From positions 62,001 to 126,000 of the forward strand of contig NZ_KB893174.1 in assembly GCF_000374025.1 (NCBI RefSeq): DNA of 64,000 bases, given 5' to 3'. The position numbers were made by a program, and so were the translations under genes. Positions 1 to 64,000 of this stretch are shown here, piece after piece (position 1 is the stretch's first letter; each line of letters begins with the position of its first letter). The DNA is from Spirosoma panaciterrae DSM 21099. Its GTDB lineage: Bacteria; Bacteroidota; Bacteroidia; Cytophagales; Spirosomataceae. The notes beneath the pieces were generated by a model. That model had not been told where the DNA came from. It ran no database searches and worked only from the letters and a program-made list of their open reading frames with translations.

Positions 1-1
1 C

Positions 2-1198
2 ACCTTACAGGAAATTCAGATTGCCAACAATGAAGTACTGGCCCGGGCGGGGGCTTATCGGCCCTTCGTCAGTCTGGGGGGCGGTGCCGGCGCTGACAAA
101 GTGTCCCGCTATACGAGTCAGGGGGCGGCCGATGAGGTTTCGGAGATAAAGCCGGGTGTACCCACGCCAGCCGTTCTGCCAAATTTCTATTTTGGTGCTA
201 CGGCCAGTTGGGAAATCGACATCTGGCATAAACTACGGAATGCTAAAAAAGCAGCCGTATCCAATTACCTGGCATCCATCGAAGGGAAGAACTTCCAGGT
301 TACCAACCTGGTGTCTGAAATTGCCAACTCGTATTACGAACTGCTGGCCCTGGATAATCAGCTCGACATCATTCAGCGAAACATCGTTATTCTAAACAAT
401 GCGTTGGGCATCACCAAACAGGAAAAAGAAGCGGCTAAGGTGACCGAACTGGCTGTCCGCCGATTTGAGGCTGAGGTAGCCAAAACGGTGAGCCTCCAGT
501 ACGAGATTCAGCAGCGGATTGTAGAGACCGAAAACCGGATCAATTTCCTGGTAGGCCGATTCCCTCAACACGTTCAACGAGATCCGCAAACATTCGTCAA
601 TCTGACTCCTTCTATAGTGCAGGCTGGGTTGCCTTCGCAGTTGCTAGCCAATCGGCCCGATATTAAGCAGGCGGAATGGAATCTGGAAGCGAATAAACTG
701 AGTGTTGCGGTAGCCAAGGCGAACTTCTATCCATCGCTGACACTTCGGGGTTTTCTGGGGATTATGGCGTATAACCCTCTGTATCTGGTCTATACACCTG
801 AAGCCTTGGTTGCCTCGCTGGTAGGGGATATGGTTGGGCCCATCGTAAATAAGAACGAGATCACAGCCACCTACCGAAGCGCCAATGCCAAGCAGATTCA
901 GTCGGTGTATAACTATGAGAAAACCGTCCTAAATGCCTACATTGAGGTGGTGAATCAGTTGTCGAATATCGATAACCTGCAAAAAAAGTACGACTCGAAG
1001 AACAATCAGGTGCAGGCGCTCACGCAGTCGACCAATATCTCGCTCAAACTGTTTACGTCGGCCCGGGCCGATTATATGGAAGTTTTGCTAACGCAACGGG
1101 ATGTGCTGGAAGCTCGAATGGAGTTGATCGAAACCCGAAAACAGCAGATGAATGCTCAGATCAATGCTTACCGGGCACTGGGTGGTGGCTGGAGATAA
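2..1198 (+). CDS. Outer-membrane efflux protein, TolC/NodT family (5' truncated)
   Basis: This is the outer-membrane channel subunit of an RND-type tripartite efflux pump. The frame is open from base 2, so the N-terminus, including the signal peptide, lies outside the window. The visible part is about 398 residues. It carries the two long alpha-helical repeats of the OEP family; the second begins near LPSQLLANRPDIKQAEWNLE, a very typical NodT/OprM-like motif, and the protein ends in the usual ALGGGW. Inner-membrane pump and adaptor genes would be expected upstream, outside the window. An internal ATG at 101 gives a shorter reading frame but is not the true start, because the residues before it also fit the family (for example NNEVLARAGAYRPFVSLGGG). 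The family is certain; the exported substrate is unknown. Confidence 0.93.
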   Translation, partial: TLQEIQIANNEVLARAGAYRPFVSLGGGAGADKVSRYTSQGAADEVSEIKPGVPTPAVLPNFYFGATASWEIDIWHKLRNAKKAAVSNYLASIEGKNFQVTNLVSEIANSYYELLALDNQLDIIQRNIVILNNALGITKQEKEAAKVTELAVRRFEAEVAKTVSLQYEIQQRIVETENRINFLVGRFPQHVQRDPQTFVNLTPSIVQAGLPSQLLANRPDIKQAEWNLEANKLSVAVAKANFYPSLTLRGFLGIMAYNPLYLVYTPEALVASLVGDMVGPIVNKNEITATYRSANAKQIQSVYNYEKTVLNAYIEVVNQLSNIDNLQKKYDSKNNQVQALTQSTNISLKLFTSARADYMEVLLTQRDVLEARMELIETRKQQMNAQINAYRALGGGWR

Positions 1199-1220
1199 AA
1201 ACCTTAGTCAAGAAAACTAG

Positions 1221-1267
1221 AAGCTAAAAAAGCCAGTCGACCGAACGTCGACTGGCTTTTTTAGCTT
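1221..1267. terminator. Bidirectional intrinsic terminator
   Basis: A perfect 21-bp inverted repeat (1221-1241 and 1247-1267) surrounds a 5-base loop. The outer part of each arm is A-rich on the left and T-rich on the right (six T at 1257-1262). It therefore works as a terminator in both directions. It lies 22 bases after the efflux gene stop and 40 bases after the end of the convergent sulfatase gene. Confidence 0.85.
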
Positions 1268-1306
1268 GGTGCCAATCCAAACAGATCCATTGTCAAAAAC
1301 TTCAGC

Positions 1307-2842
1307 TTAATGGCTCGTAAGTCTCGTTTTGCTCTGTTTAATGGCCGTCAGCAATTCGGTCAGTTCCCTGACTTTCTCAGGATGCTGCTGGTAAAGATTC
1401 GTTGTTTCGAGCTGATCGGTGGCCAGGTTGTAGAGCTGCCCAATGGGTTCGCCGGGTTTAGGCTTAACATCTCTAGGTTCAGTGAAACCGCCGGAGCCTA
1501 GCCCTTCGATCAGCTTCCAGTCTCCTTTGCGAATAGCGTAATAACCAATGGATGAGCTATGTACCACGGCGGGCTGGTTGCGAACCTGCTTGGCCTTACC
1601 CTGCAAAACAGGTAGTATGCTGTAACTATCTTCAGGCGCAAATTTTGTGTCGGAGCTACCGAGTATATCGGTGCAGGTAGCCATCAGATTGGCGAGTGTT
1701 GTGGTGGCTGCACTGACAGTTCCGGGCTTCACTTTGCCGGGCCAACGCACAATAAACGGAATTCGGTGCCCACCCTCGAAAGCGTCGCCCTTCATGCCCC
1801 GAAACTCTCCGGCTGCTTTGTGGTTAAACTGCTTCACGAAGTTTTCGCGCCAGTAGGGGCCGTTATCGCTGGCAAAAATGACAATGGTATTGTCGGCCAA
1901 TCCTGAGGATTCCAATGTGCGTAATACCTCGCCAACAGCCGCATCGACTTGCTGTACGAAAGCACCATACTCGCCCGCTTTCGATTTTCCGGTATATTCC
2001 TTTTTGGGTACCCAGGGAGTATGTGGGGCGGCAAAGGGTAGGTACAAAAAGAAGGGTTTGGCCGATGTTTGTCGCTTGAGAAACGCATTGGCTTTCTGAA
2101 CAAATGTGGGCAATACCTCATAAAAGTCGAAGGACGGCGCCATTTTGCCCTCACGCCAGAACGGTCCTGTGTAGCCCGATTCCAGTTTGTTGCCGTTGGT
2201 ATAAGCCGTGGGCTGATCGGTTAGCTTCTGGTTTTCGAGGTAGCAGTAGGGCGGCATGTCAAGCGAGGCTGGCAGAATATACGAGTAGTCGAAGCCGATG
2301 GTGTTAGGCCCTTGGGTTGGCTTTTGCGAAAAGTCGATAACGGCGGTGTCCATCTCGGTTTTGATGCCGTAATTCTCGGTCGCCAGCAACTGCTCGTTGC
2401 CTTTTTTCGGAACCCAATCGAGTCCTAAATGCCACTTACCGATGACTCCGGTTTGATAACCATTCTGTTTCAGAAATGAGGCCACCGTTGGGCGGTTGTT
2501 TTCGATCAGAGTCCGGCTGTAGCCACGCAATACGCCAACAGGCAGGCGGCTGCGCCAGGGATAGCGGCCCGTCAGTATCGCGTAACGCGTTGGCGTACAG
2601 ACTGATGAAGGGGAGTGGGCATCGGTGAAGCGCATACCCTGGGCAGCCAGTTTATCAATATTGGGCGTAGCGACTTGGCCGTCAGGATTATAGGCCGATA
2701 CATCGCCGTAGCCGAGGTCGTCGGCCAGAATATAGAGAATGTTGGGCCGTTGGGTCTGTTTGGATTTTGTAATTAGAGCGATACAAACAACAAGGCAGGC
2801 AAGGGTAGTAAAAGCAAAGCCGAGTCTGGCGAATCTGTTCAT
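1307..2842 (-). CDS. Secreted sulfatase, S1 (arylsulfatase) family
   Basis: Type I sulfatase, predicted to remove sulfate esters from a carbohydrate in the periplasm or outside the cell. The 511 residues start with a hydrophobic export segment (about 6-25), followed by the metal-binding Asp pair D41-D42 and the signature C-T-P-T-R at 82-86. C82 is the residue converted to formylglycine in this family. The order SSVCTPTRYAILTGRYPW is typical of S1 enzymes. No formylglycine-generating enzyme is encoded in the window, so maturation must rely on a gene elsewhere. It is the last gene of the long minus-strand catabolic cluster; a 14-bp palindrome lies in the gap before it. Exact substrate and sulfatase subfamily cannot be told from the sequence. 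Confidence 0.93.
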   Translation of the reverse strand: MNRFARLGFAFTTLACLVVCIALITKSKQTQRPNILYILADDLGYGDVSAYNPDGQVATPNIDKLAAQGMRFTDAHSPSSVCTPTRYAILTGRYPWRSRLPVGVLRGYSRTLIENNRPTVASFLKQNGYQTGVIGKWHLGLDWVPKKGNEQLLATENYGIKTEMDTAVIDFSQKPTQGPNTIGFDYSYILPASLDMPPYCYLENQKLTDQPTAYTNGNKLESGYTGPFWREGKMAPSFDFYEVLPTFVQKANAFLKRQTSAKPFFLYLPFAAPHTPWVPKKEYTGKSKAGEYGAFVQQVDAAVGEVLRTLESSGLADNTIVIFASDNGPYWRENFVKQFNHKAAGEFRGMKGDAFEGGHRIPFIVRWPGKVKPGTVSAATTTLANLMATCTDILGSSDTKFAPEDSYSILPVLQGKAKQVRNQPAVVHSSSIGYYAIRKGDWKLIEGLGSGGFTEPRDVKPKPGEPIGQLYNLATDQLETTNLYQQHPEKVRELTELLTAIKQSKTRLTSH

Positions 2843-2866
2843 TGAATGAGGGTTTCGACACAGTGA

Positions 2867-2906
2867 TGCAGCGCGTACAGGATTTCTTTAGGCTGTACGC
2901 GCTGCA
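2867..2906. repeat. Palindrome between two catabolic genes
   Basis: Perfect 14-bp inverted repeat (2867-2880 and 2893-2906) with a 12-base loop, in the 82-bp gap between the Gfo/Idh/MocA gene and the sulfatase gene. There is no T-run on either side, so it is more likely an RNA-processing or repeat element than a simple terminator. Confidence 0.7.
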
Positions 2907-2924
2907 CCTGTATTCAGTAAATAC

Positions 2925-4244
2925 TTAAATCTTGATGGCCCATTCGTTTTTCATGGGACGGCCAAGTAAGGCGTTGGCTTCGGCATCGCCCTTAAACTGC
3001 TCCTTCTTCGGATTCCATTGCAGCGCCCGGTTCAGTCGGTAGGCAATGTTACCAATGTTACAAACCGAAGCGGTCCGGTGACCAACTTCGACGTCGCAGA
3101 TAGGCTTGCTGCGTTTGCGCATGGCGTCGAGGAAGTCTTTGTAGTGGTTCTCGCTTTTATACACATGCTTTTCACTGTCGCCGATGACTTTGGTTGCCAG
3201 CGAAGCAGGCGTTGTTTCAAGCTTTCGACGTTGTACCCGGATTTCGCCTTCAGTACCCGTAAACAAAATGGCGTTGCTCCAGTCCCATTTTTCGTGGGTC
3301 ATCACAATGCCGTTGTCGTATTTATAGGTCAGGAAGGGATGGTCTTTGCCGTCGGGGGCAATTACCTCAACCGGGCCGCTGTTGTCCATATCCAGCGCCC
3401 ATTGCACGATGTCGAACATGTGAGCCCCCCAGTCGGTGACCATGCCCCCGCCAAATTCCCGGTAGTTCCGCCAGTTGGGGAATACATCTTTAGACGTCGG
3501 TGGGGCCAGTTCGGAGTTAAAGGCTACGGGCTCGTTGGGGCCTAACCAGGCTGGCCAGTCGAGTCCTTCGGGGATGGTTTCGGCGGGAAGGTCGTAGGGT
3601 TTTGGCGGAGGGCCCACATTGACTTTTATGCTTTTGATCTGGCCGATGTAGCCGTTGCGCACCAGTTCGGCCGTTTGCCGGAATTCGGGCCATGACCGTT
3701 GCATACTGCCCGTCTGGAATACGCGGTTATGCTTGCGGGTAGCATTCACCATTGCCCGGCCTTCTTTCACGGTCAGCGAAAGCGGTTTTTCGCAGTAAAT
3801 ATCCTTCCCGGCTTCGGCGGCCCGAACCGCAACGGCCGCATGCCAGTGGTCGGGCGTCGCAATCACGACGGCATCAATGTCTTTACGGTTCAGCAGTTCC
3901 CGGAAATCATTGTACACCGGAATGTCCGAATACTTACCTGCATCCGGGGTCTTTTCGTAATGCGCCTTGATACGGTCCAGTGTCAGTTGCGCCTTGGCTT
4001 TATACACTTCGCTGATGGCGATGATCCGGGCCTCGTTGGTGCCCAGAAACGACGATGTCAGGCCACGACCTTGTTTGCCGGTGCCAATAAAGCCGAGGGA
4101 AATCATGTCGCTGGGGGCCAGATACTTGGAGCCATCGGGCTTTTTGCCGCCCAGCACAAAACGGGGAACGATCATGAAGCCAGCCGCTGCAGCAGTGGCT
4201 TTGCCGAGAAAGTCCCGACGGGTAAGGGGTTGTTTTTCTTCCAT
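2925..4244 (-). CDS. Tat-exported Gfo/Idh/MocA family oxidoreductase
   Basis: NAD(P)-dependent sugar or sugar-acid dehydrogenase of the Gfo/Idh/MocA family. Starting at the ATG at 4244 it has 439 residues and opens with a twin-arginine signal (LTRRDFLGKATAAAAGF), so it is exported folded with its cofactor. The Rossmann motif GFIGTGKQGRG is at about 51-61 and the family CEKPLSLTV motif follows at the end of the nucleotide domain. The frame is open to 4325, but those extra codons run into the palindrome at 4293-4318, so a start there is unlikely; the ATG at 4265 is also possible. Exported members of this family can act as glucose-fructose-type transhydrogenases or in 3-keto-glycoside pathways, which fits the DUF1080 gene in this cluster. 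The exact reaction is inferred. Confidence 0.9.
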   Translation of the reverse strand: MEEKQPLTRRDFLGKATAAAAGFMIVPRFVLGGKKPDGSKYLAPSDMISLGFIGTGKQGRGLTSSFLGTNEARIIAISEVYKAKAQLTLDRIKAHYEKTPDAGKYSDIPVYNDFRELLNRKDIDAVVIATPDHWHAAVAVRAAEAGKDIYCEKPLSLTVKEGRAMVNATRKHNRVFQTGSMQRSWPEFRQTAELVRNGYIGQIKSIKVNVGPPPKPYDLPAETIPEGLDWPAWLGPNEPVAFNSELAPPTSKDVFPNWRNYREFGGGMVTDWGAHMFDIVQWALDMDNSGPVEVIAPDGKDHPFLTYKYDNGIVMTHEKWDWSNAILFTGTEGEIRVQRRKLETTPASLATKVIGDSEKHVYKSENHYKDFLDAMRKRSKPICDVEVGHRTASVCNIGNIAYRLNRALQWNPKKEQFKGDAEANALLGRPMKNEWAIKI

Positions 4245-4292
4245 AATGGTATTGGGTTTAGTCATTGGATGCTGGTCATTAGGTGGCACAAC

Positions 4293-4372
4293 CGTGGGCT
4301 GTGTCCTCACAGCCCACGCGACCATATGGTTTTGGTTTATAGATAGGTGAGCTGTGAGGACACAGCCTACGG
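4293..4372. repeat. Palindromic repeat family A, two copies
   Basis: First copy: 11-bp stem 4293-4303 with 4308-4318 around the loop TCCT. Second copy: 4349-4372 in the opposite orientation with a shorter 6-bp stem. The core is CTGTGTCCTCACAG with variable flanks. The same core occurs three more times at 18066-18166. It sits between the GH78 and Gfo/Idh/MocA genes. Confidence 0.8.
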
Positions 4373-4445
4373 TTATAGTTTTTTTCTAATGGGACCAACA
4401 ACCAATAGCTAGTGACCAATGACCAAATGCCCAATGACGGATATT

Positions 4446-6722
4446 TTACTTCAGTTCTACTACATGGTTACCAGCACCTACAGCCGGTAACTGGAAAAAG
4501 CCATTACCAGCCTGACTCCTAATCGGTTTTCCGTCTAAAAGTAACCGTGTTTTTCCCGCCAATTGTGGCATATAAACCGTAGCCTGGCTACCACCCGGCA
4601 CATGGATTGACATCGTTTCGGTAGCTGCTGTCTTTTTTATGGCAACCGTCACCGCACCTTTAATCGTCGGAATGGTAGCGGTGGCTTGTGTCAGACGGCC
4701 TAATTGGGGTTTTATCTGAAACGTGTCGAAGCCCGGTGTCAGGGGTTCAACGCCCATCAGCTTTCGGACGATCAGATTGGCCGGAGCCGCTCCCCAGGCA
4801 TGACTAAGATCGAGGTTGGGCTTAAAGGCGATGTCCCAGGCTTCCATCGAGATGGTTGAGCCAACCCGAATCATGTTGTACCAGCTTCGCTGGGTCGTGG
4901 CTGTCAGAAGATCGAAGGCGTAATCGCCCATACCCGAGTCGTACAAGGCATCCATTAGAAACTGAGAACCGTACACGCTGCACGCCATCCGGCGGCTTTT
5001 GACGAATTCCCGAACAGCTTTTACATCCTCGGTCGGAACCAGCCCAAAGGCCAGTGCAAACATGTTGCTATGCAGCGAGCAATGGCTGGTTTCATCGCCG
5101 TCTTTGATCAGGCCCGTTTGGGCATCTCTAAATACACTTCTGAATGCCGAAAAAACCTCCTGCGCCTTCGCTTTATAAAAAGCTGCGTCGTCGGGCTTGT
5201 GCAGGGCTTCGGCAATCTGTTGCATCAGTACCAGATTTCGGTAGTAGTAGGCGTTGATGACCGAATTGTAGGTTGTGAAGACAAAACCGTCGGTTTCGCC
5301 TTTATGCTCTTTTTCGGGGCTAATGTACTCGCCGTTCTGGGGCCAGTCGACAATATCGTGCAGACCACGCCGACCATCGAAAAGCTTTGTAATATGGATT
5401 GAGGTCAGAAAATCGTCGGTTTGTTTGTTGGTTCGGGTACTGATGAGTCCGTTTGGTCCGGCCAGTGGCATCAGGATTTTCTTCTGAAGTTCAGGGTAAT
5501 AGGTTTGCAGGAGCCGGTCGTCGCCCGTATAGAGGTAATCATTCCAGGCAATCAGCACGTTTTGCAAACTCCATTCGGTGGGCCAGGTCGGGTGGTAGAG
5601 CAGGTAGGTCATGCTGCGTCGGGCCATGCTGTACTCGGCATCGACGGCGTAGTGCGAAAGCTGGTTAATGAGCGCGTCGGCCTCGTACGGTATCCGTTCC
5701 CGGTCGCCATCGACGTAATAGCCCGTAAAACTGGTAGCCTTTATGGAATATTTACAGAGGTCCCAAATCTGGTTCAGTATCGTGTCGCTGGAAGTGAAAC
5801 TTGCCGCTGTTTCGTCGAACGGATAATGCACCATCGTCCGCTCCACCGACGACTGATCGAAGGCCCCTTTTACGTTGGAAACCGTTACGTAGCGGAAGGG
5901 ATACACCTCACCGATGTAGGCGGGCATCAGCACCGGGTCGCGGCTGTTGCGTTTGGCATCGACGGGCCAGTCAATCTGGTAGGTATGAGTTCCCTTTTTT
6001 ACAGGCAAAGCCGTTTTAAGGTAGCGGATGCGCTGTCCAGCTTTAGGGTTAATGGTGTAGGGGGCGGCTATGGCTTCGCCCACGGCTACCCAAACCGTAT
6101 CGTCGGCGGGGCTGTTCAGGTGAAGCGTTAACTGGCAGAGCGCGTCTTTGCCAAAATCCAGAAAATATGTGTCTGGGGCTGTTTTGTGAATCAGTTTCGG
6201 CTGTTGTGGTTCGGCTACCAGCGGGTAATGCGCAAAACGTTCGGCGGGGTCTGGTTCGCCATGGTAAAACGAAGTGGCTGGCGCAAACGACGTCAATTGC
6301 CCTTGAGCGTTCCAAACCTGAACCGTCCAGTAATGGACAGTACCCGCCACCAGCGGCTTACCGGTATATGTTGCTCTGGTCTGTGCCGAAGCCTGCCGGT
6401 TCGAGTCCCAGTAATCGGCCTTGCCGGGGATTAGCAGGGCAGGCGAGGAGGCCACTAAAATCCGGTACGCCGACTGTTGTGGTACTTGTTTCGCCAGTTC
6501 CCAGCTAAACGAAGGCTGCTTGCTGGTGATGCTGGCAAACTGGTACTGTGTCGACTGTTTAGCGGCCTCTTTTAAGCTTGTTGTTACGGGTAAACCTCGC
6601 TGACTGACGGCCTGGGTATTTGCCAGCAGGTCGCACCGCAGGCGTTGGGGCGCAGGCAGGGATTGGCTGTAGGCGAAGTTTATAATACCTGAGATGAAAA
6701 AAGAGAATAAGGCTCTAAGCAT
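4446..6722 (-). CDS. Alpha-L-rhamnosidase, GH78 family
   Basis: Secreted glycoside hydrolase predicted to release alpha-L-rhamnose from pectin-like polymers, glycosides or other rhamnosylated glycans. The 758-residue protein has a signal peptide (1-20), an FN3-like N-terminal domain (about 70-155, with the family's AYRILVASS strand), a beta-sandwich, and the six-hairpin catalytic barrel. The catalytic-acid loop DGDRERIPYEAD is at 338-349, and the C-terminal rhamnosidase beta-domain covers about 670-758. Length and domain order match GH78. Palindromic repeats lie on both sides, so it may be a single transcription unit inside the larger cluster. Activity on rhamnose is expected from the family; linkage and polymer are not determinable. 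Confidence 0.88.
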   Translation of the reverse strand: MLRALFSFFISGIINFAYSQSLPAPQRLRCDLLANTQAVSQRGLPVTTSLKEAAKQSTQYQFASITSKQPSFSWELAKQVPQQSAYRILVASSPALLIPGKADYWDSNRQASAQTRATYTGKPLVAGTVHYWTVQVWNAQGQLTSFAPATSFYHGEPDPAERFAHYPLVAEPQQPKLIHKTAPDTYFLDFGKDALCQLTLHLNSPADDTVWVAVGEAIAAPYTINPKAGQRIRYLKTALPVKKGTHTYQIDWPVDAKRNSRDPVLMPAYIGEVYPFRYVTVSNVKGAFDQSSVERTMVHYPFDETAASFTSSDTILNQIWDLCKYSIKATSFTGYYVDGDRERIPYEADALINQLSHYAVDAEYSMARRSMTYLLYHPTWPTEWSLQNVLIAWNDYLYTGDDRLLQTYYPELQKKILMPLAGPNGLISTRTNKQTDDFLTSIHITKLFDGRRGLHDIVDWPQNGEYISPEKEHKGETDGFVFTTYNSVINAYYYRNLVLMQQIAEALHKPDDAAFYKAKAQEVFSAFRSVFRDAQTGLIKDGDETSHCSLHSNMFALAFGLVPTEDVKAVREFVKSRRMACSVYGSQFLMDALYDSGMGDYAFDLLTATTQRSWYNMIRVGSTISMEAWDIAFKPNLDLSHAWGAAPANLIVRKLMGVEPLTPGFDTFQIKPQLGRLTQATATIPTIKGAVTVAIKKTAATETMSIHVPGGSQATVYMPQLAGKTRLLLDGKPIRSQAGNGFFQLPAVGAGNHVVELK

Positions 6723-6745
6723 TTAGTATAAGTTATTTAGCACAT

Positions 6746-6828
6746 TTTGTCATCCCGACGCCAGGAGGGATCTCACTGGTTTCTACCTTGGAATAGCCTA
6801 AGATCCCTCCTGATGTCGGGATGACAAA
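6746..6828. repeat. Palindromic repeat family B (imperfect copy)
   Basis: Long inverted repeat. The left arm 6746-6773 reads ..GTCATCCCGACG..AGGAGGGATCT and the right arm 6801-6828 is its near-complement. A perfect version of the same sequence is at 28681-28763. It fills most of the gap between the GH78 gene and the PVC-type dehydrogenase gene. Confidence 0.85.
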
Positions 6829-6859
6829 GCAAGGTAGTATCAGCATATTTTCTTACTAC

Positions 6860-9157
6860 TCATTTGACTGCCGTTGGGGGTGGAATGAGCGACTTCTCCA
6901 GTTCGTCAATCGTCCAGGCTTCCCGACCGGAAGCATACATAGCCCTGACTTTTTTGACATCGTCGGGCTGAACCACCGCCGACTGCCGCCCTTTAATGCC
7001 CCGCGACGAGGTGCCGACAAATTCGTAGCGGATGTAGCTCAAGACGGAGGCAATCCATTCGTCGGAGTTATCTTTCATCGACGCCATTTCGCTGGGAAAG
7101 GTTTTGCCGTCAATCGGCCCTTTCAGGCCGTGTAGCAAAATCCGAATGGCAAAATCCCGGTCGTTATTGACGTGTTTGGCACCGCGCAGGGCCGGAGCCG
7201 CATTGGTGGGCAGTCCGTTGCCATCGCCACCATGACAGGGCGAGCACATACCTTTGTAAATCTCGCTGCCAGCCAAAATTAGCTTACGGTCTGGAGCCGG
7301 AAAGCTCCCCAGTTTCATGCCGTATATTTTGGAGTCTTCGTTGCGGTCGATGCTATTTTTGACCCGCTTTATCATCTCATTGTCAGGGTTTCGGGTCAGA
7401 ATTTCCTGGGCAATCTGCTGAGCCTGCGGGTGCTTATTAGACCCTGTCGACAAGAGTAACTGGGTTCGGACGTCGTAATTTTCGTCGTCGATCAACTTTC
7501 CGACGTGGGTCAGCATGTCGGTGTCATTTTGTTTAAGATACCGTTCGCTGATCCAGATGGCGGCTCTGCGTATTTGGGCGTCGGTATCGTTGAGGGCAGT
7601 ATTGATGAGGTCTTTGTCAACGGCGTCGAGTCCTTCGAGTGTCCAGAGGGCATGGAGTCGACCCAGAGCAGGGGCATTTTTCTTGCCAGTAGCCATTGCC
7701 CGCAACTCAGGAATAACCGATTTGTCGCCAAGAAGAATAATCTGTTTCTGGGCGTTGTCGCGCCACCAGCCATTCGGATGGGCCAGGTACTTCACCAGAT
7801 CGACCGCCGGGATATCGAGCATTTTAGGTTTGGGGCCGGGCTTGAAGTCATCGTGTACCAGTCGCCAGATTCGTCCACGCTGATTGATTTTGGCCAGGCC
7901 GTAATAGTCGATTTTGTTCCGCAGAAACGTGCCTTTCTGTGTCCAGTTCGACTCCTGAATAATACCCCGGTTCATATCAATGATGTAAAGCAGTCCGTCG
8001 GGGCCGGTGTACGTATTTACAGGCCGGAAAAAGAAGTCTGTGCTGGCAATAAATTCCTTGTGGTTGTAGACGTTTTCGAGGTAAGTCTTCCCGGCCCGAT
8101 TAACCACCTTCGCCCGCCGGATAATACGTGCTACGGGTTCATTGATTAGATAATCGCCCACTAAATCAGCGGGTAAGCGGTCGCCCCGAAATATGGACTG
8201 CCCATTGCCTGATGTGAAGTGATTGAGCGTGCTATCGGGCCGTAAACGCATAGGGCCTCCCTGTACTTCGGGGTTGGAAATCCGCGACCAGACGGGGCTG
8301 AACGTGGCTTCGTCGTAGGCATCGGCAAACTCCAACGCTCCATATTTTGGATTGATCTGAAAGCCCGAACCGGCGTTTTCACCCCCTCCGCGACTAAAAA
8401 ACAGTCGTCCGTAATTGTCGTAGGTTAGTCCCCACTGTCCGTTGGAGCCGCTATGCAATGAGTCGGGCTTCAGCACGCCATTGACGTACCGAAACCGGAT
8501 CGGGTCTACCGTCTGGTAAATGTAATTGTCGAGGTTCCAGACCAGGCCACTGCGTTGGTGTTCCAGATTGCCGGGGGCTACTTTGCCCACGACGTAAACG
8601 GGGCGTTTCTGGTCGGCCACACCGTCGCCGTTGGTGTCTTTGTAGCTAAAAATGTCGTAGGTATCGGTTTCGTTGACCAACAGTTCATGATTGACGCACA
8701 GGAGCATACGGGGCAACAGCATGTCTTTGATAAACACGGTGCTTTTGTCCATTTTGCCATCGTTGTTGGTATCTTCCAGCAACATGACCCGGCTCTTTTT
8801 GTCCTTTGTACCCGTGCCATCGGCATCCTGCGTGTAGGTTTCCATCTGAGCCACATACATACGGGCGTTGCCATCCCAGGCAATGGCTACGGGTTCGGTA
8901 ATCATCGGCTCGCTGGCTACCAGTTCCATGTGATAGCCAGGTGGCAAAACAAACGCTCGCTGGCTTTGCTCGGGGGTAAGCGGAGCAATCGAAAAAGGGG
9001 CCAACGGCTGGGTGGTGTCACTATCAGCGTTTTGCCTGGCAACCTGGCTTATGGTTGTGTTGGTGCTGGCCGGAGTTCTGGCGTTCATCTGCACTTTACA
9101 GGCATAAATCAGTGCGGATAAGGCCAGAGTGCCGAGGAGTAATGAGTTGGTTTTCAT
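6860..9157 (-). CDS. PVC-type dehydrogenase: beta-propeller, HEAT repeats, cytochrome c (lipoprotein)
   Basis: Periplasmic lipoprotein with three parts: a six-bladed beta-propeller similar to PQQ/GSDH sugar dehydrogenases (about 55-430, with Asp-rich turns such as DTNNDGKMD and DTNGDGVAD), alpha-helical HEAT-type repeats (about 450-600), and a C-terminal cytochrome c domain with C638-S-P-C641-H642 and Met691 or Met694 as probable sixth ligand. The signal ends in a lipobox (LIYAC, Cys20). This architecture was described as a putative membrane-bound dehydrogenase in Planctomycetes and Verrucomicrobia. It should oxidise a sugar or alcohol and pass electrons to the respiratory chain. It lies 8 bases from the ceramidase-like gene, so the two are co-transcribed. 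Substrate and cofactor are unknown. Confidence 0.85.
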   Translation of the reverse strand: MKTNSLLLGTLALSALIYACKVQMNARTPASTNTTISQVARQNADSDTTQPLAPFSIAPLTPEQSQRAFVLPPGYHMELVASEPMITEPVAIAWDGNARMYVAQMETYTQDADGTGTKDKKSRVMLLEDTNNDGKMDKSTVFIKDMLLPRMLLCVNHELLVNETDTYDIFSYKDTNGDGVADQKRPVYVVGKVAPGNLEHQRSGLVWNLDNYIYQTVDPIRFRYVNGVLKPDSLHSGSNGQWGLTYDNYGRLFFSRGGGENAGSGFQINPKYGALEFADAYDEATFSPVWSRISNPEVQGGPMRLRPDSTLNHFTSGNGQSIFRGDRLPADLVGDYLINEPVARIIRRAKVVNRAGKTYLENVYNHKEFIASTDFFFRPVNTYTGPDGLLYIIDMNRGIIQESNWTQKGTFLRNKIDYYGLAKINQRGRIWRLVHDDFKPGPKPKMLDIPAVDLVKYLAHPNGWWRDNAQKQIILLGDKSVIPELRAMATGKKNAPALGRLHALWTLEGLDAVDKDLINTALNDTDAQIRRAAIWISERYLKQNDTDMLTHVGKLIDDENYDVRTQLLLSTGSNKHPQAQQIAQEILTRNPDNEMIKRVKNSIDRNEDSKIYGMKLGSFPAPDRKLILAGSEIYKGMCSPCHGGDGNGLPTNAAPALRGAKHVNNDRDFAIRILLHGLKGPIDGKTFPSEMASMKDNSDEWIASVLSYIRYEFVGTSSRGIKGRQSAVVQPDDVKKVRAMYASGREAWTIDELEKSLIPPPTAVK

Positions 9158-9165
9158 GTCGGAAT

Positions 9166-9993
9166 TCAGGAATCAGATCTTGTAAAACGAAAGAACGCAT
9201 AACTACAAAAGCTACTCAGCCCCGTTAATAAATGCCAGATGGCATGGCCCTGTACCAGTGAATGGGGGTTACAGCCAAACTTGTGCACATCCAGTGTGCG
9301 AATCTTTATGGCAACGACAATCAGGATAAAACTAGCAATGGCAACCCAGCCGTAGCGTTCCTTTCGGAACTGGAAATAGTTGATTCCGGTCAACAGCAGC
9401 AAACTGAGAATCAGGGCGGGGAGCAGAATGCCGCTTGGAATCAGCAACGAAATTTTTAAGAACAGAATAATCAAAACCACTAGCACAACCAGCGACCACT
9501 GTTTGGCCGACTCGCTGAAACGGACTTTATGCAGCACCTGATAAAGAGCGATACCTACCAGCGTGAGGGTAAGGCCATACGTGCCGTTCATATCGACGCG
9601 CTGACCGATGTACGTAAGTGATGCATGAAAAAAGGCACTCCCAAAGCTTAAATAAATAAAACAAATACCTGCCAGGGCCGATAACAGGGGAAAGCTCTTC
9701 AGTCGGTTACGTGATTGTAAATCCCGCTTTTTGTAATCGCTGACGGCAATTTGCAGCACCAGTATACCCAGGAAGAAATAGGCCAGATTCGAGTACGTAT
9801 TCATCGGCTGATGAAAAAAGCGGTCCGTATGGTTAAACTCGCAATACTCAACCGTCAATGCCGATTTGCTTACCTGCATACCCGCCCAAACGTCACCTTT
9901 CAATAATGTGTTTAAATTAATCCAGCCAGCAAACATCCAAAAAGTTGCAGTAGCAGAGCGGAGAAGCATTCGGGTCATGAGCGGCAGGGGCAT
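9166..9993 (-). CDS. Ceramidase-like integral membrane protein (CREST superfamily)
   Basis: Seven-helix membrane protein of 275 residues related to alkaline ceramidases. The conserved metal-site residues of the CREST superfamily are all present: Ser119 and His123 in FGSAFFHASLTYIGQRVD, Asp134, and His250 and His254 in GHAIWHLLTG. The N-terminal motif EYCEFNHTDRFFHQPMNTYSN also fits. Such enzymes hydrolyse amide bonds in lipids using a buried zinc. A lipid amidase is unexpected inside a polysaccharide locus; Spirosoma-type bacteria do make sphingolipids, so a membrane-remodelling or glycosphingolipid role is possible. It is tightly spaced (8 and 12 bases) with its neighbours. The family is well supported; the substrate is inferred. 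Confidence 0.82.
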   Translation of the reverse strand: MPLPLMTRMLLRSATATFWMFAGWINLNTLLKGDVWAGMQVSKSALTVEYCEFNHTDRFFHQPMNTYSNLAYFFLGILVLQIAVSDYKKRDLQSRNRLKSFPLLSALAGICFIYLSFGSAFFHASLTYIGQRVDMNGTYGLTLTLVGIALYQVLHKVRFSESAKQWSLVVLVVLIILFLKISLLIPSGILLPALILSLLLLTGINYFQFRKERYGWVAIASFILIVVAIKIRTLDVHKFGCNPHSLVQGHAIWHLLTGLSSFCSYAFFRFTRSDS

Positions 9994-10005
9994 AGTCGTG
10001 GAGGA

Positions 10006-11550
10006 TTAATTGGAGGGAGAAATTTCCAATAAAGGCTTCGTTTGATCCCAGTCGGCTGGTATTTCGTATCGTACTCTAATAATAGTCGGGTAAGCCTCGG
10101 CTACCGCCAAATCTTTCTGGATCGATTTGGGGTCTACCTGTTCAACAGCTATTCGTTTCAAGGTAGTTTGGGGGCGTAGCATCATTGGCGAGAGAGTCCA
10201 CGACGCTTCCGAAAATGCTCCAATTGCTGCGTTGGGGGCATACACATACAGGTCAAGGGTAGTCGCTTTGGGGTCGGCACGATACACCGACAGAGTCGTT
10301 ACGTTGACCTTAACATTCGTCTGACCGTTGCCGGGAACCAGCAGCCAGCCGATGTCGCCGTTGGCGGTTTTCCAATGGATGGTGCCCGTTTTAATCTGAT
10401 TCCACACCCGCCGGTTACCCCAGATACCCCCCATCATCCAGTCGCGGTTGATTAGGGCCGTTACTTGTTTAAGGGTATCACCCACGTAGTTGTTGGGTAC
10501 TTTTTGGCTAATGAGGTGCGAATTCGTAAAAACTTTAAGGGCTGCCAGATCGGCCTTGGGAATCGATAACCCCAGATTGAAAATGGGCGCGAGGTTACCC
10601 ATTTCGCCGTATTTCGGAGCTTCGGTAGTTGGTGGGATAGGGGCCTGCTTTTCGTTGTCGACCGCAATCGCAATCCAGATGCCCATGATCGACAGGTACT
10701 TGCGCATGTCCATGCCATAGCCCCGAAAATAAGGGCCTACCATGTTTTTGAGGTTCGGGTTATAGGATGTAGTCGCTTCGTGCCAGAATTCGCGTTCGAG
10801 AATTTGGCCCATTTGCTTCAATTCGGGCGAAAAAGCCAGTTCGCGCCATAGCGCAATCGCAACCAGGGTAACGCCGTAATAGGTCGGCGAATTGTATTCG
10901 CTAAAGGTATGGTGCCGCTGATACAGGTTGAAAATGTCGTGCGCTTTTTTGAGGCCTGCCTGCCTTAATTCATCGATTTGAAATTCTGTGCCGACGTATT
11001 CCATCAAAAACGAACTCATGATCGAGATGTTGGTGTAGTCGGGCGCGACGTTGCGTTTCAGGGCACCTTTGGCCGCATGAGTTAGGCCAACTTCGATTTC
11101 CTTCCGAATGTCGTCGGGCAGTAAATGGCTGTATTTTTTGCGGATAATGATCAGGTCGCAGCCGATAAACTCCCGCCAGTTCTGGTCGAGGTTGTCGCCG
11201 TCGATAGAGGTTTTCCAGATGCCGTAAATCTTGGTGCTTTCGTCGCGGTACTGATTTTTTAGAATCCAGCTCAGAATTTCAGCCGCATTCTCTTTGTCGC
11301 CGGAGTGGTTGCGGAACAAAAGAGCCTCGGCCAGCCGGGTTTTATTGCGTAGGCTGGCGCGGTTGGTCAGCACATCGGCCACTTTTTTGCCCGCCGGGAT
11401 TTCATCGGCCAGAAAGTCATCAAACAACTGTTTCTGGTACGGTGAAAGGGTTTCGTAGGTGTATTTTTGGGTATGAAGTGCTTCCGTCTGGGCCAGCAAC
11501 GGGCTTACGCCGATTGTGAACAGGAATAGGGTTAAGGCGAGGGTTTTCAT
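10006..11550 (-). CDS. Secreted protein of unknown function, probable (alpha/alpha) toroid fold
   Basis: I do not recognise a characterised family. The 514 residues begin with a signal peptide (1-20, ending LLAQ). The first about 330 residues are helix-rich with aromatic and acidic motifs in loops (NWREFIGCD, HHTFSEYNSPTYYGVT, GPYFRGYGMDMRKY), the look of a six-hairpin toroid as in heparinases, alginate lyases and many glycosidases. The remaining about 180 residues are beta-rich. The conserved Tyr, His, Asn and Arg in the middle loops are candidate active-site residues, as in toroid-type polysaccharide lyases. The gene is 13 bases from the GH27 gene and 12 from the ceramidase-like gene, so it belongs to the same transcript. 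A lyase or hydrolase of this pathway is the best guess. Confidence 0.8.
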   Translation of the reverse strand: MKTLALTLFLFTIGVSPLLAQTEALHTQKYTYETLSPYQKQLFDDFLADEIPAGKKVADVLTNRASLRNKTRLAEALLFRNHSGDKENAAEILSWILKNQYRDESTKIYGIWKTSIDGDNLDQNWREFIGCDLIIIRKKYSHLLPDDIRKEIEVGLTHAAKGALKRNVAPDYTNISIMSSFLMEYVGTEFQIDELRQAGLKKAHDIFNLYQRHHTFSEYNSPTYYGVTLVAIALWRELAFSPELKQMGQILEREFWHEATTSYNPNLKNMVGPYFRGYGMDMRKYLSIMGIWIAIAVDNEKQAPIPPTTEAPKYGEMGNLAPIFNLGLSIPKADLAALKVFTNSHLISQKVPNNYVGDTLKQVTALINRDWMMGGIWGNRRVWNQIKTGTIHWKTANGDIGWLLVPGNGQTNVKVNVTTLSVYRADPKATTLDLYVYAPNAAIGAFSEASWTLSPMMLRPQTTLKRIAVEQVDPKSIQKDLAVAEAYPTIIRVRYEIPADWDQTKPLLEISPSN

Positions 11551-11563
11551 GGTTTTCAGCGGT

Positions 11564-13570
11564 TTATTTCGCTATCCGTAACAGCACTACCCCGTGATGC
11601 CAAATCTCGGTTTTAAACGAGCCATCGAAGGTGCCGAGGTCCTTTTGCCGCCAGACATCGCGGAGCTTGTACTTGCCTTTCAGACCGATGCTGGCGAAGT
11701 CGAAGGTATAGGCGTTGGGTTTTTCATTGTCCCAATGAAAATAGGATGCCGGGGTTTTGCCGTAGTCCGCTGTGTTGAACAGGCCGACCGCATAGGAGCC
11801 ATCTTCCAACGGTTTTACCCAGATTTCGACGCCGTTTTGCTGGTGTTTCAGCCGGGCCGCTTTGCCCAGCGGGTCCTGGTTGATGGCAATGACCTCGTCG
11901 TTGGTGAGCAGGTTCAGCGTGAAGTCGTCCAACTGTTCCAGGGGGCAACCAATGAGCATAGGGGCCGGTAGCAAACTGAAAATACTCACGTGGCTGTATT
12001 GTTCGTCGGGCGTCAGACGAGTGTCGTGCATGACCGGGCCGATAGACACTTTGCCCAGAATCATCATGTCGGGGTCACCCCAATGGCCGGGGCCGGTGTA
12101 GGGTGCCCATTTGTCCAGCGTGAAGGAAGTCCAGTAGAGGCTCGTCCAACTGTCTTTGATGTCGGGGCCGGTTCGGTAGAGTTGCGACAACCGTGCCCAA
12201 TCCGTCACTTTCTCGAACGGGGCGTTGTTGGATAGGCTAAAGACAATATCCCGGCCCGACTGCTTCAGGGCGGTCGACATGCGCTCGGTTGAGTTCACGT
12301 CGATACGCCAGTCGTATTTCAGGAAGTCGAAACCCCATTCGGCCATTTGTTTGGCGTCTTCAGTCTCGAACCGATACTTGCCGATGTGATTGAACGCCCG
12401 ACGATTCACCATGATGGTCTCGTGGGTTTCTCCGCCCTGTGCCGAATCCGACGAAGCCCCTACGTAACCGCCATAACTCGAGATGTACGGCGTGGAATAA
12501 AGCCCTGCTTTGAGGCCCAGCGAGTGGATGTAATCGACCATTTCTTTGAAGCGGGGAAATTTGGCATTGGGTTGCAGGGCGTTGAGCGTTCCGCCCCGCT
12601 TGCCCTGCCAGGCATCGTCGATGTTGATGTACACCCAGCCATGATCGCGCAGTCCTTTTTTGACCATCGCATCGGCGGAGGCAATCACCTTTTCGCGGTC
12701 AATATGGGCCTCCCAGGAATTCCAGCCGTTCCAGCCAATGGGGGGCGTCAGGGCGATGGTATCACCAATTTTGATGGTTAGTTTTTGGGTGGCGGTCCCC
12801 AGTGCATTTTTCGCGGTAAGTGTTACGGGATAGGTGCCGCGTTGGACGACTTTGCCCGTGATGATGCCTGTTTTAGGATCGAGCGAGAGGCCCGCCGGTA
12901 GCGGATCGGCGGAATAGGTCATGGGTCGCTTGCCGGTGGCCGCGATGTAATACAGGAATGGGTTGCCGGGCGTAACGCCGATCACTTTGGCCGAGTTGAT
13001 TTTGGGGGTTGGCTTCGGGGCTGGCGTCAGCAGGTAGGGCTTATCGGGATTCTGGATGTGTTCGGGCATGGCGCTGCCGAGCATCTCCAGCCGCGCATCA
13101 ATCCAGTTGCAGTACGTCCGCTTGTTGCCGACCCCGCCCACTTTATCGGTGACCAGCAACCCAAGCCGTTGAATGCCTGTCAGATCGACGTCGACGGGTA
13201 CGGGAGCGTCGCCTATACTCATTTCCCGGCTTTCAAAAAGCACCTTACCATCGCCCAGGACGTAGAAAGTCAGCGCAATATCTTTATTGCCCATATCGTC
13301 GGGGCCAACCAGGGCTGTGAACCGTTTGGCCTGTTTATTCAGCGCAAACGCCAGTACGCAGGGCGATTGGGCACCTAATCCCCGCGAATACCTGACGCCT
13401 TTGGTCCGTAGGGTATCATCCTGGTAGTTGTGTTTGGCTTTCACCGGGCGAAGGCCCTCGGAGTAGGTCTGAATTTCCAGATCGTCCAGCCAAACGGTGT
13501 TGGTGGTTTGGGCAAAAGTGCTGTTTGTAAGTAGTAAAAGGAAAAGGAAGACAGTAAAGGGCTTAGGCAT
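11564..13570 (-). CDS. Secreted GH27 alpha-galactosidase with NPCBM and He_PIG domains (copy 1)
   Basis: Retaining alpha-galactosidase-type enzyme. Starting at the ATG at 13570 it has a clean signal peptide and 668 residues, the same length as the paralogue at 16023-18029; the frame is open to 13618 but the extra 16 residues would spoil the signal. Domains: signal 1-20, NPCBM carbohydrate-binding module about 22-165, a putative Ig-like domain about 195-268, and the GH27 barrel from about 275 (PPIGWNGWNSW). Predicted nucleophile D420 (FLKYDWR) and acid/base D470 (RTGPDIKDSW); spacing from R466 to D470 matches human alpha-galactosidase R227-D231. GPGHWGDPDMM near 493-503 is also typical. Alpha-galactosidase or alpha-N-acetylgalactosaminidase are both possible. 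Confidence 0.92.
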   Translation of the reverse strand: MPKPFTVFLFLLLLTNSTFAQTTNTVWLDDLEIQTYSEGLRPVKAKHNYQDDTLRTKGVRYSRGLGAQSPCVLAFALNKQAKRFTALVGPDDMGNKDIALTFYVLGDGKVLFESREMSIGDAPVPVDVDLTGIQRLGLLVTDKVGGVGNKRTYCNWIDARLEMLGSAMPEHIQNPDKPYLLTPAPKPTPKINSAKVIGVTPGNPFLYYIAATGKRPMTYSADPLPAGLSLDPKTGIITGKVVQRGTYPVTLTAKNALGTATQKLTIKIGDTIALTPPIGWNGWNSWEAHIDREKVIASADAMVKKGLRDHGWVYINIDDAWQGKRGGTLNALQPNAKFPRFKEMVDYIHSLGLKAGLYSTPYISSYGGYVGASSDSAQGGETHETIMVNRRAFNHIGKYRFETEDAKQMAEWGFDFLKYDWRIDVNSTERMSTALKQSGRDIVFSLSNNAPFEKVTDWARLSQLYRTGPDIKDSWTSLYWTSFTLDKWAPYTGPGHWGDPDMMILGKVSIGPVMHDTRLTPDEQYSHVSIFSLLPAPMLIGCPLEQLDDFTLNLLTNDEVIAINQDPLGKAARLKHQQNGVEIWVKPLEDGSYAVGLFNTADYGKTPASYFHWDNEKPNAYTFDFASIGLKGKYKLRDVWRQKDLGTFDGSFKTEIWHHGVVLLRIAK

Positions 13571-13611
13571 TTGGTAAAAGTTATCGTTTGGGTTTAGGAA
13601 TCGTGTCAGTA

Positions 13612-13754
13612 ACCTCACCCCCGGCTCCTCTCCTGAAACCAGGAGAGGGGAGTTGACAACGCCAGCCTTGCTTAATTAAAGGGCGCTTTGAGGTGATTAG
13701 TTAGTCTAGTAAGCACCCCTCTCCTGAAACCAGGAGAGGGGCTGGGGGTGAGGT
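13612..13754. repeat. Palindromic repeat family C
   Basis: Long inverted repeat filling the gap between two catabolic genes. The outer arms read ACCTCACCCCC... and ...GGGGGTGAGGT, and each arm also holds its own smaller palindrome CTCTCCTGAAACCAGGAGAG. It could form one large or two small hairpins. There is no T-run of a classical terminator. Confidence 0.8.
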
Positions 13755-13761
13755 CGTACAC

Positions 13762-16008
13762 TTAGTTTTCAAAGTCAGTTTCCAGCAGTTGTTTTTCGGT
13801 GAAAACACCACTGCCGGCCGGTTTTTTGTCTCTCATCTTTTTGACATCATTGTTCGAAATACCTTTCCCCTGTTTGGCAAAAGCGTTCTGCGTAAATCGG
13901 ATGATGTCGGCAATGTCCTGGTCGCTAATGTCCTTATTGTTGAGCAGCGCGGGCATTTCGTTATTCAGTTGATATAATTTCCCGTCCACATGAATCGGTC
14001 CGCTAACCCCGTGTAAAATGATTGCAGCCAGCCGCTTCATGGAGCCGTCGATGTATTCAGAGCCTTTGAGGGGGGGCGCTAAATCCTGAATGCCTTTGCC
14101 GTCGGCACCGTGGCAGGTTGCACAAATGGTCCTGAACAGTTTTAGGCCCCTTGTCCGGTTATCGACCTCATTCTTTTCGACAACATAAATGGAGTTCATC
14201 TCTTTCCGTTGTCGCTTGCCGATGGTATTTGTCAGGCTGTTTTTCAGCAGGTCGGATGGGTTCATTGAGGCCAGATATTGTTCTTCTTTTCCATCGAGTG
14301 CGCTGGTAATGGCCTCCTGAACAACGCGTTGCGTCGCGTATTTTTTCTCAATGGCCGATAAGATGGGCATGAACGTAGCGTCGGACAGGTTGAGCCAGCC
14401 TGTTAACGAAGCCGCCAGATAGAGATCAATCGTTTCGTTGTTTTGCGCAGTCAAGTTGTCCGCAATCGCTTTCATGCTGGCTACCCGCTCTTTTGTAGCA
14501 AAACGCTCCAAAAGCCCTACGGCATGGGCGATGGTTTCGGGCTGCTTCGATTCGGCGATGATGTTATTCAGGCGTTCAAACGTCAGGGCGTTGAGTCCGT
14601 CGAGTACATAAAGCGCGTGAATAGCCGTTAAAAACTCATTCTTGCCTTTGGCCAGCGTAATCAGTTGATTGACAATCGTAAGGTCTTTTCGCTGAATCAG
14701 CAGTTGCTGCGAACGGTCTCGTAACCAGCCGTTTGGACTACTGAGTAAAGTCACAAGGTCTTTGGTGGTCGCCTTCGATAAGTCGGGTACGGGAGTTGCT
14801 TTTGCAGTAGTGCTGGTCACTTTCAGAATGCGCCCGGCATGTTGTAAGGTATCCAGTTTTTTGTTGGCAAGCTGCTCGGTCAGGTACTGCGAAATATAGG
14901 CTTTGTGCTGAATGATACCCCGGTGCATATCGACCACATACATGGCCCCGTCCGGCCCAACAAACAGATTTACAGGGCGGAACCCTTCGTCGGTAGAGGC
15001 TATAAACTCTTTGTTCGGTACAGCCTGACGGGCACTGGTCTGAAACGGTTTAAATTCCAGCACGTTTCGTTTAATCAGGTTGGCTTCGGGGACGCAGACA
15101 AACGCATTTAGATTGTACGCTTCGGGGAAAGCACCACCCCGATACACCAAGGGGCCACAGGCTGCTGTCACATCTTTCAGTAGCCCTTTCTCATCCAGAA
15201 CGCCCGGTTGATAACCCCGATTGACCGACGTCTGGTGGATTGGGTACACTCGGTTGTTGCCTAAACGCTGATGCTCGGCAGCGAGAGGCTTGAAATACTT
15301 ATTCTGAATGACCTTGTTCGGCAGCACAAAATCGCCCTGTAGGTTGGTCGAATTGTTGTTGTAGTAGAGCCGCCCAAAGTTGTCGTGGGTGACGCCCCAC
15401 TGCCCCCGGTCGGTAGTTGGTTCTTTAATCCATTTACCGTTTCGGCGCTGATACCGGAAATTATAATTGGCATTGTAAATCCAGTTGTCGACGTTCATCA
15501 TCAGGCCGTTGGACGAATGTTCGACATTGCCCCCTTCGGCATAGACCGGATCAACCAGGGTTTTCTTGCCGGGTTTATCGTTGACGATTTCGACAAACCA
15601 GAGTTTGGGCCCATCTACGTATAACAACCCGCCGTAGACATGCGCCAACCCTCTTGGTAGTACGAGTTTATCTAAAAAGATTTTAGCCTGGTCGGCCACG
15701 CCATCCTTGTTGCGGTCTTCCAGAATAACGATCCGGCCGTTGGGCTCCTCCTCGCCGATGCCTTCCAGATTGGGCATATAGCCAATCATTTCGACCACCC
15801 ACATCCGGCCTTTGTTGTCGAAATCCATGCTTACGGGCGCGTTCAGTAACGGCTCCGAAGCAATTAAACTCAATTTGAAGCCCTCTTCAACCTGATAGTC
15901 GTTGAGTGAAAATCTAGGTTCGTTGAGCGATAGGTTTTGAAACCCTGCCATGAAGGCAGCAAGCACTACGAGTACAGTAATAGCTAATTTGAATGGTCTT
16001 TTAGCCAT
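13762..16008 (-). CDS. PVC-type dehydrogenase: beta-propeller, HEAT repeats, cytochrome c (second copy)
   Basis: Paralogue of the protein at 6860-9157 with the same three parts in 748 residues: N-terminal export segment (about 5-25), beta-propeller with Asp-rich turns (RNKDGVAD) and the GLAHVYGGLLYVDGP strand, helical repeats about 420-600, and a cytochrome c domain with C629-A-T-C632-H633 and probable axial Met685. Unlike the first copy it has no obvious lipobox, so it is either soluble in the periplasm or anchored by its N-terminal helix. It lies between two GH27 genes with a 14-base gap to the upstream one, which suggests it oxidises the galactoside or galactose that GH27 acts on. That substrate link is inference. 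Confidence 0.85.
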   Translation of the reverse strand: MAKRPFKLAITVLVVLAAFMAGFQNLSLNEPRFSLNDYQVEEGFKLSLIASEPLLNAPVSMDFDNKGRMWVVEMIGYMPNLEGIGEEEPNGRIVILEDRNKDGVADQAKIFLDKLVLPRGLAHVYGGLLYVDGPKLWFVEIVNDKPGKKTLVDPVYAEGGNVEHSSNGLMMNVDNWIYNANYNFRYQRRNGKWIKEPTTDRGQWGVTHDNFGRLYYNNNSTNLQGDFVLPNKVIQNKYFKPLAAEHQRLGNNRVYPIHQTSVNRGYQPGVLDEKGLLKDVTAACGPLVYRGGAFPEAYNLNAFVCVPEANLIKRNVLEFKPFQTSARQAVPNKEFIASTDEGFRPVNLFVGPDGAMYVVDMHRGIIQHKAYISQYLTEQLANKKLDTLQHAGRILKVTSTTAKATPVPDLSKATTKDLVTLLSSPNGWLRDRSQQLLIQRKDLTIVNQLITLAKGKNEFLTAIHALYVLDGLNALTFERLNNIIAESKQPETIAHAVGLLERFATKERVASMKAIADNLTAQNNETIDLYLAASLTGWLNLSDATFMPILSAIEKKYATQRVVQEAITSALDGKEEQYLASMNPSDLLKNSLTNTIGKRQRKEMNSIYVVEKNEVDNRTRGLKLFRTICATCHGADGKGIQDLAPPLKGSEYIDGSMKRLAAIILHGVSGPIHVDGKLYQLNNEMPALLNNKDISDQDIADIIRFTQNAFAKQGKGISNNDVKKMRDKKPAGSGVFTEKQLLETDFEN

Positions 16009-16022
16009 GTTTGTTTTTGATT

Positions 16023-18029
16023 TTATTTGCCCGGAAACATTCGGAGCATCACCAACCCATGATGGCGGATAGCCGTTTTGAATGCTCCCGTAAAGTTACC
16101 AAGGTCTTTTTGTCGCCACACATCCCGTAGATTAAAACGGCCATGAAGACCAACTTTAGTAAAGTCAAACGTGAATGTTTTTTCCGTTTCATCACCCCAC
16201 CGAAAATACGATTTGGGCGTTTTGCCAAAGTCACCGACATTGAACAGCCCCACGGCATAGGAACCGTCTTCGAGTGGTTTCAGCCAAATCTGCACCCCGT
16301 CGGTTTCCTGCACCAGCCGGGCTGACTTACCGAGTGGGTCCTGGTCGATGGCAATGACCTCGTCGTTGGTGAGCAGGTTCAGCGTAAACGGATCGAGTTG
16401 TTCAATCGGGCAGCCGATCAATAAGGGAGCAGCCAGTAAGCTAAACAAACTCACGTGGCTGTATTGTTCGTCGGGTGTCAGGCGGGTGGGGTGTAGTTGC
16501 GTTCCGGTGGTTACGTTGCCGACGATCATCATATCGGGGTCGTTCCAGTGGCCGGGGCCGCCAAAGGGTGCCCATTTGTCGAGCGTGAAAGCCGACACAA
16601 ACAGCGAGTTCCAGCTATCGCGAATGTCGGGGCCGGTGCGGTAGCTGTTGGTGAGCCGCGCCCAGTCCCGGACGTTGGTAAAAGGGGCTGAATTGGAAAT
16701 ACTGTAGTGAATATCCCGTCCCGACTGCCTGAGCGCCACCGCCATACGTTCGGTAGAGGGCACTTCGATGCGCCAGTCGTATTTGAGGTAGTCGATGCCC
16801 CACTCGGCAAACTGCTTAGCGTCGTTTGCCTCAAATCGGTATTTGCCCACGTACCGATACGACCGTTTGTTGGCAATAATCTCGTCGGTAATATGCCCAT
16901 CTTCAAAATCCGACGAGCCCCCCACGTAACCGGCGTAACTGGTAATCATGGGCGTAGAGTAGATGCCGGTTTTCAGCCCCAGGGCGTGAATGTAGTCTAC
17001 CATTTCCTTGAAACGCGGAAATTTCTCATTCGGCTGAATGGCGTTGAGCGGCCCTCCGCGTTTGCCCTGCCAGGCATCGTCGATGTTGATGTAGGTCCAG
17101 CCGTGGTCACGCAGGCCCATCTTCACGAGCGCATCAGCGGAGGCTATCACTTTTTCCTGATCGATGTTGCGCGCCCACGAATTCCAGCCATTCCAGCCGA
17201 TGGGGGGCGTCAGTGAAATGGTATCACCAATCTTGATTTTCAGGATTTTGGTCGCGGTGCCGAGCGCGTTTTTAGCCGTAACGGTTGCCTGATACGTGCC
17301 GCGTTGGGGTAGGCTGCCCGTAATTCGGCCCGTTTTACTATCCAGCGATAGTCCCTTGGGCAAACCCTTAGCCGAAAACGTCATGGGGCGGTCGCCGGTG
17401 GCGGCAATGGTGTACAGGAACGGATTGCCGGGTCTGGCTCCGAAAATGCCGGGCGAGTTGATGCGGGGCGTTTTCGGGGGCGTTGGCGTCAGAATATACC
17501 GTTCGTCAGTGTTGGGAATGTTTTGGGGCAGGTGGTTGTCGAGCATCAGCAGTTGCGCGTTGGCCCAGTTAGAATACACTTTGGTCCGACCCGCATCGTC
17601 TACTTTCACGAGCAGGCCGAGTCGTTTGATGCCCGTCAGGTTCACCTTCACAGGTTTGGGGGCATCGCCCAGGCGCATTTCGCCACTGTCGAACAGTATT
17701 TTACGGTCGCCGATGACGTAGAACGTATGCGGCAGGTCGCGGTTGCCTTTATCGTCGACCCCAACCAGAGCTGAGAACTCCGTAGCCTTGCCGTCCAGAA
17801 AAAACGCCAGAATGCTGGTGGCGTTGACCCCCACACCATGCGTAAAATAGTGTCCCTTAATCAGCATGGAATCGCCAGCCGCGTTGGTTTTGCCCAATAC
17901 TGCCGGAATGCCCTCCGAAAAGGATTTGATGTTGATCTCATCCAGCCAGATGGCGCGGGTTTGCTGCGCGTAGGTGGCTGAGGTCAGTCCGCAGATTCCT
18001 GCCAGTAAAAGTTGGGTTAAACGCTTCAT
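16023..18029 (-). CDS. Secreted GH27 alpha-galactosidase with NPCBM and He_PIG domains (copy 2)
   Basis: Paralogue of the gene at 11564-13570, with identical length (668 residues) and domain order: signal 1-21, NPCBM about 23-163, Ig-like about 195-268, GH27 barrel from about 275. Predicted nucleophile D418 (YLKYDWR) and acid/base D468 (RTGPDIRDSW) are both kept, so both copies should be active. The sequences are clearly related along the whole length but differ at many surface positions, which suggests an old duplication with different specificities. The gene is directly followed by the PVC-type dehydrogenase. The alpha-galactoside linkage it cleaves cannot be told. Confidence 0.92.
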   Translation of the reverse strand: MKRLTQLLLAGICGLTSATYAQQTRAIWLDEINIKSFSEGIPAVLGKTNAAGDSMLIKGHYFTHGVGVNATSILAFFLDGKATEFSALVGVDDKGNRDLPHTFYVIGDRKILFDSGEMRLGDAPKPVKVNLTGIKRLGLLVKVDDAGRTKVYSNWANAQLLMLDNHLPQNIPNTDERYILTPTPPKTPRINSPGIFGARPGNPFLYTIAATGDRPMTFSAKGLPKGLSLDSKTGRITGSLPQRGTYQATVTAKNALGTATKILKIKIGDTISLTPPIGWNGWNSWARNIDQEKVIASADALVKMGLRDHGWTYINIDDAWQGKRGGPLNAIQPNEKFPRFKEMVDYIHALGLKTGIYSTPMITSYAGYVGGSSDFEDGHITDEIIANKRSYRYVGKYRFEANDAKQFAEWGIDYLKYDWRIEVPSTERMAVALRQSGRDIHYSISNSAPFTNVRDWARLTNSYRTGPDIRDSWNSLFVSAFTLDKWAPFGGPGHWNDPDMMIVGNVTTGTQLHPTRLTPDEQYSHVSLFSLLAAPLLIGCPIEQLDPFTLNLLTNDEVIAIDQDPLGKSARLVQETDGVQIWLKPLEDGSYAVGLFNVGDFGKTPKSYFRWGDETEKTFTFDFTKVGLHGRFNLRDVWRQKDLGNFTGAFKTAIRHHGLVMLRMFPGK

Positions 18030-18065
18030 TTATTTACCAGAAACTCGTTCAGTAATCATCTATTT

Positions 18066-18166
18066 CCGTGGTCTGTGTCCTCACAGACCACATATTTCAT
18101 CTCGGTCGGTGGTCTGTGTCCTCACAGACCACGGAAAAGAAAAGTCTATGAGGACACGGACCACGG
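18066..18166. repeat. Palindromic repeat family A, three copies
   Basis: Two near-identical palindromes, 10-bp stems 18068-18077/18082-18091 and 18109-18118/18123-18132 with loop TCCT, plus a decayed reversed copy at 18143-18166. The core CTGTGTCCTCACAG is shared with 4293-4372. It lies between the esterase and GH27 genes. Confidence 0.85.
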
Positions 18167-18180
18167 AAAAGGTCAAGGCT

Positions 18181-19701
18181 TCATTTTATTTTCTGTGCAA
18201 CTCGTTCAGCAATCATCGTCAATACGGCTTTGTCGCTCCATTCCTGCCCATGCCCCGCCATGGCCGTAAACCGGACGGTCGCGTCGGACTTTGGATTTTC
18301 GGTTTTGTCGAGAAACTTTTGCAGGAACCGGGTAGCTACGTTGGAATACAGGCCGTCCATGTCGCCCATCCAGATATAGATTTTGCCCTGTAATTTCGGG
18401 CCGAGGGTGGTCCAGTTGTGTTCCAACACCTTTTTGAGGTCGTACTTTTCCCACTGTTTGGCAATGGTGTGGTCAATCTCACCCGTAACCGGGTCGAACA
18501 TCAGGGAGGGCAGGCCATCCTTTCCTTTTGGCCCGAAAACGGCATTGTAGGCCCCAAACTGCCCGCCCGAAATGAGGTAATTGCCCGTGCGACTAGCCAG
18601 ATTCTCGCCCGCAATCCAGTCTTTCATCGAGAACGTTGGCTCCCCGTAAATCGTCCGGCGACCGGGTTGTAAGTAGCCGTACCGATTGTAGAAAATGGTT
18701 TTGTCTTCGTAGATGTTGATAAGCCCGTAATGTTCAAAATCGACCGGGTCGGGGCTGTACGACCAGGTGCCATCAAAAAAGTCGGGATAGAAAACCTGTA
18801 AGCCCAGTGATACCCAACCGCCCGTCGAATTGCCCGTCAGGAAGCGCATTTTTGACGCGGATTTGTAGCCAACTTGTCGTTCAATTTCGGGAATCAGTTC
18901 TTCGGTCAACGCCCGACCACAAGGCCCGTTATTCTCCGAATCGACCTGGTAGGTGTCGCCATACGGGCCCTGCGAATCCAGAAAAACGTAAATCACCTGC
19001 GGAGCCGTTTTGCTAAACCACCAGTCGGCAAACTCCTTGTTACCCAACACCGTATTCACTGCCGTGTAGCGCCCGTTCAGACCCGGAATCCGGTAGCAAA
19101 TGGGATAGGTTTTGCCCGGATTGTCGAAGTAGCCCGATGGTAGGAGCACAGCCGCTTTCAGGTAACGCGGCCGACCCGAAAATGCCGAGAGCAATTGACT
19201 TTTGATTTCGACGGTTTTAACAAACTTATTGCTGACGATGGTCCAGGGCGGAATCAGGGTGTTGAGCGTCAGGTTCAGGCTGACGTTGGCCGAAAACTGT
19301 ACGGAGTCGATGTTGCTGTACAGATTCCCCGGTACATTTTCCTGAGCATCGTCGGGGTTCTGCTTGTAGCCAACCTGGAAATAATACATACCCGACGGGT
19401 TTTCGCCCAGCTTATCCAGACCCACCGACAGGGCTTCTTTGGCTTGCGTATCCAGCAAAAAGGCGTTGTTGCCATCCCAGTTTTGTGGGGTAATGCCCAC
19501 TGTAATTTCGGAGCGGGTGCGGGGCTCGCGTTCCTTCTGTTTGGTCACGTGTAGCAGCAACCGCCCACCTTTCAGAAATGACTGCCGGAGGGCCGGAGCG
19601 ACCGAAACCCGGACTTTCCAGGACACTGGAATCTGAGCCTGTATGCCGTTTGCGACCAGCCAGCAGGCAAGCAGCAAAAAGGTGAATTGTTTATTTTTCA
19701 T
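18181..19701 (-). CDS. Secreted esterase, alpha/beta-hydrolase fold (esterase D/Fes-like)
   Basis: Predicted carbohydrate esterase. The 506 residues comprise a signal peptide (1-22), an N-terminal beta-rich domain (about 25-175) and an alpha/beta-hydrolase domain of the putative esterase family. The nucleophile elbow is GNSTGGW with Ser292, and the C-terminal MAGHGQEWSD supplies a candidate catalytic His. The motif IYVFLDSQGPYGDTYQVDSENNGP, seen in pieces near 237-260, is the usual strand-loop before the elbow. In a pectin or sulfated-glycan locus it could remove acetyl or feruloyl groups. The substrate is not determined. It follows the PhoD-like gene after 27 bases. Confidence 0.78.
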   Translation of the reverse strand: MKNKQFTFLLLACWLVANGIQAQIPVSWKVRVSVAPALRQSFLKGGRLLLHVTKQKEREPRTRSEITVGITPQNWDGNNAFLLDTQAKEALSVGLDKLGENPSGMYYFQVGYKQNPDDAQENVPGNLYSNIDSVQFSANVSLNLTLNTLIPPWTIVSNKFVKTVEIKSQLLSAFSGRPRYLKAAVLLPSGYFDNPGKTYPICYRIPGLNGRYTAVNTVLGNKEFADWWFSKTAPQVIYVFLDSQGPYGDTYQVDSENNGPCGRALTEELIPEIERQVGYKSASKMRFLTGNSTGGWVSLGLQVFYPDFFDGTWSYSPDPVDFEHYGLINIYEDKTIFYNRYGYLQPGRRTIYGEPTFSMKDWIAGENLASRTGNYLISGGQFGAYNAVFGPKGKDGLPSLMFDPVTGEIDHTIAKQWEKYDLKKVLEHNWTTLGPKLQGKIYIWMGDMDGLYSNVATRFLQKFLDKTENPKSDATVRFTAMAGHGQEWSDKAVLTMIAERVAQKIK

Positions 19702-19728
19702 GGTTGTAGTGGGTAAAAGATATTGTCA

Positions 19729-21204
19729 TCAAACGGAGCGTTCGGTTTGCCATTCGTACACAATTTTGCCCATGACATCGTGGTGATGAAACGTAATCTG
19801 GCTTTTGCCTCCGAGCCGCTTAACATCCACCGACATAAAACCACCTTTGACCAGATGAAAGTGGTGATAGGCTTTGTCTTCGCCGGGGGAGCCGCTTGCG
19901 TGTTCGTCGCTGGCTGGGCCAATGCTGAATTCGTGCAGGCCGGTTTTAGGGTGTACCGAATGATATTGCCAGTGACGATCTCCGCAAATGACAAAGAAAT
20001 TGTCCGGTACATTCGCTTTCAGCCAGTTTCGGATTTCGTCGCCCTCGTGCGTAAAGCCGGTGTTGGCGTGGTTGTCGTTTTTCTTGCCACGATCGGGGCC
20101 AACCAGCGGTGTCGGGCTAATTAGGATTTTCCAGGTGGCCGTGCTCTCACTCACGGTTTTCCTGAACCAGGCTTTTTGTTCGTTCCCCCAGATGGTTTTG
20201 TCGGGGCCATCGGGCATGTCGTTGTCGGAGCGGAAATCCCGGCCATCGGTCAGCCAAATTTGCAGGTCTTTGCCCCAACGGACTGTCCGGTAGCTAAGGC
20301 CGGCGGTCATGGGGGCTTGCTGGTGAAAAATGCGCTGGCCTTCGGCAAAGGTAAATTCGCCCATTGTGCCGCCGGGGCTGGAATCGTTGTCGAGCGTGTC
20401 GTGATCGTCTTTGAGCCAGTACGTGCCCACATGGCGGTTGAATTCGACCAGCCGGGGCAGGCTGAACATACGCTCCCAGTGGTAGCGGGCCAACCGGGGG
20501 GTATAGGCCCGTGGCATATCGTTGTCGTAATAAACCAGATCGCCGGTAAGGCAGGCAAAATCGGGGTTAAGGGCCTGCATGGCTGGGTAAATGTTGTGGC
20601 CGTCTTTATGGTCGCGGTCGGGGTAGCCCTGGCAGGTCATCAGGCAGAAACGTACCTCACGGGTCGAGTCGGGTAGGGGGGCGGTTCTGAATTTGCCGTT
20701 TGCCGTTGTAATGGGTTGTTTGCCCTTTTGTGCGGTCGATTCGCTGGCGTAGTAGTAGGTAGTGCCTGGTTTTAAGTCGTTTAATGAAAATTGATGGATA
20801 AAATCGGTGCTTTCGGCTACGCTGGCCCAATCGGTTGTTTTGGCCTTGACCAATGCGGCATCCGTACCGTAACGAAGCCTTACAAAACCACTGGCACCAG
20901 GGCAGGCTCCTTCTAACTGCTCTACCGGCACTTTGACTTCAGGCAGGTTGCCGTCTTTATAGTTCTGTGCCCTACCGGGAATTACCACGCCCGCATTGTT
21001 GCGGGTTTTGTTGGCTGTGAGCCGTGTCCAGACAATGGCCGAATGGTCGGTAACATCGCCCACCCGCGTGCCCATTGCCTGATACGCAGCGGTTTCGGTC
21101 GCTTGAAAGAGCCAATCAGAAACGGAAGCTGCACTCAGAGCCAGCGAGGCACTCTTCCTGACGAAGGAACGGCGGCTTTCGGGTGAAGGGTGAGTTAGGT
21201 TCAT
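19729..21204 (-). CDS. PhoD-like alkaline phosphatase/phosphodiesterase (Tat-exported)
   Basis: Metallophosphoesterase of the PhoD family, 491 residues. It begins with a twin-arginine region (ESRRSFVRKSASLALSAAS, 9-27), in line with export of metal-loaded PhoD proteins. An N-terminal Ig-like PhoD_N domain (about 45-175) is followed by the catalytic domain with GDLVYYD (221-227), DDHD (266-269) and the C-terminal CGDRHWQYHS. Known PhoD enzymes hydrolyse phosphate mono- and diesters with calcium and iron. Its place between a sulfatase and an esterase suggests it strips phosphate-containing decorations from the same polymer rather than serving phosphate starvation; no Pho-type regulator is nearby. 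Confidence 0.88.
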   Translation of the reverse strand: MNLTHPSPESRRSFVRKSASLALSAASVSDWLFQATETAAYQAMGTRVGDVTDHSAIVWTRLTANKTRNNAGVVIPGRAQNYKDGNLPEVKVPVEQLEGACPGASGFVRLRYGTDAALVKAKTTDWASVAESTDFIHQFSLNDLKPGTTYYYASESTAQKGKQPITTANGKFRTAPLPDSTREVRFCLMTCQGYPDRDHKDGHNIYPAMQALNPDFACLTGDLVYYDNDMPRAYTPRLARYHWERMFSLPRLVEFNRHVGTYWLKDDHDTLDNDSSPGGTMGEFTFAEGQRIFHQQAPMTAGLSYRTVRWGKDLQIWLTDGRDFRSDNDMPDGPDKTIWGNEQKAWFRKTVSESTATWKILISPTPLVGPDRGKKNDNHANTGFTHEGDEIRNWLKANVPDNFFVICGDRHWQYHSVHPKTGLHEFSIGPASDEHASGSPGEDKAYHHFHLVKGGFMSVDVKRLGGKSQITFHHHDVMGKIVYEWQTERSV

Positions 21205-21228
21205 GGTTCAGGAATGTCTTGATAGTCT

Positions 21229-22818
21229 TTATTCACTTTTACCAGCGGGACGTTCCCGAACGCCAACCTGTTGGGCCCAACGGTCGTACTCGGCTCGTAG
21301 TTCGGCTGCTAACTGCGGTTGTTTCTGGGCCAGATTGGTCATTTCGCAGGGGTCGGCTTTCAGGTTGTAAAGTTCCCAATCAGCATCTTCGGTGTCTTTC
21401 TCCAGCTTCCAGTCCGCTTTCCGAATAGCTTTGTTGCCTTCGTGTTCCCAGCAATAGGTGCGCGAAACGGCTCTGTTTTTACCCCAGAGGTACGACAAAC
21501 TTTTTCCCGGCAACTCCTTATTCGATAAGCCTGCCAGTTCAAGGCTGGTCGGCACCAGGTCCATGATGTGCCCGATACCTTCGACGTAGCCAGCCTGAGG
21601 GCGGATGCCGCGTGGCCATTGCATGATGCAGGGCGTAATCATCCCTCCCTCGTGAACAAAGCGTTTATATTTTCGGAAGGGCGTGTTCGAGACGTTGGCC
21701 CAGGGCGTATCGTAGGTAACGTATGAGCCTTTCTCGCCAATTTTCTTGTTGGGGTCGTTGAGTTTGCGACCCTCTACATTTTCGTTCGAGCTACCATTGT
21801 CTGACATAAACACGATGAGCGTATTTTCGTACTGCCCGTTGGCTTTCAGGGTTTTAATCAGTCGGCCAATGTTTTGATCCATCCGGTCGATCATGGCCGC
21901 ATATACCGCCATCTTACGAACCCATTGGGCTTTGTCGGTCACGCTGTTCCAGTCGGGGATATCGGCTGGGCGTGGCGTAAGCGGATAGCGTTTGTCGGCA
22001 TAGCCCAGTTTTTGCATCCGTTTATAACGGTTGGCCCGAATCACATCCCAGCCTTGTGCATACAGCTTTTCATACTTGGCAACATCGGACTCGTAGGCAT
22101 GAAGCGGGAAGTGCGGAGCCGTGTAGGCCACATACAGAAAAAAAGGATTGTCGGCTCGTTGTTGCTTTTGCTCGTTTAGGTAATTTATGGCGTGGTCGGT
22201 AAAGGCGTCGGTCATGTAAAAACCGTCGGTAGGTGGGGTAAACTCTTTGTCGTCTTCAACGATAAATCGCTTCCCTTTTTCGGCAGGGATGATTTCGTAA
22301 TAGCTCGATGCCCCGGAAATCAGCCCAAAGTAGCGGTCGAAGCCGCGAGTCAACGGCCAATGCTGCCGACGCTCGCCCACATGCCACTTGCCGACTATGT
22401 AGGTGCTGTAGCCCGCCGGTTTCAGCCGTTCGGCAATGGTTGGGTAACGCTCGTCCAGAAAACCCTGATAACTTCCCGGCTGAATGGGCACGTTGGGCAT
22501 CGTCACCATTTGGCCCATCCCGGCTGTGTGTGGGTATTGCCCCGTAAGCAAGGATGCACGCGTGGGACAGCAGCGGGCGTTGTTGTAAAAGCTACGGAGC
22601 TTGATGCCGTTGGCCGCCAACTGATCCAGATTGGGCGTGCTGACTTCACCCCCATAGCAACCTATATCCGAAAACCCCATATCGTCGGCCAGAATGAAGA
22701 TCATATTGGGTCGTTGCTCGGCGACTTTCCGGGGTTGAAAGGAAAGGAGAGTGCTCAGTATCAGTAACCCAATAAATAGGGAGACCACTGTGAGTCGGTT
22801 GTTAAGAATGCGTTTCAT
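21229..22818 (-). CDS. Secreted sulfatase, S1 (arylsulfatase) family
   Basis: Second type I sulfatase of the locus, 529 residues. It has an N-terminal hydrophobic export segment (about 9-26), the metal-binding D45-D46 in FILADDMGFSD, and the formylglycine motif C83-C-P-T-R87 (NNARCCPTRASLLTGQYPH). Only C83 fits the C-x-P-x-R pattern; C84 is the variable position. Its sequence around the active site (YNNARCCPTRASLLTG) differs from the sulfatase at 1307-2842, so the two probably act on different sulfate positions. It is 24 bases from the PhoD-like gene and 32 from GH92. Substrate subfamily is not determinable. Confidence 0.93.
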   Translation of the reverse strand: MKRILNNRLTVVSLFIGLLILSTLLSFQPRKVAEQRPNMIFILADDMGFSDIGCYGGEVSTPNLDQLAANGIKLRSFYNNARCCPTRASLLTGQYPHTAGMGQMVTMPNVPIQPGSYQGFLDERYPTIAERLKPAGYSTYIVGKWHVGERRQHWPLTRGFDRYFGLISGASSYYEIIPAEKGKRFIVEDDKEFTPPTDGFYMTDAFTDHAINYLNEQKQQRADNPFFLYVAYTAPHFPLHAYESDVAKYEKLYAQGWDVIRANRYKRMQKLGYADKRYPLTPRPADIPDWNSVTDKAQWVRKMAVYAAMIDRMDQNIGRLIKTLKANGQYENTLIVFMSDNGSSNENVEGRKLNDPNKKIGEKGSYVTYDTPWANVSNTPFRKYKRFVHEGGMITPCIMQWPRGIRPQAGYVEGIGHIMDLVPTSLELAGLSNKELPGKSLSYLWGKNRAVSRTYCWEHEGNKAIRKADWKLEKDTEDADWELYNLKADPCEMTNLAQKQPQLAAELRAEYDRWAQQVGVRERPAGKSE

Positions 22819-22850
22819 GTTTTATCGCGTTGACCTCACCAGCAGCTAGT

Positions 22851-25181
22851 TTACTGACCGCCCCATGCCTTATTCGGTTGCGGACCCATCTGAAGCGTTA
22901 GCTTACCACCGTTGACAACCGTTTCGTGTTTCACCCAGGGGCTGTTGTGCGCTTTACCGTTCAGCGTGGCCGATTGGATGTAGACGTTGCCGGTTGAGTT
23001 GTTGGTAGTCTCAATTACAAACTGCTTGCCTTTGTAATACTTCGGGTTGAGCCTGAATGTAATTTTGTTGAAAATCGGGCTGCTCAGTTCATAATACGGC
23101 TCCGGCGATGTGCCACCGTTGGTCGAGAAAATGCCCGTTTTGAGCAATACGGCCAGACTGCCCATGAGTCCCTGATCTTCGTCGCCACTATAGCCAAAGT
23201 CGGGCGAGATACCGCTGTACACCTTGTCGATGATTTGCCGGGTCCAGTATTGGGTTAGCCAGGGCGAACCCGCGTAGTTGAAGAGGTGGGCCGTTTGAAT
23301 GCTGGGCTGATTGCCGTAGTTGAGGAACACCCGGCGGTATTGCTCCTGTGTCTCTTTGTCGTGCGATTTGCCCGATACGAAATCATGGTTACGGGCTTTC
23401 TCAAACGAACTGTTCAGCTTGGCGGTAAAGGCCTCTTTGCTCCCCATCAGCTTGATTAAGCCCGGCACATCGTGCGGTACAAACCAGGTGTATTGAGCCG
23501 CGTTGCCCTCTTCCCAACCGTTGTCGTAGCGCAGAATGTCCACAGGTTCAGCCCATTTGCCGTCGAGAGTGCGGTTCCACATCCAGCCAATGTCGGGATT
23601 CCAGATGTTTTTGTAGTTCTCCGACCGCTTCATAAACAGGGTATAATCGTCGGTTTTGCCCAGGGCTTTGGCCATCTGCGCCAGGGTGTAGTCCTGGTAG
23701 GCGTATTCCAGCGTTTGAGTGGAGCCGTCCTGGTGGAAACCGTAGCGGGTTTTGCTGAGCGGATGCGGGATATAGCCCCGTTCGATATAGTATTCGATGC
23801 CACCGCCTTTGAAGGTATTGTGCTCATAACCAGCCTTGCTCATCATGCCGCCGGGGAAGTGATTCTTGCGTAGACCCTCGTAGGCTTTTTCAATGTCGAA
23901 GCCCCGGATGCCTTTCAGATAGGCGCTCACGATGAAGGGCGTCGTTGCGGCCCCGGTCATGACGTAGGTGTAGTTGCCCCCCGCAGGTCCACGCGGAATC
24001 AGCCCGCCATCCTGATACATCATCACCATCGAATTGACAAACGACTCCGTTACCTCCGGGTAAACCAGATGCCAGAGCGTATTAATCGTCCATTGCGCTC
24101 CCCAAAACGAGTCGGAGTTGTGGTGGTTGAATTTGGGCTTACCGTTAGCATCCAGTGGAATCTGGCGGATTCGGCGTTCGGGGCCAGTCATGTCCGAATA
24201 CTTGCCGTTGACGTCAGAGATAATCCGGCGACCTTGCAGGGCGTGCCACAGATCGGTGTAAAAGCGGCTGCGGACGGTGTCGGAACCACCTTCAACTTCT
24301 ATCCGGCTGAGCCAGTTGTTCCAGTCGGTGCGGCTGTCCTGTACCGTTTTGTCAAAATCCCAGTGCGGTAGTTCAGTTTTGAGGTTCAACCGGGCCTGCT
24401 CTTCGCTGACGTATGAAATAGCGACTTTCATCTTCCGTACCTCGCCCGTTTTGGTCTTGAAGCTGACATACGCGCCGATGCGTTCACCTTCAATCTGGTT
24501 GTCTACCTTTTCGAGTTGGCCTTTTCGCCAGCCATTGAACGAGTCGAAGGGTTTGTCGAAAACGGCTACAAAATAAACGGGTAGAATTTTGGGTCGACGA
24601 ACGGTGGGGGCCATGATGGCGTAGCCTTCAATCTCCTGATTGCTGACCTTTTTGACGAGACCTTTTTGGGTATCCGACGGCCCCAGAAACGTGCTAAAGT
24701 CGAACAGGATATGGCTTTGGTCGGAGGCTGGGAAGGTGTATTTATGGAAGCCAACGCGGGTGGTCGACGTCAGTTCAGAGGTGATGTTGTAGGCATCCAG
24801 AACAACTTTGTGATAACCCGCTTTGATAATCTCTTTATCATGCGAAAACCGTGACCCGTATTGGTCGGCTCCCAGATGGCCATTGAAAGGCCCGGTTGTT
24901 GGGAGTACAGGTACGCCCGACAATTGCCAGCCGTGAACGTGGCTAAAGCACTTGATGCTGTCGAGGTGGTAGCGGTAGCCCGCGCCCCAGTCGGCATTAA
25001 CGGCATTGTCGGGGCTGAGGTTGACCATACCAAACGGGCGACTGGCCGAGTTGAAAAAGAACCAGCGCGAGTTGGCCGCATCGACAATCGGATTCACCAG
25101 ATCGACGGGCTGCTTTTGGGCGTTCACCTGTAGCGCCAGTCCGGTAAGGCAGAGGGTTATATAATGGGAAACAATGTTCAT
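22851..25181 (-). CDS. GH92 family alpha-mannosidase
   Basis: Calcium-dependent, inverting exo-alpha-mannosidase family protein of 776 residues. A signal peptide (about 1-21) is followed by the N-terminal beta-sandwich (VDLVNPIVDAANSRW...FGMVNLSPDN) and the (alpha/alpha)6 catalytic domain. GH92 landmarks are SDSFWGAQWTINTLWH, the GNQPSIQTAHLFNYAGSPWLTQYW segment and GDEDQGLMGS at 666-675, which corresponds to the catalytic Asp pair motif GNDD of characterised members. Here it reads GDED, a conservative change worth noting. The enzyme would trim alpha-linked mannose from side chains. Mannose is unusual beside rhamnose and galacturonate, which hints at a complex polymer or glycoprotein. Confidence 0.88.
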   Translation of the reverse strand: MNIVSHYITLCLTGLALQVNAQKQPVDLVNPIVDAANSRWFFFNSASRPFGMVNLSPDNAVNADWGAGYRYHLDSIKCFSHVHGWQLSGVPVLPTTGPFNGHLGADQYGSRFSHDKEIIKAGYHKVVLDAYNITSELTSTTRVGFHKYTFPASDQSHILFDFSTFLGPSDTQKGLVKKVSNQEIEGYAIMAPTVRRPKILPVYFVAVFDKPFDSFNGWRKGQLEKVDNQIEGERIGAYVSFKTKTGEVRKMKVAISYVSEEQARLNLKTELPHWDFDKTVQDSRTDWNNWLSRIEVEGGSDTVRSRFYTDLWHALQGRRIISDVNGKYSDMTGPERRIRQIPLDANGKPKFNHHNSDSFWGAQWTINTLWHLVYPEVTESFVNSMVMMYQDGGLIPRGPAGGNYTYVMTGAATTPFIVSAYLKGIRGFDIEKAYEGLRKNHFPGGMMSKAGYEHNTFKGGGIEYYIERGYIPHPLSKTRYGFHQDGSTQTLEYAYQDYTLAQMAKALGKTDDYTLFMKRSENYKNIWNPDIGWMWNRTLDGKWAEPVDILRYDNGWEEGNAAQYTWFVPHDVPGLIKLMGSKEAFTAKLNSSFEKARNHDFVSGKSHDKETQEQYRRVFLNYGNQPSIQTAHLFNYAGSPWLTQYWTRQIIDKVYSGISPDFGYSGDEDQGLMGSLAVLLKTGIFSTNGGTSPEPYYELSSPIFNKITFRLNPKYYKGKQFVIETTNNSTGNVYIQSATLNGKAHNSPWVKHETVVNGGKLTLQMGPQPNKAWGGQ

Positions 25182-25236
25182 AGCGGCAGTTGCATTCCTT
25201 GGCTCAAAACCTGTTTAAACTTTTGTGTTACAGGCG

Positions 25237-25325
25237 TTTTTGTCATTGCGACGAAGGAGCAATCTTCGGAATAGATCATTTTTTATGCGTAGCCGAAGAT
25301 TGCTCCTTCGTCGCAATGACAAAAA
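25237..25325. repeat. Perfect 33-bp palindromic repeat (family B-like)
   Basis: Perfect inverted repeat of 33 bp (25237-25269 and 25293-25325). The arm reads ..TGTCATTGCGACGAAGGAGC.., related to family B (TGTCATCCCGACGCAGGAGG) by a conserved start and changed middle. It fills the gap between GH92 and GH28. Confidence 0.88.
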
Positions 25326-25368
25326 ATATACTTGATATGGCTCAATTTCAGGAAGTCTAAATTGCCTC

Positions 25369-26961
25369 TCAATGATAACTCGTCTTCTGTACTCCTTTAG
25401 CCTCATCGACAGGTAGTTTCAGATGCTGAGTCGTAATGTTGCTGGTGTTGTTCAGCAGAACAACAGGCATCTCTTTGGCCGTTGGAATCTGTACATCCGT
25501 TAGGGTTGTATTTCGTACATCATCAAAGACTAAAGCTGGGCGGAAATCTTCGTCTACGTAGCGCAATCGTACATTTTTAAATTGAATACCCTCGGCATGA
25601 CGCATGTAAAACCCCCAGGCGGGTAATTCGCCAAACATCGAAAAATCGGGGTAATTGGCTTCGTTTTCGGGCACCGACGTAACCTTGTCGAGCGGAATCT
25701 GGGCAATGGATTTGTTGGCCCGCCCACCATAACTAATGGCGATGTCTTCGAGTACGACATCCTGAACCGGGTAACCGGGTACACCGACAATGGACGAGGG
25801 AATCAGGTTATAAGGCAACCACGGATGCCCGTAAATATGGAAGCTGGACGGGCGCTTGGGCATCTTGTCTTCGCCGGGGCGCAGGTGGTCGGGTGGACCT
25901 TCAATCGGGTAGCCCTGGTCGGGTTTGTGGAGGGGTGTTTCGACCGTAACGTGCGCGATGTATACGCCTTTTAGCGTACCCACCTTCGCCGTATTGTTGC
26001 GGTGGCCACGGCGGATAAAAATGGCGTTGCCAGTATTTTTGGCGTTGACGTACTGGATGTCGATGCCTTCGAGTACGCCCCCATCGACCGACTCCAGCGC
26101 AATGGCCGAACGGTAGGTATCAAAAACGGTCAGGTTGCGGACTTTAATATTCCGAAAACCACCGTGTGAGGCCGTTCCCAGCTTAAACCCGTTGGCACTA
26201 GACCGAAGAATGCAACTGTCGATGGTGATATTTTCGCATATAGCGGCTGGGTCTTCTGATTTCAGGCAAATGGCATCGTCGGATGCATTAATGAAGCAGT
26301 TGGTTATCCGAACGTTCCGGCTGTCGGTAATGTCGAGTCCGTCGTTGTTCCAGTAGGCGGTGCTTTGAACAGTAATCCGGTCGATGGTCACGTTGGTACA
26401 CTGGCGATAATCCTGCACCCATTCCGACGAATTTTTGAGGCTGATCCCTGAAATCCTGACGTCCCTACAACCCAGCATAAACACCAGAAACACCCGGTCG
26501 TTAGGGCGTTTTACCCGCCATATTGTGTCCTGTTTCATCTCGCCACTGCGCAGCAGCCTAAAAATATCGAGCATCAGTTCCTGCCCCTGCCCATCAATGA
26601 CGCCCTTGCCCATAATGGCTACATTGGTTTGGTTTAGGGCCGAAATCAGGGCTGGCCGACTGGGTTTATTGCTGTAGTCGTTGCGTTTGGGCGAGCCCAG
26701 CAGTCGCCCGCCTTTCTCGATATGCAGTTCGACACCGGATTTAAGATAAAGAGAACCCGTCATGAAATTCCCGGCGGGTACAATTACACGGCCACCGCCC
26801 GTTGCCGAAACCTTATCGATGAGTTTCTGGATAGCAGCCGCGTTGTTGGTCTCGCCATCAGCTACGGCCCCGTAAGCGGTGATCCGGTAGTCTTTGCGCT
26901 GGCCAAAACCGTTGAAGGCATACAGCAAAAAAGCGAGTAGTAATAGAGAATGAGATTTCAT
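25369..26961 (-). CDS. GH28 family polygalacturonase-like hydrolase
   Basis: Right-handed beta-helix glycosidase, 530 residues, with a signal peptide (1-20). GH28 landmarks appear in order: NNDGLD (205-210), SDDAICLKS (227-235, Asp228/Asp229) and GTASHGG (262-268, His266). D207, D228 and D229 match the three catalytic aspartates of the family. The classical RIK motif is replaced by SAIALES (about 285-291), as in many exo-acting Bacteroidota members. Predicted activity is hydrolysis of galacturonic acid-containing or related pectic linkages. It lies only 5 bases from the next gene upstream, so both are translated from one mRNA. Exo/endo mode and exact polymer remain open. Confidence 0.87.
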   Translation of the reverse strand: MKSHSLLLLAFLLYAFNGFGQRKDYRITAYGAVADGETNNAAAIQKLIDKVSATGGGRVIVPAGNFMTGSLYLKSGVELHIEKGGRLLGSPKRNDYSNKPSRPALISALNQTNVAIMGKGVIDGQGQELMLDIFRLLRSGEMKQDTIWRVKRPNDRVFLVFMLGCRDVRISGISLKNSSEWVQDYRQCTNVTIDRITVQSTAYWNNDGLDITDSRNVRITNCFINASDDAICLKSEDPAAICENITIDSCILRSSANGFKLGTASHGGFRNIKVRNLTVFDTYRSAIALESVDGGVLEGIDIQYVNAKNTGNAIFIRRGHRNNTAKVGTLKGVYIAHVTVETPLHKPDQGYPIEGPPDHLRPGEDKMPKRPSSFHIYGHPWLPYNLIPSSIVGVPGYPVQDVVLEDIAISYGGRANKSIAQIPLDKVTSVPENEANYPDFSMFGELPAWGFYMRHAEGIQFKNVRLRYVDEDFRPALVFDDVRNTTLTDVQIPTAKEMPVVLLNNTSNITTQHLKLPVDEAKGVQKTSYH

Positions 26962-26966
26962 AGAAG

Positions 26967-28667
26967 CTAGCTCAAATGAATGCGGTGGGTAAAGGGCGTA
27001 TAACCCGTCAGGTAAACCGTGGGTGCGTCCATTGCCGGTAAAGCTCCCCGCAACTGAACCCCCTTATGCTCAGCTTTGCCGGGGCCGAACTGGATGGTAT
27101 CGGGGCCAACTGTATAGGAAGCAGACTCACCCGAAAGCAGGTAGGCATTGTCTTTTTTCGGGTACTTGACTACGCCCGACAGGGTTCCGCCGGGTCGGAA
27201 AATCAGTTCCAGAGCAACCGGAACATGGTCAGTGCCGGTAAGGCTGATGTCGATGTCCAGGCCGTTGGTTGTTTCGGTGACCCTGACCGTTGTATCGAGT
27301 TTCTGCACTTCACTTTGTTGACGGCCTTCGCGGGGCATTTTATTCCAATCCCCGTCGGCGGCAATTTTATCGGCAGCATGGGGTTGGTAATAAGGGCCTT
27401 CCAGCGATTTGCGGAGAATCCAGCTATTGCCTTCCTGCTCAATTTTTTCGGTCTGGAATTGCCCTTTTCCGAAAAACGAAGCCGCCACGCGCATACCCTG
27501 CAACACCGCGTTGCCCTTGTGGAAGGTAAGCCAGGTGGCATTGTTGGATAGGAGAGTGCTGTCCCAGTTGCCGCGCCGGATGCGTACCAGGCCCGAATAC
27601 GGGAAAGCTTTCGCATAGCTGGTGGGCAGCGGTTTGCTGGCGGGCAGGTCTTTCCAGAGCATGGGGTCTTCCAGAAAATAATCGAGGTAGCCCGCCAGTT
27701 GCTCCTTCGGGCAGGTTTGTTCGATTAGGCGGCACATGGCGGCCATTTCGCCGTTGTTGTCGCGCAGAGCCATATACCGATAGCAGTAGTAGTACCGCGA
27801 CATGTTACCGATAGTGCCCTTATCCTGTCGGTTGGATGCCTCCGTTACGACTTCGCCATTCGGATGTACGTAATAGAGTGTCATCATCAGGTTTCGTCGG
27901 ACGGGTTCAAACAGTTCTGGTTTGTTCAGCCCACGGGCCATAATAATTAGCGAACGGTCCACAATGGGCGAGTACGTATTGGTACTTTTTTCATTGAACT
28001 GTCCATCGGGATCAAGGTCGATGTGCTCGGCCAACCACTGATGAATACGGTTGATATAGCGCGGGTCGGGGAATAGTTCGTTGAGTTTAGTCAGTGCTGC
28101 CGACACCACCCAGCGGTGATTGGGCGTATGAATGCCCCCGACACTCAGTGCATTTCCAGCTTTTGTCAGAAATGTTTTAATCGCTTCGGTCGCAGACTCT
28201 GTCCCCTTGAAGGGTTTTAGAAACTTGTAAGTCGGAACAATATTCTCCAGTACGAAAGCCGTGTCGGGTGTCGAGTGAAAATTGGTGTCCAGCAAGTCGA
28301 TTGTACCGTCGTCGTGCTGCATGGTCAGCAGGGCGCGGGCCGCAGCTTCAATTTCCTGTACCAGTTCTTTTGAGCCATAATGAGTCGATTCGGGCGTAGC
28401 GAACAACATACTGGCCTTCATCAGGAACCCACTGGTTGTATGCGGGTTGGGCATCTCGGAGTCGTTCATATACCCACCCACAAATCGATTGGCTGGGTCC
28501 GTCACTTTCAGCGGTTTGTAATTCGCCAGTTGCTGGTCATTGATGCGAACCCAGTCGAGAAGCCAGGCTGGTTTAGTTGGTCCTGTACGAGCAAAGCCCT
28601 TGAAACCCAGCATGGGCGTGATGATCAGTGAGGCTGTACTACCAGCTATAAAATTTCGTCGATTCAT
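26967..28667 (-). CDS. Tat-exported protein, heparinase-like (alpha/alpha) toroid plus beta-sandwich, uncharacterised
   Basis: No characterised family recognised. The 566 residues begin with a likely Tat signal (MNRRNFIAGSTASLII). About 60-380 is helix-rich with repeated hairpins and conserved loop motifs (GIHTPNHRWVVSAAL, STNTYSPIVDRSLIIMARG, SNRQDKGTIGNMSRYYYCYRY). The remaining 180 residues are beta-rich. This layout resembles the toroid plus beta-sandwich of heparinase II/III and other polysaccharide lyases; the NHRW loop and Tyr-rich segment would be candidate catalytic parts. The 5-base spacing to GH28 suggests they act together, for instance on a uronic acid-containing polymer. Function remains a guess. 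Confidence 0.8.
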   Translation of the reverse strand: MNRRNFIAGSTASLIITPMLGFKGFARTGPTKPAWLLDWVRINDQQLANYKPLKVTDPANRFVGGYMNDSEMPNPHTTSGFLMKASMLFATPESTHYGSKELVQEIEAAARALLTMQHDDGTIDLLDTNFHSTPDTAFVLENIVPTYKFLKPFKGTESATEAIKTFLTKAGNALSVGGIHTPNHRWVVSAALTKLNELFPDPRYINRIHQWLAEHIDLDPDGQFNEKSTNTYSPIVDRSLIIMARGLNKPELFEPVRRNLMMTLYYVHPNGEVVTEASNRQDKGTIGNMSRYYYCYRYMALRDNNGEMAAMCRLIEQTCPKEQLAGYLDYFLEDPMLWKDLPASKPLPTSYAKAFPYSGLVRIRRGNWDSTLLSNNATWLTFHKGNAVLQGMRVAASFFGKGQFQTEKIEQEGNSWILRKSLEGPYYQPHAADKIAADGDWNKMPREGRQQSEVQKLDTTVRVTETTNGLDIDISLTGTDHVPVALELIFRPGGTLSGVVKYPKKDNAYLLSGESASYTVGPDTIQFGPGKAEHKGVQLRGALPAMDAPTVYLTGYTPFTHRIHLS

Positions 28668-28680
28668 GAAATACGCGCTT

Positions 28681-28763
28681 TTTTGTCATCCCGACGCAGG
28701 AGGGATCTCAAGCCTTTCGATGGTATTCAGTAATGAGATCCCTCCTGCGTCGGGATGACAAAA
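28681..28763. repeat. Perfect 30-bp palindromic repeat, family B
   Basis: Perfect inverted repeat of 30 bp (28681-28710 and 28734-28763), 23-base loop. The arm contains GTCATCCCGACGCAGGAGGG. It is the intact version of the copy at 6746-6828 and sits in the gap between the DUF1080 gene and the toroid-type gene. Confidence 0.9.
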
Positions 28764-28766
28764 ATG

Positions 28767-30140
28767 TTACAACTCTCTAATCTTGATACTCCGAAACTGC
28801 ACCTCATCGCCGTGATCCTGCAGGAGGATATGCCCGGCTGGGGCCTGCGCGAAGTTGGGGTAGGTGTTGTATTTACTCTTGGCCACCAGATTCCGAAAGA
28901 TCTGAGAATGCCGATCATACTCCACCATTTTGAGGTTATTGAGCCAATGCTCCACATGGCCGTCCTTCGCTACAATGCGCAGCTTGTTCCACTTGCCAGG
29001 CACATTCATGCGCTTGTCGGTGCCACCTTCCGAAAGATTTTCAGCCGTAATGAGGTCATAAAGTGAACCCGTCGTGCGGTTCCCGTTGACGCCTTCTTTG
29101 GCATCAGGATGTACTTTGTCGTCCAGAATCTGATATTCAGGGCCTGCTCCGGTGCCAGGGCGCTTTTTCGGGTCATCGACCACAAAATATTTTATCCCGC
29201 TATTGGCTCCGGTTGTGAGCTTAAAGTCGAGTTCCAGTTCAAAATTGGCAAACTCCCGGACGGTTTCGATGTCACCGCCTTTACGGACACTGTCTTTTTT
29301 AGACCCCAATACTTTCAGTACGCCGTCCTGCATCGCCCAGCCAGCCGTAGGGAAGTTATCGGCATTGGCCAGTTTCCAGCCCGTCGCCGTTTTGCCGTCC
29401 CACAAAAGTTTCCAGCCAAGTTTTTTCTCGCGTTCGGTCAACTGATTTTGCAGGTAACTAACCTCCTGAATGTCGTCGCCACCTTTCAATACAGCGCTTT
29501 GCAGATTTTCGGTAGCAATTCGGATGTTTCGCCACTGAACCGTCAGGCCATTCTGTTCGGGCCGTTTAATCTGGTGTACCTGTAGTGCGATGAACCCGCG
29601 AGCCGTCTGGTTGTCCCACACATCGGCGCAGGGTATGCCGTTGATCCAGGTTTTGAGGTGAGGACCAATGGCTTCGATATGGTAGCGGTTCCAATCCCCG
29701 CTTTTGAAGGCTTTTTGTCCTTTCGGGTTGATCGACAGCGGATACAACCAGCCGCTGCGGGCTTCGTCGTAAACGCCCCCGCTCCAGGCCCGGTTGCCGG
29801 GGTCGATCTCGACCTGATAGCCGTGTACACGCCCGTTGTTTACGCTGGGCTCGCTGAGGCTGCGGATTTGAATGCCCGAATTAAGTCCCTTTTCGACTTT
29901 AACGTCCATTTCGAGCACAAAATCCCCGTAGGTTTCTTCGGTGCACAGGAATGTATTGGGCGTGTTAAGCTGGGATACACCAACAATCGTTTTGTCGATG
30001 ATCTTGTATTCGGCATTGCCATTGCGTTTGACCCAGCCGTTGAGGTCTGTTCCATTAAACAGGGCTTTCCACTTGGCCTGCCCAAAGCCAGGTATGGCAG
30101 AAAGTATACACAGAAAAATAAGCAGACGATGCTTCAGCAT
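28767..30140 (-). CDS. Secreted two-domain DUF1080 (3-keto-glycoside hydrolase-like) protein
   Basis: Two tandem DUF1080 (3-keto-disaccharide hydrolase) jelly-roll domains. The start was set at the ATG at 30140, which gives a signal peptide (MLKHRLLIFLCILSAIPGFG) and 457 residues; the open frame to 30281 adds 47 residues that cross a terminator and make no sense as a signal. Domain 1 spans about 22-205 (KWKALFNGTDLNGWV), domain 2 about 228-457 (KLLWDGKTATGWK, NSGIKYFV). Members of this family cleave or bind 3-keto sugars and are often linked to Gfo/Idh/MocA oxidoreductases, as here. It is the first enzyme gene after susD. Function by family; substrate by inference. Confidence 0.88.
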   Translation of the reverse strand: MLKHRLLIFLCILSAIPGFGQAKWKALFNGTDLNGWVKRNGNAEYKIIDKTIVGVSQLNTPNTFLCTEETYGDFVLEMDVKVEKGLNSGIQIRSLSEPSVNNGRVHGYQVEIDPGNRAWSGGVYDEARSGWLYPLSINPKGQKAFKSGDWNRYHIEAIGPHLKTWINGIPCADVWDNQTARGFIALQVHQIKRPEQNGLTVQWRNIRIATENLQSAVLKGGDDIQEVSYLQNQLTEREKKLGWKLLWDGKTATGWKLANADNFPTAGWAMQDGVLKVLGSKKDSVRKGGDIETVREFANFELELDFKLTTGANSGIKYFVVDDPKKRPGTGAGPEYQILDDKVHPDAKEGVNGNRTTGSLYDLITAENLSEGGTDKRMNVPGKWNKLRIVAKDGHVEHWLNNLKMVEYDRHSQIFRNLVAKSKYNTYPNFAQAPAGHILLQDHGDEVQFRSIKIREL

Positions 30141-30186
30141 AGTGATTACACGGACGGTAAAAAATGACAGTTGCAAAAGGTAGAGC

Positions 30187-30220
30187 AAAAAAGGGGAAGA
30201 AGAAGCCTGCTCTTCCCCTT
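30187..30220 (-). terminator. Intrinsic terminator after the susCD transcript
   Basis: On the minus strand a 10-bp stem (30220-30211 with 30200-30191) is followed by a T-run (complement of the A-run 30187-30192). It lies about 235 bases after the susD stop and before the DUF1080 start, so susCD can be made in excess over the enzyme genes. Confidence 0.7.
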
Positions 30221-30365
30221 TCTGAATCATTCGTGACGGCTGGATTTCGAATAACTTATTCCAGCCCTTCCGAATCGTCATTGTGCACGCAAAAGCGGAT
30301 TGAAATCAGATGGATAGGGAATTGTCTGATTTAGGAAGATTTGAGTGGGGGAACTGAGTGAAGGG

Positions 30366-30444
30366 TATCGTCCACAGAGGTCCAGAGCTATGACACTCAA
30401 CCAACCTTTTACATAGGCTCTGTACCTCTGGGGACAATACGATA
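30366..30444. repeat. Imperfect palindromic repeat
   Basis: Inverted repeat with arms 30366-30392 and 30412-30444, core GTCC(A/C)CAGAGGT(C/A)CAGAG. A few mismatches are present. It lies directly after susD and before the terminator at 30187-30220, in a 314-bp stretch (30141-30454) that otherwise holds no gene. Confidence 0.6.
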
Positions 30445-30454
30445 AGACGGCTGC

Positions 30455-32326
30455 CTAGTACCCTTCGTTTTGGGTCATTGGCGGATACGATAAGTCAATT
30501 TCGCCCTGCGGAATAGGTCGTAGATAATGTTTGTCGGTGATAGACGCACTTTTAGCGGCCCAGGGGTTGTATTTTTTGACCCGTTCGACCAGTTTTCCCG
30601 TCCGCTTCAGATCGAACCAGCGATTGTATTCGCCCATCAGTTCGCGGGCGCGTTCGTCCAGAATCAGGTCGATACTGATGTTGGCAGGAGTAGCCCGGTA
30701 CGAAACCGTTTCCAGCGATTTCAGGTTCTCCGGTGATTTGGCACACTGAGGATCGATTCCTTTTTTGGTTAAAGCCCGATCCAGTACTTTGTTGTAATAC
30801 ACATCAGCAGTGCCCAGTTTCCCGTTTTTCGCTCCTTTTACAATGGCTTCAGCAGCAATTAAATACGCTTCGGCCGACCGGAAAATGATTTCGTTGAGTG
30901 TACCATAGGCATCGCCATACGGAATACCCGGTTGCCAGAATTTCCACATCATGGGATAGTCGCCGGGGAAACCACTGACGTTTACCGCACTACCGTTGAT
31001 AAACCCGTAACCACCCCCGTATTCTTCGAGGTTGACAACCGAATAGTTCTTTTTGCCGCCATAATCGACACCCCGTTCGGCCAGCGTCAGGGCAGGTTTG
31101 TTCCAGGGGCGGAAATATACCACCGTGTCACCAGCCTTAATATCGACTTTGAGGTTTGCGTTAGTCGTAGGCAGGGGTTTGAAGCCCGCTACAGCCTGCA
31201 AAGCATATCCGACTTCAACGAAGTTCCAGTCGTAACGAGAGTCGTTGTCTGGGTCGAAGAAACGATAGGCAGCGGGATTGGTGACGTGGAAGGGCTGATG
31301 CCGATTGTAGTCGGACGTCCTGCCTTTCGTACCCGGATAGCCTTCGCCACTGCCACCGAACACCGAATGGAGGTTACTGCCCCCAGCGGCATCCTGGGTA
31401 AAGGAGGGATCGGTTTTATTGGTCAGTACGTCGGGGTTGTATTGTACGGCAAAGACAATCTCTGCATTTTTATCATTCTGAGTCCCTGTGTATTGCTTCA
31501 GCGGATTCTCCGAATGTTGTGGGAACAGTGCGCTATAGGTAGCTGCCAATGGATAGGCATCGATGATCTTATCGGCATACTGCAGGGCCAGGTCAAAATC
31601 AGCGGCTGTACCGCCCAGTGCATTTTTGAAGTTCCAGCCACGGGTTAGATACACACGGGCCAGCAAAAACTGAGCGGCTCCTTTCGTTGCCCGTCCGTAG
31701 TTCGATGCTGTTACGGGGAGTTTGGTTTCGGCATCCAGTAAGTCGCTAAGAATCTGTTTGTAAATATCGGCTGATGCTGCCCGTTTTGCTTCTTTACTGG
31801 CGGTAGTTTGTTCGGTTAAGGGCATAGGCACATCACCCCACTGCTGAACCAGGTAGAAATAGCATAAGGCACGCAGGAATTTTGCTTCACCAATTCGGGC
31901 GTCTTTGGTCGCCTGGGCCATTGTCGTAATTCCATCGGCCCGACTTAAAACCGTGTTCGTCCGGGCAATCTCGGCGTAGAGTAGCGTCCAGAGGGTTTGT
32001 AAATCGGCCAGGCTCGCATTCAACCGAACGTCGTAATGTTCCAGCGGGCTGGTGGAGAGCGTAGCGAATTTGGGGTCGCTAAAACCCGATTGCGAGAAAA
32101 TATCGGTACCGTTCAGCACCAGTGTCCGGGCCTGATGGATATTTCGGAGTAACGGATAACAGGATCGGACCAAATCTTCAAATCCGGCTTCCGTAGCATA
32201 ATATACGTCGGTTGTTAGGGTGGTGACGGGTTTTTCGTCCAGAAAGTCCTCTTTGCAACCTGCCAGAATTGTACACACCAGGGCAAGGGCGAAAGAGGTA
32301 AACCGTTTATTGATTAATGATTTCAT
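30455..32326 (-). CDS. SusD/RagB family nutrient-binding outer-membrane lipoprotein
   Basis: Surface glycan-binding lipoprotein that forms the lid of the SusC transporter. It has 623 residues with a lipobox ILAGC (Cys24), an N-terminal SusD-like TPR region (ATEAGFEDLVRSCYPLLRNI...) and the C-terminal RagB/SusD part ending with RERARELMGEYNRWFDLKRTGKL-type sequence in pieces and RPIPQGEIDLSYPPMTQNEGY. The closing motif is that of the family. It is 27 bases downstream of susC, the standard arrangement. The length, above the average of about 550, reflects insertions in the middle part, where the ligand-contact loops lie. Ligand specificity cannot be read from sequence. Confidence 0.95.
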   Translation of the reverse strand: MKSLINKRFTSFALALVCTILAGCKEDFLDEKPVTTLTTDVYYATEAGFEDLVRSCYPLLRNIHQARTLVLNGTDIFSQSGFSDPKFATLSTSPLEHYDVRLNASLADLQTLWTLLYAEIARTNTVLSRADGITTMAQATKDARIGEAKFLRALCYFYLVQQWGDVPMPLTEQTTASKEAKRAASADIYKQILSDLLDAETKLPVTASNYGRATKGAAQFLLARVYLTRGWNFKNALGGTAADFDLALQYADKIIDAYPLAATYSALFPQHSENPLKQYTGTQNDKNAEIVFAVQYNPDVLTNKTDPSFTQDAAGGSNLHSVFGGSGEGYPGTKGRTSDYNRHQPFHVTNPAAYRFFDPDNDSRYDWNFVEVGYALQAVAGFKPLPTTNANLKVDIKAGDTVVYFRPWNKPALTLAERGVDYGGKKNYSVVNLEEYGGGYGFINGSAVNVSGFPGDYPMMWKFWQPGIPYGDAYGTLNEIIFRSAEAYLIAAEAIVKGAKNGKLGTADVYYNKVLDRALTKKGIDPQCAKSPENLKSLETVSYRATPANISIDLILDERARELMGEYNRWFDLKRTGKLVERVKKYNPWAAKSASITDKHYLRPIPQGEIDLSYPPMTQNEGY

Positions 32327-32353
32327 CGCTCTATTCGAAGATTAAGTACAAGG

Positions 32354-35300
32354 TTAGAAACTGAAGTTTACGCCCAGTGTATAGACTGCCGAAGGAACGT
32401 CGTCCTGATAAATGGCTGAATTGAATTCGGGATCAAAACCTGTGAATTTGGTAACGACAATTGGGTTCAACACTTGCGTATAAATACGGGCGTTCGAGAT
32501 TTTCCAGCGATCGACCAACGTTCTGGGCAGTGTGAAGCCAAGGGTGATATCCGAGATGCGCAGGAAACTGGCATCCTGATAGTTGATGGCGCTCCGGTAC
32601 GGGTTGGCCGCTACTACGCCAAAATACGTATTTGAGGGGTTATCGCTGCGCCAGTAATCGAGGGAAGCCAGTTTATTGTATCGGGTATTGTTCATTTCCC
32701 CGAAGGTTCCCGACAGGGTGCTGTTGTTATACTGGACTCCGTTTCGATAGTAGGTAAAGAACGAAAAATCGAAATTCCTGTATTTGAATCGGTTGGTTAC
32801 GCCCAGAATCCAGTTGGGGAGCTGCGTGCCTAAAATAACCCGGTCGTCGATGGCATCGGTCGAAGAAATCTGTCCATCGTTGTTCTGGTCAACTACCCGT
32901 ACCGAACCTGGCTCTTGCTTGTATTTCAGGGCCAGATCTTTGTCGGCCGTTTGCCAGATGCCCGCAAACTGGTAGTCAAAATTGGACTTGATCGGATAGC
33001 CCACAAAAAGTTTGTTCCCTTTATCAACGGTTTGTCCATCGCCATACAACGACAACAGTTTATTCCGGTTCAGGGTGAAAGCAAAGGTGCTGTTCCAGTT
33101 GAAGTTCTGCTTATTGATGTTTACGGTGTTGAGCGTCAGTTCGATCCCCTTGTTTTCGATGACGCCCACGTTGGTCACTACCTGATTAAAGCCTGTAACG
33201 GTCGGGATTTTTTGATTGAGGATCAGGTCGACCGTTTTGCGGTGGTAAAGTTCGAGCGAGGCTGCAATTCGGTTTTTGAAAAAGCCAAAGTCGATCCCCA
33301 GATTGAACTCTTTACTACGTTCCCATTTCAGGTTTTTATTGGCCAGATTGGCGGGTGCAAAGCCATAAGCCGCCGTGCCATCAAAATCATAGCCTGTGTT
33401 GATCAGACTGGCCTGGGTGCTGTAAGGGGCTACCGTCGAGTTCCCTACCTGGCCATAGCTCACCCGCATTTTCAAATTCGAAAAGACATTAAGGTTACTG
33501 ATGAATGGTTCATCACCCAAACGCCAGCCCAGCGCTACGGATGGAAAAAACGCCCACTTATTGCCTTCGGCCAGTTGTGACGCACCATCCGAACGGCCCG
33601 TTACGGTCAGTAAATACTTGTCGTTGAAGGTATAGTTGATCCGTCCCATAAACGAGAGCAGCGACCGCTCGGTAAGGGAACTGGCATAGGACGTAACGGT
33701 TCCTGTCGACAAGGCATACCAGTCCGACACATAAGGTAGGTCTTTGGCTGCAATCGTATAGGTTTCATTGCGCTGATAAAATGCGCTCTGCAAGCCTGTT
33801 ACGGTTAGTTTATGCTTCCCTAGTTCCAGGTTATAATTGACGATGTTGTCGAGTGTGTAATTACCCATCGTCCGGTTGTCATACTGTGCTCTGGGTTTAG
33901 AACCGATTTGCGATTTTGACCATTGACCACGGAAATCACCAATTTTAGTGGCGCTATACGATGCGGAAAGTGACGACCGGAAGGTTAATCCTTTCACAAT
34001 TGATACTTCCGCATAGGCATTGCCCAGGGCATTGAGGATCGTCGTTTGTAATTTGGAATTGGCGGGTTCGACATCCACCAGTGGATTGGGAACCTGTTTG
34101 TCATTGATGCCCATCCAGTAGGCATAGCCGTCGATGTTAAAATCTGAATTTTCAGAAGGGTTGGCCAGGTCCGAAAAATAAACTGTTCCGGTCGGGCGAG
34201 CGCGGTAGGCTCCTCGCAGCGACTCTTGAGACCCCACGTCCTGGTTGCTATAGGTAAGATAGGAGGTGAATCCGACTTTCACCCGTTCGCCCAGTTTACT
34301 ATCCAGACCCGCGTTCAGATTGTATCGCTTAAACCCCGTGTAGAGTACGTTTCCGTTTTCGTTCAGATACCCGCCCGAAAAGCGATAGGTTGTTTTTTCA
34401 CTCCCCCCCGATACGCTCAGATTCTGGCTTGTCTGGAGGGCGGGATGCGTAATCAGAGCCACCCAATCGGTAGTACGCCCACTTTTGATATTGTCCAGTT
34501 CGGCAGCCGTAAATGTGGCTCCTGTAGCGCCTTCCAGAACCCGGTCGGTATACGTCGCTTTGTAAAATTCCTGGGCATTCATCAGCCGTGGAATGTGGGC
34601 AGGCGTCTTTACGCCTATATAGCTGTCGTAACTCACGCGGGGCTTTCCAGATAATCCTTTTTTGGTCGTAACGATCACCACGCCGTTGGCTCCTCTGGCT
34701 CCGTAAATAGCTGTGGATGAGGCATCTTTCAGGACGTCCATCGACTGAATGTCGTTGGGGTTGAGGTTATTCAAGTCTCCTCCAATCAGTCCGTCAATGA
34801 CTACGAGTGGTTCTGTCGAGTTGTTGATCGTGTTTTCGCCCCGTATGGTAATGCTATACCCGGCACCGGGTTTATTACTTGATTTGGTTACGGTAGCACC
34901 GGCTACCTGACCCTGAATAGCACGCGCTGCTACAACCGGATTGGCCCGAACAATATCTTTCGACTGGATCGACGCGACGGCCCCTGTCAAATCCGTTTTT
35001 TTGATTTCGCCGTAACCAACGACAACAATTTCGGTCAGTTGTTTTAAATCGTTCTTTAAGACAATATCAAACAAGGTCCGATTGCCTACCTCAATACTTT
35101 GAGTTTCATAGCCAATAAAGCTAATAATCAACGCTGCACTTTTGTCGGCAACTGAAAGCGAAAATTTACCATCCGAATCGGTTGTTGTGCCTCTCGTTGA
35201 GCCTTTCACGATCACACTGGCCCCAACAATTGGCTCACCTTTTTCATCTCTGACACTTCCTTTTAGGGGTATATCAGCCGCATTGTCGACGGATATACCA

Positions 35301-35695
35301 GACGGTTGTTGCGGAATAAGGCTCGTTTTAGGTTCAGATCGATTCAATACAATTTGTTTGCCTAAAACTCTATAGTCCAGTTGCAAAGGTTTAAGCAAAC
35401 TTTCCAGGATCGTTCCTAACGTCGTGTTATCGAGATTGAGCGTTATTTTACGTTCAGAACGAATGAGGCTTGAACTATAAATAAAGCGGATCTCGGCTGA
35501 TTTTTCGATTTCGCTAAGTACTTTTTTAATAGACTGGTTCTCAACTTTTAAGCTGATTCGCTTATTCAGTAATTCCTGGCCATAGCCATCATGAGCCACG
35601 GATATACCAAAGAAGAGCATTGAAAGAACTAACTGAGTCAGAAAGACCTGAAACAATCTGGGAGGAACCCTAAATAATTGTACATAATTTTTCAT
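32354..35695 (-). CDS. SusC/RagA family TonB-dependent receptor with STN signalling domain
   Basis: Outer-membrane importer for oligosaccharides, 1113 residues. Domains: export signal to about 40, STN signalling domain about 45-118 (KRISLKVENQSIKKVLSEIE), carboxypeptidase-regulatory-like domain about 144-212, TonB-box-like TEIVVVGYGE (221-230), plug from about 236 with the SusC motif TVTKSSNKPGAGYSITIRG in the region and VVIDGLIGG, then a 22-stranded barrel ending in a terminal Phe. The STN domain means that it can signal to the FecR encoded next to it. The gene is followed by susD and preceded by fecR with a 100-bp gap. A typical nutrient-uptake hub for this locus. Confidence 0.95.
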   Translation of the reverse strand: MKNYVQLFRVPPRLFQVFLTQLVLSMLFFGISVAHDGYGQELLNKRISLKVENQSIKKVLSEIEKSAEIRFIYSSSLIRSERKITLNLDNTTLGTILESLLKPLQLDYRVLGKQIVLNRSEPKTSLIPQQPSGISVDNAADIPLKGSVRDEKGEPIVGASVIVKGSTRGTTTDSDGKFSLSVADKSAALIISFIGYETQSIEVGNRTLFDIVLKNDLKQLTEIVVVGYGEIKKTDLTGAVASIQSKDIVRANPVVAARAIQGQVAGATVTKSSNKPGAGYSITIRGENTINNSTEPLVVIDGLIGGDLNNLNPNDIQSMDVLKDASSTAIYGARGANGVVIVTTKKGLSGKPRVSYDSYIGVKTPAHIPRLMNAQEFYKATYTDRVLEGATGATFTAAELDNIKSGRTTDWVALITHPALQTSQNLSVSGGSEKTTYRFSGGYLNENGNVLYTGFKRYNLNAGLDSKLGERVKVGFTSYLTYSNQDVGSQESLRGAYRARPTGTVYFSDLANPSENSDFNIDGYAYWMGINDKQVPNPLVDVEPANSKLQTTILNALGNAYAEVSIVKGLTFRSSLSASYSATKIGDFRGQWSKSQIGSKPRAQYDNRTMGNYTLDNIVNYNLELGKHKLTVTGLQSAFYQRNETYTIAAKDLPYVSDWYALSTGTVTSYASSLTERSLLSFMGRINYTFNDKYLLTVTGRSDGASQLAEGNKWAFFPSVALGWRLGDEPFISNLNVFSNLKMRVSYGQVGNSTVAPYSTQASLINTGYDFDGTAAYGFAPANLANKNLKWERSKEFNLGIDFGFFKNRIAASLELYHRKTVDLILNQKIPTVTGFNQVVTNVGVIENKGIELTLNTVNINKQNFNWNSTFAFTLNRNKLLSLYGDGQTVDKGNKLFVGYPIKSNFDYQFAGIWQTADKDLALKYKQEPGSVRVVDQNNDGQISSTDAIDDRVILGTQLPNWILGVTNRFKYRNFDFSFFTYYRNGVQYNNSTLSGTFGEMNNTRYNKLASLDYWRSDNPSNTYFGVVAANPYRSAINYQDASFLRISDITLGFTLPRTLVDRWKISNARIYTQVLNPIVVTKFTGFDPEFNSAIYQDDVPSAVYTLGVNFSF

Positions 35696-35795
35696 AGGTT
35701 ATACACGGGTTTATTGGGGGTAGGAGTAAATACAGTTACAAATCAATTGCTTTCCCGTAGCGTGATACGTCACGGTAAAATCGGTTCTGTAGCGT

Positions 35796-36896
35796 TCAGG
35801 GACAGCCTTTAACCTGAAGGATTATTTTGTTGTCTACTTCTTTATACGTGGCCTCGAGGGCAGCACAAATCAACTCTAGTTTTTCCATGAGTGGCTCATC
35901 CGATAAATGCGCAGTTAATTTGCAGTTGGTGAGCTTGTTTTTCTCAAAAACTATATCAATGCCGTATGCTTTTTCCAGTTCTGTAAGTACATCAACAGCG
36001 GGCGTTTCGTCAAAATTGAAAGTAAGTTTTTGTATCGGCAAGCTGAGTGATTCCTGGTCAATTCGGGTAGGTTTTTTAATACTAAACTCAGCCCCATTTA
36101 CTTGTACGCGTTCATTCGCATTTAGGACTAGTCCGGTAAGCGAAGTATTCGTTAATTTTTTTAACTTATTGGCGTCATGTTGTAAAAAAACCGCTACTCT
36201 CCCTGTTTTAACAATAACCTCCATATCTGTATTTGTAGGCTGACTTTTAATGAAAAAGCTTGTGCCTAATACTTTGGTTACCAGTTCGTTGGCGTAGACA
36301 AAGAACGGTTTCTGTCGATTTTTCTGGACTTCGAAAAAGGCTTCTCCCGAAAGGATTACTTCTCGTTTTGACTGGTTGTATTGCTTTGGAGAATAACAGA
36401 TTTTGCTGTTTGGCTGTAAAATGACAGAACTTTTATCGGGCAGATTGATCAGAATAGGTTGTTTCGTTAGATTAACTTTTTCGTAAATCTCTCCCGTTGA
36501 ATTTTTTGTCAATTTGACCAGTTTTTCGTAGGTAACAGGTTTCGGCTTTTTGAGCTGATTCCAACTGAACCAACCTGCTACCAAAATAACCAGCGCTGCC
36601 GATACCCAACGGCCAATTCGGTAAAAATCCGATGAATTAAGTACGCGTATAGAAGGCGATTCGGCAGGTACGTCAATTATAGGCTGATCTAGTTGTTGAT
36701 GTACTTTTGATAATCCAGTTTCTATATCAAAAACGTATTGCGGGTGTTGCTGTTCCCATTCATCAAGATACTGATAATAGAGTTCATTATTTTGTGGAAT
36801 TTCGAGCCACTCTTCAACCATTTTACGTTGAATAGATGAGCTTTTTCCATCAAAATAATCGAATAGGACTTTCTTTTCCAGTGATTTAGTATCCAT
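35796..36896 (-). CDS. FecR family anti-sigma factor
   Basis: Inner-membrane anti-sigma factor of 366 residues that transmits the SusC substrate signal to the ECF sigma factor. The cytoplasmic N-terminal domain (about 1-60) would bind the sigma factor; one transmembrane helix spans about 96-113; the periplasmic FecR domain covers about 140-260, and a C-terminal DUF4974 domain (about 285-366, LTFNFDETPAVDVLTELEKAYG) resembles the STN fold. This architecture is the standard Bacteroidota type. It is 41 bases after the sigma gene and 100 bases before susC. Confidence in the family is high. Confidence 0.93.
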   Translation of the reverse strand: MDTKSLEKKVLFDYFDGKSSSIQRKMVEEWLEIPQNNELYYQYLDEWEQQHPQYVFDIETGLSKVHQQLDQPIIDVPAESPSIRVLNSSDFYRIGRWVSAALVILVAGWFSWNQLKKPKPVTYEKLVKLTKNSTGEIYEKVNLTKQPILINLPDKSSVILQPNSKICYSPKQYNQSKREVILSGEAFFEVQKNRQKPFFVYANELVTKVLGTSFFIKSQPTNTDMEVIVKTGRVAVFLQHDANKLKKLTNTSLTGLVLNANERVQVNGAEFSIKKPTRIDQESLSLPIQKLTFNFDETPAVDVLTELEKAYGIDIVFEKNKLTNCKLTAHLSDEPLMEKLELICAALEATYKEVDNKIILQVKGCP

Positions 36897-36937
36897 AAGG
36901 ATCTTTTGTAAAGAATCGCTTTATTACAGGATTTTTT

Positions 36938-37657
36938 CTAGCTAAAATAAATCAGAAAGAGAGATAGAATATAGTGGGTCTTCAGCTCTTCCCGAATTTT
37001 AGCTAAAGCTCTGCTGATAAGACGCTCCACAGCACTTACTGTCAGCCCCATTTCACTGGCGACCTCTGCATATTTTTTACCTTCCAGTCGGTTTAATTGA
37101 AAGGCTTTTTTAGCTTGTTGTGGTAAGCCCTGTATGGCCATATCCAATTTTTGACTTAGCTCATGAAATTGGGTGATTTCATCAGGCCTTAAAACGGTTG
37201 TATTATTAAAGTTCTGCAAGTCAATGGTGCTGGTTTCAAAAGCCACATTTCGGTTCAATTCAAGTTTCAAACAGTTATGTGCCCGATTTCTGACCGAGAT
37301 GTATAAATAAGCGCGATACGACATGGTGATTTGTTCGTAGGCTTTGTTCTTCCAGAAATTGGTAAATACTTCGGCTACGATATCCTCAGCGAGTTCTTTT
37401 GAGTAAACGTAACGAATGGCATGGTTGCAGAGATTGGTGTAGTATTTTCGGAAGAGCAGCTCAAACCCTTCTCCAGGCGATTTTTCAAAGCAATTCTTTA
37501 TGAAATATTCGTCCGAAATAATCTTGGCGTCGGGTAAGTCGTTTGAAACCCGAACGTACGGCCTTCCAACAGCAAAATCATCGCTTTCCTGATTCGCCTG
37601 TATCATGAGTAAGTGGGTAAGCTCAGTGGTCAATAAAAAGGTTTTTTGCTCAATCAA
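36938..37657 (-). CDS. ECF-type RNA polymerase sigma-70 factor
   Basis: Group IV sigma factor, Bacteroidota FecI-like, 239 residues from the first ATG. Region 2 is at about 68-105 (FELLFRKYYTNLCNHAIRYV, AEDIVAEVFTNFWKN) and region 4 at about 175-225 (LPQQAKKAFQLNRLEGKKYAEVA, VSAVERLISRALAKIREEL). A second ATG at 37606 would remove 17 weakly conserved residues and is equally likely as the start. With the adjacent fecR it forms the trans-envelope switch that should activate the downstream locus. About 500 bp upstream lack a gene and must hold its promoter. Confidence 0.93.
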   Translation of the reverse strand: MIEQKTFLLTTELTHLLMIQANQESDDFAVGRPYVRVSNDLPDAKIISDEYFIKNCFEKSPGEGFELLFRKYYTNLCNHAIRYVYSKELAEDIVAEVFTNFWKNKAYEQITMSYRAYLYISVRNRAHNCLKLELNRNVAFETSTIDLQNFNNTTVLRPDEITQFHELSQKLDMAIQGLPQQAKKAFQLNRLEGKKYAEVASEMGLTVSAVERLISRALAKIREELKTHYILSLFLIYFS

Positions 37658-38156
37658 CTGTTCATTGGTAAGGTCATAAACCCGAAATCGGCTGATAACC
37701 CTTCAGTACCGTATGGCCCTTAAGCCAATCGTATGCATCGACTGAAAACAGACGTGTTGCCGAGACGTTCGGCGTTGATGCCTCAACTGCCCGGGTCGGT
37801 TCGTTATCAGTGTGCGTTTGAATACGGTTTGAAATGTTCTAATTCAAAGACAAAGTTTTACTATTTCACCCCACATTGTGGGCGAATATTTTTTTATCTC
37901 TTTGAAAAAGGCTCTAGGTGATGATATCAGGTCTGGTTTTTTGCTCCCAGCCCTATTAAGCTCGATCAGCTTTTAGTGGTTGTGAAGGCTCAGGAGGGGC
38001 CTGAATGATCGCTATATGGATTCTATGAAAGGCAGTGAATTCTGGATAGTGTAAATGGCGCCAGATGGCTATCTGTTGATCTATAATTAGTTTTGAGCAG
38101 CCTATTCAATATTGATTTATGGAGCTTACGAAATGTGTTTAGCGAATACCTAACGT
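37658..38156. other. Gene-free region upstream of the sigma factor gene
   Basis: About 500 bp without a convincing gene. A 62-codon open frame at 37733-37921 (+) has no similarity, no good start context and unusual composition, so it was not called. The region should contain the promoter of the sigma-fecR operon; no clear TAnnTTTG element was found on the minus strand. Part of it is T-rich (around 37890-37900). Confidence 0.5.
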
Positions 38157-38582
38157 TTATGAGGCTGGTAATGTGTTTATGTCGTACCAATACGATTTTA
38201 ATGTGTCCATGTATAGTTTCCAGTCTTGCAAGGTAGCCGGCTTGGTGGTAAATGCAGTGGCCCCGGTAGCATAAGACTGCCAGACATGCTGCGGATTTTC
38301 CGAATTGGTAAGCATAATGATAGGCACCTGCCCATTGAAACGGGTGCGTAATTCTGATAATAAGGTAAAGCCATCTACATCACTGCCTAGCGCGATGTCT
38401 AACAGAATCAGTTTGGGTGACTTGCTGGGGTGGGTATTCAGATAATCGAACGTGCTTGAGGGCGAGGTCGTACTGATAAAAGTTGCCTCTGGAAATTGTT
38501 GAGCTGCAAGCCGTTGTAAAAGCTCAAAGGTTGGTTGATCGTCCTCGACAACTAAGACATCAAAGTTCTGTTGAGTAAACAT
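38157..38582 (-). CDS. Stand-alone response regulator receiver protein
   Basis: Single-domain CheY-like receiver, 141 residues from the ATG at 38582. The frame is open to 38624, but a -7 promoter element at 38622-38629 places the transcription start inside that extension, so the shorter form is preferred. It keeps the acidic pair E13-D14-D15, the phosphoacceptor D62 (LILLDIALGS), the switch Thr (MLTNSENP) and the conserved Lys (AFTTKP). There is no output domain and no histidine kinase nearby. It probably relays phosphate or titrates a kinase encoded elsewhere. A diverged paralogue lies at 38698-39180. Confidence 0.88.
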   Translation of the reverse strand: MFTQQNFDVLVVEDDQPTFELLQRLAAQQFPEATFISTTSPSSTFDYLNTHPSKSPKLILLDIALGSDVDGFTLLSELRTRFNGQVPIIMLTNSENPQHVWQSYATGATAFTTKPATLQDWKLYMDTLKSYWYDINTLPAS

Positions 38583-38621
38583 GATTTCCTTTTGTTTAAA
38601 TATAAACGTGAAAGCAGTAAA

Positions 38622-38629
38622 CAAAATTA
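38622..38629 (-). promoter_or_regulatory. Bacteroidota -7 element before the receiver gene
   Basis: TAATTTTG on the minus strand matches the Bacteroidota consensus TAnnTTTG. It is about 40 bases before the ATG at 38582 and supports that start. No clear TTG at -33 was found. Confidence 0.5.
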
Positions 38630-38697
38630 AAAAAGTTTATGCGCTTATGTAAAACTTTCTGACAATAATCAGCATGCCAGGAGTTTGAGCTTAGCGT

Positions 38698-39180
38698 CTA
38701 CCCATTGTAATTCACGTTTGGTAAATGTACGGTCTCCCACCAGTACTGGCGTAAATGGGCGAAAACCCTGGACCACTGTTGGGGATTATCCGGTTTGATC
38801 ATGTAGGCGGACGCACCTGCCTGATAAGCAGCCTGTATGTCGGTTCGTGCCCCCGATACGCTGAAGATGACTACTGGAATTGAACTTATGGCAGGCTCCA
38901 TGGCCTTAATTTGCCGTAATAAATTAAGGCCAATTGACTGGATAGGCAGATACAATTCCAATAGTATCAATTTTGGAAGGCCCCATCCCTGCGTACTCCA
39001 CTGGTTGATCTGGGCTAATGTATCTTGCGCACAGGTAATACGCTCGGTAACTACTTCGTCCAGCGAAGACTGTAGAGCGTGCTGAATCAATTCCCAATGG
39101 TTGTCATCGTTTTCGATGACCAGTAACTTGGCATTATTAAAATTTGTAGCGAGATGGAGTTGGCCTTGAATCGGTTTCAT
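38698..39180 (-). CDS. Receiver-like protein with Glu in place of the phosphoacceptor Asp
   Basis: Single-domain receiver-like protein of 160 residues. It keeps the acidic cluster near 23-26 (VIENDD), the Ser switch (VVIFSVSG) and Lys of AYMIKPDNP, but the phosphoacceptor site reads LILLELYLP with Glu75 where the neighbour has Asp62. Glu in this place cannot be phosphorylated in the normal way and often mimics the active state. It would then be a constitutive or phosphorylation-independent receiver. The tail PLxxWxxVxxxLxxYWxxT is like that of the neighbour (YWYDINTLP and YWWETVHLP), which shows common origin. The gene gap between both is 115 bp. Confidence 0.83.
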   Translation of the reverse strand: MKPIQGQLHLATNFNNAKLLVIENDDNHWELIQHALQSSLDEVVTERITCAQDTLAQINQWSTQGWGLPKLILLELYLPIQSIGLNLLRQIKAMEPAISSIPVVIFSVSGARTDIQAAYQAGASAYMIKPDNPQQWSRVFAHLRQYWWETVHLPNVNYNG

Positions 39181-39282
39181 GTCGGCTAAAAACGGATGTT
39201 AACCAACCTAACTGAATGATTAGTAAGTTGGTTATCAGTTTTTAGCTAACCTGGTAACCTGGGCGAATATGGAAAAGGTTTT

Positions 39283-39301
39283 ATTTGCACTTAATGCAAA
39301 T
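39283..39301. repeat. Short palindrome upstream of the receiver gene
   Basis: 7-bp perfect inverted repeat ATTTGCA/TGCAAAT (39283-39289 and 39295-39301), about 100 bp upstream of the receiver-like gene. A second 8-bp palindrome TAACCAAC/GTTGGTTA is at 39200-39207 and 39227-39234. Both could be operator sites. Confidence 0.35.
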
Positions 39302-39437
39302 AGGAGAGTACTTTATTCGTGATTGGCCGGAAAGGTGCTCTATGATCTAAACAGCTATAAACCACAGAATAGCTGACTTCGGTAGAATTATGAGGCTGAT
39401 GCGATGCCCTTTTTCGCAGAGCGCTATATACAAGAAC

Positions 39438-39477
39438 AAAAAAACGCACAGGCAGCTTGTTTGAGGCTGCCTGTGCG
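39438..39477 (-). terminator. Intrinsic terminator of the dehydrogenase/cytochrome c gene
   Basis: On the minus strand a perfect 12-bp GC-rich stem (39477-39466 with 39456-39445) with a 9-base loop is followed by seven T (complement of 39438-39444). It starts a few bases after the stop codon of the upstream gene at 39484. Confidence 0.9.
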
Positions 39478-39483
39478 CTCGGG

Positions 39484-42276
39484 TCAATTAAAAAGTTGAA
39501 CCGTGATCGGAACAAATAAAGGAAGCTTTCCGGCTTTTTCGTTCTTGAAAACAAAGTATAAGTCATGCATCCCGTTTGTAGGCGTCAGGGTTGCCTTGAC
39601 CATACTGGGTTTGAAAGCATCGTTGATATTCTTGGCCTCGGTTGTATTGGGAAGGATTTCCGTTGTCTGGCCTATTAATTGTCCGGTGGGTGAATCCACG
39701 TGCACCTCAATTCGGCCACCAGCCGCATTCAGTCCTTGTTTAGGAGCCGCCACCGAAAACTCCATTGCTTTGATGCCAGTCAGGTCAAGCTGCTTAAACT
39801 GTACATAGGTATCCGCAGCCAGAACGATAACCAACGGCATCTGGCCCATTTTATACATCATCGTTCCTTTCGACTGACTATCGCTAACGCCCATCGACAA
39901 GAGTGGGTTTCGAAGCACAAGTACCTGCTCTGCCGATTGGGGAGGCAATCCGTTTGCGCCTTTGTCTTTGTAAGCTGCCTGCAATACCAGATTCCCTTTC
40001 TGCCCTTTTTCGGGTGTGAGGGTGCCTTTAGTGGGGAGCAATGGGGCAACCGTCGGCTTTTCGGACAGTGTAAGAATGTATTTAACGATCTCACCCGCAT
40101 CGGCGTTGCTGAGTTGTGGATGAGCGGTCATACTGGCATCTCCCCAAACACCACCACCCCCTTTGATAATTTTATTCGACAAACTGGCTACCGCAGTGGC
40201 ATCCCCTTTGTAACGCTTCGCTACATCGACAAACGCTGGGCCAACGGATTTTTTATCAACAAAATGACAGGATTTACAATCGCTTTTTTCCAGTAATGTT
40301 TTCCCCGTACCGAGATACGTGGCTTCTGAAAATTTATGACCAGCAGCTTCGCCAGACGTAAGGGGTGAGGAAGATTCATCCTGATACGTAGCTCGAACCT
40401 GCACCTTGCCGGGCTGAATTTTACCAGCGGACAGGCTTCCGTCTTCCTTATCCTGAACATTGACCTGATAGGCAATAGGTTCACCGGGAAAATAAAAGCT
40501 CTTATTACCCCGAGTGAGATCAAGGGTCACAACGGGTGGCTGGTTACCGGCTACGAGTGCCACCTCCCGCGAATCACTCAATCCTTTGTCGTCCTTAACG
40601 GTCAGAATAGCTTTGTATTGACCGGGCTTGTGAAAAGTAAACGAAGGGTTGGGCCCATCAAGCACCGTAGGTACTCCACCGGCTTTCGCGTAAATTTTCC
40701 ATTGATAGGTCAGCGCATCATTATCAAAATCTTTTGTCCCTTCTGCCGAAAAAGCTACCTTCATGGGTACCGCTCCGGCTGTCTGGCTGGCGGTTGCCTG
40801 AACCAGGGGTTTGCGGTTCCCGGCGTTATACTCAATCCGAACTAACCTGGAGTCGTCGTTTTGAACAAACCAGCCCGTACCGTATTCGAGAACATACAGA
40901 TCCCCATTTGGCCCAAATGCCATGTCGATGGGGTGACTAAAGGGCATATTGGGTAAAAAACGCTCGACATGGGTCATATCACCCTTGTCGTTGAAACTGG
41001 CTGACAGGATCAGGTCTCGCATCCATTCGAAGAGGAAAACCTTTCCACTGTAATAGTCGGGGAAAGGGCGTTTCGCGTTTGTGAAGTCTTCCTTATAATA
41101 AGCTGGACCGGCCATAGCACTTCGCCCACCTGTACCCATAACTGGAAACTTCTTGCTTTCGGCGGCTGGGTAAAAAATCAGGGCAGGCTGCGCTGGTGGC
41201 AGATCACGCAGACCCGTGTTGTTAGGAGAGTCGTTGACGGGATGGGCTGGATCGAATTTTTCGCCTTTTTTACCTGTCGCAAAATCAACATCGTTGTACG
41301 CCTTGTTGTCGCCCACGAAATAAGGCCAGCCAAAATTTCCGGGTTTGCGAGCCTGATTGTACTCATCTTCTGCTGTTGGGCCAACCCCGGCCGAATCTAC
41401 CCCCGCATCTGGCCCTACATCGCCCCAGTAGAGATAACCTGTGTGTTTGTCTACCGAGATTCGGTAAGGGTTACGATGCCCCATGGTGTAGATTTCAGGA
41501 CGGGTTTTGGGCGTTCCTTTTGGAAACAGGTTACCTTCTGGGATGGTATAGGAACCATCCGCTTCAGGGTGAATTCGGAGAATTTTTCCGCGTAGATCGT
41601 TGGTATTGCCTGACGATTTCTGAGCATCCCACGGACTTCGGCCTTCCCGCTCATCAATGGGGGCATACAGAGTCGCCCGTGGGCTTGTATTATCGCCGGT
41701 AGAAAGATACAGATTGCCTTCCAGATCCCAGTCAATGGAGCCTCCTGTATGGCAGCATTGTTCGCGCTGGGTAGCTACTTCCAGAATCACTTTTTTGCTG
41801 GACAGTACGAGTTCATTGCCCCTTAGTTCATAGCGCGTTAGGATATTTCGAGAGGCACCAGAGTCCGAATAGTATAGATAAACCCAGTGATTTTGAGCGA
41901 AGTTTGGATCAATATTAACCCCCAACAACCCATCTTCAGCTTCCGTTTCGTTGCCTTCTTTGTCTTTATACTTCGTACTGACGGGTAGGGTCGTAATGGT
42001 TTTTAGCTGTTTGGTTATGGGCGAATAGATACGGACCGCACCGTGTCGTTCAACAAGCAGCACCCGCTCGTCGGGCAGAATAACAATTTCGAGTGGTTCG
42101 TTAAGCTTTTCGGCAAGCACAACTTTAGTAAAGCGATTTTCATCAGGCGGAGATGTACTCGCTCGGTCGCTGATGTCTTGAAGGGGTCTGGCGGAGTAAG
42201 ACCATAGGCCCATAGCTAGTGCTGAGAGCACTAGAACTGGCCGGTATGGTTGACGGAGTAAACGAAATAGTGGCAT
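39484..42276 (-). CDS. PQQ-type sugar dehydrogenase fused to PKD and cytochrome c domains
   Basis: Secreted, 930 residues, four parts: a glucose/sorbosone-dehydrogenase beta-propeller (about 48-485; HTGGS at 176-180 carries the likely catalytic His, plus YTMGHRNPYRI and GNFGWPYF), a PKD domain (about 490-575), a cytochrome c domain with C667-K-S-C670-H671 (about 645-735), and a C-terminal CBM6-like beta-sandwich (about 800-930). It should oxidise a sugar or glycan end and pass electrons to its own haem, then to the respiratory chain. It is a third propeller/cytochrome c fusion near the locus but has its own terminator and a divergent neighbour, so it is a separate unit. Confidence 0.9.
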   Translation of the reverse strand: MPLFRLLRQPYRPVLVLSALAMGLWSYSARPLQDISDRASTSPPDENRFTKVVLAEKLNEPLEIVILPDERVLLVERHGAVRIYSPITKQLKTITTLPVSTKYKDKEGNETEAEDGLLGVNIDPNFAQNHWVYLYYSDSGASRNILTRYELRGNELVLSSKKVILEVATQREQCCHTGGSIDWDLEGNLYLSTGDNTSPRATLYAPIDEREGRSPWDAQKSSGNTNDLRGKILRIHPEADGSYTIPEGNLFPKGTPKTRPEIYTMGHRNPYRISVDKHTGYLYWGDVGPDAGVDSAGVGPTAEDEYNQARKPGNFGWPYFVGDNKAYNDVDFATGKKGEKFDPAHPVNDSPNNTGLRDLPPAQPALIFYPAAESKKFPVMGTGGRSAMAGPAYYKEDFTNAKRPFPDYYSGKVFLFEWMRDLILSASFNDKGDMTHVERFLPNMPFSHPIDMAFGPNGDLYVLEYGTGWFVQNDDSRLVRIEYNAGNRKPLVQATASQTAGAVPMKVAFSAEGTKDFDNDALTYQWKIYAKAGGVPTVLDGPNPSFTFHKPGQYKAILTVKDDKGLSDSREVALVAGNQPPVVTLDLTRGNKSFYFPGEPIAYQVNVQDKEDGSLSAGKIQPGKVQVRATYQDESSSPLTSGEAAGHKFSEATYLGTGKTLLEKSDCKSCHFVDKKSVGPAFVDVAKRYKGDATAVASLSNKIIKGGGGVWGDASMTAHPQLSNADAGEIVKYILTLSEKPTVAPLLPTKGTLTPEKGQKGNLVLQAAYKDKGANGLPPQSAEQVLVLRNPLLSMGVSDSQSKGTMMYKMGQMPLVIVLAADTYVQFKQLDLTGIKAMEFSVAAPKQGLNAAGGRIEVHVDSPTGQLIGQTTEILPNTTEAKNINDAFKPSMVKATLTPTNGMHDLYFVFKNEKAGKLPLFVPITVQLFN

Positions 42277-42587
42277 TAGGTTGGTGATTTCCAGAGAGTC
42301 TACTCATGCAATAGTACAGTTTTTATGTGTATATAATACACAATGAATAGTTTTTTTTATGATTTTTCCCAAAGTATGTCAAAACGAATTTGGTTAATCC
42401 ACGCCTGTTGATCAAAACCAGATTGCCAGACTGATTGATCGGTTTAAGAGAGGAACTGGTGGGAATACTGCGGGCTTTTGTCTTGACCGGAAGAGGTTTT
42501 TGTTTACCAAGATGGGTATAAGCAAAATTTAAAAATGATCATTTTCTTTAGTAACTTAGGATCAGCATACTACACACTATACGTTTC
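42277..42587. other. Divergent promoter region
   Basis: A 311-bp gap between divergent genes. It contains a 7-bp palindrome TGTGTAT/ATACACA (42326-42332 and 42336-42342), which could be an operator, and a minus-strand TACTTTG near 42370 similar to a -7 element. No gene was seen. Confidence 0.4.
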
Positions 42588-43280
42588 TTGCTTGTGAACT
42601 GGTGGATCGTTTACCAAATCGGGTTGACCCTCGCCCAACTCAACAGCCCTCCTGAAGGCTACTTACTTAGTGATGAAGCCTTTTTCGCGCAGCCACTTGC
42701 GCAAAAAGTAATCGTTTTAGAACGTCCAGACACCGTCTTGTTGAATCTGGCCTTGTTTCAGGCAACGAATGAAGCGCGTCGGTTGGCAGGCTTACCCGCT
42801 TGTCGGTACGATCGGTCGCTTTATCAGGCCGCCCGAAACCATGCCGAGTCGATGATGCGTAATGACTATACCAGCCATGAAGATCTTTACAATCTGGAAA
42901 CCATGACGTTGCTCAAGCGCGTGCAAAAACAAACCAGGCGATTTAATTGGATGGCAGAAAATATCGGTTTGTACCAGACGATTGATACGCCCGAATGGTA
43001 TGGAGTCCGTTACAGCAAACCGGCCCGTCGATACGAATATGTGGATAGTGATACGAAGAAAGTGTATCAGCCTTACAGTTATGCCAGCTATGCCCGATAT
43101 GCTGTAAAACAGTGGCTGGAATCACCTCATCACCGGGCCAATCTTCTGAACCCATCCTTTACCCATGTGGGTTGTGCAGCGCTCTTATCGACCCATCCTT
43201 ATGAACAACGAAGGGCACCATTCGGACGTCTGGTGCAGAATTTCGGGGCTGAGCGGGGAAGTGCACAAGCGCTTCGATAA
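42588..43280 (+). CDS. CAP (SCP/PR-1) domain protein
   Basis: Cysteine-rich secretory protein-type CAP domain protein of about 230 residues. CAP landmarks: NEARRLAGLPACRYDRSLYQAARNHAESM in pieces near 65-93, SHEDLYN (His after the first helix), MAENIGLYQ (Glu), and ESPHHRANLLNPSFTHVGCAAL with the second conserved His. The four-residue cavity is therefore intact. There is no ATG: the frame is open from 42555 and the likely start is TTG at 42588 or GTG at 42594. The N-terminus has a short hydrophobic stretch (WWIVYQIGLTLAQ), a weak export signal. Function of bacterial CAP proteins is poorly known. Confidence 0.8.
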   Translation: MLVNWWIVYQIGLTLAQLNSPPEGYLLSDEAFFAQPLAQKVIVLERPDTVLLNLALFQATNEARRLAGLPACRYDRSLYQAARNHAESMMRNDYTSHEDLYNLETMTLLKRVQKQTRRFNWMAENIGLYQTIDTPEWYGVRYSKPARRYEYVDSDTKKVYQPYSYASYARYAVKQWLESPHHRANLLNPSFTHVGCAALLSTHPYEQRRAPFGRLVQNFGAERGSAQALR

Positions 43281-43519
43281 GAGTGGGTTAATTCGTTGAG
43301 TTTATGAGAATGGAGTGTTTTTCTGACGCACCGTAAATACATCCAGTGGATTAGGTGTATTATGTCTTTTAGCCTTGTTTGCTGAAGTTATGAACGGATT
43401 CTTATCAATAGGGGTAAGGGAGAAACAGTCTGTTTTATAATGAGATAGGGTACGCTTACGAACTAAAATCTACTTACCGTATACGGAGTTTTTGGATTAA
43501 AATATGTACTTTGGTGGTT

Positions 43520-43627
43520 GACGTACGGGTATCCACTCCCATTGATAGAGTGAAGACTGCTAATGCAGTGTTGTCATAAAAGTGGGTAATTCATAAAGCC
43601 CGGCTACCCTGTGGCCGGTTTTTTTAT
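43520..43627 (+). ncRNA. Candidate small structured RNA ending in a terminator
   Basis: Inside a 347-bp gap. A -7-like TACTTTG (43507-43513) is followed by about 108 bases with an 8-bp closing helix (43530-43537 with 43581-43588), a perfect hairpin (43556-43560 with 43565-43569, loop TAAT) and an intrinsic terminator: 7-bp stem 43600-43606/43612-43618 followed by seven T (43619-43625). No open frame explains the terminator, since the CAP gene ends 320 bases upstream and the next gene is convergent. It could instead be only the distant terminator of the CAP gene. Confidence 0.4.
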
Positions 43628-43942
43628 TTAATTCAAAACGATTTGGTGCCTTTTCGTGTGTTGTGTGATTAAGGGAACCAGTTCTTGCCAGAAATCAAAT
43701 AAAAACCAGTGCAGATTAATATAGGGTTCATTTAGTGCATGAAACCTGGCAAGCATCAATTGATTGGTTTCGGAGTTCGCTCTATGCATAAGTAGAAAGA
43801 GGCTATAATAAATTGCCTGTAGTTCGGCTCTGCTAAACTCGTGACCGTATTGACGCGGAAAAACGTCAGGGAAGACATTATCAATAGCTACTAAGGTTTT
43901 TATATACTGTTTTAAAAGCTCAAAACTAGGGTAAACAGCCAT
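43628..43942 (-). CDS. Small protein of unknown function
   Basis: 104 residues, not recognised. It is helix-rich and aromatic (several Tyr, Phe and Trp, HWFLFDFWQEL) with no signal peptide or membrane segment clearly visible. It is convergent with the candidate small RNA. It has no neighbours closer than about 280 bp on its 5' side. Codon use looks like the neighbours, so it is probably real. Confidence 0.5.
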   Translation of the reverse strand: MAVYPSFELLKQYIKTLVAIDNVFPDVFPRQYGHEFSRAELQAIYYSLFLLMHRANSETNQLMLARFHALNEPYINLHWFLFDFWQELVPLITQHTKRHQIVLN

Positions 43943-44226
43943 AAAGGTGTATTACAGTAGAAATTTTGATAAAAAATACGCTGGTATCTAGTATTGAAAA
44001 ACTATACGTTCAGTTGTATATGGATTATTGTATGGATAGAAATATAAGCATGAAGCAGACACTGCATCATGTCAAAATTAATCAGGATTTAGAAATATGC
44101 TATAGAAGCTGGCTAATTCTATAAAATACTTCGAAACGATTTCGGGTTAAAATAAAATACTAAATCCATATAATTTGTTAATTTGTCGGATAAGGGGTTG
44201 AATATCAGTTTTTTTGGTTTTTGTAA

Positions 44227-44436
44227 CTAGCTTTTCAATAAGCCTTCGTCTTTTAGAACGGGAAGGAATACAGCTTGTGATTTTTTTGTAAGCGGTGACC
44301 AAAGTGCGTGGGCAGGGAGCTGTTCTTCGGTAATAATTTCCCAACCTTTGCCATTGTTGCGTTGGTAGTAAACACCATCGATGCGTAAAAAAAGATGCGT
44401 GTTAGATCGGAAAAACAGGTCTTGATTGGCTTCCAT
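44227..44436 (-). CDS. Small protein of unknown function
   Basis: 69 residues, not recognised. No signal peptide or membrane segment. Several beta-strand-like stretches (HLFLRIDGVYYQR, GKGWEIITEEQL). The start context is weak. The overlapping frame at 44147-44344 was rejected. The gaps on both sides (43943-44226 and 44437-44762) hold no gene I can support; a hairpin with AGGCCATCG and its complement at about 44465-44492 is in the second. Confidence 0.45.
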   Translation of the reverse strand: MEANQDLFFRSNTHLFLRIDGVYYQRNNGKGWEIITEEQLPAHALWSPLTKKSQAVFLPVLKDEGLLKS

Positions 44437-44762
44437 TATCCTTGAAAATATGGGTTAGATTAATCGGGTAGGCCATCGGAAAAATACACGATGGCCTGAG
44501 TAACTTTATTTGGTTGTAAACTAATAACCAACAGGTTAGGTCTAATAATTGATTATACGGCATCAGCCGGAAGATAGGCTTAAAACCAATAGGTATAAAC
44601 GCAAAAGCAAACGTTTTTAGCCACTGGCAATAGTACTGAAAAAACGGTAGGCATCACGCTTCTATAAATCGTCAGATCGGCAACGAGAAGGAGAAACAAA
44701 GGCAATGAATGGTTTAGCCATTTAGCCAGACCAATGATGGGGGCTAACCAAACAAGTAGAAT

Positions 44763-46901
44763 TCAGGAAATTCGGCCCCAGTTACTATCAGTTTGTTTGA
44801 TCCCATCCAGGTGATTACGGATCGGCGCGTGTTGGGGTAGGAGTAACTCGGGGTCTTCGGTCAGGATAGCCTGAGCTGAATCCCGGGCGGCTGTCAGGAT
44901 AGGGCCGTCTTTGGCCAGATCGGCAATCATCAGGTCCATAACACCACTTTGCTGGGTACCTGTCAGATCGCCGGGACCGCGCAGTTGCAGGTCAACGTCG
45001 GCAATTTCAAAGCCGTTATTGGTACGTACCATCGTTTCGAGCCGCGTACGGGTGTCACTGCTGAGTTTGTAGCCGGTCATCAGAATGCAGTAGGATTGTT
45101 CGGCTCCCCGTCCGACACGGCCACGTAGCTGATGGAGCTGCGAGAGACCAAACCGCTCGGCGCTCTCAATAACCATAACGCTGGCGTTCGGGACGTTGAC
45201 ACCTACCTCGATAACGGTGGTAGCGACCAGAATCTGGGTTTCATTTTTGAGAAACCGTTTCATCTCGTCGTCTTTTTCATAAGGCAGCATCTTACCGTGT
45301 AAAATTCCGATCTCATACGTTGGTCGGGGAAAGGCCCGTTGCATGCTTTCAAAGCCATCCATAAGGTCTTTATAGTCGAGCTTTTCCGATTCCTCGATCA
45401 ATGGATAGACCACATACACCTGGCGGCCAAGTTCAATCTGCTGACGGATGAAGCCAAATACTTCCGACCGATGTTTATCGAACTTGTGTACCGTTTTGAT
45501 GGGCTTACGGCCTTTAGGTAGTTCATCGATCACCGACACATCCAGATTTCCATAAAGTGTCATGGCTAGTGTTCGTGGAATGGGCGTGGCCGTCATAACA
45601 AGAATATGCGGAGGAACTACCTCATTTTTTCGCCAGAGTTTCGCCCGTTGTGCCACTCCAAATCGATGTTGTTCATCAATAATACAGAGGCCGAGATTTT
45701 TGTACTGGACAGCGTCTTCGAGTAGGGCATGGGTGCCGACCAGGATGTGCATTTTGCCCGACTGGAGTTCGTCGTGAAGCACCACACGACGTTTTTTATT
45801 AGTCGAGCCTGTAAGGATACCGATGTTGAGGCCCATCGAATCGGCAAAAGGCTTCAGCCCATTGAAATGCTGATCGGCCAGAATCTCAGTAGGAGCCATG
45901 ATGCAGGCTTGCGCTCCGTTGCCGATGGCCAGCAGGCAGGCAATGAAGGCTACAATGGTTTTCCCGCTGCCCACATCACCCTGCAACAGTCGGTTCATTT
46001 GTTTGCCCGTCAGAAAATCGGCATAGATTTCCTTGATTACCCGCTGTTGGGCATTTGTCAACTCAAAGGGGAGGAGTTCTTTGTAAAAGTGCTTCATCAG
46101 CGAAGTATCCCGGAAAATTTGTCCTGGAAACTCCTCTTTCTGAATCAGTTTATTTTTGATTAGCCGAAGCTGGTTATAGAATAACTCTTCAAATTTTAAC
46201 CGCCGTTGGGCTTGCTTGAGCCAGGCCTGATTTTGTGGCAAATGGATGTTCCACATGGCATCCCGTTTACTGATCAGACGAAACTGCTGAATCAGGGATT
46301 CGGGTAGCGTTTCGCGAATATGGGGCCACGATTGCTCCAGTAATATTCGCATCACTTTGCCGATTGCCTTGCTGTCAAGATGGCGTTTGCGGAGTTTTTC
46401 GGTGAGGGTATAGACGGGAAAAAAACCTGCTTCGTGCTCCGCAGCGGTGGCGGTATTTTCCAATTCTGGATGAACGATGCTAAACTGACCGTTGAACGAT
46501 TGCGGTTTGCCGTACACGATGTATTCACCATCGCGTCGGAGGCTTTTTTCCAGGTACGTAATGGCCTGAAACCAGACCAGCGTCATGGACCCCGTACCAT
46601 CCTGAAAGGTAGCAACCAACCGCTTTTTGGGCCCTTCGCCCTCCAGATACCACTCGCGTATGCGTCCTCGTATCTGGGCTGAGGGCATCGAATCCATTAA
46701 CTCACTGATGGTATAAAAGCGGGTTCGATCGTCGTAACGAAAGGGGTAATACTGGATCAGGTCGCCAAAGGTGAACAGATTCAACTCTTTGTTGAGTAGT
46801 TCAGTCCGTTGAGGGCCTAATCCTTTCAGATAAAGCAGGGGTGTATCAAAAAAAGCAACTCGTTCGGTCATAGCTGACCCCATTTTGGGCGTATGCTGCA
46901 C
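44763..46901 (-). CDS. recG: ATP-dependent DNA helicase RecG
   Basis: Branch-migration helicase that reverses stalled replication forks and processes Holliday junctions. The 712 residues are the usual length. The wedge/OB domain covers about 1-230, with the helix-hairpin start TPLLYLKGLGPQR; the helicase core follows with Walker A GDVGSGKT, DEQHRFG (motif II), TATPIPRT (motif III) and the C-terminal motifs ATTVIEVGVNVPNA and QLRGRVGRG. The first ATG (46901) is only 15 bases after a -7 element at 46916-46923; an alternative ATG ten codons in (46871) starts MTERVAFF and is also plausible. It is a monocistronic gene. Confidence 0.96.
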   Translation of the reverse strand: MQHTPKMGSAMTERVAFFDTPLLYLKGLGPQRTELLNKELNLFTFGDLIQYYPFRYDDRTRFYTISELMDSMPSAQIRGRIREWYLEGEGPKKRLVATFQDGTGSMTLVWFQAITYLEKSLRRDGEYIVYGKPQSFNGQFSIVHPELENTATAAEHEAGFFPVYTLTEKLRKRHLDSKAIGKVMRILLEQSWPHIRETLPESLIQQFRLISKRDAMWNIHLPQNQAWLKQAQRRLKFEELFYNQLRLIKNKLIQKEEFPGQIFRDTSLMKHFYKELLPFELTNAQQRVIKEIYADFLTGKQMNRLLQGDVGSGKTIVAFIACLLAIGNGAQACIMAPTEILADQHFNGLKPFADSMGLNIGILTGSTNKKRRVVLHDELQSGKMHILVGTHALLEDAVQYKNLGLCIIDEQHRFGVAQRAKLWRKNEVVPPHILVMTATPIPRTLAMTLYGNLDVSVIDELPKGRKPIKTVHKFDKHRSEVFGFIRQQIELGRQVYVVYPLIEESEKLDYKDLMDGFESMQRAFPRPTYEIGILHGKMLPYEKDDEMKRFLKNETQILVATTVIEVGVNVPNASVMVIESAERFGLSQLHQLRGRVGRGAEQSYCILMTGYKLSSDTRTRLETMVRTNNGFEIADVDLQLRGPGDLTGTQQSGVMDLMIADLAKDGPILTAARDSAQAILTEDPELLLPQHAPIRNHLDGIKQTDSNWGRIS

Positions 46902-46915
46902 CAGTCTGGATGGAT

Positions 46916-46923
46916 CAAAAATA
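46916..46923 (-). promoter_or_regulatory. Candidate -7 element of recG
   Basis: TATTTTTG on the minus strand, matching TAnnTTTG. A start 5 to 7 bases downstream gives a leader under 12 bases before the ATG at 46901. No good -33 TTG was found. Confidence 0.45.
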
Positions 46924-47032
46924 CAAAAAAGTCATAAGTTGTCATAAATGAGCCTGGTGGTCATTTGTGGTCACGAATCGACATTCTTTGGTTTTCAGAA
47001 GGTTTCCCGTTTTGAATACGATAAACAAGGTT

Positions 47033-48460
47033 CTATTCTTCGTCTGCTTTCCCGAGTCCAAATGCAATGCCAGCATATATATCCAGCCCTCTCGGTTGAA
47101 TGCCGTTTGTACTATTGCCCAATAAACCCAGCAAATTATCGGTGCCCAGCCAGCCTGGACCTACTCGAACGGAGCCACCAGCAGTAACACCACCATTCAG
47201 GTACGCGATGGGAACGGATACACTTAACCAGCGTGAGTCGTATCGGGGGGTAACCGCGATTAAGGTAGGCTGATGTGTGGCGGTCGATGACGTTGACCGT
47301 ACATCCTGTAAATAAGTCAGATTAAGGCCAAGGCCACCTGGAAGCTGGTAATCCATAAATAGATTGAGGGAGGTAGGCAGTCCAACCCTAAACGTATTGG
47401 ATTCGGGAGCACGGCCGGTGGTCAGTTTGCTTTGAATCACTTCAACAATAGAACCTGTTCCATTGAGGTCATTGAAATCTTTGGTACTGAACCGTACAGG
47501 GTTCGATCCAAGGTCAGAATACGTGTATTCCTGGCCTTTATAGGTCAGACCGCCAATATCAGTAAGGGCAATGCCAAGTCGTAAAGCCGGGCTGTCGACG
47601 TCATACTGATCGACATACGTGAAGCCTAGATCCAGTCCGAAACCTCGGCCAGGCGAAGAAGGACTAAAGAGTACGGCTGGCGTCAAACTGCGATTCTGTA
47701 GAAACGTAGTATAAGCGAGGGTGGCATCTAACTTACTTACTTCCAACAGGTTTGTGTTCGGTATGGCAGGGTCCTGGACAATTCGGTAACTCATGCCCCG
47801 ATTGATGAGCCGTTGGGCATGGTAGCCGAGCAGGAATTTGGCTGTTGTCCCAAACAGAATTTTTCGTCCGTCAGCCTCTACCAATGGCAAGCCATAGGTT
47901 ATACCCAGTTCAGCATAGGTATTGGTGCTGGCTCCAAACTTATTATCCGTTGTAGGGATACTGTAGATGCCTCCTGTGTTCAGGCTGGCCCGAAAAGCCG
48001 ACAAGAGCCCTTCAGACGCCCCAATCACTTGGCCGATTGCCCGAAACCGGGTTGTAAAGGCCAGGGCTGCTCCGCGCTCACCTACTTGCATCAGAAACGA
48101 AGGGCCGCGTACTTCACCCCAAATAGTGCCATTTTTGGGCTTACCATCCAGGGTTTCTCGCGTGTAATCCGTTTCAAAACGTATGGAGCCGTCTGCCGAT
48201 TTGTATTGAGCAGGAACATTACCCGTGATGAGTCTTAGCAAGGAAAATGGAGCCTGATAGCGAACATAATTATTATCCACATGACCATTGCCTGTTAAGA
48301 CGTTTAGGTAAAACCTGGAAGGAGAGTCGGCGGCTAGTGCAGGATTAATATAGAGCCGGTTGGTTCCGCCGAATCGGCTGGTTGAAATGCCGAGGAGATT
48401 TTGTGAAAAACTGGCACTAGAAATCTGTAAAAGCAGTCCCAGTGAGAGTAAATACTTCAT
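47033..48460 (-). CDS. DUF5723 family outer-membrane beta-barrel protein
   Basis: 475 residues with a signal peptide (1-19) and a long series of alternating strands ending in AFGLGKADEE. N-terminal motif NRLYINPALAADSPSRFYLNVL is a hallmark of the DUF5723 family, related to FadL/PorV-like porins of Bacteroidota. The function is not known; such proteins are abundant in Cytophagales outer membranes. The gene overlaps no other real gene and is separated from recG by 131 bp. Confidence 0.8.
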   Translation of the reverse strand: MKYLLSLGLLLQISSASFSQNLLGISTSRFGGTNRLYINPALAADSPSRFYLNVLTGNGHVDNNYVRYQAPFSLLRLITGNVPAQYKSADGSIRFETDYTRETLDGKPKNGTIWGEVRGPSFLMQVGERGAALAFTTRFRAIGQVIGASEGLLSAFRASLNTGGIYSIPTTDNKFGASTNTYAELGITYGLPLVEADGRKILFGTTAKFLLGYHAQRLINRGMSYRIVQDPAIPNTNLLEVSKLDATLAYTTFLQNRSLTPAVLFSPSSPGRGFGLDLGFTYVDQYDVDSPALRLGIALTDIGGLTYKGQEYTYSDLGSNPVRFSTKDFNDLNGTGSIVEVIQSKLTTGRAPESNTFRVGLPTSLNLFMDYQLPGGLGLNLTYLQDVRSTSSTATHQPTLIAVTPRYDSRWLSVSVPIAYLNGGVTAGGSVRVGPGWLGTDNLLGLLGNSTNGIQPRGLDIYAGIAFGLGKADEE

Positions 48461-48503
48461 GTAGTGAATCAGTAATGCAATCGAGTCTGCAAAAGAAACG
48501 CAA

Positions 48504-48533
48504 AACCGTCATTAGGGTTAACTAATGACGGTT
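48504..48533 (-). terminator. Hairpin after the nfu gene
   Basis: Perfect 12-bp inverted repeat AACCGTCATTAG/CTAATGACGGTT with a 6-base loop. On the minus strand it is followed by TTTGCGTTTCTTTT, a loose T-rich stretch, so it is a plausible terminator of nfu, 88 bases after the stop. Confidence 0.5.
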
Positions 48534-48621
48534 ATATTTTTGACTTCTTAGTCAACGGTTAACCGGGGTTGGTCACCCGCCCTACGCAACTGGCAGGCAA
48601 TACGCCCCAAATAGTTGTACT

Positions 48622-49224
48622 CTATACTCCTTCTGCCTCTACCGTTTTTACTTCCGGGACCAGACGGGTGAGTAAATTCTCGATGCCTGCTTTCAGGGTA
48701 AGCGTCGACGAGGGACAACCGCTGCATGAACCCTGTAGTAAGACTTTGACAGTCCCTGCAGCTTCATCAAATGTATGGAAACTGATCGCTCCACCATCTG
48801 ACTCAACGGCCGGACGAATGTACTGATCCAGTACGGCCTTTATTTTTTGAACGGTTTCTGAATCTATATCCAGCTTTGTGGTATTTGCCTCCATCGTGCG
48901 TTGGGCAAATACGGGCTTTTGCTCCGTGAAATACTCTTTCAGGAAGAGTTTCACTTCAAAGAGCACATCGTCCCACTCCGTTTCTTCATCTTTGGTAACG
49001 GTCACAAAGTTGCCAGAAATAAACACCCGGCGGACAAACTCGAAACCAAATAAGGCTACCGCTAGTGGTGATGCTTTTCCGTCAAGCAGCGCATCGCCCG
49101 GTGTTGCATAATCGAAAGTAAGACCGCTAGGTACAAGTTCGAAACTGACCACGAACTTCATCGAGTTCGGATTGGGACTGCCTTCCGTAAAAATAGATAC
49201 GGGACGGCTTAGCGTAGAGTTCAT
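48622..49224 (-). CDS. NifU-like iron-sulfur carrier protein (Nfu type)
   Basis: Iron-sulfur cluster carrier with two domains: an N-terminal Nfu_N domain (about 8-100, SIFTEGSPNPNSMKFVV) and a C-terminal NifU-like domain (about 120-200) with C167-S-G-C170 (CSGCPSS), which binds a 4Fe-4S cluster as a dimer. The start was set at the ATG at 49224 (200 residues), because the motif begins there; the frame is open to 49296 but the 24 extra residues are not conserved in the family. It is a housekeeping gene, transcribed away from rpmA. Confidence 0.9.
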   Translation of the reverse strand: MNSTLSRPVSIFTEGSPNPNSMKFVVSFELVPSGLTFDYATPGDALLDGKASPLAVALFGFEFVRRVFISGNFVTVTKDEETEWDDVLFEVKLFLKEYFTEQKPVFAQRTMEANTTKLDIDSETVQKIKAVLDQYIRPAVESDGGAISFHTFDEAAGTVKVLLQGSCSGCPSSTLTLKAGIENLLTRLVPEVKTVEAEGV

Positions 49225-49346
49225 AGAGAGCGTATGATTTTGGTTTACCAGATACGGGTAAGGCCCAGCTTTGTGTAACCGAAAGGAATTAAACACCTTT
49301 TCGTCTCTTGGCTAACACCGACATCTTTTTTTTAGTTTTTACCCAT

Positions 49347-49378
49347 TAAAAAACCCGCAAGACATTTGCCGTGCGGGT
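49347..49378 (-). terminator. Intrinsic terminator of rplU-rpmA
   Basis: On the minus strand a 7-bp stem (49378-49372 with 49359-49353) and a T-run (complement of 49347-49353) follow the rpmA stop by about 28 bases. Confidence 0.85.
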
Positions 49379-49405
49379 CTATTAATTCAGAGCAGTAAAG
49401 GATAC

Positions 49406-49705
49406 TTAGGCCGCTGCTTCAGCTACTGGAGCCACTTCAACGGCTGATGGGCCTGCTGGAATGATATCGACATACGAACGGCTGTCGCGACCAGGACGGA
49501 ATTTAACCACGCCATCAACCAGAGCGAACAGCGTATAGTCTTTACCCAGCCCTACGTTTTTACCAGGATGGTGTTTCGTGCCACGCTGACGCACGATAAT
49601 ATTGCCGGCAATAGCCGACTGACCGCCGAACAACTTCACGCCCAGACGTTTGCTGATCGAGTCGCGGCCGTTTTTGGAACTACCTACACCTTTCTTGTGT
49701 GCCAT
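49406..49705 (-). CDS. rpmA: 50S ribosomal protein L27
   Basis: Large-subunit ribosomal protein near the peptidyl-transferase centre. The 99 residues start [16 protein letters not shown] with the conserved basic N-terminal tail and contain [22 protein letters not shown], a strict L27 signature. A short Ala- and Glu-rich C-terminal extension (VAPVAEAAA) is typical of Bacteroidota. There is no N-terminal cleavage extension like that of Firmicutes. It is downstream of rplU with a 74-bp gap that holds a tandem repeat (49713-49735). Confidence 0.98.
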
Positions 49706-49712
49706 TTTCTTC

Positions 49713-49735
49713 TTGGAAGTTAGGAGCGAGGAGTT
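49713..49735. repeat. Short tandem repeat, GTTAGGAGCGAG family
   Basis: Two near-copies of GTTAGGAGCGAG in the rplU-rpmA gap. The same element occurs at 58040-58131 and 62318-62418. Confidence 0.6.
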
Positions 49736-49779
49736 AGGAGCGAGACTTAGGATGGCTTCATCAACTCCTCTCTACTGTT

Positions 49780-50097
49780 TTACAGAGTTATGTCTTCGAT
49801 CAGGACCTTCGTCAGATATTGACGGTGGCCATTTTTCTTCTTGTATCCTTTCCGGCGTTTTTTCTTGAAGACGATAACTTTCTCGCCTTTCAAGTGCTCG
49901 ACAATTTTAGCCGATACTGTCGCTCCAGCGACAGTCGGGGCACCGACGGAAATGCTCCCTTCGTTGTCAACAAGGAGAACCTTCACCTTGTCGGAGGCAA
50001 GTGCAGCGTCCACATCGCCCTCTAACCGGTGGGTATAGATAGAACGACCCTTCTGGATCTTGAATTGCTGCCCTGCGATCTCTACGATTGCGTACAT
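49780..50097 (-). CDS. rplU: 50S ribosomal protein L21
   Basis: Large-subunit ribosomal protein, 105 residues from the ATG at 50097 (MYAIVEIAGQQFKIQKG, a strict L21 start). The C-terminal motif KKKRRKGYKKKNGHRQYLTKV is the RNA-binding signature and is present in pieces. The open frame up to 50157 was rejected because a strong promoter lies inside it and the extra 20 residues are not conserved. It is the first gene of the rplU-rpmA operon. Confidence 0.97.
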   Translation of the reverse strand: MYAIVEIAGQQFKIQKGRSIYTHRLEGDVDAALASDKVKVLLVDNEGSISVGAPTVAGATVSAKIVEHLKGEKVIVFKKKRRKGYKKKNGHRQYLTKVLIEDITL

Positions 50098-50127
50098 GTG
50101 TTGTGTATGAAATTGGAAATGAGGGTG

Positions 50128-50157
50128 CAAAGGTAGTGTTTTTTTTACACAATCCAA
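50128..50157 (-). promoter_or_regulatory. Promoter of rplU-rpmA
   Basis: On the minus strand TTG (50157-50155), a 19-base spacer and TACCTTTG (50135-50128), an almost perfect Bacteroidota promoter. The start codon follows 30 bases after the -7 element. Confidence 0.75.
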
Positions 50158-50165
50158 TACGTCAA

Positions 50166-51233
50166 CTAGTGTACGCGAATTTTTTGCCCCGCCCGAAGCC
50201 GGGAGCCTGAAATATGATTTTTTCGCTTTAGTGCCGACACCGACATGCCATACCGATCGGCTATTGAGCTTAGGGTATCACCAGAACGTACTTTGTGAAG
50301 CACGGTTCGTTTGAAGCGGGGCTTAGAGCGAGACTCCGACGAGTTTGAGCGTCCACCACGCAGGTAATCCCATACGGAACCAGTCAACAGGAAATGGTCG
50401 GAGAGAATGGTATTTTCTGGAAATGCGTAGATGTTGAGGGGGCTGAATGGATTGCCTTCATAACGCGTTTCGAAGTGCAGGTGTGGGCCCGAACTTCGCC
50501 CTGTACTACCGCCCAGCCCAATCTGATCTCCCGCTTTGATGAGCTGTCCCGTTTCAACGGTCTGTTTGGAAAGGTGGCCGTATAAGGTTTCAAGGCCATT
50601 GTAATGCCGAATCAGCACATAGCGGCCATACCCATTTCCATCCCAGCCTACTACCCGTACAATCCCATCAAAGGCAGCATAAACTGGATTTCCGGTTTCC
50701 AGGTCGAGGTCGGTACCCGTATGCCAGCGCCCCCAGCGAAACCCAAAATTGGAGGTCATTTTGCCTTCGTTCAGCGGGGCAGACCAATAGCGGTTAGCAG
50801 GCGGATCATACAACTTAATGTCGATCGTTTCGTCGAATTCGAGCGGATCGATGTTGTATGGATCAATGGTGCGAGAATCCCAAACCGCATAATAATCAGC
50901 GATTTTGACCCATTCGTTGCCAACCAGTACTGAATCGATCACTTCTACGACACTCGTCTCGCCCTGATCAATCTGACTGGTGTCTTCACTAACAACGGGG
51001 TTTAATTCTTTCTTGGGCTCAAACTGGTTGTTGAAGCGCAGTTGAGTAGTTTCTTGCTCAAACGGGTCGTCCGCTTTTTGCGGCTGTTCGACGACGGGTG
51101 CGTTTGGAGTTGCCCCATTTTTGGGCGTAATACGCAGGTTATTTTTAAATCGCCCGCGCTCCTGGGCCTGTGCGGTCAGGGTTATGCACAGGCACCCAAT
51201 GGCCAAAAGCCACTGTGTAGCGGTTCTTCTCAT
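50166..51233 (-). CDS. Peptidoglycan-cutting M23 metallopeptidase with LysM domain
   Basis: Exported cell-wall endopeptidase, or an EnvC-like activator, 355 residues. A signal peptide (1-23), a low-complexity linker (about 25-100), the M23 domain (about 155-260) with the zinc ligands H171-T-G-T-D175 and H251-L-H253, and one C-terminal LysM (about 311-355, HKVRSGDTLSSIADRYGMSVSALKRKN in pieces). All zinc ligands are present, so it is likely active. Its gene order (after trxB in transcription, before rplU) is housekeeping in nature. Confidence 0.93.
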   Translation of the reverse strand: MRRTATQWLLAIGCLCITLTAQAQERGRFKNNLRITPKNGATPNAPVVEQPQKADDPFEQETTQLRFNNQFEPKKELNPVVSEDTSQIDQGETSVVEVIDSVLVGNEWVKIADYYAVWDSRTIDPYNIDPLEFDETIDIKLYDPPANRYWSAPLNEGKMTSNFGFRWGRWHTGTDLDLETGNPVYAAFDGIVRVVGWDGNGYGRYVLIRHYNGLETLYGHLSKQTVETGQLIKAGDQIGLGGSTGRSSGPHLHFETRYEGNPFSPLNIYAFPENTILSDHFLLTGSVWDYLRGGRSNSSESRSKPRFKRTVLHKVRSGDTLSSIADRYGMSVSALKRKNHISGSRLRAGQKIRVH

Positions 51234-51247
51234 CGAAAAAGGGATGA

Positions 51248-51323
51248 GTTTTCGGTTTTGAGGATAAGGCTGGCTGATAAAAATGATGCTGCATCAGCCA
51301 GCCTTATCCTCAAAACCGAAAAC
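51248..51323. repeat. Perfect 31-bp palindrome between trxB and the M23 gene
   Basis: Perfect inverted repeat of 31 bp (51248-51278 and 51293-51323) with a 14-base loop, arms contain GTTTTCGGTTTTGAGGATAA. No T-run follows it. It fills the 107-bp gap between the two minus-strand genes. Confidence 0.85.
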
Positions 51324-51340
51324 CTGGTTTTGTTAATGAA

Positions 51341-52306
51341 TTAAATTTCTTCTGGCTGCATTTCCAGGGTAACCAGATAACGCTCTGCGTCGAGGGCGGC
51401 CATACAGCCGGTACCAGCCGCCGTAACGGCCTGACGGTAGATGTTATCCTGTGCGTCGCCACAGGCAAATACGCCGGGTATATTGGTTCGGGTGCTTCCC
51501 TTTTCGGTCAAAATGTAGCCATTGTCGTCCAAATCGATAAACTCCCGGAAAATGTCAGTATTGGGTTTGTGACCGATGGCCACGAAAAAGCCCGTAACAT
51601 TCAGAATAGACTCTTCACCTGTTTCGCTATTTTTAATACGAACTCCCTCCACATCTTCATCACCCAGAATTTCTTCGGTTACTGAATTGTAGAGGACCTC
51701 GATGTTGTGTGCGGTTTTTACCCGTTGTTGCATGAACTTAGACGCCCGCATTTCATCGCGCCGAACCAGCATGTACACCTTGCGGCACAAATTGGCCAGA
51801 TAGCTTGCTTCTTCGGCGGCCGTGTCGCCCGCTCCAACGATGGCTACGTCCTGCCCCCGGAAAAAGAACCCGTCGCAGACGGCACAGGCGGATACGCCCC
51901 GGCCATTAAGCCGCATTTCGGAGGGTAATCCGAGCCATTTGGCGGTAGCCCCGGTTGAAATAATAACTGAATCGGCCGTAAGCTCATATTTATCATCGAC
52001 CGTAACGCGATGTGGGTTGCCCGGACTAGGCTGCTCCATGAACTCGACTTTGGTTACCATGCCGTAGCGAATGTCGGTGCCAAACCGACGAGCCTGTGCT
52101 TCCAAATCCTGCATCATCTGAGGACCTTGTACGCCATTGGGGTATCCTGGGAAATTATCGACTTCGGTAGTGATGGTAAGTTGGCCGCCAGGTTGAGCAC
52201 CCTGAAACAGAACAGGTTGCAGATTTGCTCGAGATGCATAAATAGCTGCCGTATAACCGGCTGGACCAGAACCTATGATTAAGCACTTAACGTGTTCAGG
52301 TGTCAT
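51341..52306 (-). CDS. trxB: Thioredoxin-disulfide reductase
   Basis: FAD- and NADPH-dependent reductase of thioredoxin, 321 residues from the ATG at 52306 (MTPEHVKCLIIGSGPAGYTA). FAD motif GSGPAGYTA at 12-20, redox-active C141-A-V-C144, NADPH motif GAGDTAAEEA, and the C-terminal FAD motif VFACGDAQD. The frame is open to 52441, but the 45 extra residues are unrelated to the family. A small stem (52339-52346 with 52357-52364, ATACCCCC/GGGGGTAT) lies in its leader. Confidence 0.96.
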   Translation of the reverse strand: MTPEHVKCLIIGSGPAGYTAAIYASRANLQPVLFQGAQPGGQLTITTEVDNFPGYPNGVQGPQMMQDLEAQARRFGTDIRYGMVTKVEFMEQPSPGNPHRVTVDDKYELTADSVIISTGATAKWLGLPSEMRLNGRGVSACAVCDGFFFRGQDVAIVGAGDTAAEEASYLANLCRKVYMLVRRDEMRASKFMQQRVKTAHNIEVLYNSVTEEILGDEDVEGVRIKNSETGEESILNVTGFFVAIGHKPNTDIFREFIDLDDNGYILTEKGSTRTNIPGVFACGDAQDNIYRQAVTAAGTGCMAALDAERYLVTLEMQPEEI

Positions 52307-52483
52307 TGTAGTGGGAATGTATTGTCTGGTAACTAAAAATACCCCCTCCCAAAAGTGGGGGTATCTGGACAACATACACAAAATTGAAAAAAATCCCGCA
52401 GGAAAGCAAAGTATGTGAAGGTTGTAGGATGTGGCTGGCACAAGTTCAATACATTCAATATCCTATCTCATACATCCTACATT

Positions 52484-54421
52484 TTACAACACTTTCCATT
52501 CAATACGTCGGTTGAGTTGCCGGTTCTCGTCGGAAGTGTTCGGAACGAGCGGTCGGGTCTTGCCATAGCCTACGGCTCGAATCCGACTGGTGTCGATACC
52601 TGCCCCCGTCAGATAGGTCACAACGGCTTGCGCCCGTTTTTGCGAAAGGGTCAGGTTGGCGGCAGGGTCACCTTTATCATCGGTATGGCCCGAGATTTCA
52701 ATTTTTACGCCTGGGTTGGCTTGCAAAAATGCCGCCAGCCGAGCGAGTTCCGTTCGTGATTTATCGGCCAGATCGTACCGGCCTGATTCAAAAAACAAGT
52801 TGTTCAGCGTTTCATTGGCGGTCGCTCCGGTGGAAACGGGCTCTAGGGGAACCGCCATTGACAACCCTTCGCCTTTTGTTTTTTGGGTAAAATCGAACGA
52901 TAGGCTTTTGAACAGATAGCCCGACTGACTCACATACAGAGCATACTCACCCCCACTTGGCAGCACAGCCGTATATTGACCAGTTTGGGCATCGGCCTGC
53001 ACGCGTGAGACTACCTGATTCGTTTTCAGATCAATCAGTTCGACGGTAGCGGCCAGTGGTTTTTTCGTTTTTGCATCAGCAATTGTTCCTTTTAAATAGC
53101 TGACGGGTTTGATCCGTTCGCGCAGGGATTCGGGCAATTCGAAGGTGTACAGACGGGATTTTTGGGAAACCCCATCTTTCTGCTCTTCAAAGGAATAATA
53201 AGCGCGGGTACCATTGGCCGAAACAAAGAGGGAAGCCTGATCTTCCGAATTATTGATTGGATAACCCAGGTTGGTAGGGGCAGACCAGCCAGAAGGACCG
53301 TTGTCGGACACAAACAGGTCGTAACCACCCAAACCTACATGCCCTTCTGAGGCAAAAAACAGGCTCTGGCCATTGGGATGAATAAAGGGTGAGGCCTCAT
53401 TCGAAGCCGTATTGACAGGTTCTCCCAGATTGACAGGCTCGGTCCATTCGCCATTAGTATCCCGGTCACTGCGCCAGATGTCGCGACGTCCTTTGCCACC
53501 CGGTCGGTCTGAAACAAAGTAAAGTTGCCGTCCATCGGCCGAGAGGGCGGGTTGGGATTCATAATAACGGGTATTGATCGTTGCGCCTAAATTTTCGGGA
53601 CTCGACCAGTCGTTGCCGGTTTTGTGGCTCATATAGAGGTCGCAGCTACCAAAACCTTTACGACCCTGGCAGGCTGTAAAGACAATCGTGCGTCCATCGG
53701 CCGAAAGGCTGGCCGTACCTTCATTTTCGGGGGTATTAATACTACCTGCCAATGAGGTAGGAGGGGACCAGGTTTCGCCATTGAAGGTAGCCGTCATCAG
53801 GTCTTCGTCGCCTTCGGGTTTCAGAGCGGTAAAGACCAGGGTTTGTTCATCGGCCGTAAGAACGGGGAAGTATTGTGATGGGGTCGTTTGCAGTACCGAT
53901 GATAAGGGTTTGGGATCAACAGCCTGTGGATGTTGCATGGCTTCCAGGCCAAACCGGGCGGTTTCCAGCTGACGGGCAATCCGTTTGGCCTGGGTGGACT
54001 GGGGGGCAAACAGCGTTTGAAATTTTTCGAGAAAAGGAATGGCTTCGTTGTAGCGACCTAATCGAAGCAGGGTATTGCTCAGGGCCTGATAGGCTGACCC
54101 TGAAGCCGGATTGTCGGGTTGAAGTCGGACGGCATTCCGATAGGCAGCCAGAGCAGGATCGTACCGCCTGGTGAATTCGTACAACTGACCGAGTTTCAGA
54201 TAGGCATCCGTAAAGTTCGGGTCTTCCTTTACGGCCTGCTCCATAAACGGAATGGCATCTGCCGCTTTCCGCTCACTAAACAGTCGGATGGACTGGTCGT
54301 AAAGCTCCTTCGCCTTTTTGGTTTGCGCCTGGAGACTGGTGCCGAGGGCCAGGAGCAGAGAAATCAGTAACGTGTTTAGGGCGAAGGACAAAAAGAAACG
54401 GTTGCGTCCTGCCGTAGGCAC
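52484..54421 (-). CDS. TPR-PD40-OmpA outer-membrane protein
   Basis: Bacteroidota-type OmpA fusion: signal peptide, TPR repeats (about 35-140), a beta-propeller of PD40/WD40-like repeats (about 165-410, TASLSADGRTIVFTACQG, PALSADGRQLYFVSDRPGG, ASPFIHPNGQSLFFASEGH), a carboxypeptidase-regulatory-like domain (about 430-505), and a C-terminal OmpA peptidoglycan-binding domain (ISGHTDDKGDPAANLTLSQKR, then DENRQLNRRIEW). The first ATG (54481) overlaps the queE end and gives a poor signal; a GTG at 54421 with GAGGGCAGG in front gives a clean one and is preferred. Such proteins anchor the outer membrane and are often linked with type IX secretion or gliding. Confidence 0.85.
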   Translation of the reverse strand: MPTAGRNRFFLSFALNTLLISLLLALGTSLQAQTKKAKELYDQSIRLFSERKAADAIPFMEQAVKEDPNFTDAYLKLGQLYEFTRRYDPALAAYRNAVRLQPDNPASGSAYQALSNTLLRLGRYNEAIPFLEKFQTLFAPQSTQAKRIARQLETARFGLEAMQHPQAVDPKPLSSVLQTTPSQYFPVLTADEQTLVFTALKPEGDEDLMTATFNGETWSPPTSLAGSINTPENEGTASLSADGRTIVFTACQGRKGFGSCDLYMSHKTGNDWSSPENLGATINTRYYESQPALSADGRQLYFVSDRPGGKGRRDIWRSDRDTNGEWTEPVNLGEPVNTASNEASPFIHPNGQSLFFASEGHVGLGGYDLFVSDNGPSGWSAPTNLGYPINNSEDQASLFVSANGTRAYYSFEEQKDGVSQKSRLYTFELPESLRERIKPVSYLKGTIADAKTKKPLAATVELIDLKTNQVVSRVQADAQTGQYTAVLPSGGEYALYVSQSGYLFKSLSFDFTQKTKGEGLSMAVPLEPVSTGATANETLNNLFFESGRYDLADKSRTELARLAAFLQANPGVKIEISGHTDDKGDPAANLTLSQKRAQAVVTYLTGAGIDTSRIRAVGYGKTRPLVPNTSDENRQLNRRIEWKVL

Positions 54422-54435
54422 CCTGCCCTCTGCCT

Positions 54436-55083
54436 TTATGGAATATCCATGTATTTGTGCGTCTGCAACGAGATTTGCCATTGCGGATTATTTTTTACGT
54501 AATCAACGATACGAGGCAGCATTTCATTGGAGCGGCTCCACTCTGTTTGCAAAAAGAGTTTACAGTCGGGTCGTAAAAAGGGTACAAAGGACTCTGCAAA
54601 TGCAAAATCGGACAGGTTATATATGATAACCTTCAGTTCGTCCGCTTTCGCAAAAATGGCTGGATTGGGTTTCTTAAACTTTTTAGGTGAAAAGCAAATC
54701 CAGTCCCATGATCCCGTAACGACCTGACAAACCCCCGACGTTTCGATATTGGTACGGAATCCGGCAGCCTGTAGCGAAGCTGTCAGTTCGGTAAGGTCGT
54801 GCATAAGTGGTTCGCCCCCGGTAATAACGGCCATTCGACCCGGATACTGCAAAGCGCCTGCCAGAATTGTATCGACCGATAATTTGGGGTGGGCATCGGC
54901 ATCCCACGATTCTTTAACGTCGCACCAGTGGCAGCCTACGTCGCACCCACCGAGCCGGATAAAATACGCAGCCCGACCCGTGTGGGCGCCTTCGCCCTGA
55001 AGGGTATAAAACGCTTCCATGACGGGTAGCGAAGAGGCCGGGTTGTTGTTGAGATGGATGGGTTGTTTCTGTTCTGCTAGCAT
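54436..55083 (-). CDS. queE: 7-carboxy-7-deazaguanine synthase QueE
   Basis: Radical SAM enzyme in queuosine precursor synthesis; converts 6-carboxytetrahydropterin to 7-carboxy-7-deazaguanine. From the ATG at 55083 it has 215 residues. The cluster motif is C47-x3-C51-x2-C54 (CDVGCHWC), with the substrate-binding EAFYTLQGEGAHTGRAAYF before it and GGEPLMHDL after. The frame is open to 55137, but a longer form would overlap the divergent gene and its promoter. A -7 element at 55088-55095 ends five bases before the ATG, so the mRNA may be leaderless. Confidence 0.93.
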   Translation of the reverse strand: MLAEQKQPIHLNNNPASSLPVMEAFYTLQGEGAHTGRAAYFIRLGGCDVGCHWCDVKESWDADAHPKLSVDTILAGALQYPGRMAVITGGEPLMHDLTELTASLQAAGFRTNIETSGVCQVVTGSWDWICFSPKKFKKPNPAIFAKADELKVIIYNLSDFAFAESFVPFLRPDCKLFLQTEWSRSNEMLPRIVDYVKNNPQWQISLQTHKYMDIP

Positions 55084-55087
55084 GATA

Positions 55088-55095
55088 CAAAGATA
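55088..55095 (-). promoter_or_regulatory. -7 element of queE
   Basis: TATCTTTG on the minus strand, 4 bases before the queE ATG, suggesting a leaderless or near-leaderless mRNA. A divergent -7 element lies 20 bp away at 55116-55123. Confidence 0.55.
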
Positions 55096-55115
55096 CGAAG
55101 GTTCGGTGGAATGGT

Positions 55116-55123
55116 TATTTTTG
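55116..55123 (+). promoter_or_regulatory. -7 element of the LytTR gene
   Basis: TATTTTTG followed by TTGCC and the ATG at 55129. It matches TAnnTTTG and implies a near-leaderless mRNA. It argues against the upstream ATG at 55111. Confidence 0.5.
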
Positions 55124-55128
55124 TTGCC

Positions 55129-56040
55129 ATGCTCCAAGCCGTAACCACCTTTCTGAATCGGCCAATAGCCGAAGATTTTCGCTTTAAAACCCAGATCTGG
55201 CAGGCGATCCAGACAGGTATTTATGTATTCCTGTTTATTTATTTTTTTGGTGGTCCGTCATTCGGGGCGCCTAATCGGGCTGGGATGCTGGCCCTGTTTG
55301 GAGCCGGTTGTGCCGTATCAACCCTGATGGCCAATTGGCTTGTTCCGATCCTGTTTAGCCGGATTTATGACGAAGACCGTTGGGTGGTTTGGAAATACAT
55401 CCTTCATACGCTGTTCGTTTTGTTTTGTATCAGCGTCGGTAATCAACTCCTGCTGGTACTAACCCAGAATGACTATCCGCCGTTCATACAGATGTATCTG
55501 ATCGTGACGCTGATCGGCTTTTTCCCAATCATAAGTGGGGTATTTGTGACCGAGCGTCGTCGGCTTAAACGAAATCTGGCGCAAGCACAGGCACTCAATC
55601 GCCAACTGACGCAGCGAGCCGAACCGCCACTGCCGGACCTGTCGGATTCCCGACCGACAAAAGCAGAGATCGCCACTGAAGTTGAATCGAAACCCCTGGT
55701 GTTGAGTTCAGAAAGTGGCAAAGAGCGACTAACGCTGCAACCCGAGCAGTTACTATTCGTTGAATCGGTCGGAAACTACGTAGAGGTGCATTGGCTGAAT
55801 CGGAACGAAGTTCAGAAAACCGTTCTTCGAAGTACACTTAAAGAAGTGGCCGATGCGCTTCGCACTTATCCGCAATTTTTCCGCTGCCATCGGGCGTTTC
55901 TGGTGAATCTGAAATGCATTCATCAAACCGAAGGTAATGCCCGTGGGTATCAGTTGACCATTAGCGCTGTTTCAACAAAAATTCCTGTATCCCGTAGTTA
56001 TCTGGATGCGTTTGATACCCGGATAAACGAGGTTTTGTAG
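55129..56040 (+). CDS. Membrane-bound LytTR-type transcription regulator
   Basis: 303 residues from the ATG at 55129 (MLQAVTTFLNRP). The N-terminal half has four predicted transmembrane helices (about 25-45, 55-78, 88-108, 120-140) and the C-terminal half a LytTR DNA-binding domain (about 200-303, PEQLLFVESVGNYVEVHWLN, FFRCHRAFLVNLKCI). A Pro-rich linker joins them. There is no receiver domain, so it is a one-component regulator that senses something in the membrane. Such regulators often control their neighbour; here this could be the CPBP gene, which has a perfect palindrome at its start. The target is a guess. Confidence 0.85.
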   Translation: MLQAVTTFLNRPIAEDFRFKTQIWQAIQTGIYVFLFIYFFGGPSFGAPNRAGMLALFGAGCAVSTLMANWLVPILFSRIYDEDRWVVWKYILHTLFVLFCISVGNQLLLVLTQNDYPPFIQMYLIVTLIGFFPIISGVFVTERRRLKRNLAQAQALNRQLTQRAEPPLPDLSDSRPTKAEIATEVESKPLVLSSESGKERLTLQPEQLLFVESVGNYVEVHWLNRNEVQKTVLRSTLKEVADALRTYPQFFRCHRAFLVNLKCIHQTEGNARGYQLTISAVSTKIPVSRSYLDAFDTRINEVL

Positions 56041-56140
56041 GCTTCCCGATTGTCCCTGCTACGCCCAAATATCCCTAAAACTACCTGTTTGTCCCGCTAT
56101 CGAAACGCCCATCCCAGGCTATTGTGCGGCTGTTTCTGCC

Positions 56141-56180
56141 GATTCAGTTTTGTGTCAGTCAATCGAAACAAAACTGAATC
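56141..56180. promoter_or_regulatory. Perfect palindrome directly before the CPBP gene
   Basis: 13-bp perfect inverted repeat GATTCAGTTTTGT/ACAAAACTGAATC (56141-56153 and 56168-56180) with a 14-base loop, ending three bases before the start codon. It may be a regulator site or an RNA hairpin that hides the start. Confidence 0.55.
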
Positions 56181-56183
56181 GCC

Positions 56184-56933
56184 ATGCTGAACACACTGAA
56201 AATTACCCGCTCGGACTTAGCCAACGTTAACTGGAAATCGGTTAGTAGTTTTTACCTGCTGGCTTGTTCGCTCTCGTATGGATTACATTTCTTACCCAAC
56301 CTGAATAAAGGGATTCTGCCCGTTCATAATGTATTTACGTATGGCATGGGTCCATTGCTGGCGGCTGTAGTTTGCCGGTTTCTGTTTCCACGTCAGCCAC
56401 GCACACTTTCGGTATTCGGCTCCGCACCGCTAAAAGCTATTGTATTGGTAATGACCCCAATTTTGCTTTCTGCTATAATCGGCGTTCCGAATAAAGCAGG
56501 TCAGAACGTTCATCTTTTTGGATTCCTGCTTGGGGTTTCGGGATTGCTCTATGGGTTTGGTGAAGAGATGGGCTGGCGCGGCTACCTGCAGGAGGCTCTT
56601 CGGCCGTTGCCCACGTTTTACCGAGTTACGTTGATTGGCGTACTCCATGCGGGCTGGCATTTGACCTTCCTCTCCGATTTGTCCGGCATAGTCGGTGGGC
56701 AGACAACTGGATGGATGGTAGTTGGGGTGCTGATTTTGATGGCCTGGGGGTTAGGGGCACTAGTCGATACGACAAAGTCGGTTTTGGTGGTTGCCTCTGC
56801 CCACGAACTGATGAACATTGCCGTACATCCGGTTGCCCTCGCAATCACGTTACTGGTCTGGATTGGGCTAGTACGAAACTGGCGGAAACAACGCCCGCAT
56901 TTTAAGAATTTTCTTTTTACCTTTGTGCCATGA
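56184..56933 (+). CDS. CPBP family intramembrane metalloprotease
   Basis: Integral membrane protein of 249 residues with about seven hydrophobic helices and the CPBP motifs EEMGWRGYLQ (E127, E128, R132) and LHAGWH (H155, H159). All putative metal ligands are present, so it is likely an active protease like Rce1 or an Abi-type immunity protein. The start is the ATG at 56184, fixed by the palindrome ending three bases upstream. It overlaps the leader peptide for hisG by four bases at its stop. Confidence 0.88.
   Translation: MLNTLKITRSDLANVNWKSVSSFYLLACSLSYGLHFLPNLNKGILPVHNVFTYGMGPLLAAVVCRFLFPRQPRTLSVFGSAPLKAIVLVMTPILLSAIIGVPNKAGQNVHLFGFLLGVSGLLYGFGEEMGWRGYLQEALRPLPTFYRVTLIGVLHAGWHLTFLSDLSGIVGGQTTGWMVVGVLILMAWGLGALVDTTKSVLVVASAHELMNIAVHPVALAITLLVWIGLVRNWRKQRPHFKNFLFTFVP
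56918..56925 (+). promoter_or_regulatory. -7 element of the his leader
   Basis: TACCTTTG, an exact TAnnTTTG match at the 3' end of the CPBP gene, 4 bases before the ATG of the leader peptide at 56930. No clear TTG at -33. Confidence 0.5.
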
Positions 56934-56992
56934 TTTCAAAACGGGACACTCATTCGCCTTTCCGACATCGTCGTCACCATTCGGGCTGCTAA
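56930..56992 (+). CDS. Candidate his-operon leader peptide
   Basis: 20-residue ORF MISKRDTHSPFRHRRHHSGC with His at 8, 13, 16 and 17. It overlaps the CPBP stop (ATGA) and lies 171 bases before hisG. Downstream, 57083-57092 can pair either with 57012-57021 (10 bp, one G-U) or, partly, with 57062-57068 (7 bp), so the two stems exclude each other. This is the layout of an attenuator that senses charged His-tRNA, but no clear T-run terminator is seen, so the mode of control is open. The peptide is too short for ordinary gene callers. Confidence 0.6.
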   Translation: MISKRDTHSPFRHRRHHSGC

Positions 56993-57127
56993 TCTGGCCT
57001 GCCACTACGTTGTTGTATCCCCGTTTTCCTGTAGGTTTGCCCCCTGATTTTCTGGCCGCATGCTGTATGAAAAATAAGTTGCGGGATACAGCTTCAAAAC
57101 TAACGTATTACGGGAGGTGTGGGGCAT

Positions 57128-57156
57128 CTCATACATCCTATCTCATACATCCTACA
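57128..57156. repeat. Dispersed short repeat, CTATCTCATACATCCTACAT
   Basis: Tandem-like ATCTCATACATCC units before hisG. The same string ATCCTATCTCATACATCCTAC occurs in pieces at 52459-52488, after the OmpA gene. Function unknown. Confidence 0.5.
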
Positions 57157-57163
57157 TCAAGTA

Positions 57164-58024
57164 ATGTCTTCTGTATTACGAATTGCCTTACAAAAATCGG
57201 GTCGGCTGAGCGAAGATTCGTATCAGCTTTTTAAAGAGTGTGGTATCCGTTTCGACTATGGGACCGGTAAACTCAAATCAGTGTCATCCAACTTCCCGGC
57301 AGAGTTTCTTTTTTTACGCGACGACGATATTCCTGGTTACGTCGAAGATGGCGTTGCTGATCTGGGCATCGTGGGCGAAAACGTAGCGGTCGAAATGGGC
57401 CGCCAGGTACAAACGATTCATAAACTTGGGTTCTCTAAATGCCGGTTGTCTATTGCTGTGCCACGGGGTACCGACTGGACGGGTATTCAGTGCCTGGAAG
57501 GAAAGAATATCGCTACCTCGTACCCGAATCTGTTGGGAAACTACCTGACCGAACAGGGGGTTCAGGCCGAAATTCACGAGATCAGCGGGTCGGTAGAGAT
57601 TGCTCCCAGCATCGGGCTGGCGGAGGCTGTCTGTGACATTGTTAGTTCGGGAAGTACATTGCTCAGTAATGGCCTGAAAGAAGTGGAAACCATCTTTCGT
57701 TCAGAAGCCATCCTGATTGCCCCAAACGAGCTGAACGCAGAGAAACAGGAACTAATCGATAAACTGCTCTTCCGCATCAAAGCGGTACAGGTGGCCAAGA
57801 ATAATAAATACATCGTCCTGAATGCTCCGAACCACTCACTCGATCAGATTACGGCCTTGCTCCCCGGTATGAAAAGCCCCACGGTTACGCCATTGGCTAC
57901 CGAAGGCTGGAGTTCCGTACATTCGGTGCTGAATGAAAATGAGTTCTGGGAAAATATCGAAGCCATCCGGGCCGCTGGTGCCGAAGGCATCCTCGTGATT
58001 CCGATTGAGAAAATGATTTATTAA
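57164..58024 (+). CDS. hisG: ATP phosphoribosyltransferase, long form
   Basis: First enzyme of histidine synthesis: joins ATP and PRPP. 286 residues from the ATG at 57164, long-form type with a C-terminal regulatory domain (about 215-286), so it is allosterically inhibited by histidine and needs no HisZ. Motifs: GIVGENVAVEMG, PRGTDWTG region, and SVEIAPSIGLAEAVCDIVSSGSTL in pieces around the PRPP loop. The longer open frame from 57119 was rejected. It is preceded by the leader peptide at 56930 and followed by hisD after 109 bp containing a palindromic repeat. Confidence 0.95.
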   Translation: MSSVLRIALQKSGRLSEDSYQLFKECGIRFDYGTGKLKSVSSNFPAEFLFLRDDDIPGYVEDGVADLGIVGENVAVEMGRQVQTIHKLGFSKCRLSIAVPRGTDWTGIQCLEGKNIATSYPNLLGNYLTEQGVQAEIHEISGSVEIAPSIGLAEAVCDIVSSGSTLLSNGLKEVETIFRSEAILIAPNELNAEKQELIDKLLFRIKAVQVAKNNKYIVLNAPNHSLDQITALLPGMKSPTVTPLATEGWSSVHSVLNENEFWENIEAIRAAGAEGILVIPIEKMIY

Positions 58025-58039
58025 CATTAAGTAGACAGG

Positions 58040-58131
58040 AGTGATGAGCGAGGAGTGAGAATAGCTGACGCAGGAAACTTATTAATGCGTCAGCTATTCC
58101 CGCTCCTCACTCCTCGCTCCTCGCTCCTAGA
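58040..58131. repeat. Palindromic repeat family D
   Basis: A 13-bp perfect stem (58060-58072 with 58086-58098, AATAGCTGACGCA) flanked by imperfectly paired GGAGTGAGGAGCGAG-type tracts. It fills the hisG-hisD gap. A related copy is at 62318-62418. Confidence 0.8.
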
Positions 58132-58133
58132 AA

Positions 58134-59423
58134 ATGAATATCATTCCTTTTCCCGCCCGAACGGAATGGCCAGCCTTGTTGGCCCGTCCGGTGCAGTCGA
58201 CGCAACAGATCGAAGCGGCTGTAGCTCCGATTTTGGCTCAGGTGAAAGCCGAGGGTGATGTGGCCTTGCTGGCCCTGGCTAAAAAATTCGACAAGCTTGA
58301 CCTGACAACCGCGCAACTGCGTGTCGATAACACCGAATTGGAGGCTGCCGAAGCGCAGTTAAGTAGTGAACTGAAAATGGCTATACAACAAGCCTATCAG
58401 AACATTCGCCTGTTTCATGAAAAGCAGAAGCAGCCTGTCGAAAAGATTGAGACCATGCCGGGGGTAACCTGCTGGCGGAAAAGCGTCGGAATCGAAAAAG
58501 TGGGGCTATATATTCCGGGAGGAACGGCACCGTTGTTTAGTACGGTGCTTATGCTGGGCATACCGGCTCAACTGGCTGGTTGTCAGGAGATCGTTCTATG
58601 CACCCCGAGCAACCATCCCGCCATCTATTTTGCCGCCAAACTAGTGGGCGTTACACAGGTGTTTCGGATTGGTGGGGCGCAGGCTATAGCGGCTATGGCT
58701 TACGGAACCGAGTCAGTGCCGCAGGTGTACAAAATTTTTGGGCCGGGAAATCAGTACGTTACGGCTGCAAAGATGCTGGTCGCCAAAGAGGGTATGGCTA
58801 TCGATATGCCCGCCGGGCCAAGTGAAGTGGCGGTCTACGCCGATGATTCGGCTGTTCCATCGTTTGTAGCGGCTGACCTGCTCTCACAGGCCGAACATGG
58901 TGCCGATAGTCAGGTGCTGCTGGTGTCGACCAGTAAAAAACTGCTGACCAGTGTAAACCTGACTCTGTCGACCCAGCTTGGCCGATTGCCCCGGCAGGAT
59001 ATGGCCGCTAAAGCACTGGAAAATAGTAAAATGATATTGCTTGAAAGTCAGGAAGATGCCGTTGATCTGTTGAATCAATATGCTGCCGAACACCTCATTC
59101 TAAGTATAGAGAATGCGGAAGAAGTGGCCGATCAAATTATCAATGCGGGTTCGATTTTCCTTGGTAACTACACCCCCGAATCGGCGGGTGATTATGCCTC
59201 GGGAACCAATCATACGCTGCCAACCAATGGCTTTGCACGCGCCTACAGTGGGGTATCGCTGGATAGCTTCGTGAAGAAGATAACCGTACAGCATATTACC
59301 CCCGCCGGGTTGCAGCAAGTCGGTCCTGTAGTGGAAGCGATGGCCGAAGCCGAATCGCTGGAAGCTCACAAGCGTGCGGTGAGCCTGCGATTGGCTAGCC
59401 TGGAAGAAACGAATCTCGTTTGA
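58134..59423 (+). CDS. hisD: Histidinol dehydrogenase
   Basis: Zinc enzyme that performs the last two oxidations of histidine synthesis. 429 residues, normal length. Zinc ligands Q252 and H255 in SQAEHGADSQ, NAD-binding GPGNQYVTAAK, and the catalytic region YTPESAGDYASGTNHTLPT in pieces. All expected residues are kept. It follows hisG and precedes the VapB-like gene after 30 bases. Confidence 0.96.
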   Translation: MNIIPFPARTEWPALLARPVQSTQQIEAAVAPILAQVKAEGDVALLALAKKFDKLDLTTAQLRVDNTELEAAEAQLSSELKMAIQQAYQNIRLFHEKQKQPVEKIETMPGVTCWRKSVGIEKVGLYIPGGTAPLFSTVLMLGIPAQLAGCQEIVLCTPSNHPAIYFAAKLVGVTQVFRIGGAQAIAAMAYGTESVPQVYKIFGPGNQYVTAAKMLVAKEGMAIDMPAGPSEVAVYADDSAVPSFVAADLLSQAEHGADSQVLLVSTSKKLLTSVNLTLSTQLGRLPRQDMAAKALENSKMILLESQEDAVDLLNQYAAEHLILSIENAEEVADQIINAGSIFLGNYTPESAGDYASGTNHTLPTNGFARAYSGVSLDSFVKKITVQHITPAGLQQVGPVVEAMAEAESLEAHKRAVSLRLASLEETNLV

Positions 59424-59453
59424 TTTCGTTATTTTGCTAAAAAAAGTACAGCT

Positions 59454-59705
59454 ATGAGTCAGTTAGTCATTGAGATCGATAATCCAGAAGATGAAGCACT
59501 ATTGATCCGTTTATTGCCTAAGCTAAATGGGCGAATTGTCTCTAAAGAAGCTAGTACAGCTATAAATGATCGCAAGGAGAAGTTGTCGGCTATTTTTGAT
59601 CGACTAAGGGACAGCGGAGTTGCTGAGAAATATGGTGACCCATCAGAATGGCAACGAGAAGTGCGACAGGATCGACCTTTAGCTGGCCGCGAAGATGATT
59701 ATTGA
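59454..59705 (+). CDS. VapB-like antitoxin
   Basis: 83 residues, polar, with a likely ribbon-type N-terminus (MSQLVIEIDNPEDEALLIRLL) and a variable C-terminus that would wrap the toxin. It overlaps the VapC gene by 11 bases, which is the typical antitoxin-toxin order. The sequence itself is not a clear match to a known antitoxin, so the call rests mostly on context. Confidence 0.65.
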   Translation: MSQLVIEIDNPEDEALLIRLLPKLNGRIVSKEASTAINDRKEKLSAIFDRLRDSGVAEKYGDPSEWQREVRQDRPLAGREDDY

Positions 59706-60075
59706 CAGTAACGTCATCATTTATTCGATTCGGCCTGAGTATAGACAATTGCAGGCTTATCTGCTCAAGCACAGTAATGTGTTGCAGGTATCAGCAATCA
59801 CCAGACTTGAGGTAGTTGGCTTTTACAAATTAGCTGAGGAAGAAAAAGAACAGTTTGAGCAATTTTTTACTACCATTCTCATTCTTCCCATAACGGATGA
59901 AGTCATTACCGAAGCCATTCGGCTCCGCCAACAACGCAAGCGGTCGCTGGCGGATTCCCTTATTGCCGCAACAGGAATTCTGTATAAGCTACCCGTTCTG
60001 ACAAATAATGTAGCCGATTTCTCGGACATTGAAGGTCTACAGATTATTCCGCTGTCCGACATTTTAAACACATGA
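59695..60075 (+). CDS. PIN-domain toxin, VapC family
   Basis: Putative endoribonuclease, 126 residues. The PIN acidic residues D4, E39, D87 and D108 are present (MIIDSN, TRLEV, LADSLIAATG, VADFSD), so it is likely active. It overlaps the antitoxin gene by 11 bases at its start, and its stop overlaps the next gene as ATGA. This places a toxin-antitoxin module inside the his operon. Usual targets are tRNAs or rRNA. Confidence 0.88.
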   Translation: MIIDSNVIIYSIRPEYRQLQAYLLKHSNVLQVSAITRLEVVGFYKLAEEEKEQFEQFFTTILILPITDEVITEAIRLRQQRKRSLADSLIAATGILYKLPVLTNNVADFSDIEGLQIIPLSDILNT

Positions 60076-60572
60076 AACATCTCGCTGATCTGCTGCTTCT
60101 GGGCGACCCACGCTTATACGAAACCTGCGAACCTGTACTGGAATCTGAACTGCCACTGGTAGCTGGCTGGGTAGCCGATCTGCATAATGTGATGGAGGAA
60201 ATCCGGGCGAAATATCAGTTTGGGCGGGGTATTGCCGCTCCCCAACTGGGAATTATGAAGCGCCTGATCTACCTGAATATAGACCGTCCCCAGGTAGTCA
60301 TCAATCCCGAACTGATCGCCCTCAGCGATGATATGAACGAGCTTTGGGACGATTGTATGAGCTTTCCAAACTTACTGGTGCGTGTTCGTCGGCATCGAAA
60401 GCTGACGATGATCTACCGGGATGAAAACTGGCAAACGCATACATGGGAAGTAAACGACTGGGCCTTGTCGGAACTGATACAACATGAATACGACCATCTG
60501 AACGGGGTTTTATGTACCATGCGGGCGATCGACGAGCAGGCATTTCGCTGGCGACCAACCCCCAATCCTTAA
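60072..60572 (+). CDS. Peptide deformylase-like protein
   Basis: 166 residues. Motif I GRGIAAPQ (51-58) and motif III QHEYDHLNG (H138, E139, H142) are intact; motif II reads DDCMS around C95 instead of the usual EGCLS. The metal ligands C95, H138 and H142 are kept, so it can bind metal, but the changed motif II and the lack of a methionyl-tRNA formyltransferase gene next to it suggest it is not the main housekeeping enzyme. Its ATG overlaps the VapC stop (ATGA), so both are translationally coupled. Confidence 0.82.
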   Translation: MKHLADLLLLGDPRLYETCEPVLESELPLVAGWVADLHNVMEEIRAKYQFGRGIAAPQLGIMKRLIYLNIDRPQVVINPELIALSDDMNELWDDCMSFPNLLVRVRRHRKLTMIYRDENWQTHTWEVNDWALSELIQHEYDHLNGVLCTMRAIDEQAFRWRPTPNP

Positions 60573-60587
60573 TTCGAATAACCACTT

Positions 60588-61706
60588 ATGTTTAATCTTA
60601 GTACGATTCTACGCCCACATATTCTTTCGTTGACACCGTATTCATCGGCTCGTGATGAGTATACGGGTACGATCGGCGTGTTTCTGGACGCCAACGAGAA
60701 CCCAATTGGCTCAACGACTGATGCGGGTACTTACAACCGCTATCCTGATCCGCATCAGTGGGCCATCAAACAACGGCTGGCACCGATCAAAGGGGTTCGG
60801 GTGGGGCAGATTTTTCTAGGCAACGGTTCCGACGAACCCATCGATCTGCTGGTACGGGCCACCTGCGTACCGGGCCAGGATAACCTACTGATTATGCCGC
60901 CCACATACGGGATGTATGAGGTATCAGCAGCTCTCAACGATGTGGCTTTGCTCAAAGTACCACTCACGCCCGACTTTCAGGTGGATACGGAGGCTGTGCT
61001 AGGGGCTATCACCAAAAACACGAAGCTGATCTGGCTTTGCTCCCCCAACAATCCGTCGGGCAATCTATTACAGCCCGAAGCCATCCGCCGGATTCTCGAA
61101 GCGGCCGAGCATTCACTGGTGATTGTTGATGAAGCGTATATTGATTTTGCCGATACACCTTCCTGGACAACCCAACTAGACAGGTATCCGAATCTGGTAG
61201 TGCTGCAAACCTTCTCCAAAGCCTGGGGACTGGCGGCTTTGCGGCTGGGTATGTGCTTTGCGTCGGAAGAATTGATTCAAGTCCTGAACAAGATCAAACC
61301 TCCCTACAATATCTCAGCACCCACCCAGGCACTTGCGCTGGAAGCGCTGACGCAGGGCGCGAAAAAGGAGGGAATGGTGGCCCAAATTTTGGCCGACAGG
61401 CAGATTTTGGCAGAAAAACTACGTTCTTTGCCCAATGTACAAGTGGTACACCCGTCTGATGCCAACTTCCTGCTCGTTCAGTTCGACGATGCAAAACAGG
61501 TATTCGAACAACTGATCGAACAACAGGTTATTGTCCGTGACCGATCGAAGGTGAAGCTCTGCGAAGGGTGTCTGCGCATTTCGGTGGGTACGCACGAAGA
61601 AAACGAACGGCTGCTTGACGTGCTTGGGCAGATGAGTCAAAATCCGGAAGAGCCGATAGAAACCAGCCAGAAAGCTGCCAAACCCGAACTGGTGTCGAAA
61701 ACCTGA
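60588..61706 (+). CDS. hisC: Histidinol-phosphate aminotransferase
   Basis: PLP-dependent aminotransferase of histidine synthesis, 372 residues. Motifs: DANENPIGS, CSPNNPSGN, VDEAYIDF, and the PLP lysine K211 in QTFSKAWGLAALRLG. The C-terminal arm ends in a polar stretch (about 20 residues longer than usual). It follows the deformylase-like gene after 15 bases, so the operon runs hisG-hisD-vapBC-def-hisC; the remaining his genes are elsewhere. Confidence 0.95.
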   Translation: MFNLSTILRPHILSLTPYSSARDEYTGTIGVFLDANENPIGSTTDAGTYNRYPDPHQWAIKQRLAPIKGVRVGQIFLGNGSDEPIDLLVRATCVPGQDNLLIMPPTYGMYEVSAALNDVALLKVPLTPDFQVDTEAVLGAITKNTKLIWLCSPNNPSGNLLQPEAIRRILEAAEHSLVIVDEAYIDFADTPSWTTQLDRYPNLVVLQTFSKAWGLAALRLGMCFASEELIQVLNKIKPPYNISAPTQALALEALTQGAKKEGMVAQILADRQILAEKLRSLPNVQVVHPSDANFLLVQFDDAKQVFEQLIEQQVIVRDRSKVKLCEGCLRISVGTHEENERLLDVLGQMSQNPEEPIETSQKAAKPELVSKT

Positions 61707-61774
61707 TTGTTTTGTCGAATAAGCTGGTTACGTGGGTGGGTTCCGGTAGTCTAAGAGTGATTAATGTTTGCTCT

Positions 61775-62317
61775 ATGAGAAAATCGTTGTTGATAACAGG
61801 TCTGGCCCTCCTCGGGCTTTTGGTGCAGACTCCTGAGGTCTGTGCACAGTATAACAATTGGTCATTGGGGTTCCGAATAGGGGAGCCCTCCGGTATTAAT
61901 GTCCGTAAATATTTCGGAAACAATCATGCCTTTGATCTGAATATCGGGACCTATGGTGGTATTTACGGAACTAACCGTAGCTATCGTTCGGGCGATTATA
62001 AGACCGTTGGCCTCTCGATTCAGGGACATTATCTATGGCATACGGCGCTCACCAAAAGTGAGAGTATCCGGGCTTATTATGGCTTTGGAGGGCAGATAAA
62101 CAATCGTCGGTATTATCCAGACTATCTGGCTGGTCAGTCCGTTAATTATGTGAAAGGAAATATTTCACTGGGTGGATCGGGTATTGCTGGCATTGAGTTC
62201 TTTCCGCCCAACAAACCGTATTCATTCTTTCTGGAAACCGGCGCTTACGTCGAACTCTTGCAAGCTCCCTTCTTCCTGAGTTTAAATACAGGGTTGGGAT
62301 TGAGGTATAATTTTTAA
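61775..62317 (+). CDS. Small outer-membrane beta-barrel-like protein
   Basis: 180 residues from the ATG at 61775, with a signal peptide (1-25, ending EVCAQ) and alternating strand pattern ending in NTGLGLRYNF, a terminal Phe as in outer-membrane barrels. It resembles the short OmpW/OmpX-like barrels. The frame start at 61712 (TTG) is not supported. Function unknown. The palindromic repeat 62318-62418 follows. Confidence 0.7.
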   Translation: MRKSLLITGLALLGLLVQTPEVCAQYNNWSLGFRIGEPSGINVRKYFGNNHAFDLNIGTYGGIYGTNRSYRSGDYKTVGLSIQGHYLWHTALTKSESIRAYYGFGGQINNRRYYPDYLAGQSVNYVKGNISLGGSGIAGIEFFPPNKPYSFFLETGAYVELLQAPFFLSLNTGLGLRYNF

Positions 62318-62418
62318 AGGAGTGAGTAGTTAGGAGTGAGGAGTGAGAATGGCTGGCGTATAAAACTGATTGATGCGTCAGCCATTCTCAATCCCCGCTC
62401 CTCACTCCTCACTCCTAA
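62318..62418. repeat. Palindromic repeat family D (second copy)
   Basis: Core stem 62344-62360 with 62374-62390 (TGAGAATGGCTGGCGTA with its near-complement, two G-U pairs), flanked by GGAGTGAG tracts. It is similar to 58040-58131 in sequence and layout. Confidence 0.8.
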
Positions 62419-62423
62419 CGACT

Positions 62424-64000
62424 ATGTTCAAAGTCTACAGTTCTTCGGCGGGGTCGGGTAAGACGTACACGCTTACCAAAGAGTACCTGAAACTGGCCTT
62501 GCAACCAGAAGCGAAGGACGATTATTTCCGGCATATTCTGGCGGTAACCTTTACCAACGCGGCCGCCAATGAGATGAAGAACCGGATACTGGAACGGCTT
62601 TCCGACATGGCCGGAGAAAAAGAGCTGGCCCTCCTCGATGAACTGGTCGTTGACCTCTACGGTACAACGATCGATTCAGAGGGGTTCGAAATAGCCAAGA
62701 CCAGTCTTCGACGGAAAGCCGCTTCGGTCTTCAAAACGATCCTTCATCGTTACGCCGATTTTAGCGTTACAACCATCGATTCGTTTACCCAGCGCATTGT
62801 AATGGCGTTTACCGATGAACTGGGTTTGCCCTATTCATTTGAAGTTGAACTGGAAACCGACGAAGTACTCGAACTGGCAATCGATAACCTGATCGAAAAG
62901 GCCGGAACCGAGGAGATGGAGGAAATTACCACCATTCTGAGTGAGTACTATACCCATGTAGCTGCCGAAGGGAAAAGCTGGAACCAACTGCCCGACGTGC
63001 TGAAAGAGTTTGGCCGTAACCTAACCTCCGACCAATTTTATGAAGCGGTCAATGCTGCCCAGGAATTGTCGCCAGGTGCGTTGCGGATTATTCGCGAGCA
63101 GTTAATCCAGCACAATCAGCAGGTTGAAGCCGACATTGTTCTTTGTGGCCAACGAGCCTGGCAACGGATTATTGATGCGGGTTTATCGGAAGCTGATTTT
63201 ACCTATGGCTCAAGCGGTGTAGCAGGTTTTATTAAGGTCGTGGCCGAAGGGAATGCCCAGAAAGAACCGGGTACCCGGGTGTATAATGCCATTCAAAAGG
63301 GGGAGTGGTACGGAAAAAAAACACCGTTGCCCGTTCAGGGAATGATCGACGCCATGGCCGACGAACTGACCGAATGCCTGACCCAAATCAATACCATTCG
63401 GGAGAAGAATGGCCGGGAGGTTACCCTGTTTGAGTGCCTGTTGCCCCATTTACAGAAACTCGCCTTGTTGAAACAGATGCGGGTTGAGTTCGATGAACTG
63501 CTGCGAAAAGATGGCCGGGTACACATTTCCGAATTCAATAAGAAAATCCTGTCCATTGTGGCGTCGGAGCCGGTTCCGTTTCTGTATGAACGACTGGGGG
63601 TACGGTACAATCATATACTGATCGACGAATTTCAGGATACCTCCCGACTGCAATTTGCCAATCTATTACCTCTGATTGAAAATGCACTTGGGGGAGATCA
63701 TTTCAATCTGGCGGTGGGCGATGGTAAACAGGCGATTTATCGATTTCGGGGGGGCGATATGGACCAGATTGTGGCCTTGCATCGCCGGGATTTGGCAACC
63801 CTGAAAGAGGCTCATAATCCCGAGTCGTGGACTGCCGATCGAATCGACATGCTTGATGGGCATCTACAGCCCGAAATGCTTAATACCAACTGGCGAAGTG
63901 CCGAACCGATTGTTCGGTTCAACAATGACTTCTTTGAGTTTACGGCTCGTCGGTTTGAACATCAACACCCTAAAGTAGCCGACGTTTTTGATCCCGAACA
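62424..64000 (+). CDS. UvrD/AddA-type helicase-nuclease (3' truncated)
   Basis: The first 525 residues of a large ATP-dependent helicase, probably AddA of the AddAB recombination nuclease; the rest is beyond the window. Walker A is A9-G-S-G-K-T14 (SSAGSGKTYTLT), motif Ia TFTNAAANEMKNRI, motif II IDEFQDTS at about 399-406, motif III VGDGKQAIYRFRGGD, and motif IV NWRSAEPIV. The start ATG at 62424 fits the family. The frame is open to the window end. Role: double-strand break repair. The nuclease domain, which would decide AddA against plain UvrD, is not visible. Confidence 0.88.
   Translation, partial: MFKVYSSSAGSGKTYTLTKEYLKLALQPEAKDDYFRHILAVTFTNAAANEMKNRILERLSDMAGEKELALLDELVVDLYGTTIDSEGFEIAKTSLRRKAASVFKTILHRYADFSVTTIDSFTQRIVMAFTDELGLPYSFEVELETDEVLELAIDNLIEKAGTEEMEEITTILSEYYTHVAAEGKSWNQLPDVLKEFGRNLTSDQFYEAVNAAQELSPGALRIIREQLIQHNQQVEADIVLCGQRAWQRIIDAGLSEADFTYGSSGVAGFIKVVAEGNAQKEPGTRVYNAIQKGEWYGKKTPLPVQGMIDAMADELTECLTQINTIREKNGREVTLFECLLPHLQKLALLKQMRVEFDELLRKDGRVHISEFNKKILSIVASEPVPFLYERLGVRYNHILIDEFQDTSRLQFANLLPLIENALGGDHFNLAVGDGKQAIYRFRGGDMDQIVALHRRDLATLKEAHNPESWTADRIDMLDGHLQPEMLNTNWRSAEPIVRFNNDFFEFTARRFEHQHPKVADVFDPE

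Follow-up and report, generated by a model that had tools for sequence, protein, structure and literature searches.

The hisG gene in the 64,000 nt stretch of DNA analysed here (the window) is preceded by a His-rich leader open reading frame (ORF) that is real and conserved, very probably regulatory, and predicted to be translated from an mRNA whose first codon is its AUG. The explanation we prefer, at a probability of about 0.5, is that this histidine-sensing leaderless ORF gates hisG without an intrinsic terminator, possibly by way of Rho, and that a second promoter supplies basal expression. The features on which this explanation is built are as follows.

56918..56925, + strand: P1, the sigma-A type -7 box TACCTTTG of the leader transcript, with its +1 predicted at 56930
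56930..56992, + strand: His-rich leader ORF MISKRDTHSPFRHRRHHSGC, 20 codons, predicted to be leaderless
56963..56980, + strand: core codons 12-17 of the leader, RHRRHH (CGA CAT CGT CGT CAC CAT)
56982..57001, + strand: stop-codon hairpin CGGGCU-GCUAAUCU-GGCCUG in the fold of the window, with the leader stop in its loop
57019..57043, + strand: P2, promoter-like element CCCCGTTTTCCTGTAGGTTTGCCCC, with -7 box TAGGTTTG at 57032-57039 and a predicted +1 at 57044
57117..57134, + strand: hairpin GUGUGGG-GCAU-CUCAUAC about 30 nt before hisG, the second helix in the consensus fold of 30 sequences
57164..58024, + strand: hisG, ATP phosphoribosyltransferase (short form), from the ORF list and relatives; we take this ORF to be hisG from knowledge of the family and from an earlier note on this DNA

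The earlier note had described a 20-residue His-rich ORF ending 171 bases before hisG, and both observations hold. The ORF carries His at positions 8, 13, 16 and 17, and 171 bases lie between its stop codon and the hisG ATG at 57164. At the His background of 1.7% found in long ORFs in 260 kb of genome, the probability of at least four His in 19 residues is 2.5e-4, uncorrected for search. We accept the ORF as real because it is conserved, as a comparison of the regions upstream of hisG in relatives, which the note had proposed, makes clear. The nearest named relatives by hisG belong to Spirosoma (the genome of the window measures 8.1 Mb). hisG was present in 35 of 36 genomes of this genus, all 35 upstream regions were inspected, and 80 further named loci from the genus and related genera were added. 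A full leader is present in 30 of the 35 hisG-bearing genomes; of the others, three have a truncated leader, one has none and one is interrupted by a contig end (L104).

The pattern of sequence change indicates that the leader ORF is under coding constraint. Specifically, the synonymous share of single-base codon differences is 0.652 in the leader frame versus 0.179 and 0.167 in the other two frames, and this in-frame value (null mean 0.296) was reached by none of 300 column permutations. Among the 29 distinct full leader DNAs, His13 is found in all 29, His16 in 25 and His17 in 24, while Arg12 is found in all 29 and Arg14 and Arg15 in 28 each, giving a leader core of FRHRRHH. Furthermore, codon 12 is CGA and codon 13 is CAT in 30 of 30 sequences, and codon 14 is CGT in 27 of 30. 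In the long frames of 260 kb of genome, CGA accounts for 18% of Arg codons, and the freezing of CGA CAT despite this suggests a constraint at the nucleotide level as well. The truncated leaders (L190, L314 and L316) lie at the same place and retain P1, P2 and FRHRR, with which they end; their stop precedes the last two His, leaving one His codon. This clade is either losing its leader or is one in which FRHRR matters by itself. One genus member, L315 (the same locus as L026), has no leader.

The ORF upstream of the leader (56184-56933) overlaps the leader start by 4 bases. Across 110 loci (L009-L118), this upstream gene turned up in just 5, from about four genomes, and the leader thus travels with hisG. 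On the other side of hisG, inspection by eye revealed a long imperfect palindrome (gagtgatgagcgaggagtgag ... ctcctcactcctcgctcct) at 58025-58133, between hisG and the next ORF. Also by eye, a hisD-like ORF (58134-59423) and a hisC-like ORF (60588-61706) flank a segment at 59454-60572 that holds two small ORFs reminiscent of a toxin-antitoxin pair, together with an ORF that looks like a deformylase.

A promoter box positioned for leaderless transcription accompanies the leader. The TACCTTTG element pointed out in the note is present at 56918-56925, with the ATG at 56930 being the fifth base past its G. In the 31 uncut sequences of a set of 32 (the last, L104, is cut by the contig end), the gap between box and leader ATG is 4 nt in 22 cases and 5 nt in 9, under a search pattern that demanded 4-5 nt. 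The box is one base off in L108 and L113, lies 4 nt before the ATG in the truncated L314 and L316, and was absent when sought upstream of hisG in L315. According to PMC9723704, the sigma-A box TAnnTTTG of Flavobacterium psychrophilum occupies positions -12 to -5. Applied to the spacing observed here, this position places the +1 at the first base of the AUG or at the base just before it, and the leader mRNA is thus predicted, from box and spacing, to be leaderless. The setting is a phylum in which such mRNAs form a small minority, going by figures of 5.5% of mapped mRNAs given for F. psychrophilum (PMC9723704) and of about 3.7% for 5′ UTRs under 10 nt given for Bacteroides thetaiotaomicron (PMC7366714).

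As the note had stated, no U-run terminator is visible between leader and hisG: the segment 56850-57200 yields none (0.4 expected). Across the genus, U-run terminators were scored in 2 of 31 sequences when 1.4 were expected from dinucleotide shuffles, which is chance level, and an intrinsic terminator is rejected for the genus on this count. The organism nevertheless appears to use such terminators, since the same genome carries one behind a trp leader. This locus (L275, contig C8, upstream of 129201) has a WWW leader before a trpE-like gene, located behind a tRNA gene, and a U-run terminator of 11 pairs; the trpE-like call is a match to TIGR00564 at 412.7 bits, under the cut-off of 517.7. In L315, a possible long-loop U-run hairpin can be seen by eye just before hisG.

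His leaders are common before hisG in Bacteroidia, and elsewhere in the class they usually come with a terminator. hisG was found in 174 of 396 genomes of the class, and 67 loci (L119-L185) were examined, chosen with a bias towards close similarity to the query; a leader was scored when at least 3 His fell within 7 residues. By this rule all 51 examined loci from other orders have a His-rich leader before hisG (47 ATG, 4 GTG), whereas shuffles of these loci yield 3.9, and a stricter rule gives 51 versus 0.5. Within the same 67 loci, 15 of the 16 from the order of the window have a leader. Of the 51 loci from other orders, 46 carry a T-run hairpin in the interval from leader to hisG (0.7 expected). 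Two of the five misses (L129 and L132) show one by eye, and what was counted in L152 is the hairpin at the stop codon. The leader end was also compared with the 5′ arm of the terminator: in 24 of 49 loci, no more than 5% of 50 shuffled versions matched the arm as well as the real leader end, as expected of an antiterminator. Left out of this test were L120, L122, L127, L135, L152 and L156, where the match is the stop hairpin or doubtful. Judged from these sequence features, the His leaders of other orders look like classical attenuation, which agrees with the 5′ element of hisG and the hints of leader peptides that PMC9723704 reports for Flavobacteriaceae.

The order of the window is more varied. 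hisG occurs in 246 of its 291 genomes, and we read a leader in 25 (23 ATG, 2 GTG) of a sample of 76 such loci (L186-L261, which include two from the genus). A His-rich ORF at -305 in L193 was judged spurious and dropped from this count, and the reading of L254 was in a wrong frame. The remaining loci have no leader by these rules and often show a long frame ending shortly before hisG; leaders were sought in Larkinella, Rudanella and Fibrella loci and none was found. Many leaders from two other families, which we guess to be Cyclobacteriaceae and Hymenobacteraceae, end in HHxHHSS. T-run hairpins were scored in 5 of 26 same-order leaders outside the genus (0.6 expected), two of these being the stop-codon hairpin and one (L261) being of the classical kind. 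The genus leader is related to the His leaders in other orders but has diverged from them and is without a defining attenuator part; we do not count it among the classical attenuators. One order holds both leaders kept without a recognizable terminator and lineages without a leader, a natural experiment on how attenuation changes once the terminator is gone.

Several further observations were made on these loci. In a sister genus (L120, L196 and L198) the leader has a GTG start and reads FRHHHHH where Spirosoma has FRHRRHH; its His14 and His15 take the place of Arg, each codon differing by a single base. A CATATCGCCC-like or ACACCC motif was seen by eye near the leader in, for example, L122, L135, L244-L252, L255, L256, L121 and L123-L125, roughly 10-20 nt past the stop-codon hairpin and often with alternative CCC:GGG and GGG:CCC pairings. 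In Dyadobacter (e.g. L049, L055 and L075), hisG follows an ORF that by eye resembles the end of hisS, with no leader by the rules used.

The leader stop codon lies within a conserved hairpin. Many relatives form the stop-codon hairpin as GGCU-GCUA-AGCC, and a consensus fold of 30 genus sequences starting from codon 17 contains two helices, this hairpin and the one some 30 nt ahead of hisG (z -9.2, a value that none of 60 column shuffles reached). Folds of genus subsets gave z -3.6 for 14 sequences and z -5.6 for 5 sequences (0 of 60 each), while the window with its three nearest relatives was not above chance (z -1.2, 7 of 60 shuffles). Folding the whole leader of 30 sequences, with no shuffle control, keeps the stop-codon region and uses partly other helices: a small hairpin (CGAC/GUCG) and a pairing of GGGC with GCCC are added and the hairpin before hisG is dropped. 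The genus stop hairpin exhibits little covariation (123 of 160 cells paired versus a shuffle mean of 118.7), its arm match is reached by 268 of 2000 permutations, and it is not evident in L090 and L091. Outside the genus, 31 of 38 leaders have a hairpin of at least 6 pairs whose loop contains the stop codon, a count without shuffle control. A consensus fold of 28 non-genus leaders, three of them from another order, gave z -15.9 and beat 60 of 60 column shuffles; folds by other families gave z -6.0 (10 sequences), -2.7 (5 sequences) and -2.0 with 3 of 60 shuffles (8 sequences).

A second promoter-like element separates the leader from hisG. A TAnnTTT(G/A) box occurs there in 32 of 32 genus sequences, in a conserved setting that is mostly TTTTC-n3-TA(C/T)TTTTGCCCC, and L314-L316 have such a box as well. 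The leader-less Larkinella and Rudanella have a similar box 26-30 nt before hisG (e.g. GCGTTTTTTTCGTACCTTTGCGC), and from this resemblance we read P2 as the old hisG promoter, now located downstream of the leader unit. The pattern TAYYTTTGCNCC has 37 sites in the genome versus 22 for the reversed pattern; of 30 sites inspected, 15 fall outside long ORFs, and 10 of those 15 precede a same-strand ORF. In addition, TAnnTTTG precedes 44 of 176 ORFs that have an upstream gap versus 19 on the reverse strand, counts that rest on mechanical and crude ORF calls. These distributions suggest, with moderate confidence, that boxes of the P2 type are promoters in this genome. A role for TTTTC in a general promoter motif was rejected, as TTTTCNNNTANNTTTGCNC occurs 3 times in the genome, once here.

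The simplest reading of a leader that has no intrinsic terminator and stands in front of a promoter bypassing it is a gate on read-through from P1, perhaps involving Rho. Judging by the box spacing, a short transcript would start at P1 with the AUG of the His-rich leader as its first codon, and ribosomes would translate the leader while the RNA is being made. When charged His-tRNA is low, ribosomes would stall at codons 13-17, just upstream of the stop-codon hairpin; when histidine is ample they would run on to the stop codon and be released, allowing the hairpin to form. The difference between a stalled and a released ribosome would then set the amount of P1 RNA that is extended into hisG. 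No recognizable intrinsic terminator would make this decision. The likeliest substitute may be termination by Rho within the C-rich RNA that separates the leader from hisG, and P2, being downstream of the leader, would provide a basal, leader-independent hisG mRNA.

The base composition that bears on Rho is modest. From the leader stop to P2 the excess of C over G has a genus mean of 0.14, which 5% of 121 intergenic stretches reach, and a value of 0.111 in the window (9% of background). The longest C-rich bubble of the window, at 78 nt, is ordinary (61% reach it), and its being unremarkable leaves Rho as a guess. Further points speak against the preferred explanation. The Arg codons are as frozen as the His codons, which simple sensing of histidine leaves unexplained. 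Transcripts from P2 would bypass the leader. Leaders with a single His exist in L190, L314 and L316, and L315 has no leader at all. The low covariation of the genus stop hairpin, the chance-level fold of the window with its three nearest relatives, the partly different helices of the whole-leader fold and the leader-less Larkinella, Rudanella and Fibrella loci count against it too.

A bolder version, that we are dealing with a new architecture in which a leaderless His leader gates an upstream promoter without an intrinsic terminator, is bypassed by a second promoter and derives from the terminator attenuator of the other orders, is a tentative proposal that we consider doubtful. If it were true, the frozen CGA-CAT-CGT would be part of the sensing rather than plain counting of His, and the mode could be a slow-codon effect, a nascent-peptide effect or a joint reading of Arg and His.

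Control of hisG translation, in which the leader ribosome refolds the hisG 5′ UTR and transcription is not terminated, is unlikely, although it would fit both the conserved hairpin about 30 nt before hisG and the failure to find a terminator. In several relatives this hairpin takes the form UGUAUGA-N6-UCAUACA, but it leaves the start codon uncovered and overlaps a dispersed repeat, from which it may be derived. Moreover, pairing of the stop-codon strand with the UTR between P2 and hisG is not in excess over permuted species pairs (736 of 2000), and an mRNA from P2 would have the identical UTR without the leader. The repeat sequence catctcatacatcctatctcatacatcctaca (57127-57158) was observed at 8 further places in the genome, and on contigs C22 and C67 it forms inverted pairs. 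A portion of the hisG 5′ UTR either comes from this dispersed repeat or feeds it.

It is also quite improbable that P1 and its ORF are an independent gene for a small His/Arg-rich, perhaps metal-binding, peptide, with P2 alone driving hisG. Such a gene would account for the conservation of Arg as well as His, for a truncated clade that keeps FRHRR while losing the last two His, and for a P2 box that is present in all 32 sequences plus three more and resembles the promoter of leader-less sister genera. However, the ORF goes with hisG and not with the upstream gene, and the His leaders of other orders sit at the same place before hisG, mostly with a terminator.

Still less probable is a long-range, terminator-like pairing of leader codons 4-6 (AACGGG) with CCCGTT before the T-run of P2, which ribosomes at the leader start would open or close. 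Both AAAACGGG (56938-56945) and CCCGTTTT (57020-57027) are present in the window, long matches occur in L113, L189 and L115, and matched species pairs score 420.5 versus a mean of 398.4 for mismatched pairs (reached by 32 of 2000 permutations, which ignore relatedness). However, this was one of five pairings tested, roughly half of the 30 sequences show it weakly or not at all, and it would span a loop of more than 70 nt. The other four pairings were chance-like; among them, the RHRRHH codons and leader codons 3-8 show no excess of pairing with the RNA beyond P2 (1207 and 1481 of 2000 permuted species pairs, respectively).

The earlier note had proposed the logic of an attenuator, with three segments forming two competing stems. 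The complementarity is there (57012-57021 with 57083-57092, 10 of 10 pairs; 57062-57068 with 57086-57092, 7 of 7 pairs), but its conservation is not. One segment, GGGATACAGC, is limited to 3 of the 32 distinct sequences from the genus even when up to 2 mismatches are allowed, and in the two relatives that have it the first stem keeps 9 of 10 pairs while the second keeps 5 of 7 and is broken. In addition, the folding stability of the window's whole leader does not exceed that of shuffled versions (z 0.06; 106 of 200 shuffles equal or surpass it), and the covarying stems that the note suggested looking for in relatives did not emerge, pairing within the genus being not above shuffles. The three-segment arrangement is thus probably due to chance. 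A classical ribosome-mediated attenuator with antiterminator and intrinsic terminator within 57012-57092, despite these complementary segments and a type that prevails among relatives in other orders, is the least probable reading of all, given the missing U-run hairpin, the confined segment, the broken second stem and the shuffle-like fold.

The leader belongs to a known kind of element and differs from each described example. The enterobacterial his operon leader (Rfam His_leader, accession RF00514) likewise has His codons in an ORF before hisG, there as a run of seven His; the leader of the window differs in having no terminator, an HRRHH core and a predicted leaderless start. Rfam gave no match in 56850-57200 even at E <= 10, no amino-acid leader or T-box at gathering score in the whole window, and just a tRNA in 15 related loci. 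Earlier attenuation predictions were reportedly made by the group of Lyubetsky. A full-text literature search, most subscription journals being outside its reach, returned no report of a his leader in Cytophagales. The note knew of no description of this leader in Spirosoma-type genomes. A structured 5′ element before hisG is reported for other genera of Flavobacteriaceae, and 'strong clues' of leader-peptide attenuation upstream of amino-acid operons for F. psychrophilum (PMC9723704). Within the reach of this search, only this group's version of the His leader thus looks undescribed. Bacteroid-trp RNA (RF01692), a candidate cis-regulatory RNA of Bacteroidetes whose trp role is in its name as listed in PMC2864571, differs in that the window has no Rfam match at gathering score. 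The trpL of Sinorhizobium meliloti, leaderless with its ATG at the RNA 5′ end (PMC7298713), shares this feature with the predicted start of the window's leader, and differs in being a trp attenuator of another phylum, whereas no terminator was found behind the leader described here. The trp leader of the same genome resembles the his leader in placing regulatory codons (WWW) in an ORF before its biosynthetic gene, and differs in its U-run terminator and in its location behind a tRNA gene. The closest comparison is with the His leaders of other Bacteroidia, which have the same short His-rich ORF directly before hisG, often near a box of the TAnnTTTG type. They differ in that most of those examined have a U-run terminator (46 of 51 loci, versus 2 of 31 for the genus to which the window belongs); the genus has a promoter-like box between its leader and hisG.
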